Of a DNA stretch of 41,434 nt, positions 1 to 41,434 are shown piece after piece. This stretch comes from Verrucomicrobiota bacterium (GTDB lineage Bacteria; Verrucomicrobiota; Verrucomicrobiia; Opitutales; Opitutaceae), in contig JAQGON010000116.1 in the NCBI GenBank assembly GCA_028293565.1, positions 1 to 41,434 on the forward strand, given 5' to 3'. The notes under the pieces were generated by a model. The model did not search any database, had not been told where the DNA came from, and worked only from the letters and a program-made list of their open reading frames with translations. The position numbers were made by a program, and so were the translations under genes. The first letter of the stretch is position 1. Each line of letters opens with the position of its first letter.

Positions 1-260
1 GGGATCTCATGGCGGTCGACGCATGCGATCACCAGGCCCACGACCATGATCTTGTCGGTGAGCGCATCCATCAGCTTCCCGAAGGTCGAAACCAGCCCGC
101 GTTTGCGCGCGAGATAGCCGTCCAGGCCGTCACCGATGGCGCACGCGATAAAAAGCCAGAACGCGAGCGACGCCGCCCCGATCCACTCGCAGTACATCAG
201 GCCCACGATGACGAACATCAGCGGGACCCGGGACAGCGTGATGAGATTGGGCAGATTCAT
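1..260 (-). CDS. pgsA: CDP-diacylglycerol--glycerol-3-phosphate 3-phosphatidyltransferase, 5' part only
   Basis: The reverse strand from the ATG at 260 reads MNLPNLITLSRVPLMF and stays open to the window edge, so about 86 N-terminal residues are visible. The CDP-alcohol phosphotransferase signature DG-x2-AR-x8-G-x3-D-x3-D is complete: DGYLAR, then eight residues, then GKLMDALTD. Two hydrophobic stretches flank it, as expected for this inner-membrane family. The family member that starts NLPNxLTxxR is normally PgsA, which makes phosphatidylglycerophosphate, the committed step to phosphatidylglycerol and cardiolipin. Another CDP-alcohol transferase cannot be fully excluded without the C terminus. 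It is divergent from coaD, with a palindromic repeat between them. Confidence 0.88.
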   Translation of the reverse strand, partial: MNLPNLITLSRVPLMFVIVGLMYCEWIGAASLAFWLFIACAIGDGLDGYLARKRGLVSTFGKLMDALTDKIMVVGLVIACVDRHEI

Positions 261-324
261 CCAAGGCAGCACGCTTGAGTTCGCGCATGCATTCGCAAGC
301 CAATCGTGCGCCAATTCCCGATCC

Positions 325-498
325 GTTTGAACAGAAGTGAACGAAGGCAACGAAGCGCCGCCCGTTTGCCACGTCCGGGTTGCAGGCGGGGTCCGAGGAT
401 TATTGGTTTCCGAACGCTCCTCCGCACCGGCCCCCGCCTGCAACCCGGACTCCGCGCACGAACAACGCTTCGTTACCTTCGTTCGCTTCTGTTCAAAC
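325..498. repeat. Palindromic repeat family A, copy 1 (complete)
   Basis: Two arms of 33 bp (325-357 and 466-498) are inverted copies differing at about two positions. Each outer end reads GTTTGAACAGAAG and continues with GAACGAAGG-type and AACGAAGCG blocks. The centre holds a second, looser inverted pair rich in CCGGGTTGCAGGC. It fills most of the 294-bp gap between pgsA and coaD. Related copies lie at 5682-5856 (complete), 5857-5996 (partial) and 37912-37942 (single arm). No open reading frame of its own is credible. Confidence 0.85.
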
Positions 499-554
499 TC
501 CGAGGTTTTCGGGATAGCGCCGCGCCGCGTTTCCTGCCTAGCTGGCCGCGACCC

Positions 555-1058
555 ATGCGCCACTGCATTTACCCGGGAACATTCGACCCCATCACCTACG
601 GTCACCTCGACGTGCTCGGCCGCGCCGCCAAGCTCTTCGATCGCGTCACCGTCGCCGTCGCCGACAATCCCGGCAAGGCCCCGCTCTTCACCGCCGCCGA
701 GCGCCTGGAAATGCTCCGGCCCAACCTCGCGAAATTCGCCAACGTCACGGTCACCACCTTCGACGGCCTCCTCGTGGAATTCTGCGCCTCCCAAAAGGCG
801 GACGCGATCATCCGCGGGCTGCGCGCGCTCTCGGACTTCGAGTTCGAGTTCAACATGGCGCTGATGAACCGCCACCTCCAGCCCAAGGTGGAGACGATCT
901 TCGTCATGCCGAACGAACAGTTCAGCTACACCAGTTCCTCGCTCGTGAAACAGGTCGCCCGCTACGGCGGCGATGTCGCGCACTTCGTCCCGCCCAACGT
1001 CGCCGCCGCACTGAAAAAAGCCTACGGTCCGGCGCAGAACGCCGACGACCGCGGATAG
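555..1058 (+). CDS. coaD: Phosphopantetheine adenylyltransferase
   Basis: This 167-residue protein catalyses the fourth step of CoA synthesis, joining AMP from ATP to 4'-phosphopantetheine to give dephospho-CoA. The start ATG at 555 gives MRHCIYPGTFDPITYGH, which carries the nucleotidyltransferase TxGH motif (TYGH). The C-terminal ISSSxVKxVA-type motif is present as YTSSSLVKQVARYGGDV. The central GLRALSDFEFEFNMALMNR segment is typical of bacterial CoaD, and the length matches the family (about 160-170). The frame is open far upstream, but those codons lie in a palindromic repeat and have no family similarity, so I chose 555. No Shine-Dalgarno sequence is visible. The other CoA genes (coaX, coaBC) are at the far end of the window. 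Confidence 0.96.
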   Translation: MRHCIYPGTFDPITYGHLDVLGRAAKLFDRVTVAVADNPGKAPLFTAAERLEMLRPNLAKFANVTVTTFDGLLVEFCASQKADAIIRGLRALSDFEFEFNMALMNRHLQPKVETIFVMPNEQFSYTSSSLVKQVARYGGDVAHFVPPNVAAALKKAYGPAQNADDRG

Positions 1059-1160
1059 TGAGTCCGGATCCGGGGCCTTGGCAGCCTCCGCGGAAATAGC
1101 TCGTTCGATGCGGCGACCGGATCCGCCGTAACTAATTGCCGTTCCTCGCGTCTAACCCGC

Positions 1161-2546
1161 ATGCCTTCGAAGAAGAGTTCCGGCGGATTAATCGTCATCC
1201 TGATCGTCGTCGTCGCCGCCGGCGCGGTCGGATGGTATTTCTGGAGGGAAAACGCCGAAAAACCCGCGGAATATACGATGGTCGCGGTCTCGCGCGGCAA
1301 TCTTACCCAGACCGTCACCGCCACCGGAACGCTTCAGGCCGTCACGACCGTCGACGTCAGCAGCCAGATTTCCGGCAACGTCGCCAAGCTCTACGTCGAC
1401 TGGAATTCGCCCGTGAAAAAAGGCCAGGTCCTCGCCGAAATCGACCCGTCGAACTACCAGACCGCCCTCAACCAGGCCGAAGGCCAGCTCGCCAACGCCA
1501 AGGCGAACTACGCGCTGATGAAGGCCAACGCCGACCGTACCGAGTCGCTCTTCAAGCAGCAGCTCGTGGCCCAGAGCGATCTCGACACGGCGGTGGCGCA
1601 GCTCGCCCAGGCCGACGCCCAGGTCAAGATCCAGAGCGCCCTCTACGACACCGCCAAGGTCAACCTCTCGCGCTGCACGATTTACTCGCCCATGGACGGC
1701 AGCGTCATCTCGCGCAGTGTCGATGTCGGCAACACGGTCGCAGCCAGTCTCAGCGCGCCGGTCCTCTTCCAGATCGCGAACGACCTTGCGACGATGCAGA
1801 TCGACGCCGCCATCTCCGAGGCCGACATCGGCAACGTGCAGGACAAGCAGCGCGTGACCTTCACGGTCGATGCCTATCCGAACCGCCAGTTCAACGGCGT
1901 GGTCTCGCAGATCCGCAACTCGCCGAAGACCACGCAGAACGTCGTCGTGTACGACACCATGATCGAGGTCCGGAATCCCGACCTCAAGCTCAAGCCCGGC
2001 ATGACCGCCAACGTCTCCATCATCGTCGCGAATCACCCCGATGTGCTGAAGGTCCCGAACGGCGCCTTGCGCGTCCACCTTCCCGATTCCCTGCTGCCCC
2101 CGAAAACGGGCGCCGACGGCAAGCCGGTCGCCGCCGCCAAGCCGCTGACGGACGACGAGCGCCGCAAGCAGATGCAGGACCTCATGCGCGACGCCGGCTT
2201 CGTGCGCGGCAATGGTCCGCCCACGCCCGACGTCCTCGCGAAGATCCAGGCCCTCGCCAAGGAGCGCGGCATCGAGCTCCCCGCCGGCCGCTTCGGCGGG
2301 ACGGGCGGCGGCGACGGCAACACGCCGGTCACGCGGACCCTCTACCGCCTGGTCGGCGGCGACGCGACCACCGGCCATCCGGAGGCGGTGTCCGTCAAGC
2401 TCGGCATCAGCGACGGCACTGCCACCGAGGTCCTCGAGGGCCTCAACGAAGGCGACCAAGTCATCACCTCCGCCGTCATTCCCGGCGCCAAATCGTCCGC
2501 CCCCGCGTCGAATCCCTTCAGCGGCGGCAGCCGCCGCGGCTTCTAG
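1161..2546 (+). CDS. macA: MacA-type periplasmic adaptor (membrane fusion protein)
   Basis: 461 residues. An N-terminal membrane anchor (about residues 8-28, GLIVILIVVVAAGAVGWYF) is followed by the barrel-sandwich lipoyl half-motif (VSSQISGNVAKLYVDWNSPVKKGQ), a long alpha-hairpin (about 95-165) and the second lipoyl half (IYSPMDGSVISRSVDVGNTV). A beta-barrel and a membrane-proximal domain (YDTMIEVRNPDLKLKPGM) complete it. In this family the adaptor links an inner-membrane MacB transporter to an outer-membrane TolC channel. The region after about residue 310 carries a hydrophilic insertion and a Gly/Ser-rich tail (FSGGSRRGF), common in this subgroup. The ATPase gene starts 20 bp downstream, so this is one operon. 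The cargo (macrolide, peptide or other) cannot be read from sequence. Confidence 0.9.
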   Translation: MPSKKSSGGLIVILIVVVAAGAVGWYFWRENAEKPAEYTMVAVSRGNLTQTVTATGTLQAVTTVDVSSQISGNVAKLYVDWNSPVKKGQVLAEIDPSNYQTALNQAEGQLANAKANYALMKANADRTESLFKQQLVAQSDLDTAVAQLAQADAQVKIQSALYDTAKVNLSRCTIYSPMDGSVISRSVDVGNTVAASLSAPVLFQIANDLATMQIDAAISEADIGNVQDKQRVTFTVDAYPNRQFNGVVSQIRNSPKTTQNVVVYDTMIEVRNPDLKLKPGMTANVSIIVANHPDVLKVPNGALRVHLPDSLLPPKTGADGKPVAAAKPLTDDERRKQMQDLMRDAGFVRGNGPPTPDVLAKIQALAKERGIELPAGRFGGTGGGDGNTPVTRTLYRLVGGDATTGHPEAVSVKLGISDGTATEVLEGLNEGDQVITSAVIPGAKSSAPASNPFSGGSRRGF

Positions 2547-2566
2547 CCGCCCGTCCGCATCCGCGC

Positions 2567-3328
2567 ATGGCCGCCGTCGTCCAGCTCGAGGACATTCACA
2601 AAACGTACGACTCCGGCGAGGTGCAGGTGCACGCCGTGCGGGGCGTCACGCTGGACCTGCACAAGGGGGAGTTCATGGCCATCATGGGCGCGAGCGGCTC
2701 CGGCAAGTCCACGCTCATGAACACGCTCGGCTGCCTCGACCGCCCCACGCGCGGACGCTACCTGCTCGACGGCGTCGACATTTCCCAACTCGACCGCAAC
2801 GAGCTCGCCGACCTGCGCAACGAGAAACTCGGCTTCGTCTTCCAGGGTTTCAATCTCCTCTCCCGCACCACCGCGCGCGAGAACGTCGAGCTGCCCATGC
2901 TCTACGGCGGGCGCCATTTCTCGGTCTCCGAAATGCACGAGCGCGCGATGAAGTGCCTCGAGATCGTCGGCCTGGCGAACCGCGCCGACCACTTCCCGAG
3001 CCAGCTCTCGGGCGGGCAACAGCAGCGCGTCGCCATCGCCCGCGCGCTGGTGAACCAGCCGCAGGTGCTTCTCGCCGACGAGCCGACCGGCAACCTTGAC
3101 AGCAAGACGTCGGTCGAGGTCATGGGTGTGTTCCAGAAATTGAACGACGAGGGGATCACGATCGTCATGGTGACCCACGAGCTCGACATCGCGCACTTCT
3201 GCCGCCGCAACCTGATCATGCGGGACGGCCGGGTCGTCAGCGACCTCCAGGTGACCGACCGCCTCATCGCCGAGCAGGAAATGGCCAAGCTCCGCGAAGC
3301 CGAGTCCGCCGCGAAGCTCACGGCCTGA
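2567..3328 (+). CDS. macB: MacB-type ABC transporter ATP-binding protein
   Basis: 253 residues from the ATG at 2567 (MAAVVQLEDIHKTY). Walker A is GASGSGKST, the Q-loop is in VFQGFNLL, the ABC signature is LSGGQQQRVAIARAL, Walker B is VLLADEPTGNLDS and the H-loop is VMVTHE. This is the LolD/MacB branch of ABC ATPases, which drives conformational work on substrates outside the membrane rather than import. In E. coli MacB this domain is fused to the permease. Here the two are separate genes, with the permease starting about 95 bp downstream. The frame is open upstream through macA, but that stretch is out-of-frame macA sequence and is not translated here. Confidence 0.93.
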   Translation: MAAVVQLEDIHKTYDSGEVQVHAVRGVTLDLHKGEFMAIMGASGSGKSTLMNTLGCLDRPTRGRYLLDGVDISQLDRNELADLRNEKLGFVFQGFNLLSRTTARENVELPMLYGGRHFSVSEMHERAMKCLEIVGLANRADHFPSQLSGGQQQRVAIARALVNQPQVLLADEPTGNLDSKTSVEVMGVFQKLNDEGITIVMVTHELDIAHFCRRNLIMRDGRVVSDLQVTDRLIAEQEMAKLREAESAAKLTA

Positions 3329-3330
3329 CC

Positions 3331-3420
3331 GTCGCACCCCAAATTCCGAATTCCAAATTTCGAATTCCAAAATCCGCTCCGCTCCCTCCGAAACCGAACC
3401 CCGAACTGCGAACTGCGAAA
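3331..3420. repeat. Low-complexity spacer of short direct repeats
   Basis: The gap between the MacB ATPase and permease genes contains tandemly arranged, slightly varied units of AAATTCCGAATTCC type (about 3341-3373), then GAACTGCGAACTGCGAA just before the permease start. It is strikingly AT-rich compared with its surroundings. No ribosome binding site is recognisable in it, although the permease ATG follows within 3 bp of its end. Confidence 0.6.
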
Positions 3421-3422
3421 AA

Positions 3423-4637
3423 ATGCGCCTCGCCTCCACCCTCACCGTCTCCTTCCGCGCCCTTCGCCGGAACGCCATGCGCTCGCTGCTCACCGCGCTC
3501 GGGATCATCATCGGCGTCGGCGCGGTCATCGCCATGGTCAGCATCGGCAACGGCGCCAAGTCCATGGTCGAGGCCCAGATCGCCGCCCTCGGGGAGAACG
3601 TGCTCCTGGTCTTCTCCGGCAGCTTCAACCAGGGCGGCGCGCGTTCGGGCGCGTTCGGGGCCGGGACGCTGACGCCCGACGACGCCGACGCGATCAGGCG
3701 CGAGGTGATGACGGTCATCGCTGTCAGCCCCGAGGTCCGCACCAACGCGCAGGTCCTCGCCAACGGGCTGAACTGGTCCACCCAGATCCTCGGCGAAGGC
3801 GCGGATTACCTCGCGATCCGCGGCTGGCCGCTCGCCGACGGCGCGATGTTCAGCGACGCCGATATCCGCAGCGTCGCCAAGGTCTGCGTCATCGGGCAGA
3901 CGATCGCCACGCAGGTTTTCCCCGACGGCTCCGTGATCGGCCAGACGCTGCGCATCAAAAGCCAGCCGTTCAAGGTGGTCGGGATTCTCGCCGCCAAGGG
4001 ACTGTCGGTGCAGGGCGCCGACCAGGACGATCTCGTGATCGTGCCGTACACGAGCGCGATGCGCCGTGTCTCGAAGCAGACCATGCTCCGGTCCATCACG
4101 ATCCAGGCCTCGTCCGCCGACACGATGAGCCTCGCGCAGAACGACATCATTGCGCTGCTGCGGCAGCGTCACCGGACCTCGGAAGGCACGGACGACTTCA
4201 CGGTGCGCAGCCAGGTCGAGATCGCGCAGGCGGCGACCGCGACCTCCAACACCATGACGCTTCTGCTCGGCGCGATCGCGGGGGTTTCGCTGATCGTCGG
4301 CGGCATCGGCATCATGAACATCATGCTGGTGTCCGTGACGGAGCGCACCCGCGAGATCGGCATCCGCCTCGCCGTCGGCGCGCACGGCCGCGAGATCCAG
4401 CTCCAGTTCCTGATGGAGTCGATCGTGCTGAGCGTGTTCGGCGGCACCATCGGCATTCTCCTCGGCATCGGAGTCTCGGAGCTGCTCTCGCGCATCAACA
4501 GCTGGCCGACCCTCGTGTCGACCACCGCCGTCGCCGTCGCCTTCGTGTTCAGCGCGGCCGTGGGCATGGTGTTCGGCTACTATCCGGCGCGAAAAGCCTC
4601 GCTGCTCGATCCGATCGAAGCTCTACGTTACGAATGA
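3423..4637 (+). CDS. MacB/FtsX-type ABC transporter permease
   Basis: 404 residues. The order is one N-terminal membrane helix (LLTALGIIIGVGAVIAMVSIG, about 22-42), a periplasmic MacB_PCD-type domain (about 45-270), then three C-terminal helices. The last block includes the family-typical GGIGIMNIMLVSVTERTREIG and ends GYYPARKASLLDPIEALRYE. This four-helix topology is that of MacB and LolC/E permeases. It works with the ATPase at 2567-3328 and the adaptor at 1161-2546. No outer-membrane TolC-type gene follows, so that partner must be encoded elsewhere or has been lost (see 4634-4732). Confidence 0.93.
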   Translation: MRLASTLTVSFRALRRNAMRSLLTALGIIIGVGAVIAMVSIGNGAKSMVEAQIAALGENVLLVFSGSFNQGGARSGAFGAGTLTPDDADAIRREVMTVIAVSPEVRTNAQVLANGLNWSTQILGEGADYLAIRGWPLADGAMFSDADIRSVAKVCVIGQTIATQVFPDGSVIGQTLRIKSQPFKVVGILAAKGLSVQGADQDDLVIVPYTSAMRRVSKQTMLRSITIQASSADTMSLAQNDIIALLRQRHRTSEGTDDFTVRSQVEIAQAATATSNTMTLLLGAIAGVSLIVGGIGIMNIMLVSVTERTREIGIRLAVGAHGREIQLQFLMESIVLSVFGGTIGILLGIGVSELLSRINSWPTLVSTTAVAVAFVFSAAVGMVFGYYPARKASLLDPIEALRYE

Positions 4638-4732
4638 TGCGCGCCACCGCCGCCGTGATCCTGCTGGCGCTCTCCGAAAAGACCACCGCCCCACCCCCGC
4701 ACAGCATGCACCTTCTCGCGGTGGACGGGTAG
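4634..4732 (+). CDS. Short ORF overlapping the permease stop, possible remnant
   Basis: The permease TGA overlaps an ATGATG start, an arrangement typical of translational coupling. The frame gives 32 residues that begin MMRATAAVILLALS, which resembles the start of a signal peptide, then turns into Pro/His-rich sequence and stops. A MacAB operon often continues into a TolC-like outer-membrane gene, so this could be the 5' stump of a lost one. It could equally be chance. There is no independent support for translation. Confidence 0.25.
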   Translation: MMRATAAVILLALSEKTTAPPPHSMHLLAVDG

Positions 4733-4812
4733 CGCGATTGGCCGTGGCGAGGAATGCCCGGGACTTTTTCTATCGCGGTCGGGCTCGTTCCCCGGAAAAT
4801 CCGCGTCGCATC

Positions 4813-5679
4813 ATGAGCCTCCGCCTTCCGTTGACCACCGCCGGCGCGCTTGCGCTGGCTTCGCTGCTCCGGGCCGGATCGCCCGGCGAGGATGCGTCCG
4901 CCCTCTACCGGGCGAAGAAATATCCCGAGGCTCGCGAAGCCTTCGCCCGGCTTTCCGCCGCCGACCCGAAAAACGCCGAGGCCCATTTCTATCTCGGTGC
5001 GATCGCCCAGCGGCGGGGCGACCTCGATGGAGCGCTGAGCGAGCTTGAAACCGCGACATCGCTCGATCCCGCCAACTCCAGTTATTTCCTCGAACTCGGC
5101 GGCGCCTACGGCGAGGCGGCCGAAAAGGCCGGGATGTTCGCGAAAATGGGCCTCGCCAAAAAATGCCAGGCCGCGCTGGAGAAAGCCGTCGAGCTGAATC
5201 CCGACAACCTCGTCGCCCGCAACGGGCTGGTCTCCTACTACCGTGCCGCGCCCACCTTCGTCGGCGGCGGCCTAAGCAAGGCCTACGACGAGGCGGAGGA
5301 AATCCGGAAGCGCGATCCCGTCATGGGGGCAAGCGTCCTTGGCCAGCTCTATCTCGCCGAAAAAAAATACGACCAGGCCTTCGCGATTTTCGAGGAAACG
5401 CTGAAGACGTCGCCGGACAGCTACCTCGCGCTCTACTCGGTCGGCCGCACCGCCGCGCAGACCGGCCAGCACCTGGATCGGGGCGAACAGGTCCTGCGCC
5501 ACTGCCTCGAACTTGCTCCCGGCAAGGGCGAGCCGAGTCACGCCGCGGTCCACTGGCGTCTCGGCAACCTCGCCGAAAAACGCAGCGACCCCGCGACCGC
5601 CCGCGCCGAATACGAATCCGCGTTGAAAATCGACCCCGCCTTTGTCCAGGCGCAGGACTCCCTGTCGAAATTGAAATGA
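4813..5679 (+). CDS. Exported tetratricopeptide-repeat protein
   Basis: 288 residues from the ATG at 4813. The N terminus (MSLRLPLTTAGALALASLLRAG) looks like a signal peptide. The rest is helical TPR sequence: AEAHFYLGAIAQRRGDLDGALSELETATSLDP at about 55-87, then LGLAKKCQAALEKAVELNPDN-type, AEKKYDQAFAIFEETLKTSPD-type and ATARAEYESALKIDP-type repeats up to the C terminus. TPR arrays bind peptides or proteins. No catalytic domain is visible and the partner is unknown. An upstream in-frame TTG at 4738 would add a charged leader before the signal peptide, so the ATG is preferred. A family A repeat begins 3 bp after the stop codon. Confidence 0.8.
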   Translation: MSLRLPLTTAGALALASLLRAGSPGEDASALYRAKKYPEAREAFARLSAADPKNAEAHFYLGAIAQRRGDLDGALSELETATSLDPANSSYFLELGGAYGEAAEKAGMFAKMGLAKKCQAALEKAVELNPDNLVARNGLVSYYRAAPTFVGGGLSKAYDEAEEIRKRDPVMGASVLGQLYLAEKKYDQAFAIFEETLKTSPDSYLALYSVGRTAAQTGQHLDRGEQVLRHCLELAPGKGEPSHAAVHWRLGNLAEKRSDPATARAEYESALKIDPAFVQAQDSLSKLK

Positions 5680-5681
5680 CA

Positions 5682-5856
5682 GTTTGAACAGAAGGTAACG
5701 AGGGCAACGAAGCGCCGTCCGTCTGCTGGGTCCGGGATGCGGGCGTGGGTTCCAAGGATTTTGGTTTCCGAACCCTCCTCCGAACCAGCCTCCGCCTGCA
5801 ACCCGGACTCCGCCCACGGCCGGCCCTTCGTTCGCTTCGTTACCTTCTGTTCAAAC
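5682..5856. repeat. Palindromic repeat family A, copy 2 (complete)
   Basis: The left arm is at 5682-5714 and the right arm at about 5824-5856. Both outer ends read GTTTGAACAGAAGGTAACGA on their own strand. The central segment contains TTTGGTTTCCGAACCCTCC and GCCTGCAACCCGGACTCCG, shared with copies 1 and 3. The element starts three bases after the TPR gene stop. With copy 3 it fills the 378-bp gap before the ABC importer; I see no gene in this gap. Confidence 0.85.
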
Positions 5857-5996
5857 TCCGAAGTTCGGCGGAGTCCGAGTTGCGGGTGCTAGGTCCAAAG
5901 ATCTTTGGTTTCCGAACCCTCCTCCGAACCAGCCTCTGCTTGCAATCCGGACTCCGCGTACGGGCGGCGCTTCGTTGTCTTCGTTACCTTCTGTTC
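5857..5996. repeat. Palindromic repeat family A, copy 3 (right portion only)
   Basis: This segment directly abuts copy 2. It repeats the central and right-hand part of family A (GGTTTCCGAACCCTCCTCCG, then CGCTTCGTTGTCTTCG, then TTACCTTCTGTTC) but lacks a left arm. It looks like a tandem partial duplication or a nested insertion of the element. Confidence 0.75.
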
Positions 5997-6057
5997 CACG
6001 ACCGAAGATCGAATTCATCCTCGTCGTTCGCCTATTCGCGCCTAACGTCAGAGGGGA

Positions 6058-6834
6058 ATGGCTGCGGCGCTCCTCGTTGAACTTCAAGACGTCTCCAAGC
6101 GGTATGGCGACGGGCCGGTCGTGCTCGAGCATGTCAATCTGTCCGCCGAGGCGGGCGAGTTCGTCAGCCTGATCGGGCCGAGCGGATGCGGGAAGTCCAC
6201 CCTCCTCCGCCTCATCGCCGGCCTGAGCCCGGTCACCCGCGGCGCGATCTCGGTCCACGGCCGCACGCCGGACGAAGCCGCGGCGGAACTCGCGTTCGTC
6301 TTCCAGGAGCCGACGCTGCTGCCGTGGCTCACGGTCGCGAAAAACGTGGCCTTGCCCCGCCGGCTCCGCGGCCTCCCGCCCTCCGAGCGCGCCGCCGTCA
6401 CGCGCCGCGTGCTCGAGCTGGTGCGGCTCGGCGACCGCCTGGAGGCGTTTCCGCGGCAGCTCTCCGGCGGACAGAAGATGCGGGTCTCGATCGCGCGCGC
6501 CCTTTCGCTCGCCCCGAAGCTGCTGCTGCTCGACGAGCCCTTCGGCGCCCTCGACGAAATGACCCGCGAGCATCTCAACGAGGAACTCCTCGCGATCCGC
6601 GAGCAGCAGGCCTGGACCGCTTTTTTCGTCACGCACTCCGTCGCGGAGGCGGTTTTCCTTTCCAGCCGGATCGTCGTCATGGCCGCCGGCCCCGGGCGGA
6701 TCCACACGGAGGTCGCCGTGCCGCTCGCTTATCCGCGCACCGCGGCGACGCGGCTGTCCCGCGAGTACCACGGCCTCGTCGCCGAAGTCTCGCGCCTCCT
6801 CCGCTCGGTCGAGGCGACCACCGCCGCGCGCTGA
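6058..6834 (+). CDS. NitT/TauT-type ABC importer, ATP-binding protein
   Basis: 258 residues. Walker A is GPSGCGKST (about 42-50), the Q-loop is FVFQEPTLLPWLTV, the signature is LSGGQKMRVSIARAL, Walker B is LLLLDEPFGALDEMTR and the H-loop is FVTHSVAEAVFLS. FQEPxLLPWxTV together with DEPFGALDExTR is characteristic of ATPases for nitrate, taurine, alkanesulfonate and thiamine-precursor uptake. A purine-rich AGAGGGGA lies immediately before the ATG, unusually close for a ribosome binding site. The permease gene begins 13 bp after the stop, making an operon with 6848-7639 and 7645-8619. Confidence 0.93.
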   Translation: MAAALLVELQDVSKRYGDGPVVLEHVNLSAEAGEFVSLIGPSGCGKSTLLRLIAGLSPVTRGAISVHGRTPDEAAAELAFVFQEPTLLPWLTVAKNVALPRRLRGLPPSERAAVTRRVLELVRLGDRLEAFPRQLSGGQKMRVSIARALSLAPKLLLLDEPFGALDEMTREHLNEELLAIREQQAWTAFFVTHSVAEAVFLSSRIVVMAAGPGRIHTEVAVPLAYPRTAATRLSREYHGLVAEVSRLLRSVEATTAAR

Positions 6835-6847
6835 AAATCCTCCCCTG

Positions 6848-7639
6848 ATGCCGAAGCGCCTGCTCCACCTCCTGCTCCCCGCCTTCACCGGCGCGCTCTT
6901 CGTCGCCATCTGGTACGCGATCCGGTACGCGATGTCCGAGGAGATGCGGTTCCTCCTGCCGACACCAGGGGAGATTCTTGCGGCGCTCCACGACAACCGC
7001 GACGCCCTCGGACGCGCGGCGCTCAACACCACCGAAGGCGCGCTCCTCGGCTTCGTCTTCGCCGTGGTCATCAGCGCCGCTCTCGCCCTGGCGCTCTCGC
7101 TGTCGTCGCTCGTGCGGATCAGCCTCTATCCGTACCTGATGATCCTGCAGATGACGCCCGTCATCATTTTCGCCCCGATCCTCGTCCTCTGGGTGGGCGC
7201 CGGGATCAAGAGCGTGGTCGTGATCACTTTCCTGATCTGTTTTTTCCCGCTCGTCGTCAACACGACGCAGGGGCTGATCTCGACCGACCGCAACCTCGTC
7301 GAACTCTTCCGGATGTACCGCGCGCGGCGCCTCCAGGAAATCCTCCACCTCCGCGTCCCGGCCGCCCTGCCCTATTTCTTCACCGGCCTGCGGATCGCCG
7401 CGACCCTCGCGCCGATCGGGGCGCTGGTCGGCGACTACACGGCCGGAAGCTCCGCGGGCGACGGCGGCGGCCTCGGCTTCCAGGCGATCATCTATTCGAG
7501 CCAGGCGAAATATCCCGCCCTGTTCGCCACCGCGGCCGTCACCTGCGTGCTCGGGTTTGTCTTCGTCGCCGTGGTCGTCAGCCTCAGCTGGCTCGCCCTT
7601 CACCAATGGCACGACTCGTACGAGCGCGCCGACACCTGA
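6848..7639 (+). CDS. NitT/TauT-type ABC importer, permease
   Basis: 263 residues with about six membrane helices. The first is LLHLLLPAFTGALFVAIWYAI, and an EAA-loop region is seen around TTQGLISTDRNLVELFRMY and LRVPAALPYFFTGLRIA. This is the BPD_transp_1 fold as found in SsuC, TauC and ThiX. LFRMYxAxxxQExxxLxxPAALPYxFxGLRIA is the usual coupling-helix sequence contacting the ATPase. The binding-protein gene starts 5 bp after the stop codon. Substrate specificity is not carried by this subunit. Confidence 0.92.
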   Translation: MPKRLLHLLLPAFTGALFVAIWYAIRYAMSEEMRFLLPTPGEILAALHDNRDALGRAALNTTEGALLGFVFAVVISAALALALSLSSLVRISLYPYLMILQMTPVIIFAPILVLWVGAGIKSVVVITFLICFFPLVVNTTQGLISTDRNLVELFRMYRARRLQEILHLRVPAALPYFFTGLRIAATLAPIGALVGDYTAGSSAGDGGGLGFQAIIYSSQAKYPALFATAAVTCVLGFVFVAVVVSLSWLALHQWHDSYERADT

Positions 7640-7644
7640 ACCTC

Positions 7645-8619
7645 ATGACCAAGCGTCCCCCCTTCCTCCTCGCGCTCGCGCTCCTGTCGCTGCCCGCCGC
7701 GTCCGCCGCCGAAAAGGCGCCGCTGAAAATCACCGTGCAGCTCGACTGGATTTCGGAGCCGGAACACGGCGGGTTCTACCAGGCGCTCGCGCGGGGATTT
7801 TTCCGCGACGAAGGCCTCGATGTGACGCTCGTCCCGGGAGGGCCCAATGCGTTTGTCATGCCGAAGGTCGCCACCGGCCAGGCGGACATCGGCCAGGCCG
7901 ACAGCACCAACACGCTGCTCCAGCAGGCGGAGGGCCTGCCGATCCTCCAGGTCGCCGCCGTGTTCCAGGATGATCCGTCCGGCCTGCTCATTCATGCCGC
8001 CAGCAGCGTGAGGAAGTTCGAGGATCTCCAGGGCAAGGCCGTCATCGCCCGTCCGGAGTGGGCCTTCCTGAAATTCCTCCAGAAGAAATACCACCTCGTC
8101 TTTTCCGTCGTCCCGCAGAATTTTTCCGTCGCCGCCTTCCTCGGAAACCGGGAGGCGATCCAGCAGGGCTATTTCATCTCCGAGCCTTACCACATCGTGA
8201 AGGCGGGCGGGCAGATGCCCCGGTTTCTTTCGACGTGGGACGCCGGCTTCCGTTCGTACGCCGTGCTGATCACGAACCGGAAATTCGCGCGCGAACATCC
8301 CTCCGAGTTGAAGGCGTTCCTGCGGGCGTACGTCCGCGGCTGGCGGGACTACGTCACGGGCGACCCGGCGCCGGCGCACGAGGCGCTGAAGCGGGCGAAC
8401 GCGAACAACACCGACGACTTCATGAATTTCTCGCGGCGGATGATCATCGACGAGCGGCTGGTGACCGGCCGCGATGCCGACGGCGGCCCCGCGAAGATCG
8501 GGCAGATCGATCCCGCGCGCTACGCCACCCAGATCGCCCAGCTCGAAGACCTGGGCATCCTGCCGAAGGGCAAGGTCACCGCGGCGAAGGCGATGACGAC
8601 GGAATTCCTGCCGAAGTAG
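7645..8619 (+). CDS. NMT1/THI5-like ABC substrate-binding protein
   Basis: 324 residues from the ATG at 7645. The signal peptide is MTKRPPFLLALALLSLPAASA. The mature part begins with the NMT1/THI5-like block ITVQLDWISEPEHGGFYQA, then RGFFRDEGLDVTLVPGG, and has the central GQADIGQADSTN segment. Proteins with LDW near the N terminus include ThiY, which binds a formyl-aminopyrimidine thiamine precursor, as well as nitrate and sulfonate binders. The operon carries no thi, ssu or tau enzyme gene, so the ligand stays open. An in-frame start further upstream would lie inside the permease gene and put charged residues before the signal peptide, so 7645 is preferred. Confidence 0.9.
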   Translation: MTKRPPFLLALALLSLPAASAAEKAPLKITVQLDWISEPEHGGFYQALARGFFRDEGLDVTLVPGGPNAFVMPKVATGQADIGQADSTNTLLQQAEGLPILQVAAVFQDDPSGLLIHAASSVRKFEDLQGKAVIARPEWAFLKFLQKKYHLVFSVVPQNFSVAAFLGNREAIQQGYFISEPYHIVKAGGQMPRFLSTWDAGFRSYAVLITNRKFAREHPSELKAFLRAYVRGWRDYVTGDPAPAHEALKRANANNTDDFMNFSRRMIIDERLVTGRDADGGPAKIGQIDPARYATQIAQLEDLGILPKGKVTAAKAMTTEFLPK

Positions 8620-8694
8620 CCGCGTTTCCGCCCTTCCGCGCCTCCGGGTTCGCCTTGGCTTTACGCCATCGCTGCGATCCCCCACAACCGCGGC

Positions 8695-10170
8695 ATGACG
8701 GAAAGCGCTGCCGCCGACTCCGCGCACAACCGCTTCAGCTTCGGCGCCTGGCTTTTCCTCCGCGCGCTCGCGGCAATTTACGCCATCGCCTTCGTTTCTT
8801 TCTGGCGGCAGTCCGCCGGACTGGTCGGTCCGAACGGAATCCTTCCGGCGCAGCCGTTCTTCGACGCCGTCCACGCCCAGCTCGGCCCGCGCGCCTATCT
8901 CGAGCTTCCTTCCCTTTGCTGGTGGTGGGGCGCGGACCGGTCGCTGCCGCTGCTTTGTGCCGCGGGCTTGGTTTGCTCGGCGCTGCTTTTCGCGGGGATC
9001 GCACCCGCGCTTTCGCTCGGCGCGCTCTGGGCCGTCTATCTCTCGCTCTGCGGCGCGGGGCAGATTTTCTACGGGTTCCAATGGGACTCCCTTCTCCTCG
9101 AGGCGTCGGTGCTCGCGGTCTTCCTCGCCCCGTGGTCGCTGCTTCCGCGATGGCGGCGCTTTGAGCCGCCCAGACTTTCGCTCCTGCTGCTCTGGTGGCT
9201 GCTGTTCCGGCTCATGGTCCTCTCGGGCGCCGCGAAACTGATGAGCGGCGATCCGACGTGGCGCGACCTCACCGCGCTCACCTTTCACTACGAGACCCAG
9301 CCGCTGCCGACCGCGATCGGCTGGTACGCGCATCAGCTCCCCGCGTGGTTTCAGCGCGTTTCGGCCCTCCTCATGTTCGCGGTCGAACTGCTCGTGCCGT
9401 TCGCGCTCTTCGCGCCCCGTGCCTTCCGGCACCTCGCCGCCCTCCTGATCACCGTCTTCATGGTGCTGATCGGCCTCACGGGAAACTACACCTTCTTCAA
9501 TTTCCTCACCGCCGCGCTCTGCGTGCTCTGGCTCGACGACGCCTGGTGGCAGCGCGTGCTGCGTCGTCCGAAATCCGATGAAGGCCGCGCGCTTGCGCCG
9601 TTCGCCGCGCCGGTCTGGCCGCTGCGCCTCTTCGCGATTTTCGCCTTCGGCTACACGGCGATGGTCTCGCTGCCGACCTTGGGAAACTCGCCGACGCTTT
9701 ATCGCCTTCGCCAGCCGGTCGACGAAATCGTCGGACCCTTCCGCAGCTTCAATAGTTACGGGCTCTTCGCGGTCATGACCCATCCGCGTCCCGAGCTCAG
9801 CATCGAGGGCAGCAACGACGGCCGCGAGTGGCTCGCCTACGAATTTCCGCACAAGCCCGGCGCGCTGACCCGCGCCCCGACGTGGGTCGCGCCGATGCAG
9901 CCCCGCCTCGACTGGCAGCTGTGGTTCGCGGCGCTCATGCCCCCCGAGCAGAATCCCTGGGTGCCCGAGCTCTGCCGCCATCTGCTGCGCGGCACACCCG
10001 AGGTCCTCGCGCTCTTCGCCCACAACCCTTTTCCCGGCCAGCCCCCGCGCCTCGTCCGCGTGGTGCGATACGAGTATCACTTCACCGATCCCGCGGCGCT
10101 CCGCCGCACGGGACACTGGTGGCGACGGACGCCGCTCGACTATTACGTTTCGCCACTCTCACTGCGTTGA
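8695..10170 (+). CDS. Lipase maturation factor-like multispanning membrane protein
   Basis: 491 residues with about ten hydrophobic segments over the first 330 residues and a soluble C-terminal third. Family-like blocks include GLVGPNGILPAQPFF near residue 45, then WWWGAD, YLSLCGAGQIFYGFQWDSLL with LEA following, and RLMVLSGAAKLMSGDPTWRD at about 175-195. These are hallmarks of the LMF1/LMF2 family. In vertebrates LMF1 assists lipase folding in the ER; the role of bacterial members is not established. No lipase gene lies nearby. The next gene starts 2 bp after the stop, so the two are probably co-transcribed. The call rests on recalled motifs. Confidence 0.75.
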   Translation: MTESAAADSAHNRFSFGAWLFLRALAAIYAIAFVSFWRQSAGLVGPNGILPAQPFFDAVHAQLGPRAYLELPSLCWWWGADRSLPLLCAAGLVCSALLFAGIAPALSLGALWAVYLSLCGAGQIFYGFQWDSLLLEASVLAVFLAPWSLLPRWRRFEPPRLSLLLLWWLLFRLMVLSGAAKLMSGDPTWRDLTALTFHYETQPLPTAIGWYAHQLPAWFQRVSALLMFAVELLVPFALFAPRAFRHLAALLITVFMVLIGLTGNYTFFNFLTAALCVLWLDDAWWQRVLRRPKSDEGRALAPFAAPVWPLRLFAIFAFGYTAMVSLPTLGNSPTLYRLRQPVDEIVGPFRSFNSYGLFAVMTHPRPELSIEGSNDGREWLAYEFPHKPGALTRAPTWVAPMQPRLDWQLWFAALMPPEQNPWVPELCRHLLRGTPEVLALFAHNPFPGQPPRLVRVVRYEYHFTDPAALRRTGHWWRRTPLDYYVSPLSLR

Positions 10171-10172
10171 CC

Positions 10173-11348
10173 ATGCCCGCCGACGCCCGCTCCCGCTTCC
10201 TCGCCCTCGCCCGCACCGCCGTGCAGGAAAACACGCTCGTGAAGCTCACGCTCGGGAAACACCGCGGAACCGACGCCACCCTGCAGAACGTTTTTGTCCG
10301 CCTGGTCTCGCTCAAATCCGGCCCGCACCTCGCGTTCGTGTGGCGCCACGCGACGCGGGACGTCACCAAGAATCATGACCCCGCCGCCGGACTGGCGCAG
10401 CTCGAGACCCTGATCGGCGCCGACTTTCTCGACGCCCATCTGTTCACCGCCATCGGATCGGCCCAGCTCGAGTGTCAGCCCGACGGGAAGGCGCGTCTCC
10501 GCGAAAGCCGCGCCGCCCCCGCCGCCGCCGGCGCGCGCCCCACCGGCAACGATCGCGCCAAGGTCCGCGCCATCCCTGCCGACGCCCCGTGGCTGCGCGC
10601 GCTCGGCGTCACCAACGACCGCGGACAACCGCGCGAGGGGATGGCCGACAAATTCCGGCAGATCCAGAAATTCGCCGAGCTGCTGGATCATCTCATGGCC
10701 GACGCCGCGCTGCCGGCCGACCGGACGCTGCGGGTCGTCGACATGGGTAGCGGCAAGGGTTATCTCACGTTCGCCGTGAGCATGCTCCTGGGCGAACGCG
10801 GCAGCGTGCTCGGCATCGAGGCGCGGCCCGAGCTGGTGGCGCTCTGCAATCGGGTCGCCGAGGAGACCGGTTTCGCGTCGCGGCTCATGTTCGCCGCCGG
10901 GACGATTTCCGAGGCGGAGCTGCCGGCGGCCGACATCCTGATCGCCTTGCACGCCTGCGACACGGCCACCGACGACGCGCTCGCCAAGGGCGTCGCCGCC
11001 GGCGCCGGGCTGCTCGTCGTTTCGCCGTGCTGCCAGAAGGAACTCCGCCCCCAGCTGAGCGCCCCCCCGGTCCTGGCCGAGGCGCTGCGGCACGGAATTT
11101 TTCAGGAACGCCAGGCGGAATTCGTCACCGACGCCCTGCGGGCCCAGCTCCTCGAATGGGCCGGTTATCGCACCAAGGTCTTTGAGTTCATCTCGACCGA
11201 GCACACCGCGAAGAACCTGATGATCGCTGGGATCAAATCGCGGGCGCGCGGCGACGCGGAGAGCGGGAAACGGCTGAGGGAATTCGCGTCGTTCTACGGG
11301 ATCAGGCGACAGCGCCTGGCCGAGCACCTCGGACTGTCGCTTGTCTGA
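10173..11348 (+). CDS. SAM-dependent methyltransferase, Trm13/GSTCD-like
   Basis: 391 residues. The class I methyltransferase motif I is VVDMGSGKGYLTFAV (about 188-202). It is followed by GIEARPEL, by a conserved LHACDTATDDALA (about 259-271) and by VVSPCCQKEL (about 283-291). The DxGSGKGY motif with LHACDxATD and a CCQ/CCH pair is seen in Methyltransf_32 proteins such as human GSTCD and in tRNA methyltransferase Trm13. An N-terminal domain of about 130 residues (TLGKHRG, LQNVFVRLV) may bind RNA. RNA methylation is therefore plausible but not shown. Its neighbours are an LMF-like protein and an Rsm22-like protein. Confidence 0.78.
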   Translation: MPADARSRFLALARTAVQENTLVKLTLGKHRGTDATLQNVFVRLVSLKSGPHLAFVWRHATRDVTKNHDPAAGLAQLETLIGADFLDAHLFTAIGSAQLECQPDGKARLRESRAAPAAAGARPTGNDRAKVRAIPADAPWLRALGVTNDRGQPREGMADKFRQIQKFAELLDHLMADAALPADRTLRVVDMGSGKGYLTFAVSMLLGERGSVLGIEARPELVALCNRVAEETGFASRLMFAAGTISEAELPAADILIALHACDTATDDALAKGVAAGAGLLVVSPCCQKELRPQLSAPPVLAEALRHGIFQERQAEFVTDALRAQLLEWAGYRTKVFEFISTEHTAKNLMIAGIKSRARGDAESGKRLREFASFYGIRRQRLAEHLGLSLV

Positions 11349-11388
11349 TAGCTTTCGTCTGACTTGTGAGACCCATTCGAATCATCCC

Positions 11389-12393
11389 ATGACCTGGTCC
11401 GAACTCGACTGGCCCGCCCTCGACCGGCTGCGCGACGGATTTCTCAGCGGCTCCCCGTCTGCCGCGCCCTATTGGAGGACCGCGAGCGACCTCGCCAGCT
11501 ACGATCTCACCTACGGGGAGCGCATCGGCTGGAAATGGGACCACGTCCTGCGCGAATTGAAACTCCGCGGCTGGGCTCCCCGCGCCCGCTCCGTCCTCGA
11601 CTGGGGCTGCGGCAGCGGCATCGCGGGGCGGCGCACGATCTCGGCATTCGGCCCCGAAAATTTCGCTTCGCTTCTCGTCTGGGATCACTCGGCCGCGGCC
11701 TGCGACTTCGCCGCCGACGCCGCGGCCAGGGCGTTTCCGTCGCTCGACGTCGCCACGGTGACGCCGGGATTTCTCGCGTCCACCGAACCGGTTGGGCTGC
11801 TGCTCGTCAGCCACGTGCTCAATGAACTCACGCCGGCAGCGCTCGATTCCCTTCGCGCGCTCGTCAGCCGCGCCGAAAGCGTCATCTGGGTCGAGCCGGG
11901 CACGCACGACGTCTCCCGCTCGCTCGGTGCGTTGCGCGAGGAATTTCGCGCGCGCTTCACCCTCGTCGCCCCGTGCACGCACCCGCTCGCGTGTCCGGCG
12001 CTCGCCCCCGGACGCGAGCGCGACTGGTGTCATTTCTTCGCCCCGCCGCCGAGCGCGATCTTCGCCGATTCCGGCTGGGTCAAGTTCGGCCAGCGCGCCG
12101 GGATCGATCTCCGCAGCCTGCCCTATTGTTTCATCGCGCTCGACCGCCAATCGACCGCCGCCGCGCCGCCCGGCTGGTCGCGGATCATCGGCCGGCCCGA
12201 GCATTTCAAACCCTACGTCCGGGTCCTGAACTGCGACGCCGACGGCCTCGCCGAACTGACGCTCGCCAAGCGCGCCGATCCCGCGCTCTACAAGGAACTG
12301 GACCGCACCCGGGAACCCCTGGTCTACCGCTGGCGCCGCGAGGGCGATGCCATCCTGTCCGGCAGTTCCGTAGCACGGGTCTCCGACCCGTGA
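11389..12393 (+). CDS. Rsm22-like ribosome-associated methyltransferase-fold protein
   Basis: 334 residues from the ATG at 11389. The SAM-type motif is VLDWGCGSGIAG (about 69-80). HVLNEL at 142-147, then WVEPGTHD, and a cysteine cluster PCTHPLACP with DWCHFF (C196, C202, C214) are typical of the Rsm22/METTL17 family. That family acts in assembly of the small ribosomal subunit and in some members binds an iron-sulfur cluster. An in-frame TTG at 11341 would overlap the preceding gene, so the ATG is preferred. The last residues (VARVSDP) and the TGA are encoded by the left arm of a palindromic repeat (12370-12473), so the native C terminus may have been replaced. rimO, which modifies ribosomal protein S12, lies 395 bp downstream. 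Confidence 0.75.
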   Translation: MTWSELDWPALDRLRDGFLSGSPSAAPYWRTASDLASYDLTYGERIGWKWDHVLRELKLRGWAPRARSVLDWGCGSGIAGRRTISAFGPENFASLLVWDHSAAACDFAADAAARAFPSLDVATVTPGFLASTEPVGLLLVSHVLNELTPAALDSLRALVSRAESVIWVEPGTHDVSRSLGALREEFRARFTLVAPCTHPLACPALAPGRERDWCHFFAPPPSAIFADSGWVKFGQRAGIDLRSLPYCFIALDRQSTAAAPPGWSRIIGRPEHFKPYVRVLNCDADGLAELTLAKRADPALYKELDRTREPLVYRWRREGDAILSGSSVARVSDP

Positions 12394-12473
12394 AGGTGGA
12401 CTCGAGCTAGACGGGTGTGCCCGACGTTCTCCGTTGGCAGAGCCCGCCCACACGGGTCGGAGACCCGTGCTAC
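12370..12473. repeat. Palindromic repeat family D, complete copy
   Basis: Perfect 23-bp inverted arms at 12370-12392 and 12451-12473. The left arm begins GTAGCACGGGTCTCCGACC. Each arm is itself partly self-complementary around GGTCTCCGACC. The spacer is about 58 bp. The stop codon of the Rsm22-like gene overlaps the inner end of the left arm. A single diverged arm of the same type lies at 27764-27787, also at a gene 3' end. Confidence 0.85.
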
Positions 12474-12538
12474 CAGAGAACCGAACCTTGACTCCCGCAT
12501 TCCCGTACGGATGCTGACCCTCTCACTTTACATCCACC

Positions 12539-12637
12539 ATGGGCCAACAACTGAACAAGTACATCAAACGTAAACGTCGCGCCGCCTACCTGAAGCGCCG
12601 CAAGGCCCGCGTCAAAGCCGCCGCCAAGAAAAAGTAA
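12539..12637 (+). CDS. Tiny Lys/Arg-rich protein (32 residues)
   Basis: The frame encodes MGQQLNKYIKRKRRAAYLKR and continues as RKARVKAAAKKK, then TAA. More than half of the 32 residues are Lys or Arg, with a short amphipathic helix likely around YIKRKRRAAYLKRRKARVK. I believe it is real because it is followed 25 bp later by a textbook terminator and preceded by a region relatively rich in A and T. It also lies between an Rsm22-like gene and rimO, both linked to the small ribosomal subunit. The composition resembles short ribosomal proteins such as bTHX, but I do not recognise it as one. An RNA- or ribosome-binding role is inference. Confidence 0.65.
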   Translation: MGQQLNKYIKRKRRAAYLKRRKARVKAAAKKK

Positions 12638-12662
12638 CGTTCCGCTTCCTCGCCAAAGTTCG

Positions 12663-12690
12663 AAACCGCGGCCCTGCGCCGCGGTTTTTT
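12663..12690 (+). terminator. Rho-independent terminator after the 32-residue gene
   Basis: A perfect 9-bp stem pairs 12663-12671 (AAACCGCGG) with 12679-12687 (CCGCGGTTT), with a 7-nt loop and a T tract at 12685-12690. It begins 26 bp after the stop codon. It isolates the small gene from rimO. Confidence 0.9.
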
Positions 12691-12710
12691 ATTCTCCAAC
12701 GCCAAACCCG

Positions 12711-12780
12711 TTTCACCGCGAAGCACGCGAAGACCCCAAGGTGGCGGCCCTTCGCTCCCTTTCCGGTCTTCGCGGCCAAA
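12711..12780. repeat. Palindromic repeat family E, copy 1
   Basis: The imperfect inverted pair TTTCACCGCGAAG (from 12711) and CTTCGCGGCCAAA (to 12780) encloses a CGCGAAGACC/GGTCTTCGCG pairing. The same CCGCGAAGG-type arms recur at 18613-18703, 30809-30832 and 32522-32605. It ends 7 bp before the rimO start codon, leaving no room for a separate leader. Confidence 0.7.
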
Positions 12781-12787
12781 TCGTCCC

Positions 12788-14203
12788 ATGATCAAGGTCA
12801 GCCTCATTTCCCTCGGATGCGCCAAGAATCTCGTCGATAGCGAGATCATGATCGGACACCTTCACCAGGCCGGCATGGTCGTCATTCCCGAGGCGGAAAA
12901 AGCGGACGTCGTCATCGTCAACACCTGCTCGTTCATCGACTCCTCCAAGGAGGAATCGATCGGGCACATCCTCGAGGTCCACCAGAACCGCGGCCTCCGC
13001 AAGCGCCGCAAGGAACAGAAGCTGATCGTCGCCGGCTGCATGTCGCAGCGTTTCTCGAAGGATCTCTCGAGCGAGCTCGCGCACGAGGTCGACGCCTTCA
13101 TCGGCCTCGACCAGATCACCAGGGTCGCCCCGATCATCGAGGGCATCTTTGCCAAGGAGCGCGGCGCGAACCCGGTCTCGGAGGTCCATGTCACGCCGCG
13201 TTCGACCTACATCCCCGACTACAACACGCCGCGATTCCGCCTGACACCGAAACACTTCGCGTACGTCAAGATTGCCGAGGGCTGCAACCACCCGTGCACG
13301 TTCTGCATCATTCCGCAGATCCGCGGACGCCACCGCAGCCGCACGGTCGACAGCGTCGTCGCCGAGGCGCGCCAGCTCGTGAAGGAAGGCGTCAGGGAGC
13401 TGAACCTCATTTCCCAGGACACGACCTTCTTCGGCATGGACACCTGGGACGAGCGGCCGAACCCGCGCACGCCGGTCGACTCCCGCCGCGGCGCCGCGCT
13501 CACCACGCTCCTGCGCGAGCTCAACGCCATCGAGGGCGATTTCTGGATCCGGCTTCTTTACACACATCCGGCCCATTGGAGCGACGAGCTGATCCAGACG
13601 ATCGCCGAGTGCCCGAAGGTCGCGCGTTACATCGACATCCCGCTCCAGCACATCAGCGACGCCATGCTAGAACGCATGCAGCGCGAGACGAGCGGCGGTT
13701 ACATCCGCGACCTGATCCGCCGCATTCGCGCCGGGATTCCCGGCATCGCGGTCCGCACGACGTTCATTGTCGGATTTCCCGGCGAAACCGAGGCCGACGT
13801 CGACGAGCTGTGCGACTTCATCCGCGAAACCAAGTTCGAGCGCCTCGGCGTGTTCCGCTATTCCCAGGAAGAGGGCACGCGCGGCGCGAAGATGGAGCAC
13901 CAGGTTCCCGCGAAGGTGAAGGAGGCCCGCTGGCACCGCCTGATGGCGCTGCAGCAGGAGATCGCCCGCGGCGTTTCGAAGTCCCAGGTCGGCCGCACGA
14001 TTCGCGTGCTGGTCGAGGAGCCGGGGGTCGCCCGCGGCGAGGCGGACGCCCCGGACATCGACGGACGCGTCTACCTCCCGCGCGATCTCCCCGTCGGCGA
14101 GTTCGTCGACGTGAAAATCAATTCCTTCCACGACTACGACCTCCTCGCCCTTCCCACCGGCGAGCAGCCCGTCGTCTACAAGATCGCGAAGCAGGCCCAG
14201 TGA
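12788..14203 (+). CDS. rimO: Ribosomal protein S12 methylthiotransferase
   Basis: 471 residues. RimO adds a methylthio group to an aspartate of ribosomal protein uS12 using two iron-sulfur clusters. The N-terminal MTTase domain has the cluster cysteines C11 (SLGCAKN), C47 (NTCSF) and C84 (AGCMSQR). The radical-SAM motif CxxxCxxC is CNHPCTFC (C166, C170, C173). The TRAM domain is at the C terminus (IRVLVEEPG onwards). SLGCAKNLVDSE and IIPQIRGRHRSR separate RimO from MiaB. A stretch of about 15 residues after FFGMDTWDERPNPRTPV looks like a small insertion. The start follows a family E repeat directly and has no visible Shine-Dalgarno sequence. Confidence 0.96.
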   Translation: MIKVSLISLGCAKNLVDSEIMIGHLHQAGMVVIPEAEKADVVIVNTCSFIDSSKEESIGHILEVHQNRGLRKRRKEQKLIVAGCMSQRFSKDLSSELAHEVDAFIGLDQITRVAPIIEGIFAKERGANPVSEVHVTPRSTYIPDYNTPRFRLTPKHFAYVKIAEGCNHPCTFCIIPQIRGRHRSRTVDSVVAEARQLVKEGVRELNLISQDTTFFGMDTWDERPNPRTPVDSRRGAALTTLLRELNAIEGDFWIRLLYTHPAHWSDELIQTIAECPKVARYIDIPLQHISDAMLERMQRETSGGYIRDLIRRIRAGIPGIAVRTTFIVGFPGETEADVDELCDFIRETKFERLGVFRYSQEEGTRGAKMEHQVPAKVKEARWHRLMALQQEIARGVSKSQVGRTIRVLVEEPGVARGEADAPDIDGRVYLPRDLPVGEFVDVKINSFHDYDLLALPTGEQPVVYKIAKQAQ

Positions 14204-14280
14204 GGATCCATCCGTTGAACCGCCGGTCCCCTCCCGGCGATTTGGCGAGGTGTCTCTTGGGCCACTTGAGGCCGGTCACA

Positions 14281-14532
14281 TTAGAGCATTTGAAATAAAA
14301 GGGTGTCCGCCAAGAATTCGGGACCAACTCCGGGTCCGAAAGGAATCGCCCGCGAAAAATGCGCAAGGGCTCGGCGGCTCCGAATCGAATCTCCCGTGCG
14401 CCTATGGGCGCGATGGCAGCTCCTTCGCAACCCCGGAGCCCTTGCGCATTTTTGCGGCCAACCTCCACGCCGGAATTCTCGCCGACGATGAGTGTCAGCA
14501 GCGTGGCTACAGCTTGAGTTAAAATGCTCTAA
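14281..14532. repeat. MITE-like repeat family C, copy 1 (complete)
   Basis: A 252-bp element. The left terminus TTAGAGCATTTGAA (14281-14294) and the right terminus (14519-14532) are inverted copies with one mismatch. Inside, a long palindrome pairs AAAAATGCGCAAGGGCTC (from about 14355) with GAGCCCTTGCGCATTTTT (to about 14455). It fills most of the 325-bp convergent gap between rimO and mpl and contains no credible gene. The mpl stop codon (TAG, 14531-14529 on the minus strand) lies inside its right terminus. Related copies are at 28390-28612 and 34323-34517. No target-site duplication is evident. Confidence 0.8.
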
Positions 14533-15962
14533 CCAGACCGGGGATTGAGTCGGGTCGCAGCCACGTACTGCCCGATGATTCCGCCGAAGCTGCCGTTGGT
14601 GAAGAACACGACGAGCTGCGGTTTTTCCTCCGCCTTCGTGTTGGCCACGATCGTTTCCAGCAGCGCCGCATTCGTGGGCGCGGTGTGCCCGTGGACTCCC
14701 TGCGTTTCCAGAAACTGCATCAGGCCCTCGACGTCGAAACGCTCCTCGGGCTTCAGCTTTTCGGCGCGGTCAATCGGCCCGAGATAAACCTCGTCCGCCA
14801 GCGCGAGCGCGCGCATGAACGCCGCCTGCATGACCTTCGTCCGCGACGTGTTGCTCCGCGGCTCGAACGCCGCGTGGATCACGTGTCCGGGAAACCGCGA
14901 GCGAAACGACTGCAGCGTCTCGGCCAGCGCGGTCGGGTGGTGGCCAAAGTCCTCGATGACCTTCAGCTGCGCGCTGTTCGCGAGCAGCTCCTGCCGCCGC
15001 CTGACGCCGCGGAAATCCGCCAGCGCGCCGAGCTTCAATCGCGCGGGATCGTCCGGGAAAATCGCCAGCCCCGCCGCGATCGCGGCCACCGCGGCGTTGC
15101 GCGCGTTGAAGAGTCCCGGCTGCAACCACTGCACCTCCGCCCAGAGGCGCCCCCGCCAGTAGAGCGAGAAGCGCGCCCCGTCGGCCGCCTCCGAAAACCC
15201 GACGATGCGCAGGTCGTTGCCCTCGTCGACCCCGACGCGCACCACGCGCGTCCAGCCGAGCGGGCCCAGCGCGCGCAGGTTCGCGTCGTCGCCATTGAGC
15301 ACAATCCAGCCGTGGCGCGGCACGATGCGCGTGAGGTGGCTGAACGTCCGCTGCACATCGGCGAGGTCGCGGAAGATGTCGGCATGGTCGAACTCGAGGT
15401 TGTTCAGGACCGCGATGTGCGGCGCGTAGTGGATGAACTTGCTGCGCTTGTCGAAGAACGCGCTGTCGTACTCGTCGCCCTCGATCACGAACGGATCCGT
15501 CTCCGTCCCGAGATGGTTCCCGCTCGGCGGATCCTGCGGCACGCCGCCGATCAGGAAGCCGGGATCGCGGCCGTTCGCGCGCAGGAGGAACGCGGCCAGC
15601 GCCGTCGTGGTCGTCTTCCCGTGCGTCCCGCAGACCACCAGGTTGGCGCGGCCCGCGAGCACCATGTCGTGCAGCAGCGCCGGCAGCGACGTGTACGCCA
15701 GCGAGCGGGTCTCGAGCAGCCACTCGATCTCGGGGTTGCCGCGCGAAAGGGCGTTGCCGATGACGACCAGTTCCGGCGCGAGCTGGGCGAGACGCGCGGC
15801 GTCATAGCCCTCGTGCAGCGCAATTCCCGCCTCGGCGAGCACGGTGCTCATCGGCGGATAGACTCCGGTGTCGGAGCCGAGCACCTCGTGTCCCGCCGCC
15901 CGTGCGAGCAGCGCGGCATTGCCCATCGCCGTCCCGCAGATGCCCATGAAGTAAATCCGCAT
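14529..15962 (-). CDS. mpl: UDP-N-acetylmuramate:L-alanyl-gamma-D-glutamyl-meso-diaminopimelate ligase
   Basis: 477 residues starting MRIYFMGICGTAMGNAALLA. Mpl recycles murein tripeptide by ligating it to UDP-MurNAc. Visible are the N-terminal nucleotide-binding GICGTAMGN, the ATP loop GTHGKTTTTALAA, the VIEGDEYDSAFFDKRSKF block that distinguishes Mpl from MurC, LNNLEFDHADIF, and the C-terminal domain with DFGHHPTA and AFEPRSNTSRT. Length matches the family. The frame is open 44 codons further upstream, but that part is Arg/Pro-rich and not conserved. The stop codon lies within the terminus of a repeat. Presence of Mpl indicates meso-DAP peptidoglycan. Confidence 0.95.
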   Translation of the reverse strand: MRIYFMGICGTAMGNAALLARAAGHEVLGSDTGVYPPMSTVLAEAGIALHEGYDAARLAQLAPELVVIGNALSRGNPEIEWLLETRSLAYTSLPALLHDMVLAGRANLVVCGTHGKTTTTALAAFLLRANGRDPGFLIGGVPQDPPSGNHLGTETDPFVIEGDEYDSAFFDKRSKFIHYAPHIAVLNNLEFDHADIFRDLADVQRTFSHLTRIVPRHGWIVLNGDDANLRALGPLGWTRVVRVGVDEGNDLRIVGFSEAADGARFSLYWRGRLWAEVQWLQPGLFNARNAAVAAIAAGLAIFPDDPARLKLGALADFRGVRRRQELLANSAQLKVIEDFGHHPTALAETLQSFRSRFPGHVIHAAFEPRSNTSRTKVMQAAFMRALALADEVYLGPIDRAEKLKPEERFDVEGLMQFLETQGVHGHTAPTNAALLETIVANTKAEEKPQLVVFFTNGSFGGIIGQYVAATRLNPRSG

Positions 15963-16080
15963 GCTGGGTTTGTTGCTCTCTCCCGCGCCCGCCTGCAACC
16001 CCGGAGGTGACGCGCGTCCACGCGTCGGCGGACGTTTCGGATCGAACCCGGATCGTCTCCGGCAAAACCGCCGGATTACC

Positions 16081-17220
16081 TCAACGCCTGCCAATCGAGC
16101 GCTTCAGCGCCTGCTCGAGGGTCGGCGGCCGTTTTCGTCCCTGCCTCTTCAGGAAATCGATCACAGCAATCTCCTCTCGCGCCAAACTCGCTCCCGCTCC
16201 GAATAGCGGCTTCAGAGTCTTTCCGTTTCCGATTCTCTCCGGCAGACCGACGACCTGACCCGCGAGGTAGGCCTCCATCACCGCCGGGTGAATGTACGAT
16301 TTCCGGCAGATCGTCGGCGTGTTCCCGAGGCTCTGCGCCACGCCGCCAATCACCTCGAGCATCCGTTTCTTCGTCGGCCGGGCGCCTTTCTCCCGGCACG
16401 TTTCGCCCAATGCGAGCGCCGCGAGCATCGTGCCCCACCACGTGCGGAAGTCCTTCGCCGAAAATTCCTCGCCGGCCGCGGCGCGCACATAGGCGTTGAT
16501 CTCCTCCGATGCGACCTTCTGCGGCCGGCCCTCCTCGTCGACATATTGAAACAGGTCCTGGCCCGGTAAATCCTGCAGGCGCTTCACGAGCCGGGCGAGC
16601 CGCGGGTCGCGGAGGTCGACGTCATGCACCTTGCCGCTTTTCCCCGAAAAATGAAAATGCACCGTCCCGCGCCGGAAGGAAACATGCCGGTCGCGAAGCG
16701 TCGTCAGCCCGAACGATCGGTTCTGCCGCACGTATTCCTCGTTGCCCACGCGGATGAGCGTCGTCTCGAGCAACCGGACGATCACCGCGAGAACTTTTCC
16801 CTTGCCCAATCCCGGGGACCGCAGGTCGCGCGCGACCTGCCGCCGGATTCGCGGCAGCGCTTTGCCGAACGCGATCGTCCGGTCGAATTTCGTGGCGCCG
16901 CGCGAAGCGCTCCAGCCGGCGTGATACTTGTATTGTTTGCGTCCGCGGTCGTCGCGTCCCGTGGCCTGGATGTGTCCCGTGGCCGACGGACAAATCCACA
17001 CGTCCGTCCACGCCGGCGGGATCGCCAGCTGCCGGATCCGCCCGAGCGTTTCCTTTTTTCGCAGCGGCCGGCCTGAAGCGTCGAGGTAGTGGAATCCCTT
17101 CCCGGTCTTCCGCCGTGCGATTCCCGGTCCACGGTCCGAACAATACCGGAGCCCCGCCTCCCGCGCCGCGGCGATCGCTCCGGGTTGCGCCTGCGCAGGT
17201 GTCGCCGAGCCGTTGGCCAT
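16081..17220 (-). CDS. DNA topoisomerase IB (poxvirus-like bacterial type)
   Basis: 379 residues from the ATG at 17220, which has a good ribosome binding site (GGAGG six bases upstream). Type IB enzymes nick one strand through a 3'-phosphotyrosine and relax supercoils. The N-terminal domain carries GKGFHYLDASG and IPPAWTDVWICP. The catalytic domain has LIRVGNEEYVRQNRSFGLTT, KDFRTWWGT (R259) and CRKSYIHP with the likely nucleophile Y309. The frame is open for 83 more codons upstream, but these encode basic low-complexity sequence. The gene lies 118 bp upstream of mpl and diverges from the LysR gene. Such genes are patchily distributed in bacteria. Confidence 0.93.
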   Translation of the reverse strand: MANGSATPAQAQPGAIAAAREAGLRYCSDRGPGIARRKTGKGFHYLDASGRPLRKKETLGRIRQLAIPPAWTDVWICPSATGHIQATGRDDRGRKQYKYHAGWSASRGATKFDRTIAFGKALPRIRRQVARDLRSPGLGKGKVLAVIVRLLETTLIRVGNEEYVRQNRSFGLTTLRDRHVSFRRGTVHFHFSGKSGKVHDVDLRDPRLARLVKRLQDLPGQDLFQYVDEEGRPQKVASEEINAYVRAAAGEEFSAKDFRTWWGTMLAALALGETCREKGARPTKKRMLEVIGGVAQSLGNTPTICRKSYIHPAVMEAYLAGQVVGLPERIGNGKTLKPLFGAGASLAREEIAVIDFLKRQGRKRPPTLEQALKRSIGRR

Positions 17221-17486
17221 GCGCCTCCATCGACAGGCATTCCGCCGCGAGGTTGCGCCACCTGCAGGTGCCCCCGCGCTTCGGGTCCGGGGAATCTTCA
17301 CGCCCTCGCGTCCCGGTGTTTTTCGGGTCGCGATTTCAAACACGGAGGCGCGACGACGCGAAGGATCATGCGAAGCCAGCCCGGCGTTTTTTCGATCGAG
17401 CATTTCGCAAGGTGCGACAATCCCGTCATCCTCGGAACCGGCCGGGGGGTTGGCCCGATAGATGCTCATGGCTAATACCCCGAAAC

Positions 17487-18446
17487 TTGGACGAACCGGA
17501 CCGCATCAGGAACCGCATCATCGACAGCCGGCAGATCGCGGCATTCGCGGCCTTGGTCCGCCATCGCAGTTTCACGACGGCGGCCGAGGAGTTGTTCCTC
17601 ACGCAGTCCGCGGTCAGCCACGCGATCAAGTCGCTCGAGGCCGACATCGGGTGCCGGCTGTTCGAGCGACGCGGGAGAGCCATCTCCCTCACCCGTGCCG
17701 GCGAGCAGCTCCACCTGCGCACCGAAAAAATCCTCAGCGAGATGCGCGCCGCCCGGCTCGAGATCGAGCACCTCTCGCCGAAAGGCGAGAGCCAGCTCTG
17801 CGTCGGCGCCGGCACCCTCGCCTGCCAGTACATCCTCCCGAGCGTGCTGAAGGAGTTCCGCCAGACTCATCCGAAATGCCGGGTCCGGCTCGAGCCGGGG
17901 AACCTGCCGAACCTCCTCGAGCTGCTCTACACCCATCAGATCGATTTCGCGCTCGGCGTGGACAGCGCGCCTTCGGAGGACTTCTCCTTCGAGAAGATTT
18001 TCGAGGACGAGCTCCTGTTCTTCATCTCGCCGCAGCACGCCTGGGGAAAAATCAAGCGCGTGCCTCACGCCGCGATCGTCACCGAGACCTTCGTGGTGCC
18101 GATGAAGCAGGGGCAGACCTCCGCGATCCTCGACAAATATTTCCGCACCGAAAAAATTTCCCCCAAGAACCTGATCGCCGCCGGCAGCCTCGATGCGGCC
18201 AAGCAGCTCGTCGGGTCCGGCTTCGGCGTGGGATTCTTTGCGCACTGGCAGGTCGCGGCGGAGGCCGCCGCCGGTTCGCTCGTCGCCGTGCCGCTCACCA
18301 CCCGGCGGCTGATCCGCAGCTGGGTCGTGGCGCGGCTCAAGGGCCGCGAACCGCAGAGGATCGAGCAGGAATTCATCCAGCGGTGCAAATCCGTCCTGAC
18401 GACGCTTGCCGCCGTCGGCACGGTGGTCCTCACGGTCGCAGCCTGA
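17487..18446 (+). CDS. LysR-family transcriptional regulator
   Basis: About 319 residues. The N-terminal winged helix-turn-helix reads DSRQIAAFAALVRHRSFTTA, then AAEELFLTQSAVSHAIKSLEADIGCRLFERR. The effector domain runs from about residue 105 (LCVGAGTLACQYILPSVLKEF) to the end and has the periplasmic-binding fold. No in-frame ATG precedes the HTH, so I place the start at the TTG at 17487, which gives a normal N terminus. A start at another weak codon nearby is possible. The gene is read in the same direction as the TonB receptor and amidohydrolase genes that follow. LysR proteins usually respond to a small molecule and control neighbouring genes, so it may be their regulator. Confidence 0.88.
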   Translation: MDEPDRIRNRIIDSRQIAAFAALVRHRSFTTAAEELFLTQSAVSHAIKSLEADIGCRLFERRGRAISLTRAGEQLHLRTEKILSEMRAARLEIEHLSPKGESQLCVGAGTLACQYILPSVLKEFRQTHPKCRVRLEPGNLPNLLELLYTHQIDFALGVDSAPSEDFSFEKIFEDELLFFISPQHAWGKIKRVPHAAIVTETFVVPMKQGQTSAILDKYFRTEKISPKNLIAAGSLDAAKQLVGSGFGVGFFAHWQVAAEAAAGSLVAVPLTTRRLIRSWVVARLKGREPQRIEQEFIQRCKSVLTTLAAVGTVVLTVAA

Positions 18447-18486
18447 GCCGCGACGTAGTTCCGCGGCGTAGTTCGCTGATCTTAAC

Positions 18487-18580
18487 GGGTGGAGCGTATT
18501 GCCCTCAATGCGCTGGCGGTGTGAGCAGACCTTGATTGCCGACGGAGCGGCCAACGCGTTGAGGGCAACGCATTCCACCC
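18487..18580. repeat. Palindromic repeat family B, copy 1
   Basis: 94 bp. GGGTGGAGCG at the left pairs with the closing CATTCCACCC; inside are TTGCCCTCAATGCG and CGTTGAGGGCAA. The centre holds the non-palindromic block CTTGATTGCCGACGGAGC, preserved in all full copies. Others are at 26778-26871 and 26981-27073, with a partial one at 18710-18743. The LysR-to-TonB-receptor gap (18447-18906, 460 bp) holds this repeat, a family E copy, the partial B copy and the operator-like repeats. Confidence 0.85.
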
Positions 18581-18612
18581 GCGGTTCAAACTTCGGGCTG
18601 ACGCCGGATTGT

Positions 18613-18703
18613 TTTTACCGCGAAGGTCGCAAAGTTCGCAAAGGCCGATCCCCGGAGGAATTGGTCCGAACCTTCGCGCCCTTCGCGATCTTGGCGGTGA
18701 AAC
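18613..18703. repeat. Palindromic repeat family E, copy 2
   Basis: TTTTTACCGCGAAGGTCGC at the left pairs imperfectly with the right arm CTTGGCGGTGAAA. The inner part contains GGTCCGAACCTTCGCGCCC. It lies between two pieces of family B, as if inserted into or next to a second B copy. Confidence 0.7.
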
Positions 18704-18709
18704 CAGACC

Positions 18710-18743
18710 GCGGCCAACGCGTTGAAGACAACGCATTCCACCC
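18710..18743. repeat. Palindromic repeat family B, partial right arm
   Basis: CGGCCAACGCGTTGAAGACA followed by ACGCATTCCACCCGCGG matches the right half of copy 1 nearly base for base. The left half is absent, its place being taken by the family E element. Confidence 0.7.
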
Positions 18744-18765
18744 GCGGCCGCGCGTTTCGGATTAT

Positions 18766-18798
18766 TCGATGAAACGATTTACTCGATAAAACGGTTAC
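18766..18798. promoter_or_regulatory. Two tandem operator-like repeats before the TonB receptor gene
   Basis: TCGATGAAACGATTTAC (18766-18782) is followed without gap by TCGATAAAACGGTTAC (18783-18798). Each contains an AAACGNTT core with central CG, the pattern of LacI/GalR-family operators. A possible -10 element, TAATAC, lies at 18810-18815, so the second repeat would overlap the -35 region, as expected for a repressor site. A LysR site is an alternative, but the T-N11-A pattern is not clearly better. No LacI-type gene is present in the window. The assignment as operator is inference. Confidence 0.5.
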
Positions 18799-18906
18799 GG
18801 GAAAAAAATTAATACGACGGCGCGCGGGTGAGTCATGGCACGTGGCGTGCAAAGCCGGACCACGCCAACCGTCAGACCAAACACCGACCAGGAACCCGCC
18901 CAGGCC

Positions 18907-21303
18907 ATGCACAAACTTCTCCGCCCCGTTTTCATCCTCACCCTCGCCACCGCCGCTGTCCTCGCGGAAACCGATCCCGGCGCCGCGCCCAGGCCGCCGG
19001 AGCCCGCGAAGGGCCCGGAGGCGATCGTGCTGCTGGAAAAATTCGTCACGAGCGAGCGCAACGACGATCCCGGCGGCGTGTTGCCCGCGAAACCGGTGTC
19101 GTCGGTCTTCGGCACGGCGCTGACCGTCGCCGAGACCCCGCGGTCCGTTTCCGTCGTCAGCACCGAGATGCTCAACCAGTACGGCATCACGAATGTCGAG
19201 GGCCTGGCCGCCGTCGTGCCGAACTCCTACACCTCGTCGGCCTTCGGCATCGCCGGCTCGCTCGATCTGCGCGGCACCAACGCCGCGAATTTCTTCCGCG
19301 GCATGCAGCGGATCGAAAACGGCGGCATCTTTCCCACGCCGATCGGCGCGACCGACAGCATCGACGTCGTGCGCGGGCCGCCGTCCCCGATCTACGGTCC
19401 GGGGAAGATCGGCGGCTACCTCAATTTCGTGCCCAAGGCCGCGCGGGCCAGCACCGGCAAATACCTCGACCGGCCCACGAGCCGCGTGAACCTGACCTAC
19501 GGTTCCTATGACCAGCGGCAGCTCACCGCCGAACAGGGCGGGCCGCTGCCGATGTCGAACCGCAACGGCGGATACTACGTCTACGCGCTGATGGAAAATT
19601 CCGGGAGCTGGTACAACAACACGAAGAATCTCCAGACCATCCTCCAGACGTCGTTCGATCTCCAGCTGACGCACGCGTGGCGCGCCGAGTTCGGCCAGCA
19701 ATACCAGTACTGGGCCTCCACCGAGCTCTCCGGCACGAACCGCCTCACCCAGGAGACCGTCGACCACGGAACCTACCTCAGCGGCCAGCCGCTCGTGAAT
19801 CTGGACACCAACGGCAACGGCGTCGTCAGCGTGCCCGAGCTTGGCGCCTATTCCTTCGGCGTGCGTTACGGCACCAACCCCGCGTCGATCGTCCTGCCGG
19901 CGTCCTTCGCCCTGAATCCGGCGACGATCAGGCAGACCACCATCGAGGGCAACGCCATCTTCACCGAGCCGGGAGACTACGCCAACGCCACGTCCGCCTG
20001 CTACTTCGTCGACCTCATCAACGACACCAACCCGGACCTGGTCTTCAAGAACCAGATGTTCCTCGACACGACGCGGCGCGCCAAGGAGACCACGCAGGGT
20101 TTCGCGACAAAGGCCCGCGGCGTCCAGTTCGAGGAAAAAATCACCGCGGAGCAGCACCTTGCGCCGTTCAAATGGCTGCAGCTCGCGAACAGCGCGGCGC
20201 TCTCGTTCCGGTATCTCAATGCCGAAAACGCCGCGTACAACGCGATGGAGATCTACAGCCGGCGCGACCTCGCCGTCGGCGCGAAGCCGAATGACCGCGT
20301 CACGAGCCCGCTCGACGATCCCGGCACCAAGTGGGGCTCGGATCGCTTCAGCACGCAGTACGCGTACGGCCTCGGCGTGATCACCACCGCGACGTTCTTC
20401 GACCGCCTCGTCGTCATCCTCGGCGGCCGGGCCGACCAGCTTTCGCTCTACTCGGTCCCGAGTTCGCTCGCGACCCTCGACGGCGCCTTCCGCGCGGGCG
20501 TGCGCAACCATCCGTTCGCTAAGTCCTACACGGAAAGTTTCTCCTACCGGCTGCTTCCCGGCATCATTCCCTACTATACGCAGTCCCACCAGCAGGCCCT
20601 GCAGATCGGAAACATCGGGGAGGTCGCGCCGGCGAACGTCGCGGCGCCGCTGACCGACGCGATTCTGCAGGAGGCCGGCGTGAAGCTCTCGCTGCTCCAC
20701 GACACGTTCTTCGCCGCAGCCGACGTCTACAAGCAGACGCGGACCCAGATTGACGCGACGTCGTTCGAAAGCTTTTCAACCGAGGCCAAGGGGCTCGAGT
20801 TCGAGCTGCGTTACGTGCCGACCAAGCGCCTGAGCATTTCCGGCGCGATGTCGTGGCAGAGGACCGTGTACCTTGTCCCGCCGACGAGTTTCCTCGTCCC
20901 GCCGGAATTTCTCGGGCTGACGTCGCAGCAGGCCCTCGGCGGCCTCCTGAGCGTCACCAACCTCCCGCGCACCGACCAGTTCCTCCGGCGCGGCGGTTTT
21001 CCCGACAAGCTCTTCAGCCTCTACGGCACCTACACGCTGGCGAACGGCTGGGGCGCCACCCTCGGCGCCGTGCACAACGACCGCTTCGCCTCCGGATCCG
21101 GACGGATGGTTTACCTGCCGGCGGCGACCAACGTCAGCGGCGCGGTCTTCTACGCGCGGAAAACGTGGGAGTTCCGCCTGCGCGTGAACAACATCACCGA
21201 CGCGAACATCTGGCAGTCCCTCGCGCCCGACAGCACGGGCAACGTCGTCGCGCTGAAGAAGCCGCCGCGGACGTACGTCGCGACGTACGGCTACTCGTTC
21301 TGA
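18907..21303 (+). CDS. TonB-dependent outer-membrane receptor
   Basis: 798 residues from the ATG at 18907, with signal peptide MHKLLRPVFILTLATAAVLA. A possible TonB-box region is AIVLLEKFVTSE (about 39-50). The plug domain contains ETPRSVSVVSTEMLNQYGI, then SLDLRGTN, DVVRGPPSPIYGPGKIGGYL, followed by beta-barrel sequence to a C-terminal aromatic (TYVATYGYSF), the outer-membrane insertion signal. The ETPxSVxVV plug resembles siderophore-type receptors. However, the partners here are hydrolases rather than iron genes, so the ligand may be an organic nutrient. Three amidohydrolase genes follow in the same orientation, the first 67 bp downstream. An ATG-type start upstream at 18835 would precede the signal peptide and is less likely. 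Confidence 0.92.
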   Translation: MHKLLRPVFILTLATAAVLAETDPGAAPRPPEPAKGPEAIVLLEKFVTSERNDDPGGVLPAKPVSSVFGTALTVAETPRSVSVVSTEMLNQYGITNVEGLAAVVPNSYTSSAFGIAGSLDLRGTNAANFFRGMQRIENGGIFPTPIGATDSIDVVRGPPSPIYGPGKIGGYLNFVPKAARASTGKYLDRPTSRVNLTYGSYDQRQLTAEQGGPLPMSNRNGGYYVYALMENSGSWYNNTKNLQTILQTSFDLQLTHAWRAEFGQQYQYWASTELSGTNRLTQETVDHGTYLSGQPLVNLDTNGNGVVSVPELGAYSFGVRYGTNPASIVLPASFALNPATIRQTTIEGNAIFTEPGDYANATSACYFVDLINDTNPDLVFKNQMFLDTTRRAKETTQGFATKARGVQFEEKITAEQHLAPFKWLQLANSAALSFRYLNAENAAYNAMEIYSRRDLAVGAKPNDRVTSPLDDPGTKWGSDRFSTQYAYGLGVITTATFFDRLVVILGGRADQLSLYSVPSSLATLDGAFRAGVRNHPFAKSYTESFSYRLLPGIIPYYTQSHQQALQIGNIGEVAPANVAAPLTDAILQEAGVKLSLLHDTFFAAADVYKQTRTQIDATSFESFSTEAKGLEFELRYVPTKRLSISGAMSWQRTVYLVPPTSFLVPPEFLGLTSQQALGGLLSVTNLPRTDQFLRRGGFPDKLFSLYGTYTLANGWGATLGAVHNDRFASGSGRMVYLPAATNVSGAVFYARKTWEFRLRVNNITDANIWQSLAPDSTGNVVALKKPPRTYVATYGYSF

Positions 21304-21370
21304 CCGCGAATTTCCATCGCGCGCCACCTTCACCACCCATCGTCCAGACCAAAAACCAATCTTCGTTCCC

Positions 21371-22789
21371 ATGTTCGCCCATCGTTCCCTCACCGCCTTC
21401 TGTCTCGCCCTCTGCCTCGCCACCGGCTCGCTCGCCGCCGCCGCCAACCGGCTGATCGTCCAGGGCGGCACGCTCCTCACCATCAAGCCGGGCGAAGAGG
21501 AGCCGTTTGTCGGCTATCTCGTGATCGGCGCCGACGGACGCATCGCCGCGGTGCGCAAAGGCGGCGTGCCCGCCGGCGTGACCGCCACCGAGACGATCGA
21601 CGTCACGGGCAAGATCGTCATCCCGGGATTCATCTCCGCCCACAGCCACATCTGGCAGAGCGCGTTTCGCGGACTCGCGCCGTATGACTACGTGCGCAAC
21701 TGGGTCACGGCGACGCGCTCCCAAAGCAACTTCGGCTCCGCCGAGGACTTCTACTGGTTCACGCTCCACGGCTCCCTCGACCACCTGCGCCACGGCATCA
21801 CCAGCGCGTACAATTTCACGCAGGGCAACCGCGATCCCGCCTACGAGCAGCTCCAGCTCAAGGCCGAGCTCGATTCCGGCCTGCGGGTCGTGCACGCGTG
21901 GGCGCGCAGCGGACAGACGAGCTCGGCGCCGGGGACTCCGGTGCTCGGCCCGGCCGAGGTCCGGAAGCAGCTCACGGAATTCATCACCTTTGCCGAGCCC
22001 TACCGGAACTCGCCGCTCCTGCTCAAGTTTTCCATCTCGGGCGTGGCCCTCAGCCAGGAAACGGTCTCGCTCGACTATGCGCTGGTGAAGGAGTTCGGGC
22101 TGGTCAACCAGACGCACTTCCTCGAATACCCGCGCGACACCGAGGAGCAGCGCGCCCATTTCCGCTTCTTTGTCGAGGCCGGCGCGCTCGGGCCGACCCT
22201 CTACTTCGGCCATTTCATCCACACCAACGACGCGATGCTCGAGGCCGTGGGCAAGGCCGGCGGCGGCATGTCGTGGAATCCGCTCTCGAATGGACGCCTC
22301 GCCTCGGGCCTCGCCGACATTCCCCGGTACATTCGCTTCGGCGTGAAGATCGGGATGGGCGTCGACGGCCAGGCCAGCGCCGACCTGCCCGATCCGTTCG
22401 AAAACATGCGCATGGGCCTCTATGGGATTCGCGCCAAATACGAGAGCGCCACCATTCTCAAGCCGATCGACGTGCTGCGCTTTCACACGCTCGGCAGCGC
22501 GACCGTGATGAACGTGGCCGACAAAGTCGGATCGCTCGAGGCCGGCAAGTTCGGCGATTTCCTGATCATCAACCCCGCGTCCGTGGATCGCGCGCCGGTC
22601 TACGATCCGTACGCCACGCTCGTCTTCGCCTGCAACACCCAGAACCTCGAGGGCGTTTACGTCGGCGGCGAACTCGTGAGCTCCTACTGCAAGCTCACCA
22701 AGGCGGACTTCGCCAACGTGCAGAAGGAAATGCACGAACGCGTGAACAAGATCCGCGCCGCCCATCAGGTCGCCCTCACGACCCAATAA
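21371..22789 (+). CDS. Exported ATZ/TRZ-type metal-dependent amidohydrolase 1
   Basis: 472 residues with signal peptide MFAHRSLTAFCLALCLATGS, LAAAA following. The TIM-barrel amidohydrolase ligands are visible: HxH in SAHSHIWQS (H91, H93), HxxE in THFLE (H249, E252), H281 in FGHFIH and D332 in GMGVDGQAS. The C-terminal GSLEAGKFGDFLIINP is the usual beta-sandwich closing segment. The family includes guanine deaminase, SsnA, TrzN and AtzA/B, which remove amino, halo or alkylamino groups from heterocycles. Most are cytoplasmic, so an export signal is unusual. It lacks an extra loop of about 15 residues present in its two downstream paralogues. The substrate is unknown. Confidence 0.9.
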   Translation: MFAHRSLTAFCLALCLATGSLAAAANRLIVQGGTLLTIKPGEEEPFVGYLVIGADGRIAAVRKGGVPAGVTATETIDVTGKIVIPGFISAHSHIWQSAFRGLAPYDYVRNWVTATRSQSNFGSAEDFYWFTLHGSLDHLRHGITSAYNFTQGNRDPAYEQLQLKAELDSGLRVVHAWARSGQTSSAPGTPVLGPAEVRKQLTEFITFAEPYRNSPLLLKFSISGVALSQETVSLDYALVKEFGLVNQTHFLEYPRDTEEQRAHFRFFVEAGALGPTLYFGHFIHTNDAMLEAVGKAGGGMSWNPLSNGRLASGLADIPRYIRFGVKIGMGVDGQASADLPDPFENMRMGLYGIRAKYESATILKPIDVLRFHTLGSATVMNVADKVGSLEAGKFGDFLIINPASVDRAPVYDPYATLVFACNTQNLEGVYVGGELVSSYCKLTKADFANVQKEMHERVNKIRAAHQVALTTQ

Positions 22790-22840
22790 AAACCCGCCGG
22801 CGGGACGCCCGCCCTGTCCCATCCGCCGACTTCGTCCTCC

Positions 22841-24346
22841 ATGAAAAACAATCTCCTTCGCGTCGCCTGCTTCATCCTCGCCTGTGCGGCCACCTCGGCC
22901 GGCGAGACCCTGCTGGTCAGAAACGGCCTGCTCATCACGATGAAACCGGGGGAGACGCGGCCGTATCTCGGCTATCTCGCGGTCGGAGCGGACGGCCGGA
23001 TCACCGCCGTCGCCGCCGGGGAGCCGCCCGCCGGACTCACCGCCGACCGCGTCGTCGACGCCGGCGGCGGGTTCGTCGCGCCCGGTTTCATCTCCGCGCA
23101 CAGCCATCTTTTCACCAGTCCGCTGCGCGGGCTCGGCCACACCGAGACGCTTTACGGCTGGGGCCGGGCCAACCAGCGGCTCAGCCAGCACGCGACGGCC
23201 GAGGACGTGTACTGGTTTTCGCTGCACGGTTCGCTGGATTTCCTGCGCAACGGGATCACCACCGCCTACGATTTCTCCATCTCCCCCGCGGTCGGCGGAC
23301 AGGCCGTCGGCGTCGGCGAGAAAGTCCCGCCGCCCGTGCTGCGTCCCGGGCCGTTCGAGGAAAACCAGATCCGCGCGAAGGCGGACGCCGGCCTGCGTTT
23401 CATCGACAGCATCAGCCTGCCGCGCGTCGGGTCGCGCGAGGAGATTCTCGCGCGCCTGGAAACCGTCCTCGCCTACGCGAAGGCGAACTACGCCGGCAAC
23501 CCGCTGTTCCTGAAAATGGCGATCAGCGGCGGGCTGCAGCGGGCGCCCACGAAGGAGACGGCGTTTCTCGAAGCCTACGTGATGAAGACCTACGGACTGA
23601 TGAACCAGTCCCATTTCCTCGAGAGCCCCGAGCGCGTGCCCGAGCAGCAGGAGAAATTCTACTGGTACGCCGAGGCCGGCGCGCTCGGCCCGGATTTCAT
23701 CTTCGGCCATTTCATCCAGACCAATCCCGACATCCTCCGCATCGCCGCCAAATCCGGCGCGAGCATGAGCTGGCAGCCGATGTCCAACAGCCGGCTGGCG
23801 TCGGGCGTCGCCGATATTCCGCTCTACCGCGCCTTCGGCCTGAAGGTCGCCGTCGGCCTGGACGACCAGTCGTGCACCGATCTCTCGGACCCGTTCCAGA
23901 ACCTCCGCATCGGCCTCGCGCTCATCCGCACGAAGTACAAGGACGCGAAGGCGCTCTCCGTCTACGACATGCTCTATCTCCACACCCTCGGGAGCGCCGA
24001 CACGCTGCGGATCGCCGACAAGGTCGGCAGCCTCGAGCCGGGCAAGTTCGCCGACTTCCTCATCGTCGATCCGAAGGATCCCGACACCGGCCCCGTTCAT
24101 GACGCCATCGCGCACTACGTCCTCGCGTGCGGGCTGCGCAATCTGAAGCAGGTCTACGTCGGCGGAAAACTGGTGGCCGACGGCACGAAGCTTCTCACGC
24201 AGGACGAGCGGAAGGTGCGTCGCGAAGTCGACGCGCGCATGGCCCGGCTCGAAGCCGCAGCCGCGGCCGCGGACCAGAAAACCGCAGCCCTGGGCCTCGG
24301 ACCCGAACCGCATCCGTTCGCGGTGGCGGTGCAGCGCGTCCGCTGA
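22841..24346 (+). CDS. Exported ATZ/TRZ-type metal-dependent amidohydrolase 2
   Basis: 501 residues, with signal peptide MKNNLLRVACFILACAATSA. Catalytic residues correspond to those of its neighbour: H87 and H89 (SAHSHLFTS), H258 with E261 (SHFLE), H290 (FGHFIQT) and D341 (VGLDDQSCTD). An insertion around residues 147-173 (VGVGEKVPPPVLRPGPFEE) distinguishes this gene and the next from the first. The C-terminal tail (about 470-501) is Ala-rich and charged. It follows amidohydrolase 1 by 51 bp and precedes amidohydrolase 3 by 19 bp, consistent with an operon built by duplication. Substrate unknown. Confidence 0.9.
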   Translation: MKNNLLRVACFILACAATSAGETLLVRNGLLITMKPGETRPYLGYLAVGADGRITAVAAGEPPAGLTADRVVDAGGGFVAPGFISAHSHLFTSPLRGLGHTETLYGWGRANQRLSQHATAEDVYWFSLHGSLDFLRNGITTAYDFSISPAVGGQAVGVGEKVPPPVLRPGPFEENQIRAKADAGLRFIDSISLPRVGSREEILARLETVLAYAKANYAGNPLFLKMAISGGLQRAPTKETAFLEAYVMKTYGLMNQSHFLESPERVPEQQEKFYWYAEAGALGPDFIFGHFIQTNPDILRIAAKSGASMSWQPMSNSRLASGVADIPLYRAFGLKVAVGLDDQSCTDLSDPFQNLRIGLALIRTKYKDAKALSVYDMLYLHTLGSADTLRIADKVGSLEPGKFADFLIVDPKDPDTGPVHDAIAHYVLACGLRNLKQVYVGGKLVADGTKLLTQDERKVRREVDARMARLEAAAAAADQKTAALGLGPEPHPFAVAVQRVR

Positions 24347-24365
24347 GCAGGACCTTTTCCGCCTT

Positions 24366-25856
24366 ATGAAATCCCACCTCCTCCGTCTCGCGTGGTTTGT
24401 CCTGCTCTGCCTCGCCGGCCGGGCCTCGGAAAGTCTCCTCGTCAAGAACGGCCTGTTCCTTCCGCTCGCGAAAGGCCTGCCCGAGACCTTCATCGGCTAC
24501 ATGACGGTCGGCGCGGACGGGCGCATCACCGCGCTCGCGGCGGGCGAGCCTCCCGCGGGGATCGTCGCCGAAAAGACGATCGACGCCGAAGGCCGGTTTG
24601 TCGCGCCCGGGTTCATCTCCGCGCACAGCCACCTGGCCTTCAGCCCGCTGCGCGGGCTCGGCAACACCGAGACGCTTTACGGCTGGATCGCCGCCAGCCA
24701 AAAATTCCTGAAGCCGACCACGGCCGACGACATCTACTGGTTCACGCTGCACGGTTCGCTCGACTTCATCCGCTGCGGGATCACGACGGCCTATGACTTC
24801 ACCACCTCGCCTTCGATCGGCGGCTTCGCCGCCGGCGTGGGCGAAATCGTGCCGCCGCCCGTGCTGAAGCCGGGCCCGTTCGAGGAGGCCCAGATCCGCG
24901 CGAAGATCGACGCCGGACTGCGGTTCATTGACAGCATCGGCATGCCGCGCGTCGGCACCGACGAGGAGATGATCGCACGGTTCGAAAAAATCGTCACCTA
25001 CGCCAAAACGACGTACGGCGCCAACCCGCTCTTCCTCAAGATGGCGCTGAGCGGCGGACTCCAGCGCGCCCCGACCAAGGCAACCGCGTATCTCGAGGCG
25101 CGCGTGATGAAGACCTTCGGCGTGCTCAACCAGTCGCACTTCCTGGAGAGCCCGGACCGCGTGCCGGAGCAGCAGGCCAAATTCTACTGGTACGAGGAAT
25201 CCGGCGCGCTGGGGCCGAATTTCATCTTCGGCCATTTCATCCAGACCACCCCCGACATCATCATGCGCGCCGCGCGTGCCGGAGCCAGCATGTCCTGGCA
25301 GCCCGCGTCCAACAGCCGCCTCGCCTCGGGGGTCGCGGACATTCCCCTTTACAAGGCGTTCGGGATGAAGATCGCGGTCGGGCTCGACAACCAGAACTGC
25401 ACCGACAACTCCGACCCCTTCAGCAACCTGCGCACGGGCCTGGCCCTGATCCGCACGAAATACAAGGACGCCAAGGCGCTCTCCGTGCGCGAAATGCTTT
25501 ATCTCCACACGCTCGGAAGCGCCGAGGTGCTGCAGATCGCCGACCAGGTCGGCAGCCTCGAGCCGGGCAAGTTCGCGGATTTCCTGATCGTCGACCCGCG
25601 CGATCCCGACACCGGTCCGCTGCACGACCCGGTGGCGACCTACGTGCTCGCGTGCGGGCTGCGCAATCTCAAGCAGGTCTACATTGGCGGAAAACTGGCC
25701 GCGGACGGATCGAAGATCCTCACCGCGGACGAGCCGCGCGTGATCGCCGAAGTCTATGCCCGCGTGGCCCGGATCCAGGCGCAGATCGACGCCGAAGCCA
25801 AGGCCGCCGCCGCGCTCGGCATCGGCCCGCCGCCGCACCCCTTCGCGCGGCGCTGA
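24366..25856 (+). CDS. Exported ATZ/TRZ-type metal-dependent amidohydrolase 3
   Basis: 496 residues, with signal peptide MKSHLLRLAWFVLLCLAGRA. It is a close paralogue of the preceding gene: GEIVPPPVLKPGPFEE, LFLKMALSGGLQRAPTK and NQSHFLESPDRVPEQQ match it almost residue for residue. Metal-site residues are H87, H89, H258, H290 and D341 (GLDNQNCTD). E261 fills the place of the glutamate in HxxE. Divergence between copies 2 and 3 is spread through the protein, including the 342-345 loop beside the metal aspartate (DQSC against NQNC), which may alter specificity. No terminator is evident after it. Confidence 0.9.
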   Translation: MKSHLLRLAWFVLLCLAGRASESLLVKNGLFLPLAKGLPETFIGYMTVGADGRITALAAGEPPAGIVAEKTIDAEGRFVAPGFISAHSHLAFSPLRGLGNTETLYGWIAASQKFLKPTTADDIYWFTLHGSLDFIRCGITTAYDFTTSPSIGGFAAGVGEIVPPPVLKPGPFEEAQIRAKIDAGLRFIDSIGMPRVGTDEEMIARFEKIVTYAKTTYGANPLFLKMALSGGLQRAPTKATAYLEARVMKTFGVLNQSHFLESPDRVPEQQAKFYWYEESGALGPNFIFGHFIQTTPDIIMRAARAGASMSWQPASNSRLASGVADIPLYKAFGMKIAVGLDNQNCTDNSDPFSNLRTGLALIRTKYKDAKALSVREMLYLHTLGSAEVLQIADQVGSLEPGKFADFLIVDPRDPDTGPLHDPVATYVLACGLRNLKQVYIGGKLAADGSKILTADEPRVIAEVYARVARIQAQIDAEAKAAAALGIGPPPHPFARR

Positions 25857-26067
25857 CGTTGTTCCGAGGCGCGGAGGCTCGCGGCGGATGCCGGGAAAAA
25901 CCGGAAAAGAGGATTGGGCCCGCGAATGGAAACCCCTTCAAAAATGAAAATCTTTCATCGTCCCTGACCTTTACGGCGCGCGCTTCGGGGATAGCGTATG
26001 CTTCGTCGGACGGCCCAACCCCTTGGAGCCGAGTTTGAGAGTAACCCAAAATTAGTTTCGTTTCCCC

Positions 26068-26757
26068 ATGAATGCCCTGAAATTTGCCTTCGTCGCGTGC
26101 GTTGCGTGCGCGTCCACTCTCGCCGCCCGCGCGGAAATGTCCGCCCAGGCGTGGCTCCGGCACTACTACCTGAATCCCCAGCCCGCCGAAGTGCCGCGCA
26201 TGGTCCAGGCGCTCAGTCACCAGGGATACTTTGACGAGTCGGCCGAGACGGCCGTCGCCATCGGCTTTTTCAGCACCGTCTTTGCCCAGAACCCGGATCG
26301 CGTGGACACGTGGCTCGCCGGATTCCGGAGCCTGCCGCGGAATCATCAGCGTCTGATGGCGGCGGCCTTGTGGCAGGCGGGAAATCCGCGTGGCGCCCCG
26401 ATGCTCCGTACGCTCAGCCAGTCCTCCGCCAGCCGCACCGAGATCCAGCAGCTTGCCGACCTGCCCAGCGCGCCCGTGGCCCGGACCGCGGTGCTCTCGC
26501 CCTCCTCGATGAACCTCCAGTGGGGCGCGTTTCTCGCGAGCGGCGACCGGAAATACATCACCAACGTCCTCGCTGCCATTGGCACGGGCGAGCCGGGTCT
26601 CGACGAGGCCGCGCGCTACGCCCTCGCGCAGAATGCCGCCGCGCACCCGCGCGTGATGGAGATCTGCCAGGCCGAACTCGCCAAGCAGCCGACCGGCGCG
26701 CAATCCGTCCTCCGCGCCGCGCTGGAAGACGCCGCCAAGGGCCACCCGCAATCCTGA
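26068..26757 (+). CDS. Exported hypothetical protein, helical
   Basis: 229 residues. The signal peptide is MNALKFAFVACVACASTLAA. The mature part is predicted mostly helical (SAQAWLRHYYLNPQPAEVP, LMAAALWQAGNPRGAPML, LDEAARYALAQNAAAHPRV), reminiscent of TPR- or HEAT-like scaffolds but without a clear repeat consensus. I do not recognise the family. It follows the amidohydrolases by 211 bp. That gap contains no gene and no clear promoter, so membership in the same transcript is uncertain. The final codons and stop fall inside the first unit of a 202-bp tandem duplication. Confidence 0.7.
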   Translation: MNALKFAFVACVACASTLAARAEMSAQAWLRHYYLNPQPAEVPRMVQALSHQGYFDESAETAVAIGFFSTVFAQNPDRVDTWLAGFRSLPRNHQRLMAAALWQAGNPRGAPMLRTLSQSSASRTEIQQLADLPSAPVARTAVLSPSSMNLQWGAFLASGDRKYITNVLAAIGTGEPGLDEAARYALAQNAAAHPRVMEICQAELAKQPTGAQSVLRAALEDAAKGHPQS

Positions 26758-26777
26758 ACGCGCAGCGGCCCGCCATC

Positions 26778-26871
26778 GGGTGGAGCGCGTTGCCCTCAAC
26801 GCGCTGGGGATTTGAGCTCGCCTTGATTGCCGACGGAGCCGCCAGCGCGTTAGGGGCAACGCGCTCCACCC
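26778..26871. repeat. Palindromic repeat family B, copy 2
   Basis: GGGTGGAGCGCGTTGCCC pairs with the closing GGGGCAACGCGCTCCACCC. The centre carries the same CTTGATTGCCGACGGAGC block as copy 1. It sits in unit 1 of the 202-bp duplication. Confidence 0.85.
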
Positions 26872-26980
26872 GCGGATGAACGGAACTCGTTCACCCGCTC
26901 TTTCGCGAAATAAATTTCACGCCGGCTGGCGGCCAGGCGGAGCCTGGTTGCAATCCTGAACGCGCAGCGACCCGCCACCT

Positions 26981-27073
26981 GGTGGAGCGCGTTACCCTCA
27001 ACGCGCTGGGGATTTGAGCTCGCCTTGATTGCCGACGGAGCCGCCAGCGCGTTAGGGGCAACGCGCTCCACCC
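26981..27073. repeat. Palindromic repeat family B, copy 3
   Basis: Nearly identical to copy 2 (one base change, GTTACCC for GTTGCCC, in the left arm) because it was carried by the 202-bp tandem duplication. The central CTTGATTGCCGACGGAGC block is unchanged. Confidence 0.85.
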
Positions 27074-27176
27074 GCGATGAACGGAACTCGTTTCACCCGC
27101 TCTTTCGCGAAATAAATTTCATGCCGGCTGGCGGCCCGGCGGAGCCTGGTTGGCATGTGGGGTGCATGACGGGGTC

Positions 27177-27806
27177 ATGCCTTCCCGATTTCCGCCCGCC
27201 ACCGCCGCTTCGAACACCGTTCGCACGGCCTCGGCCTCCCTGCTGCTGTGCCTGGTGGGAATGTTGACCGCCCCGTCGGTCCTCGCCGCCGAATCCCCGG
27301 CTGTGGCGGTGCTCGAGGGTACACCCTGGTCTCCGGGCGATCCGCTGCGGTACGGCGCAGCGGAAATGGAAGTGCTGCTGTGCGCGGCTCAGCTGCACCA
27401 GAACCATCCGCTGGCTGGGATCGTGGGGGTGGGCAACCGCCGGGGGCTTCTTCAACCCGCCACCGAAGCGGCGCTGCGCCGGGTCGCCCTGATGGGCCTG
27501 ACCGTGGTGCGGGTCGCGCGCAACGGAGCGACGCAGGAAAATGGGGAGGATGTCTTCGTCGAAGCCGGCGGCCTCTCTCCTGCCGCGGCGAAAAACCTGC
27601 TCGCCGCGTGCCTGGCGCGCTTCGGCGCCCCGCCGGCGGCGGCCGATCCCGTGCATCCGACCCCGCGCGAGTCGGCGGCCATCCATGCCAAGCTCGCTCT
27701 TTTCCAGCAGGCGTTCGATGCGGCGGCGCTCGGCGCGACGGATCGGTTGGCCGGGTCCAACCCCATGGGTCGGGAGACCCATGCTACCACGCTCGCGCTG
27801 CGTTGA
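27177..27806 (+). CDS. Exported protein resembling an isolated asparaginase C-terminal domain
   Basis: 209 residues from the ATG at 27177. The signal peptide ends about TAPSVLAAESP (near residue 40). The mature region LAGIVGVGNRRGLLQPATEA, with GLTVVRVARNG and EAGGLSPAAAKNLLAACLARF, resembles the C-terminal half of bacterial L-asparaginases (G-I-V-x-x-G-x-G-N, V-V-R-x-S-R, LSPxKAR). The N-terminal domain with both catalytic threonines is absent, so asparaginase activity is unlikely; an adaptor, binding or decaying role is possible. The last 15 or so residues (NPMGRETHATTLALR) are encoded by an arm of a family D repeat and what follows, so the original C terminus was probably replaced. Family identification is by eye. 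Confidence 0.55.
   Translation: MPSRFPPATAASNTVRTASASLLLCLVGMLTAPSVLAAESPAVAVLEGTPWSPGDPLRYGAAEMEVLLCAAQLHQNHPLAGIVGVGNRRGLLQPATEAALRRVALMGLTVVRVARNGATQENGEDVFVEAGGLSPAAAKNLLAACLARFGAPPAAADPVHPTPRESAAIHAKLALFQQAFDAAALGATDRLAGSNPMGRETHATTLALR
27764..27787. repeat. Palindromic repeat family D, single arm
   Basis: CATGGGTCGGGAGACCCATG then CTAC matches the right arm of the complete copy (12451-12473), with compensating changes that keep the GGGTC/GACCC self-pairing. It lies inside the 3' end of the preceding coding region and contributes several codons. Confidence 0.65.
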
Positions 27807-27812
27807 ACCCGT

Positions 27813-28309
27813 TCACCTCGCCGCCGCCTTAAGCCCGGCGATATCGAGTTTTTTCATGTTCATCATCGCCGCGAACACGCGGTCTCTTTTTTCGTGGTCC
27901 TTGCTCATGACGAGTTGCGGGAGGATCCGCGGGACGATCTGCCATGAGAGTCCGAACTTGTCCTTGAGCCATCCGCATTGCTGCGAGTTTTTCGGGCCGC
28001 CGCGCTTCAGTTTGTTCCAGAAGTAATCGACCTCCTTCTGGGTGTCGCAGAACACCTGGAACGAGATCGCCTCGCTGAACTTGAAAAGCGGGCCGCCGTT
28101 CAGCGCGGTGAACGTTTGCCCGTCGAGGGAAAATTCCACGGTCATGACCGTGCCGGTCTTGCGTCCATGAATTTCCCGGCCCGCCCGGGGTACCGGGAAA
28201 TCGTCGTGATCTTCGACCGTTTGAAAATCCCGGCATAATACCGCGCCGCCTGCTCGGCCTGGTGATCGAACCAGAGGCAGGGAGAGATCGTCTGAATGGA
28301 GGTTTTCAT
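27813..28309 (-). pseudogene. VOC-superfamily (PhnB/3-demethylubiquinone methyltransferase-like) gene with a frameshift
   Basis: The first part, from the ATG at 28309, reads MKTSIQTISPCLWFDHQAEQ and AARYYAGIFKRSKITTISRYP. The second part is in another frame: GREIHGRKTGTVMTVEFSLD, GQTFTALNGGPLFKFSEAIS, then FQVFCDTQKEVDYFWNKL to the end at 27813. Joined, they give about 165 residues, the usual length for this family. The reading frame is lost around 28165-28195, in a run rich in G and C (CCCCGGGCGGGCCGGG), consistent with one missing base. Either the gene is broken or the sequence has an indel error there. Family members often act in resistance or small-molecule binding, but many are uncharacterised. 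Confidence 0.8.
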
Positions 28310-28389
28310 GATTTTTGTGGAAGGGTGATCTTTATCCTCAACGTTCCGGTCCGTCCATTTCGGACACCTTGGTGGTTTTTCCGCCCCAT

Positions 28390-28612
28390 GATTGAAACGG
28401 CGAAGCCGGCACCAATTCGGTCCGGAAGATTGGCCGCAAAAATGCGCAAGGGCTCCAGGGTGGCGAAGGAGCTGCCATCGCGCCCATAGGCGCACGGGAG
28501 ATTCGATTCGGAGTCCTGGAGCCCTTGCGCTTTTTCGCGGCCAACTTTCCCCTCGGCATCCCTGCGGAGGATGGAAATTCAGCGTGGCGACAGTTTTATT
28601 TGAATGCCCTCA
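28390..28612. repeat. MITE-like repeat family C, copy 3
   Basis: The inner palindrome pairs GCAAAAATGCGCAAGGGCTC (from about 28435) with GAGCCCTTGCGCTTTTTCGC. The right end (CAGCGTGGCGACAG, then TTTTATTTGAATGCCCT) aligns with the right end of copy 1; the left end has decayed. It fills most of the 350-bp gap between the broken VOC gene and the small ORF at 28660. I see no gene in that gap. Confidence 0.75.
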
Positions 28613-28659
28613 GCCCGGCGCTTCGCCACCGGAATCCCGATATCTTCCGGCGAAGGCCA

Positions 28660-28818
28660 TCACGACGAATGTGGTTTGTCCCAGAGCGGCTTGCCCGATT
28701 CAACGGGCTTTCCCTTGAGCGCTTCCTTGCCATGAGGCACTTGGGGCGCGCGGGCATTGTCCTTCTGCTGCTTTGCCTTGGCCGCCACGGCATCCGGATC
28801 TTTTTCTTGAGGGTTCAT
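28660..28818 (-). CDS. Small hydrophilic protein (52 residues), hypothetical
   Basis: The frame reads MNPQEKDPDAVAAKAKQQKD, then NARAPQVPHGKEALKGKPVE and SGKPLWDKPHSS. It is rich in Lys, Pro, Gln and Ala with no hydrophobic core, so probably disordered. An AAGGG lies about 4 bases before the ATG, a better ribosome binding site than most genes in this window have. I do not recognise it. It could be a genuine small protein or a chance ORF. It is read in the same direction as the TPR gene upstream of it. Confidence 0.4.
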   Translation of the reverse strand: MNPQEKDPDAVAAKAKQQKDNARAPQVPHGKEALKGKPVESGKPLWDKPHSS

Positions 28819-28930
28819 GCACCCTTAGTCTGCGCGGCAGGCGCGGAGTTCGAAAAAAAGTCCAGGGCACGACCGCCTACGATAACCCAGCGACCTGGAG
28901 TCCCGCCGGGACAATCCCGACCGATCCTGA

Positions 28931-30700
28931 TTACGGCGCGGTCAGCGCCATCTTCCCGTCCTCCGCCTGCCCCGCTGAGGGGGTCGAGGCGAGATAGTCC
29001 TTCGCATGGGCGAGCTCGGGGCGGCCCCCGTCCGCGTGCGCGGTCTGCTCGGCGAGCTTCGCATAATAGCGCCGCGCGGCTGGGTGCTCCCCGGCGCGCT
29101 CGGCGGCCTGCGCGGCGCCGTACAATCCGCGGAAACGGGCCGGGTAGATTTTCAGCGCGGCTTCAAAGGCGGCGAGCGCCTCCTGTGGCCGGCCGAGCTG
29201 CAGCAGCAGATCGCCCAGCTGCTCGCGGGCCGGAATCAACGCACCGGGCGAGACCGGATGCTTGCCCAGGTCGTCCTCCGCCTGCGCGGTGCGGCGCAAG
29301 AGATCAAGCGCTTCGTCCTTCCGGCCTTCGCCGAACGCCACCCAGGCCGTCGCCGCCTGCAGCTGAAGCTCGAGGTGCCGCTTGAAATACGCGAATCTCA
29401 CGTCGGTCGTGGCATCGTGCAGTCGATGCATCCGCTCGATCGCCTGCCGCGCCCCGGCCAGGTCACCCCCACGGGCGCGGCCGATGGCATGGGCATATTC
29501 GATCAGCGCCTCCACGAATGGAAACCGGCCCCAGTGCGGCACCGCCGGCACCGTCAGCGCCGAGGCTTCCGTCCACGCGTTGCGCTCGAGCGCGTAACGC
29601 GCGGGCACGGCCGCCAGCGCGTACGCCGCCGTGAACTCCAGCTCGGGATTCGTCGTCCGCACGGCGCCGACGACGTCCAGCACCTCCTTCGCCTGGGTAT
29701 CCTTCGCCTGCTGCAGGCAGGAATAGGCCATGTAATCCAGGGCGTGGAGTTCCTCGGATTCCGTGGCGCTCCGCTGACGCTTCGCCGCGTACGCCCGCGA
29801 CGCCGCCGCGGAATCCCGGTTGGCCGCGATCGCGTCATCCCACAGGCCGAGGCGCGTGTAGATGTGCGACGGCATGTGCAGCGCGTGCGGCACCCAGGGC
29901 GCGATCGCGCCGTACGCCTTCGCCGCCGGCAGTCCGCGCCGCGCCAGCTGCGGATAATCGTAGCTGTGAATGAGGTAGTGCGCGACTCCGGGGTGATTCG
30001 GGTTTCTTTTCCACAGTTCCTCGAGGATCGCCGCCGCTTTCAACTGGTTGGAAAGCGTGACGTCCGTCGGCACCGCATAGCCCACCGACAGGACGGCCAG
30101 CGCATAAAACACCTCCGTTTCGAAATCGTCGGGATATCGGGCGAAGAGCTCGCGCATCGCCTTTTCGTAGGCGACCACCCGGTCCGGCGCACCGACGGGT
30201 CCATGGCAGGATTGGCCGACCGGCGCAGTGACCGGGCTTTCCGTGGCATTGTAATAAGCCGCGATCGCCGCGATGAACCTCCGCTCGCGGTCGCTGCCCG
30301 CGTTCATGGCCAGCGCCTTGCCGGCCGCCGCCTTGCCCGCACGCATTTCCTCCGGCGTCGGAGGCGTCCAGATCGGATGCCACCACGTCATCGCGATCCC
30401 CCACTGCGCCATGGCGCAGCGCGGATCCCGCTCGGCGACCGACGTGAAAATCCGCCGCGCTTCCTCGTAGAAGAACGAGTGCAGCAGCGCCACCCCGCGG
30501 GTGAAGTCCGCCTGGACCGCCGCGTCGCAGGTCACGGGAAAATCCACCGCGCCCGCCGTGCGCAGGTCGCCGGGTTCGTACATCGTCGCGGAGGGTTCAA
30601 CGGCCCGCAGCGCGGGCCCGAGCGTCAGCGCCGCAAGCGCGGCAATGGCGCCGAATCCCCGGCGCGTGAAGGCAACAATCGATGGTTCAAGCAGGTTCAT
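28931..30700 (-). CDS. Exported TPR-containing protein
   Basis: 589 residues from the ATG at 30700 (MNLLEPSIVAFTRRGFGAIA, then a hydrophobic stretch ending about ALRAVEPS), which looks like a twin-arginine-like or Sec signal (TRRGF followed by a hydrophobic core). The mature protein has TPR-like helices throughout, with conserved blocks AVQADFTRGVALLHSFFYEEA (about 58-78), MAQWGIAMTWWHPIW, NPNHPGVAHYLIHSYD and PHALHMPSHIYTRLGLW. The last two are typical of a widespread uncharacterised TPR family. At the C terminus is a classical TPR (LGRPQEALAAFEAALKIYP). Function is unknown. The upstream in-frame start at 30799 would add about 33 residues before the signal and is not preferred. Confidence 0.8.
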   Translation of the reverse strand: MNLLEPSIVAFTRRGFGAIAALAALTLGPALRAVEPSATMYEPGDLRTAGAVDFPVTCDAAVQADFTRGVALLHSFFYEEARRIFTSVAERDPRCAMAQWGIAMTWWHPIWTPPTPEEMRAGKAAAGKALAMNAGSDRERRFIAAIAAYYNATESPVTAPVGQSCHGPVGAPDRVVAYEKAMRELFARYPDDFETEVFYALAVLSVGYAVPTDVTLSNQLKAAAILEELWKRNPNHPGVAHYLIHSYDYPQLARRGLPAAKAYGAIAPWVPHALHMPSHIYTRLGLWDDAIAANRDSAAASRAYAAKRQRSATESEELHALDYMAYSCLQQAKDTQAKEVLDVVGAVRTTNPELEFTAAYALAAVPARYALERNAWTEASALTVPAVPHWGRFPFVEALIEYAHAIGRARGGDLAGARQAIERMHRLHDATTDVRFAYFKRHLELQLQAATAWVAFGEGRKDEALDLLRRTAQAEDDLGKHPVSPGALIPAREQLGDLLLQLGRPQEALAAFEAALKIYPARFRGLYGAAQAAERAGEHPAARRYYAKLAEQTAHADGGRPELAHAKDYLASTPSAGQAEDGKMALTAP

Positions 30701-30808
30701 GTCGGCGGAAACCCGGTATAGAACGCCGACCTCGGAGGTCAAGGAGCGCCACATCAGCTCGCTTCGACCCGAATCCGTGCACTTGCTCCCACCCTCCAAC
30801 CGGATCGA

Positions 30809-30832
30809 CCTTCGCGCCCTTCGCGGTAAAAC
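30809..30832. repeat. Palindromic repeat family E, single arm
   Basis: CCTTCGCGCCCTTCGCGGTA with AAAC after it equals the right arm of the complete copy at 32522-32605. No left arm is found nearby. It lies between the TPR gene and the response regulator gene. Confidence 0.65.
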
Positions 30833-30863
30833 AGGTTGTCGTGCCGGCCAACAGGCCGAGCCC

Positions 30864-31271
30864 CTACGAATTCATCCGCTCCTCGAGAATCTTCGTCACC
30901 TGCGCCGGGGTCATCGGTTTCTCGAAGAAACCGGCGAGCGGGTGCTTCTCGATGTCCTTCCGCAGCAGAGACGCGCCGACCCCCGTGCAGATGTACGTCG
31001 CCGGCCGCACCACCGCGGGGTTCGCCGCAATCCAATCGAGCACCTGGAGGCCGTTCATCCGCGGCATTTCCACGTCGAGAAACAGGATGTCCGGATACGG
31101 ATATTTCTTCCGGTCCGCGAACGGCCCGTTCCCCGCCAGATAATCCGTCACCTCGACCCCGCTCCATACATAGTGAACAAAAACCCAGCCCGGCCGCACC
31201 AGCAGATGATCCCACATCAGCTGGTCGTTCAGGTCGTCTTCCGCCACCAGGAGATTAAGTTTCAGAGGCAT
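30864..31271 (-). CDS. Single-domain response regulator (receiver only)
   Basis: 135 residues, all receiver domain. The acidic pocket is AEDDLND (D12, D13), the phosphoacceptor is D66 in ILFLDVEMPRMNG, the conserved Thr is T96 in YICTGVG and the Lys is K118 in FFEKPMTP. The insertion GNGPFADRKKYPYPD before the phosphorylated Asp is the mark of the CheY-like Rcp1 subgroup, normally phosphorylated by phytochrome-type or other hybrid histidine kinases. No kinase gene or output domain is adjacent, so it probably works by protein-protein contact with a partner encoded elsewhere. Confidence 0.92.
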   Translation of the reverse strand: MPLKLNLLVAEDDLNDQLMWDHLLVRPGWVFVHYVWSGVEVTDYLAGNGPFADRKKYPYPDILFLDVEMPRMNGLQVLDWIAANPAVVRPATYICTGVGASLLRKDIEKHPLAGFFEKPMTPAQVTKILEERMNS

Positions 31272-31370
31272 CGCGTCGGAAGATGGAGGAAATGACCGGT
31301 TCGTCCATCCCGCGCAAAGAAAACGCCTACCGGAATCCGGGTAGTAATAGAACGAGCCAGGCAGACTGAA

Positions 31371-31895
31371 ATGCGAATGATTAGCGTTCCGATCTTTGCC
31401 ATGACCATCCTCATCGTCGTTTTCATCGTCCTGCTGGCCATGGTTGCTCTCCTCGCGGCCCTGAAGCGAAAGGACGCGCCGATCCCCGCGTCGCAGGCCT
31501 ATTACCTGCGGAAATCGCTTCTGTCGCCGGCGGAACGCTCCTTTCTCGGCGCACTCGATCCGGTGCTACCGCCCGAGATTCGCGTGTTCTCGAAGGTGCG
31601 GCTCGAGGATCTTTTCGGAGTCAAAAGCGGCCTGGGCCAGGGCGCGGTCATGGCGGCGCGCAATCGCATCAACCGAAAACACGTCGATTTCATCCTCGTC
31701 CGCGCAAACGATCTCGCGCCGGTCGCAGGGATCGAGCTCGACGACAGCTCGCATGGCGCGAAAGCGCGCCAGGAACGCGATCTCTTTGTCGACGAACTTT
31801 TCAAGGGCGCCGGACTGCCGCTCCTCCGCTTCCCCGCCCAGCGCTCCTACAGCCTCACCGAAATGAGAACCAAGGTCCAGGCGCTGCTGTCATGA
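31371..31895 (+). CDS. DUF2726 protein with N-terminal membrane anchor
   Basis: 174 residues. One membrane helix (IFAMTILIVVFIVLLAMVAL, about 8-28) precedes a cytoplasmic DUF2726 domain. Its blocks are LLSPAERSFLGAL, then VFSKVRLEDLF, RNRINRKHVDFILV, GIELDDSSHG and AGLPLLRFPAQRSY. The ELDD and KHVDF positions resemble the active-site region of PD-(D/E)xK nuclease-like folds, but nuclease activity is not established for this family. It is divergent from the response regulator gene, 99 bp apart. An alternative start two codons downstream (ATG at 31377) is possible. Confidence 0.85.
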   Translation: MRMISVPIFAMTILIVVFIVLLAMVALLAALKRKDAPIPASQAYYLRKSLLSPAERSFLGALDPVLPPEIRVFSKVRLEDLFGVKSGLGQGAVMAARNRINRKHVDFILVRANDLAPVAGIELDDSSHGAKARQERDLFVDELFKGAGLPLLRFPAQRSYSLTEMRTKVQALLS

Positions 31896-31916
31896 CCCGC
31901 CCCGCCGCGTCTTTCG

Positions 31917-32369
31917 TCACTTTTTGGCCGGCGGAGCGAAGCGTCCCATCAGTTCCGCCTGCGCGATGACCCGGCCCGAGAGCGCATCGTCGATCTGGTT
32001 TCGGCTCGCGCCCGCGGGCGGAGCGAGCATCCGGTCGAGCGCGTAGAGCCGGAAGAAATAGCGATGTTCGCGATCGGGCGGACGCGGACCCATGTAGGCG
32101 GCGTTGCCATGGGTATTGCTTCCCTGGCGCGCCGGAGGCTTGATCGCGTTGCCTTCCTCAAGGCTCCGGATCACGGGATCCAGATTGAAAACGATCCAGT
32201 GGGTCACGAGTCCCTTCGGCGCATCGGGGTCGTCGACAATGAGCGCGAGGCTGCCGGCTTTGCCCGGGACATCGGCGAAGGACAGCGGTGGACTGACGTT
32301 CCGGCCAAACTGGCTGTAGCGTTCGGGAATCGATCCACCGTGGGGGAAGGCAGGGCTGCTGATGTTCAT
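31917..32369 (-). CDS. PEBP-family protein (YbhB/YbcL type)
   Basis: 150 residues from the ATG at 32369 (MNISSPAFPHGGSIPERYSQ). The anion-binding pocket signature is present as LIVDDPDAPKG, with THWIVFNL, then YMGPRPPDREHRYFFRLYAL. Length and motifs match the bacterial YbhB/YbcL branch of phosphatidylethanolamine-binding proteins. The molecular role of bacterial members is poorly known. A GTG nine codons upstream (32396) has an AGGGTAGG sequence before it and could be the true start. The stop is convergent with the DUF2726 gene, 21 bp apart. Confidence 0.92.
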   Translation of the reverse strand: MNISSPAFPHGGSIPERYSQFGRNVSPPLSFADVPGKAGSLALIVDDPDAPKGLVTHWIVFNLDPVIRSLEEGNAIKPPARQGSNTHGNAAYMGPRPPDREHRYFFRLYALDRMLAPPAGASRNQIDDALSGRVIAQAELMGRFAPPAKK

Positions 32370-32521
32370 GGCGACGCTTTCGGCTAAGGATGTCACAACC
32401 TACCCTGCGCGGCGTGCTTTCGCCATCGGTCGAAATCAGGGAAACGCCGTCGGAATTTTTCCGGTCGGGCAGATCAAAGGTTTTTGTCGCCGGCGGCGCG
32501 TCCTGGCCGGCAAACTGCAGA

Positions 32522-32605
32522 TTTTTACCGCGAAGGGCGCGAAGACCGATCGCCATCCCTGGACCGGTTCGACCTTCGCGTTCTTCGCGCCCTTCGCGGT
32601 AAAAA
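32522..32605. repeat. Palindromic repeat family E, complete copy
   Basis: Perfect 23-bp inverted arms, 32522-32544 and 32583-32605; the left arm begins TTTTTACCGCGAAGGGCGCG. The spacer is about 38 bp. It lies in the 309-bp gap between the divergent PEBP and SulP genes; the rest of the gap has no gene or clear promoter that I can see. Confidence 0.85.
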
Positions 32606-32678
32606 TAAAATCCTCCGCCCGCCGGAAAACGGTGCTGCCCACCCTTGCGATGCGCTCCCCACCACCCACGCTCGGTGC

Positions 32679-34325
32679 GTGCTTTCGTTTCGTCCCAAGC
32701 TGGTCGACTGCCTGCGCGACACGCCCCGCGCCCAAAAGATCGCCGACGTCTTCGCGGGCATCGCCGTCGGGCTCGTCGCGCTGCCGCTCGCCATCGGCTT
32801 TGCGATCGCGTCGGGGGTCTCGCCCGGAACCGGAATCTTCACCGCCATCATCGGCGGGTTTCTCGTCTCGGCGCTCGGCGGCTCCCGCGTCCAGATCGGC
32901 GGGCCCGCCGGCGCGTTCGTCGGACTCATCTACGCGATCATCCTCCAATACGGCCTTCCGAATCTGCTGCTCTGCACCGCCATGGCCGGGATTTTCCTTT
33001 TCATCCTCGGGGCGGCCCGGCTCGGCAGCCTGGTGAAATTCATTCCGCATCCGGTGACGACCGGCTTCACCTGCGGCATCGCGATCACGATCATCTCGAG
33101 CCAGGTGAAGGATTTTCTCGGTCTCGAGACCGGGGAGCTCCCCGCGGAATTCCTGCCGCGCATGCGCGCGCTCGCCGCGGCGCTGCCGTCGCTCCATTGG
33201 CCGACGCTGGTCATCGGCGCCGGCGCGGTCGCGATCATCAAACTCTGGCCCGGGCGCTGGGCCCGGGTCGTGCCAGGCTCGATCGTCGCCGTGGTCGCCG
33301 GCACCGCCGCGGCGTGGTTTTGGAGACTGTCCGTGGCCACCATCGCCAGCCGTTTCGGACCCGACGCGTTTCCACACGGATTGCCGGCGTTCAGGCCCCT
33401 CACCTTCGACTGGCGTCACCTCGGGGATCTCGTCCGCCCCGCCCTCGCGATCACGCTGCTCGGCGCGATCGAGTCGCTGCTCTCGGCCGTCGTGTCCGAT
33501 GGCATGATCGACGACCGCCACGACTCGAACCAGGAACTGATGGCCCAGGGCATCGCGAATTTCACCGTGCCGTTCTTCGGCGGCATTCCGGTGACCGGCG
33601 TGATCGCGCGCACGGCCACGAACGTCCGCAACGGCGCCCGCACCCCGATCGCCGGAATGACGCACGCCGTCACGCTGCTCCTGATCGTCCTCGTCGCCGC
33701 GCCCGTGGCCAAGTTCATCCCCCTGGCCGCGCTCGGCGCCGTCCTGATCGTGGTCGCGCTGAACATGGGCGACTGGGCCGAGTTCGCCGTGCTGCACCGG
33801 CAGTCCAAGAGCGACGCGGCCGTCTTTCTCGTGACCTTCGTGCTCACGGTGATCTTCGATCTCTCCGTCGCGGTGGAGGTGGGGATGATTCTCGCGGGCT
33901 GCCTGTTCATCAAGCGCATCGCCGACACCACGCAGGTTTCGATCCTCGACGAGCACACCGCGCCGGGACAGGGCCATGAGCAGGCGCGAAACGTTCCGCC
34001 CGGGGTGCTGGTCTACCGCGTGTTCGGCGCGCTCATGTTCGGAGCCGCCGACAAACTCGACACGGTCATCCGCCGGATGGGCGCCGACACCCGTGTGGTC
34101 GTCCTGCACGTGGCCGCCGTCACGGCGCTCGACGCCACGGCGCTCAGCGCGCTCGAGGGCCTGCACGAGAAACTGCACCGCCACAAAAAGCACCTGATCC
34201 TGAGCGGCCCGCACACCCAGCCCTATTTCCTCCTGCAGAAATCCGGTTTCCTCGACCGCCTCGGTCCGGCGAACGTGGTGGGCGACCTCGACGCCGCCAT
34301 CGCCCGCTCGCGCGAGCTGGTCTAG
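32679..34325 (+). CDS. SulP-family anion transporter with STAS domain
   Basis: About 548 residues. The first transmembrane part contains DVFAGIAVGLVALPLAIGFA and IGGPAGAFVGLIYAI, the SulP signatures, and the core continues with about ten to twelve helices (ALLGAIESLLSAVVSDGM-type, NFTVPFFGGIPVTGVIARTA). The C-terminal STAS domain runs from about residue 440 (VLVYRVFGALMFGAADKLD, then VVLHVAAVTALDATALSAL). SulP proteins carry sulfate, bicarbonate or other anions; which one is not readable here. No in-frame ATG precedes the first helix, so the GTG at 32679 is the likely start. The TAG stop (34323-34325) coincides with the end of a family C repeat. Confidence 0.92.
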   Translation: MLSFRPKLVDCLRDTPRAQKIADVFAGIAVGLVALPLAIGFAIASGVSPGTGIFTAIIGGFLVSALGGSRVQIGGPAGAFVGLIYAIILQYGLPNLLLCTAMAGIFLFILGAARLGSLVKFIPHPVTTGFTCGIAITIISSQVKDFLGLETGELPAEFLPRMRALAAALPSLHWPTLVIGAGAVAIIKLWPGRWARVVPGSIVAVVAGTAAAWFWRLSVATIASRFGPDAFPHGLPAFRPLTFDWRHLGDLVRPALAITLLGAIESLLSAVVSDGMIDDRHDSNQELMAQGIANFTVPFFGGIPVTGVIARTATNVRNGARTPIAGMTHAVTLLLIVLVAAPVAKFIPLAALGAVLIVVALNMGDWAEFAVLHRQSKSDAAVFLVTFVLTVIFDLSVAVEVGMILAGCLFIKRIADTTQVSILDEHTAPGQGHEQARNVPPGVLVYRVFGALMFGAADKLDTVIRRMGADTRVVVLHVAAVTALDATALSALEGLHEKLHRHKKHLILSGPHTQPYFLLQKSGFLDRLGPANVVGDLDAAIARSRELV

Positions 34326-34517
34326 GACATTTTCAATCAAAGTGTGTCCGCCAGGAAGCCGGGGGCCAAATCCGGGTTCGGAAGGGATTGGCCGCAAAAA
34401 GCACAAGGGCTTGGCGGCGCCGAATCGGATCTCCCGCGCGCCCATAGGCGCGATGGCCGCTCCTTCGCAGCCCCGAAGCCCTTGCGCATTTTTGCGGCCA
34501 ACCTCTGCGCCGGACCG
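34323..34517. repeat. MITE-like repeat family C, copy 2
   Basis: The left end (TAGGACATTTTCAATCAAAG, then TGTGTCCGCCAGGAAG) aligns with the left end of copy 1, whose first bases are TTAGAGCATTTGAA. The inner palindrome pairs AAAAAGCACAAGGGCTTGG with the closing AAGCCCTTGCGCATTTTTG. The right terminus is lost. It lies between convergent genes, and its TAG is the sulP stop codon. Confidence 0.75.
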
Positions 34518-34525
34518 TTTAACTC

Positions 34526-34555
34526 AAAAAAAAGGGCGCCGTCCACGGCGCCCTT
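34526..34555 (-). terminator. Rho-independent terminator for the gene at 34581-35330
   Basis: On the minus strand, AAGGGCGCCG pairs with CGGCGCCCTT (10 bp, four-base loop) and is followed by a run of eight T. It starts about 25 bp after the stop codon. The plus strand has only a short T pair after the stem, so termination is directed at the minus-strand gene. Confidence 0.9.
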
Positions 34556-34580
34556 GAACTTCATCCAACGAGCGATCGAC

Positions 34581-35330
34581 TCACTTCGAACTCAGCTCCG
34601 GGCGGAACTCGATCATCTCATCCATGATCCGGTCGAGGTTCGCCGTGTTCTGGTCGATCAGCGCATCGTAGCCGCCGGGGCCGAAGAGTTCGTCTCCGGC
34701 TTTCCGGAAATTGATGCTCTCGTCGTCGAGATCGACGAATCCCTTTTTCAGCCGGCTCGCGACCGTGAACCGGCCTTCGCCGGAAAAGAAACTGCGCCAC
34801 ACCGCGACATTCACTTCCGACTTCGCGAAGATCTGCTTCCAGGCCCTCAACGACGCCATCGTCTGCGCCGCGCGTCCCGGTTTGAAATACATGTGACGCA
34901 ACAGGACCTTGTTGGTGGAGAAGGCCCCGCCCTCGACCGTGCTGCCCGCCCTTTCATACGTCATATACGAGTCGCTCGTGCTCTTCCGGACGTGGATGGC
35001 GACGTTGGCCTCGTAGTCCTTCATGTGATCCGCGCCGAGGTCGCCGCGCCCCTCGAGCTCGGTCCAGGAATTGGGACCTTCGGTGATCATGTAGGCGCCG
35101 CCATCGGGACCCGTGAGGACTTCATAGACGCGCCACTTCCAGGCGCCGGTGTGGAACTTCGCGGCATGGGCGGCGAGAGCGCTCTTCAGCGCGTCCTGAT
35201 GACCGTCCTTGGCCCACACCCGGTAGTTGCTGAGCGTGCCCTTTTCAGGGCCGCTCGTCTTCTTCGCATCCTCGGCAAACAGGAGCCCCGGCAGTAGCGC
35301 CAGGAGCACCAGACTGATCGTTTTTTTCAT
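34581..35330 (-). CDS. Exported hypothetical protein, possible tandem alpha-beta barrel
   Basis: 249 residues; signal peptide MKKTISLVLLALLPGLLFA. The mature part seems to consist of two similar halves. Each begins with a strand such as SNYRVWAKDGHQDALKSALA (about 35) or LRHMYFKPGRAAQTMASLRA (about 143), followed by W-containing strands (WKWRVYEVLTGPDGGAYMI; EVNVAVWRSFFSGEGRFTV) and an acidic C-terminal helix. This is the layout of dimeric alpha-beta barrel proteins (ABM/EthD-like) arranged in tandem. I do not recognise the family, and the similarity is structural inference. It has its own terminator. Confidence 0.75.
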   Translation of the reverse strand: MKKTISLVLLALLPGLLFAEDAKKTSGPEKGTLSNYRVWAKDGHQDALKSALAAHAAKFHTGAWKWRVYEVLTGPDGGAYMITEGPNSWTELEGRGDLGADHMKDYEANVAIHVRKSTSDSYMTYERAGSTVEGGAFSTNKVLLRHMYFKPGRAAQTMASLRAWKQIFAKSEVNVAVWRSFFSGEGRFTVASRLKKGFVDLDDESINFRKAGDELFGPGGYDALIDQNTANLDRIMDEMIEFRPELSSK

Positions 35331-35482
35331 AGCTGTCCGATCCTTGTTGTTGTGGTACGTTCAGTCGTCGCTGCTGCGCGCGCTGAACCTCGCGACGCGG
35401 GAATTACGGCACGATCATCCGTTTATCGGCAGACTCGCGTTTTTGTACAACGCCGATGAATGCACATAAACAGCGTTAGCCA

Positions 35483-35599
35483 AGGTGGCACGGGCGTCTC
35501 GCCCTGCTTGGGGATTCCAGCACACCCCTAAACTCCAAAAACAGAAACGGCCTCGTCCGTGCGCCAGGTTCCTGGCGCGCGGAACGCCCGCGCCCACCT
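35483..35599. repeat. Imperfect inverted repeat with GGTGGCACGGGCGT ends
   Basis: AGGTGGCACGGGCGTCTCG at 35483 pairs imperfectly with the closing CGGAACGCCCGCGCCCACCT. Single family-like arms resemble family D in style but not in sequence. It lies immediately downstream of the small gene at 35607-36002 (minus strand), whose stop codon it almost touches. Confidence 0.55.
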
Positions 35600-35606
35600 C
35601 TCTCGC

Positions 35607-36002
35607 TCAGCGCTTCGAAAGCGCCCAGAGCCCGGATTTCGCCGCGATGTCCTGCTTCAGGCTCTTGAGCCACGCGTCGGGCAGCTTCGGCCGTCCGCCA
35701 AAAACCGAGTTCGAATAAAACTGCACGTCACGCGTGGTATAGACCAGCGTCAGCTTCGCGCTCCAGAAATCCTGGTCGAGCTTCAGAGTCACCTTGCCCG
35801 CATCGCGCGACAGGACGGTCCATCCGCGGCCCGCCGCCGATTCCACGATGATCATCTGGACCTGCTGCGCGTTCAGGCCGTCGGTGATCTTGACCCCGCC
35901 GGCAAACGCACCGCGCACCGGATCGCCGGCCCGGAGGACCGCGCCGCCGGCAAGAATCCCCGCGAGGAGGAGCACACCCAGAATTCTCAATGAGGGAAAC
36001 AT
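35607..36002 (-). CDS. Exported hypothetical protein
   Basis: 131 residues from the ATG at 36002. The signal peptide is MFPSLRILGVLLLAGILAGG. The mature part (VQMIIVESAAGRGWTVLSRD, KVTLKLDQDFWSAKLTLVYT, VQFYSNSVFGG) suggests a small alpha-beta domain in which a helix is followed by several strands, common in small periplasmic proteins. The family is not recognised. It lies downstream of nadB on the same strand, separated by 204 bp in which I see no gene. An open frame continues upstream to 36137 without a signal-like sequence, so the later ATG is preferred. Confidence 0.7.
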   Translation of the reverse strand: MFPSLRILGVLLLAGILAGGAVLRAGDPVRGAFAGGVKITDGLNAQQVQMIIVESAAGRGWTVLSRDAGKVTLKLDQDFWSAKLTLVYTTRDVQFYSNSVFGGRPKLPDAWLKSLKQDIAAKSGLWALSKR

Positions 36003-36206
36003 GTTAAAAAACCGCGCCCAAGGAAGGCGTCGGCCATTTCCGCCGCAATCCCAAAACCCGGGCGCGCCACCGAATCCGCCGGCTTTCGCAGTCATTAACC
36101 GAGTATTCACACATTTCGTGACCAAAGCCATCGCCAAAAAACCGCCTGCCCCGGCGTGCGTCCGCCCCTCCGCGCTTCCACGACAAACCCGACCCGCCGG
36201 TCTTCG

Positions 36207-37760
36207 CTATTCCTCCGTCACAAAATGACAGCCCTTGCTGACCGGATTCAGCGTCGCGGCGTGCACCACGAGCAACGCCGCCTGCACCGCGTTGCGCAGC
36301 TCGATCAGCTCCCGGGTCGGCCGGCAGTCGCGGTAAAACGCAAGCACGTCCTCGCGCAGCTCCATCAGGATCCGGCGCGCCCGCGCAAGGCGGCGCGGCG
36401 AACGCACGATCCCGGCGTAGTTCCACATCGTCTGCTGCACCAGCTGCAGGTCCTGCCGGATCAGCAGCGGATCGGCGTCGCGCGCAGGCCCCTGCCAGGG
36501 CGGCGGGACCGGTTGCCGGAAATCGCCGCCCCGCAGTTCCGCCGCGTCGGCCTTCGCGGTGGAGCGCGCGCCGACGAGATTCTCCAGCAGGGAGGTGCTC
36601 GCCAGCCGGTTGGCACCGTGCAATCCGGTGCAGGCCGTCTCCCCGATCGCATTCAGGTTCCGCACATTCGTCCGGCCCGCCAGGTCCGTGTGCACCCCGC
36701 CGCAGGAATAATGCGCCGCCGGCACCACCGGAATCAGCTCGCGCGCGATGTCCACGCCATGCGCCAGGCACCGCTGATAAATCCCGGGGAAACGCTCGCG
36801 GATGAACTCGGGCTTCAGCGCCGACAAATCCAGCCACGCGCACGGGTCGCCCGTCCGCGCCAGCTGCTGCTGGACCGCGCGGGACACCACGTCGCGCGGC
36901 GCGAGCGAACCGCGGGGATCGATGTCGTTCACAAACGGATGCCCCTTGCCGTCGACCAGCACGCCGCCTTCGCCGCGCAGCGCCTCGGTGATCAGGAAAC
37001 GGGGAGCATTGCGCCCGTAGAAAACCGTCGGGTGAAACTGCACGTACTCGAGGTCGATCAGCCGCGCGCCGACGCGCCACGCCATCGCCACGCCGTGGCC
37101 GACGCTGCCCGGCTGGTTGGTGCTGTGCAGGAAAATTCCGCCCAGGCCGCCGGTGGCGAGAATCGTTTTTTTCGCCACGATCGCGGAAATCGCCCCGGTC
37201 CCAGTGTCGAGCACGTACGCGCCGAAGCACGTCAGCGGCTGATACCGGTCCTCCGGTTTCGTCGAATGGTGCGACAACGTCAGCAGGTCGACCGCAACCC
37301 ATCCGCTGCGGCGCGTGATGCCGGTCACGGAGTCCACGCGCCGCGCCACCCGCTCGAGAATCGCATGGCCGGTCGCGTCCTTCGCGTGGATGATCCGCCG
37401 AGCGCTGTGCCCGGCCTCCCGCGTGAAATCGAGCGCGCCGGATGCGTCGCGGTCGAAACCGACGTCCAGGTCCTCGAGCAGCAGTTCCCGCAGCGCGTCC
37501 GGCCCCTCGTCCACCAGCTGCTGCACGGCCGCGGGATTGGATGTCCCGTCGCTCGCCGCGACGATGTCGCGCGCCAGCATGGAGTGATCGGCAGTTTCGT
37601 CGTAAATGATCCCGCCCTGCGCCCGGTCGCTGTTCGCCTCCAGCGGCGCGCCGAGCGAAAGCAGGTCGACGCGGAATCCCCCGCGTGCCGCATGCAGCGC
37701 GTACGCCGAGCCGGCGAGCCCGGCCCCGATCACGAGGCAATCCGTCTGAATAATGTCCAT
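36207..37760 (-). CDS. nadB: L-aspartate oxidase
   Basis: 517 residues. NadB oxidises L-aspartate to iminoaspartate with FAD, the first step of de novo NAD synthesis. The FAD-binding GxGxxG is VIGAGLAGSAYALHAA (about 10-25). Further NadB blocks are SDRAQGGIIY, then ILATGGLGGIF, EYVQFHPTVFYG, LITEALRGEGGVLVD and AAHYSCGGVHTD with RTNVRNLNAIGETACTGLHG, NRLASTSLLE after it. The C terminus ends SKGCHFVTEE, like the usual SRGLHY/F end. It is on the same strand as nadC and nadA but separated from nadC by 167 bp, so it may have its own promoter. Confidence 0.95.
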   Translation of the reverse strand: MDIIQTDCLVIGAGLAGSAYALHAARGGFRVDLLSLGAPLEANSDRAQGGIIYDETADHSMLARDIVAASDGTSNPAAVQQLVDEGPDALRELLLEDLDVGFDRDASGALDFTREAGHSARRIIHAKDATGHAILERVARRVDSVTGITRRSGWVAVDLLTLSHHSTKPEDRYQPLTCFGAYVLDTGTGAISAIVAKKTILATGGLGGIFLHSTNQPGSVGHGVAMAWRVGARLIDLEYVQFHPTVFYGRNAPRFLITEALRGEGGVLVDGKGHPFVNDIDPRGSLAPRDVVSRAVQQQLARTGDPCAWLDLSALKPEFIRERFPGIYQRCLAHGVDIARELIPVVPAAHYSCGGVHTDLAGRTNVRNLNAIGETACTGLHGANRLASTSLLENLVGARSTAKADAAELRGGDFRQPVPPPWQGPARDADPLLIRQDLQLVQQTMWNYAGIVRSPRRLARARRILMELREDVLAFYRDCRPTRELIELRNAVQAALLVVHAATLNPVSKGCHFVTEE

Positions 37761-37911
37761 GTCAGTCTGTTTTCCGCGCGATCATCGAAGGGCCCCAAAC
37801 GCCAAACCATTTTATCGAAACGAAGCGGCTCCGGTAAGATCGAACCCACCCTCGCCGTTTCGATGCCATTTCAAAATTCCCGCCAATGCATTGGGATCGG
37901 TCCGAGTTAGC

Positions 37912-37942
37912 CGCTTCGTTCCCTTCGTTACCTTCTGTTCAA
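37912..37942. repeat. Palindromic repeat family A, single arm
   Basis: On the minus strand this reads TTGAACAGAAGGTAACGAAG then GGAACGAAGCG, the arm of family A. It overlaps the last codons and the TAA stop of nadC: the final residues LNRR-stop are repeat sequence. No opposite arm is present within 200 bp. Confidence 0.8.
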
Positions 37943-38794
37943 TTTCCAGGCCGACCGCACGGCCTTCACAGTCAGACTCAGGTCCGCCGCCGGCGCCGAA
38001 TGCGTCAGGGCCCCGACGCTGATCACGTCCACTCCCGGCAGCGCAAAATCCCTCACCGTCTCGAGGCGGATGCCACCGGAGACCTCGACGACCGCCCGGC
38101 CCGCAATGATCGCCAGCGCCCGGCCGATTCCCGCCGGGTCGAAGTTGTCGAGCAGGATCACGTCCGCGCCCGCCCGGCACGCCTCCCGGACCTGCGCCAG
38201 CGTGTCCGCCTCGACCTCGATCTTCGCCACGTGCGGCGCGGCGTTCCGGCAGCGCTCCACGGCACGCGTGAGCGATCCCGCCGCCGCGATGTGGTTGTCC
38301 TTGATCAGCACGTGTTCGCCGAGCGACGAGCGGTGATTGGCTCCGCCGCCGCAGCGCACCGCGTATTTTTCCAGCGCGCGCCAGCCGGGCGTCGTCTTGC
38401 GCGTGTCCGCGATCCGCACGCCGGTCCCCTCCACCGCCTCGACGAAGCGGCGCGTCAGCGTCGCGATCCCGGATAGCCGCTGCAGGAAGTTGAGCGCCGT
38501 CCGCTCCGCCGTGAGCAGCGCTGACGTCGGGCCCTCCACGCGCAGGACGATTCCGCCGGCCTTTATCCTTTCGCCGTCGCGCGCCACCAGCCTGATCTTC
38601 AACGCGCCGTCGACTCGCGCGAACACGCGCTCCGCCACCTCCAGCCCGGCGATCACCAGATCCCGGCGCGCCTCGATCACGGCGCGCGACCGGTCGCGGC
38701 GGGAAAAAACCGCGCGGCTCGTCACGTCGCCCAGCCCGGCGTCCTCCTCGAGCGCAAGGTCGATCAGGTGCTCAGTCCGCGGCGGCGAGTTCAA
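37928..38794 (-). CDS. nadC: Nicotinate-nucleotide pyrophosphorylase (quinolinate phosphoribosyltransferase)
   Basis: 288 residues. NadC turns quinolinate and PRPP into nicotinate mononucleotide, CO2 and pyrophosphate. Visible are LEEDAGLGDVTS (about 15-26), then TALNFLQRLSGIATLT, the DTRKTTPGWRALEKYAVRCG block, GGANHRSSLGEHVLIKDNH, KIEVEADTL, ILLDNF and VEVSGGI. The start seems to be a TTG at 38794, inside the 3' end of nadA (23-bp overlap), with GGAAAGGA close upstream; no in-frame ATG precedes the first conserved helix. The last few residues and the stop codon come from a family A repeat. Confidence 0.94.
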   Translation of the reverse strand: MNSPPRTEHLIDLALEEDAGLGDVTSRAVFSRRDRSRAVIEARRDLVIAGLEVAERVFARVDGALKIRLVARDGERIKAGGIVLRVEGPTSALLTAERTALNFLQRLSGIATLTRRFVEAVEGTGVRIADTRKTTPGWRALEKYAVRCGGGANHRSSLGEHVLIKDNHIAAAGSLTRAVERCRNAAPHVAKIEVEADTLAQVREACRAGADVILLDNFDPAGIGRALAIIAGRAVVEVSGGIRLETVRDFALPGVDVISVGALTHSAPAADLSLTVKAVRSAWKLNRR

Positions 38795-39833
38795 ACATCC
38801 TTTCCAGGCTGCGCCGCGCGCGGCGGCTGACCCCGGGATCGAGCGTGATGATCTGGTCGGGGCGCGGCGCCGCCAGCGCGTCGCGCACTTTTTCGAGCGA
38901 ATTGAGTTTCATGTAGGGACACAGGCGGCAGCCGCCGATGAAATGTTTTTCCGGCGCCTCGACCTGCAGGCGCCCGACGAGCCCGCACTCGGTCAGCATC
39001 AGAAAGTACGGCGCCCGCGTTTCCTTCACGTACTTCATCATCGCTCCCGTGCTGCCGACAAAGTCGGCGGCCGCCGCGACGTCCGGGGGGCACTCCGGGT
39101 GCGCGACCACCTTCAGGCCGGGATAACGCGCGCGGGCCAGCGCCACCTGCGGGGCGTCGAAGGCGTCGTGGACGATGCAGGTGCCGTCCGACGACACGAT
39201 TTCCTTGTCCGAACCGCGCCGCTTCAGCTCGGTCCGGATGTTTTCCGCCATCAGCCGGTCCGGCACGAAGAGGATGCGGCGCTCGGGCAGCTTCTGCACA
39301 ATGTCGTAGACGTTCCCCGAGGTGACGCACACATCCGACTCGGCCTTCACGTCGGCGGTGCTGTTGATGTAGCAGACGACCGCCGCGTCGGGATAAAGCG
39401 CCTTGAGCTTCCGCAGCTGCTCTCCGGTCATCGAGTCGGCGAGCGAGCAGCCGGAATTGCGGTCGGGCACGACGACGGTCGCATCGGGCGAGAGGATTTT
39501 CGCGGTTTCCGCCATGAAGACGACGCCTGCAAACACGATCACCTGAGCGGAAGCCTTGCGCGCCTGCTGGCTCAGATAATACGAGTCGCCCTTGAAGTCC
39601 GCGACGCCGTAGATGATCTCCGGCTCGACGTAGGAATGCGCCAGGATCACCGCTCCGCGTTCGCGCTTCAGCCGGTTGATCTCGAGCGTGAGCGGCGCGA
39701 TCCGGCGGCAGGCGTCGTAGTCCCAGGTCACGCCCGGCACGCAGTCCACCGACACGAGCGCGCGAAACAGGCGCCCGGCCTCGGCTTCGACCTGATCGTC
39801 GACGACCAGCATGGACGCATCAGACCCGCTCAT
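38772..39833 (-). CDS. nadA: Quinolinate synthase
   Basis: 353 residues. NadA condenses iminoaspartate (from NadB) with dihydroxyacetone phosphate to quinolinate, using a [4Fe-4S] cluster. The probable cluster cysteines are C129 (SGCSLAD), C219 (GTCIVHDAF) and C305 (CRLCPYM). Other hallmarks are ILAHSYVEPEI, then FAGVVFMAETAKILSPD, VVCYINSTADVKAESDVCVT, FVPDRLMAENI, AHPECPP and VGSTGAMMKYV. The ATG overlaps the coaX stop (ATGA) and the 3' end overlaps nadC, so expression is probably translationally coupled. Confidence 0.96.
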   Translation of the reverse strand: MSGSDASMLVVDDQVEAEAGRLFRALVSVDCVPGVTWDYDACRRIAPLTLEINRLKRERGAVILAHSYVEPEIIYGVADFKGDSYYLSQQARKASAQVIVFAGVVFMAETAKILSPDATVVVPDRNSGCSLADSMTGEQLRKLKALYPDAAVVCYINSTADVKAESDVCVTSGNVYDIVQKLPERRILFVPDRLMAENIRTELKRRGSDKEIVSSDGTCIVHDAFDAPQVALARARYPGLKVVAHPECPPDVAAAADFVGSTGAMMKYVKETRAPYFLMLTECGLVGRLQVEAPEKHFIGGCRLCPYMKLNSLEKVRDALAAPRPDQIITLDPGVSRRARRSLERMFELAAAD

Positions 39834-40621
39834 TTGCGGACAGTGCCCGTTTCCCGGTTCATGGCGTCGGCGTGCCTGAGGCCCCAGAGGACCAGTTCCG
39901 GCACGATTTCATCGAACAGCTTCTCCTCCTCGAACATGCGCGCAAATCCGCCGGTCGCGATCACCAGCACGGGACGGTCAGCGAACGCCTCCTGGCGAAG
40001 CTTGGCCACCACGTGCCGAATCGCGCCGACGTGCCCGTGGTAAAGTCCGGACTGGATGCTCTCGGTCGTGGTGCGGCCGAGCGCCGCCTCCGGGCGCGCG
40101 ATCTCCACGCGCGGGAGTTTTGCCGTGTGACTCGCCAGCGCCTCCGCGGAAACTCCGACGCCGGACAGGATCACTCCGCCGAGATAATCGGCCTCGGCCG
40201 TGACCACGTCGAACGTCGTCGCGGTGCCGCAGTCGACGACAATGAAATCGCGCCCCGGATGCCGCTGCACCGCCGCGATGGCCCCGGCGATCCGGTCGGA
40301 GCCGACCTCCTGCGGATTCCGGTAACGCACCTTCAGCCCCGTCTTCACGCCCGCCTGCAGCACAAACGCCTCCACGCCAAAATATTTCTCGGCCGCGCCG
40401 CGCAGGCTGTACAGCGCCGCCGGCACCACGGAGCAGAGCGCGATGCGCTTCACCGCCCGCGGATCGACGCCGTTCTCGCGCAGGACGGCGGTGAAAAACA
40501 CCCCGAGCTCGTCGGTCGTGCCGAGCGGCTGCGTCGATTTTCGAAACTGGCAGCGGAGGACGTCGCCGTCGAAGACGCCGCCATGAATCTGGGTGTTGCC
40601 GACATCGAGGCAGAGGAGCAT
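39830..40621 (-). CDS. coaX: Type III pantothenate kinase
   Basis: 263 residues. CoaX phosphorylates pantothenate, the first step of CoA synthesis; type III enzymes are insensitive to CoA feedback. The ASKHA-fold phosphate loops are LCLDVGNTQIHGGVF (about 3-17) and VVDCGTATTFDVV (about 128-140). VRYRNPQEVGSDRIAGAIAA and LGGVILSGVGVSAEAL are also typical. It starts 6 bp after coaBC and its stop overlaps the start of nadA, so one transcript probably carries coaBC-coaX-nadA-nadC. Confidence 0.95.
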   Translation of the reverse strand: MLLCLDVGNTQIHGGVFDGDVLRCQFRKSTQPLGTTDELGVFFTAVLRENGVDPRAVKRIALCSVVPAALYSLRGAAEKYFGVEAFVLQAGVKTGLKVRYRNPQEVGSDRIAGAIAAVQRHPGRDFIVVDCGTATTFDVVTAEADYLGGVILSGVGVSAEALASHTAKLPRVEIARPEAALGRTTTESIQSGLYHGHVGAIRHVVAKLRQEAFADRPVLVIATGGFARMFEEEKLFDEIVPELVLWGLRHADAMNRETGTVRK

Positions 40622-40627
40622 GGCGGA

Positions 40628-41434
40628 TCAGGTTGAAAGCAGAGGTTCCGCCGGCGGCTGCGCGGAGAGCAGCCGCTCGAGGGTTTCGGCCAGGTCCGTC
40701 CTCGTCTCGCACCGCGCGACGACCGATCCGTCCGCGTGATGGATCTCGGCGGGAAAATTCCCGGGATCTTTCCGCGCCTGGAGGTCGTTGTGCACGACCC
40801 AGTCGATGGCGGCATGGTCGAACAGCGCGCCCACGGCCGCGCGCACCGCGGCCGCATCCGCGCCCGACGTCAGCTTGAACGCCACAATCCGCACCGCGGG
40901 GTTCCGGCTCCTCGCGCGGAGCGATTCCACGAGCTTCGGCGTGCGGCGCAGATGGAGCACCGGCGCGCGGTCCGAAGCGAGCTTGCGCGGCATCGCCGTC
41001 ACCGCCGCGCCGTTGGTCTCGACCGCTTCGACCGCAAAGTCCGCCACCGCCGCCGCATGGATGATCGCATCGAACTCCTCCGCCGCCAGCCGGCGCGCCA
41101 GCGCGGCGTCGAGCTCCGCCGCGGAACCAAACGTCTCGTCGATCACCGGTCCCGCGGCGTCCGCCGATCCGCGGCCGCGAAGCAGCACGACGTGGTGGCC
41201 GCATCGCGCAAAATGGGAGGCGATGCCGGCGCCGGTCAGGCCGGAGCTCAGGTTCGTGAGCACGCGGACGTCATCGATCGGCTCCGCGGTCGGACCGCTC
41301 GTCACGAGCACGCGAAGCATGCGGGCCGGCCGGGCCAGCGCCGCCTCGATGAACATCACGATCTCGTCCGGTTCCGCCAGCCGTCCCGCGCCAAGGTCTC
41401 CGCAGGCGGTCCGTCCTCTTCCCACCGGAATGAA
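40628..41434 (-). CDS. coaBC: Bifunctional CoaBC (phosphopantothenoylcysteine decarboxylase/ligase), 3' part
   Basis: 268 residues are visible and the gene runs off the window. The first residues (FIPVGRGRTACGDLGAGRLA, then EPDEIV) are the end of the CoaC decarboxylase domain, including the Cys of the ACGD motif that is catalytic in E. coli Dfp. From about VLVTSGPTAEPIDDVRVLTN the ligase (CoaB) domain follows, with NLSSGLTGAG, AAVADFAVE, VAFKLTSGAD and VHNDLQARK. VAFKL and HNDL differ from the GFAAET and ANDV of the E. coli-type ligase and resemble the FKL form seen in monofunctional ligases. A GTG at 41425 could be mistaken for a start, but it lies inside the CoaC domain. Confidence 0.9.
   Translation of the reverse strand, partial: FIPVGRGRTACGDLGAGRLAEPDEIVMFIEAALARPARMLRVLVTSGPTAEPIDDVRVLTNLSSGLTGAGIASHFARCGHHVVLLRGRGSADAAGPVIDETFGSAAELDAALARRLAAEEFDAIIHAAAVADFAVEAVETNGAAVTAMPRKLASDRAPVLHLRRTPKLVESLRARSRNPAVRIVAFKLTSGADAAAVRAAVGALFDHAAIDWVVHNDLQARKDPGNFPAEIHHADGSVVARCETRTDLAETLERLLSAQPPAEPLLST

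What the first reader, a model, noticed from the sequence alone, without database searches (positions are those of the whole stretch)
17487..25856. LysR regulator, TonB receptor and three tandem exported amidohydrolases: candidate undescribed uptake-and-hydrolysis system
Three consecutive ATZ/TRZ-type amidohydrolases, each with a signal peptide and a full set of metal ligands (HxH, HxxE, H, D), sit 67, 51 and 19 bp apart behind a TonB-dependent receptor and a LysR gene. Most well-known members of this enzyme family (guanine deaminase, AtzA/B, TrzN, SsnA) are cytoplasmic. An exported triplet beside a receptor suggests periplasmic cleavage of an imported heterocycle or amide. Copies 2 and 3 share a loop absent from copy 1 and differ beside the metal Asp, pointing to different specificities. 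The substrate assignment is inference.
Basis: partly seen in the sequence, partly recalled or inferred. Interest (0 to 1): 0.72.

Follow-up and report, generated by a model that had tools for sequence, protein, structure and literature searches.

The report
Receptor plus three exported deaminase-like enzymes
A bacterium carries a gene set that probably pulls a nitrogen-rich ring compound, most likely purine- or pteridine-like, through its outer membrane and strips amino groups from it before it reaches the cell interior; the substrate is inferred from neighbouring genes and has not been measured.

Summary
In detail: LysR, a TonB-dependent receptor and three tandem COG0402-type amidohydrolases (AH1-3), each with a signal-like N-terminus and all metal ligands. 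The whole block recurs in one other genome (L039, 72-89% identity). The enzymes belong to a wider family (104 proteins, 80 loci, four phyla); none of the nine proteins tested reaches a listed NCBIfam cut-off. Two clades (AH1 type; AH2/AH3 type) occur together in 11 loci. Most diderm members look exported (82 of 88); the 22 without the segment are 16 Actinobacteria, one Acidobacteria MAG and five Opitutales proteins, four of these beside an NMT1-type binding protein. Neighbours in a minority of loci, across phyla, point to N-heterocycle and often purine catabolism. The receptor belongs to a clade that travels with these enzymes: a gammaproteobacterial query picks an enzyme-linked receptor first in 7 of 10 genomes. 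Best reading: receptor-fed periplasmic deamination of purine- or pteridine-like heterocycles. Shown: anatomy, conservation, family limits, gene company. Inferred: export, substrate, reaction, regulation. More than half of the loci show no informative neighbour, and the purine enrichment by itself is weak once source loci are removed. No matching description was found in the paper searches run.

The parts
17487..18446 (+).
   Evidence: Pfam LysR_substrate 134.7 bits, HTH_1 46.7 bits, both over cut-off; 73% in L039, 43% in L041 divergent from an AH array
18447..18906 (.). 460-bp spacer between LysR and receptor with copies of a dispersed repeat
   Evidence: A 146-bp query from here has 50 matches in the own genome
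18907..21303 (+). TonB-dependent receptor (798 aa), member of the receptor clade linked to these enzymes
   Evidence: Plug over cut-off; TIGR01783 77.9 bits, below its 223.5 cut-off; best match of the gammaproteobacterial L101 receptor in this genome, E 1e-86 vs 8.8e-17 for the next receptor
21371..22789 (+). AH1: COG0402-type amidohydrolase with signal-like N-terminus, clade A (GVDGQASAD)
   Evidence: Amidohydro_1 104.9 bits; signal rule; clade
22841..24346 (+). AH2: COG0402-type amidohydrolase with signal-like N-terminus, clade B (GLDDQSCTD), with the extra loop
   Evidence: Amidohydro_1 101.1 bits; signal rule; clade
24366..25856 (+). AH3: COG0402-type amidohydrolase with signal-like N-terminus, clade B (GLDNQNCTD), 72% identical to AH2
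   Evidence: Amidohydro_1 105.7 bits; identity; signal rule; clade
26068..26757 (+). Neighbour, probably not part of the system: 229-aa protein of no known family with a signal-like start (by eye)
   Evidence: No Pfam or NCBIfam match; 72% in L039, 45% beside an AH2 relative in L058; but found in 21 of 200 family genomes (own included), beside the enzyme in two of them, G000 and G188 contig C48

Best explanation
An uptake-and-deamination locus for an N-rich heterocycle. (1) The receptor, with TonB energy, brings a purine- or pteridine-like compound, or a conjugate of one, into the periplasm. (2) AH1, AH2 and AH3, exported single-metal hydrolases, remove exocyclic amino groups; clade A and clade B handle different positions or different bases. 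(3) Ammonia and the deaminated base cross the inner membrane; in relatives the neighbouring carriers are NMT1-type ABC, ECF-type or NCS2; in this genome an NMT1 binding protein beside a RidA-like and an Amidohydro_2-like gene on contig C121 is a candidate. (4) LysR induces receptor and enzymes. Shown by computation: anatomy, conserved block, family limits, gene company. Inferred: export (from sequence), substrate class, deamination as the reaction, steps 3 and 4.
For: Block conserved in L039. Signal-like segment in 82 of 104 proteins; receptor within 6 kb for 22 of 82 of these (nine loci) and 0 of 22 of the rest, though L113 has one at 8.6 kb. Neighbours in 80 loci vs 40 control stretches, each query's own locus not counted: NMT1 17 vs 0, receptor clade 12 vs 0, FAD_binding_4 10 vs 0, PRK07583-like 9 vs 0, creatininase 8 vs 0, purine panel 15 vs 2 (one-sided Fisher 0.0005, 0.006, 0.014, 0.022, 0.035, 0.034). 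Purine company checked by Pfam/NCBIfam: L117 Pribosyltran, PNP_UDP_1, IU_nuc_hydro, Adenine_deam_C, Xan_ur_permease; L102 two A_deaminase proteins and Adenine_deam_C; L065 IU_nuc_hydro and Xan_ur_permease; L091 HIU hydrolase over its NCBIfam cut-off; L067 NCS2 over its cut-off; L040 and L041 CDA-fold deaminases with signal-like starts. Pterin_4a proteins by the enzymes in L068, L109, L110 and about 6 kb off in L072. G237 and G245, looked at after the idea was formed, show creatininase, PRK07583-like, NMT1 and FAD_binding_4 genes beside the enzyme and a clade receptor on the same contig. Receptor clade co-travels. HxxE kept in 27 of 27 aligned rows.
Against: No assay, no structure (prediction switched off), no SignalP. 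49 of 80 loci show none of the partner genes (51 with own-locus hits removed), including the five Gluconobacter loci and 11 of 12 Acidobacteria loci; the window counts as positive only through an NMT1 gene that I judge unlinked. The panel queries were taken from the test loci: with the eight source loci dropped the purine panel is 9 of 72 vs 2 of 40 (p 0.17), and one of the nine (L119) reads like RibD by eye; others lie 6-9 kb away. G237 and G245 are one genus, near-copies, and show no purine-panel gene. Window and L039 have no purine-panel gene; this genome has no NCS2 permease over cut-off. Sequence cannot choose between purines, pterins and other aminated rings. In G064 and G123 another receptor scores best; G188 has no strong match.
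Confidence: 0.45

Rival explanations
1. Pteridine rather than purine (a narrower form of the best explanation): the exported enzymes deaminate pterins or folate breakdown products, with the Pterin_4a protein and ECF/NMT1 carriers as partners.
For: Pterin_4a by the enzymes in L068, L109, L110 and about 6 kb off in L072, with a signal-like start seen in L109 and L110. ECF-type genes in the same four loci: CbiQ over cut-off, S component 21.5 vs 26.7 bits, below cut-off (L109 tested). Known pterin deaminases are hydrolases of this broad kind (PMC9513972, passages read).
Against: Pterin_4a in only 4 of 80 loci (3 with its own source left out); purine genes occur in more and more distant loci; the Arad3529 family could not be compared here.
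Confidence: 0.2
2. Other N-rings: pyrimidines, creatinine-like lactams or alkaloids, handled with the creatininase, PRK07583-like, FAD_binding_4 and NMT1 set.
For: That set recurs in Komagataeibacter, Corynebacterium, Occultella, Verrucomicrobiota and the order-mates G237/G245; RutB/BiuH-like protein, below cut-offs, in Komagataeibacter; Rieske oxygenase in 6 of 80 loci.
Against: The same enzyme family sits in plain purine clusters (L117, L102, L065), and PRK07213-like and RidA-like genes occur in both kinds of locus (PRK07213-like in L067 and L181, below cut-off; RidA-like in L067 by eye and in L184 by Pfam).
Confidence: 0.25
3. Ordinary guanine deaminases that happen to carry export signals, next to an unrelated siderophore receptor.
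For: COG0402 fold; receptor matches TIGR01783 best, though below cut-off; 46 Plug domains in the genome make chance adjacency possible, roughly 2-3% by my estimate.
Against: Guanine deaminase model 72-84 bits vs cut-off 375; E. coli GuaD and SsnA, a Pseudoalteromonas GuaD and a named 8-oxoguanine deaminase fall outside the clade, support only 76; receptor and enzymes co-travel across phyla.
Confidence: 0.07
4. Amide or dipeptide hydrolysis in the periplasm (Cc2672-like).
For: Some exported amidohydrolases are peptidases (recalled); Cc2672 is a weak match (E 1e-4).
Against: Best solved relatives are an MTA/SAH deaminase, the 3hpa amidohydrolase and atrazine chlorohydrolase (E 1e-51 to 1e-53); HxxE pattern.
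Confidence: 0.03

Closest known systems
COG0402 deaminases with solved structures (4f0r MTA/SAH deaminase, 3hpa amidohydrolase, 4v1x atrazine chlorohydrolase)
   Same: Metal ligands and HxxE; profile E 1e-51 to 1e-53
   Different: None stands out as nearest; no export signal as far as recalled; the family has its own M309-x-W311 and N316-x-R318 invariants
Guanine deaminase / 8-oxoguanine deaminase / SsnA
   Same: Superfamily; several relatives lie in purine clusters
   Different: Curated cut-offs missed by a wide margin; outside the clade in a quick tree (support 76)
TonB-dependent siderophore receptors (TIGR01783)
   Same: Plug domain and best family match
   Different: 77.9 vs 223.5 bits; in the loci read the neighbours are C-N hydrolases; iron genes were not searched for
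Polysaccharide utilisation loci (recalled)
   Same: Outer-membrane receptor plus tandem exported hydrolases plus regulator
   Different: Hydrolases act on C-N bonds; a SusD-like partner was not searched for
Folate degradation by Variovorax F1 pterin deaminase (PMC9513972, passages read)
   Same: Hydrolytic deamination of a pteridine
   Different: Arad3529 family, not compared here; the words transporter and signal do not occur in that paper's main text

Membership tests
COG0402 / ATZ-TRZ amidohydrolases | Amidohydro_1 domain over Pfam cut-off | tested here: met
   104.9, 101.1, 105.7 vs 25 bits
COG0402 / ATZ-TRZ amidohydrolases | HxH, HxxE, H, D ligands | tested here: met
   Invariant in 27 of 27 aligned rows
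Guanine deaminase (TIGR02967) | Curated score | tested here: not met
   71.7 / 82.3 / 83.8 vs 375.4
8-oxoguanine deaminase (PRK08203) | Curated score | tested here: not met
   149.9 / 132.9 / 135.4 vs 532
5'-deoxyadenosine deaminase (PRK07228) | Curated score | tested here: not met
   134 / 132.6 / 124.7 vs 522
SsnA (TIGR03314) | Curated score | tested here: not met
   54.8 / 64.2 / 43.3 vs 455.5
Purine/pteridine deaminase by activity | Release of ammonia from the base | not testable with these tools
   No assay
Arad3529 pterin deaminases | Sequence relation to Arad3529 | not tested
   Sequence not at hand; PMC3557803 not held
TonB-dependent receptor | Plug domain over cut-off | tested here: met
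   41.9 vs 23.9 bits
TonB-dependent receptor | Barrel domain model | tested here: inconclusive
   No barrel family reported; length 798 aa and C-terminal Phe fit
TonB siderophore receptor (TIGR01783) | Curated score | tested here: not met
   77.9 vs 223.5
Exported protein | Sec signal peptide | tested here: inconclusive
   Own hydropathy rule positive for all three; no SignalP run

The most novel reading that the evidence does not exclude
A class of TonB-fed nitrogen-heterocycle utilisation loci: one receptor clade, seen here in Verrucomicrobiota and Pseudomonadota, dedicated to nucleobase-, pteridine- or ureide-like compounds and paired with arrays of exported C-N hydrolases (here COG0402 deaminases; elsewhere tandem amidases, L187 and L189), the nitrogen counterpart of polysaccharide utilisation loci. 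In some Actinobacteria and some Opitutales the same enzyme family works in the cytosol behind an NMT1 transporter.
Probability: 0.4. Interest if true: 0.72.

Novelty: new variant of a known kind. Interest (0 to 1): 0.5.

Why it matters
Outer-membrane receptors are mostly linked to iron, B12 and glycans (recalled). If a receptor clade takes up nucleobase- or pteridine-like compounds and exported enzymes deaminate them in the periplasm, then purine and pterin nitrogen, an abundant and partly insoluble pool, is reached by a route not usually considered. It would also give a function to a family whose members tested here match no curated model, in Verrucomicrobiota, acetic acid bacteria, Acidobacteria and Actinobacteria.

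Tried and rejected
NMT1-type ABC transporter at window 6058-8616 as the inner-membrane partner: rejected as a conserved partner, because its orthologue in the L039 genome (87%) lies on contig C22 beside RimO- and MacB-like genes (by eye), as in the window, while the enzyme block lies on C49 by matching coordinates. The 229-aa downstream protein as a core part: rejected, it is common without the enzymes. PRK07583-like neighbour as a proven pterin deaminase: dropped, no Arad3529 sequence to compare. Promoter and terminator scan: one promoter-like site against 0.8 expected; 15 terminator-like against 7.1, not followed. Tree with outgroups: own-genome rows L002 and L008 have very long branches and may be wrong frames, so it is used only for the named references, support 76. 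Plasmid search with AH2: 679 records, all under 60% identity; of the 30 listed the highest was 31%.

Rows dropped before the counts: of 88 loci (window and L039-L125), eight gave no counted enzyme: L092 (no single open frame), L099 (gene cut by the contig end; it has a clade receptor beside it), L103-L107 (under 34% identity), L124 (same protein as L071). 104 proteins from 80 loci remain. Near-copies (Gluconobacter, Edaphobacter, Komagataeibacter) and two loci on one contig (L060, L072) make the Fisher values optimistic. The 40 control stretches come only from same-family genomes, placed by hand, while test loci include other phyla. On 31 same-family or Opitutaceae-labelled loci: NMT1 9 vs 0, receptor 10 vs 0, purine 7 vs 2 (p 0.032), own-locus hits still included. 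The first counts (purine 17, NMT1 17, receptor 12, FAD_binding_4 11, PRK07583-like 10, creatininase 9, Rieske 6, Pterin_4a 4, ECF S 4, of 80) include hits of a query on its own source locus; removes them, and my confidence in the best explanation went from 0.50 to 0.45, the 'other N-rings' rival from 0.20 to 0.25 and interest from 0.52 to 0.50 for that reason. 'Exported' for neighbour proteins is read by eye from printed N-termini.
Full report
OBSERVATION. Frames, gaps (67, 51, 19 bp) and domains were checked. AH1 is 47 and 45% identical to AH2 and AH3; AH2 and AH3 are 72% identical; the shared loop and the residue after the metal Asp differ as described. Signal-like segments are present in all three by a hydropathy rule of mine, not SignalP. 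NCBIfam matches begin at residue 24-26 of AH1 and AH2 near the start of the models, so the segment lies before the domain.

CONSERVATION. Of 200 same-family genomes, 20 (own included) hold an AH2 relative at E<=1e-40; the 10 same-genus genomes listed have none. Of 387 phylum genomes, 7 (own included) hold an AH1 relative at E<=1e-60. A scan of GTDB contigs gave 70 loci. One, L039 (Verrucomicrobia isolate RYN_616), repeats the order LysR-receptor-AH1-AH2-AH3-229 aa protein at 72-89% identity. Thirteen of 80 loci hold two or more enzymes and 11 of 80 hold both clades (clade by motif, 15 of 104 proteins unclassified). G195 contig C224 has six match stretches over 7 kb, about five copies.

FAMILY. 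The 104 proteins split into two starred halves of 52, with AH1 in one and AH2/AH3 in the other (quick tree, SH-aLRT, midpoint root). No listed NCBIfam cut-off is reached by the three window enzymes (best 25 of 35-41 families shown); the nearest is PRK08204 'hypothetical protein', 149-190 bits against 391. The same holds for six relatives tested. The closest solved proteins are an MTA/SAH deaminase, an amidohydrolase and a chlorohydrolase at similar E-values. E. coli GuaD and SsnA, a Pseudoalteromonas GuaD and a named 8-oxoguanine deaminase fall outside, with weak support of 76.

COMPARTMENT. 82 of 104 proteins have the signal-like segment. The 22 without are 16 Actinobacteria, one Acidobacteria MAG (L091) and five Opitutales proteins (L058, L066, L111, L112, L113); the label needs two changes on the tree. 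A receptor of the linked clade lies within 6 kb of 22 of 82 proteins with the segment, in nine loci, and 0 of 22 without; the receptor model was seeded from these same loci. L113, without segment, has one at 8.6 kb. An NMT1 binding protein lies within 2.5 kb of 4 of 22 proteins without and 5 of 82 with the segment. Actinobacteria have no such outer membrane, so part of this is trivial; the four Opitutales cases (L058, L066, L111, L112) are not.

GENE COMPANY. Families were named by Pfam and NCBIfam. In L117 (same family as the window) the enzyme sits among a Xan_ur_permease, a phosphoribosyltransferase, a PNP_UDP_1 protein, a nucleoside hydrolase and an Adenine_deam_C protein (TIGR01178 below cut-off). 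In gammaproteobacterial L102, L065 and L074, taken together, the neighbours are adenine deaminase-like proteins (Pfam in L102; tblastn in L065 and L074), two adenosine deaminases (L102), NCS2-type permease (Pfam in L065), nucleoside hydrolase (L065) and XdhC (L074). L091 has HIU hydrolase next door; L067 an NCS2 permease; L040 and L041 CDA-fold deaminases by Pfam, L042 by tblastn. A second set (NMT1 transporter, creatininase, PRK07583-like amidohydrolase, FAD_binding_4) recurs in Komagataeibacter, Corynebacterium, Occultella and Verrucomicrobiota. L068, L072, L109 and L110 add Pterin_4a and ECF-type genes.

COUNTS. Each query's own locus left out, of 80 loci vs 40 control stretches: NMT1 17 vs 0, purine panel 15 vs 2, receptor clade 12 vs 0, FAD_binding_4 10 vs 0, PRK07583-like 9 vs 0, creatininase 8 vs 0, Rieske 5 vs 0, Pterin_4a 3 vs 0, ECF S 3 vs 0; 29 of 80 have at least one of these (receptor and Rieske aside) against 2 of 40. 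With source loci dropped altogether: NMT1 14 of 77, receptor 10 of 78, purine 9 of 72 (p 0.17), FAD_binding_4 10 of 79, PRK07583-like 9 of 79, creatininase 8 of 79. So NMT1, receptor and the second set stand by number; the purine link rests more on the quality of a few clusters (L117, L102, L065, L074, L075, L101) than on number. G237 and G245 (another family of the order, one genus, near-copies) were looked at after the idea was formed: they show the second set beside the enzyme, a RidA-like gene (L184) and a formamidase gene (L182), but no purine-panel gene; G245 has two enzymes 19 kb apart.

RECEPTOR. The genome has 46 Plug domains. The receptor of gammaproteobacterial L101, which lies next to its enzyme, was used against 10 genomes. 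The best match is a receptor on an enzyme contig within 16 kb of an enzyme in 7 (G000, G200/L039 by matching coordinates, G020, G048, G140, G237, G245). In G064 and G123 another receptor scores best and the enzyme-linked one third; in G188 the best is only 1.1e-21. In G000 the gap is large: 1e-86 against 8.8e-17. Other high-scoring members in G064, G123, G140 and G048 stand beside amidases, an isochorismatase-type hydrolase or a molybdenum hydroxylase; L187 and L189 show about five amidase frames or matches in a row (two frames tested by Pfam). This suggests a receptor clade for N-rich small molecules, paired with exported C-N hydrolases.

MECHANISM. See Best explanation. The HxxE glutamate is, from recalled knowledge, the proton shuttle of hydrolytic base deaminases; it is invariant in the 27 rows aligned. 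The inner-membrane step is open: the genome lacks an NCS2 permease over cut-off; two NMT1 binding proteins exist; the window copy is not linked in L039; the other, on C121, lies beside a RidA-like gene (by eye) and an Amidohydro_2-like gene (binding protein 52% to L072, hydrolase 42% to L109). Two MoCoBD_1 proteins exist, so a xanthine-type oxidase is possible but not shown.

LITERATURE. Ten searches of an open-licence library, so absence is weak evidence. 'pterin deaminase + amidohydrolase' 3; 'isoxanthopterin deaminase' 2; five pterin/TonB terms 2; 'pterin deaminase' 10; 'Opitutaceae + amidohydrolase + TonB' 0; three of four creatininase/NMT1/cytosine deaminase/amidohydrolase terms 4; 'TonB-dependent + guanine deaminase' 5; three further combinations 0 each. 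Listings only were seen, except PMC9513972, read in passages. None of the listed titles is on such a system.

VERDICT. A new variant of receptor-linked nutrient utilisation, with a purine- or pteridine-type substrate as the best inference. Interest 0.5; the wider class would deserve more if shown.

Noticed in passing
window 18455-18600, 18710-18747, 26777-26875, 26981-27076: A dispersed repeat of about 95 bp with 50 matches in the own genome, in the LysR-receptor spacer and downstream of the cluster.
   Followed up: partly
window 6058-8616: NMT1/THI5-type ABC transporter (ATPase, permease, binding protein); binding protein 57% identical to the one near the enzymes in L068, but its orthologue in the L039 genome is unlinked.
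   Followed up: yes
L187 542-7012, L189 12144-20000: About five amidase frames or matches in a row beside receptors of the same clade; some with signal- or Tat-like starts by eye; two frames of L187 tested by Pfam.
   Followed up: partly
L188 3706-13978: Three tandem proteins that look related by eye (one tested, no Pfam family) beside a receptor of the clade and a molybdenum hydroxylase.
   Followed up: no
L193 3992-7888 (own genome contig C121): NMT1 binding protein, RidA-like protein and Amidohydro_2-like protein together; possible unlinked partner of the window locus.
   Followed up: partly
L067 10667-11704, L112 7839-9023: Rieske oxygenase (Pfam Rieske and VanA_C in L112; tblastn in L067) directly beside AH2-type enzymes.
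   Followed up: no
window 27813-28145: 110-aa frame matching only positions 47-116 of the 3-dmu-9_3-mt model, perhaps a truncated gene.
   Followed up: no
L068: MAG record titled Akkermansia muciniphila carries a heterocycle island like those of Opitutaceae; the label may be doubtful.
   Followed up: no
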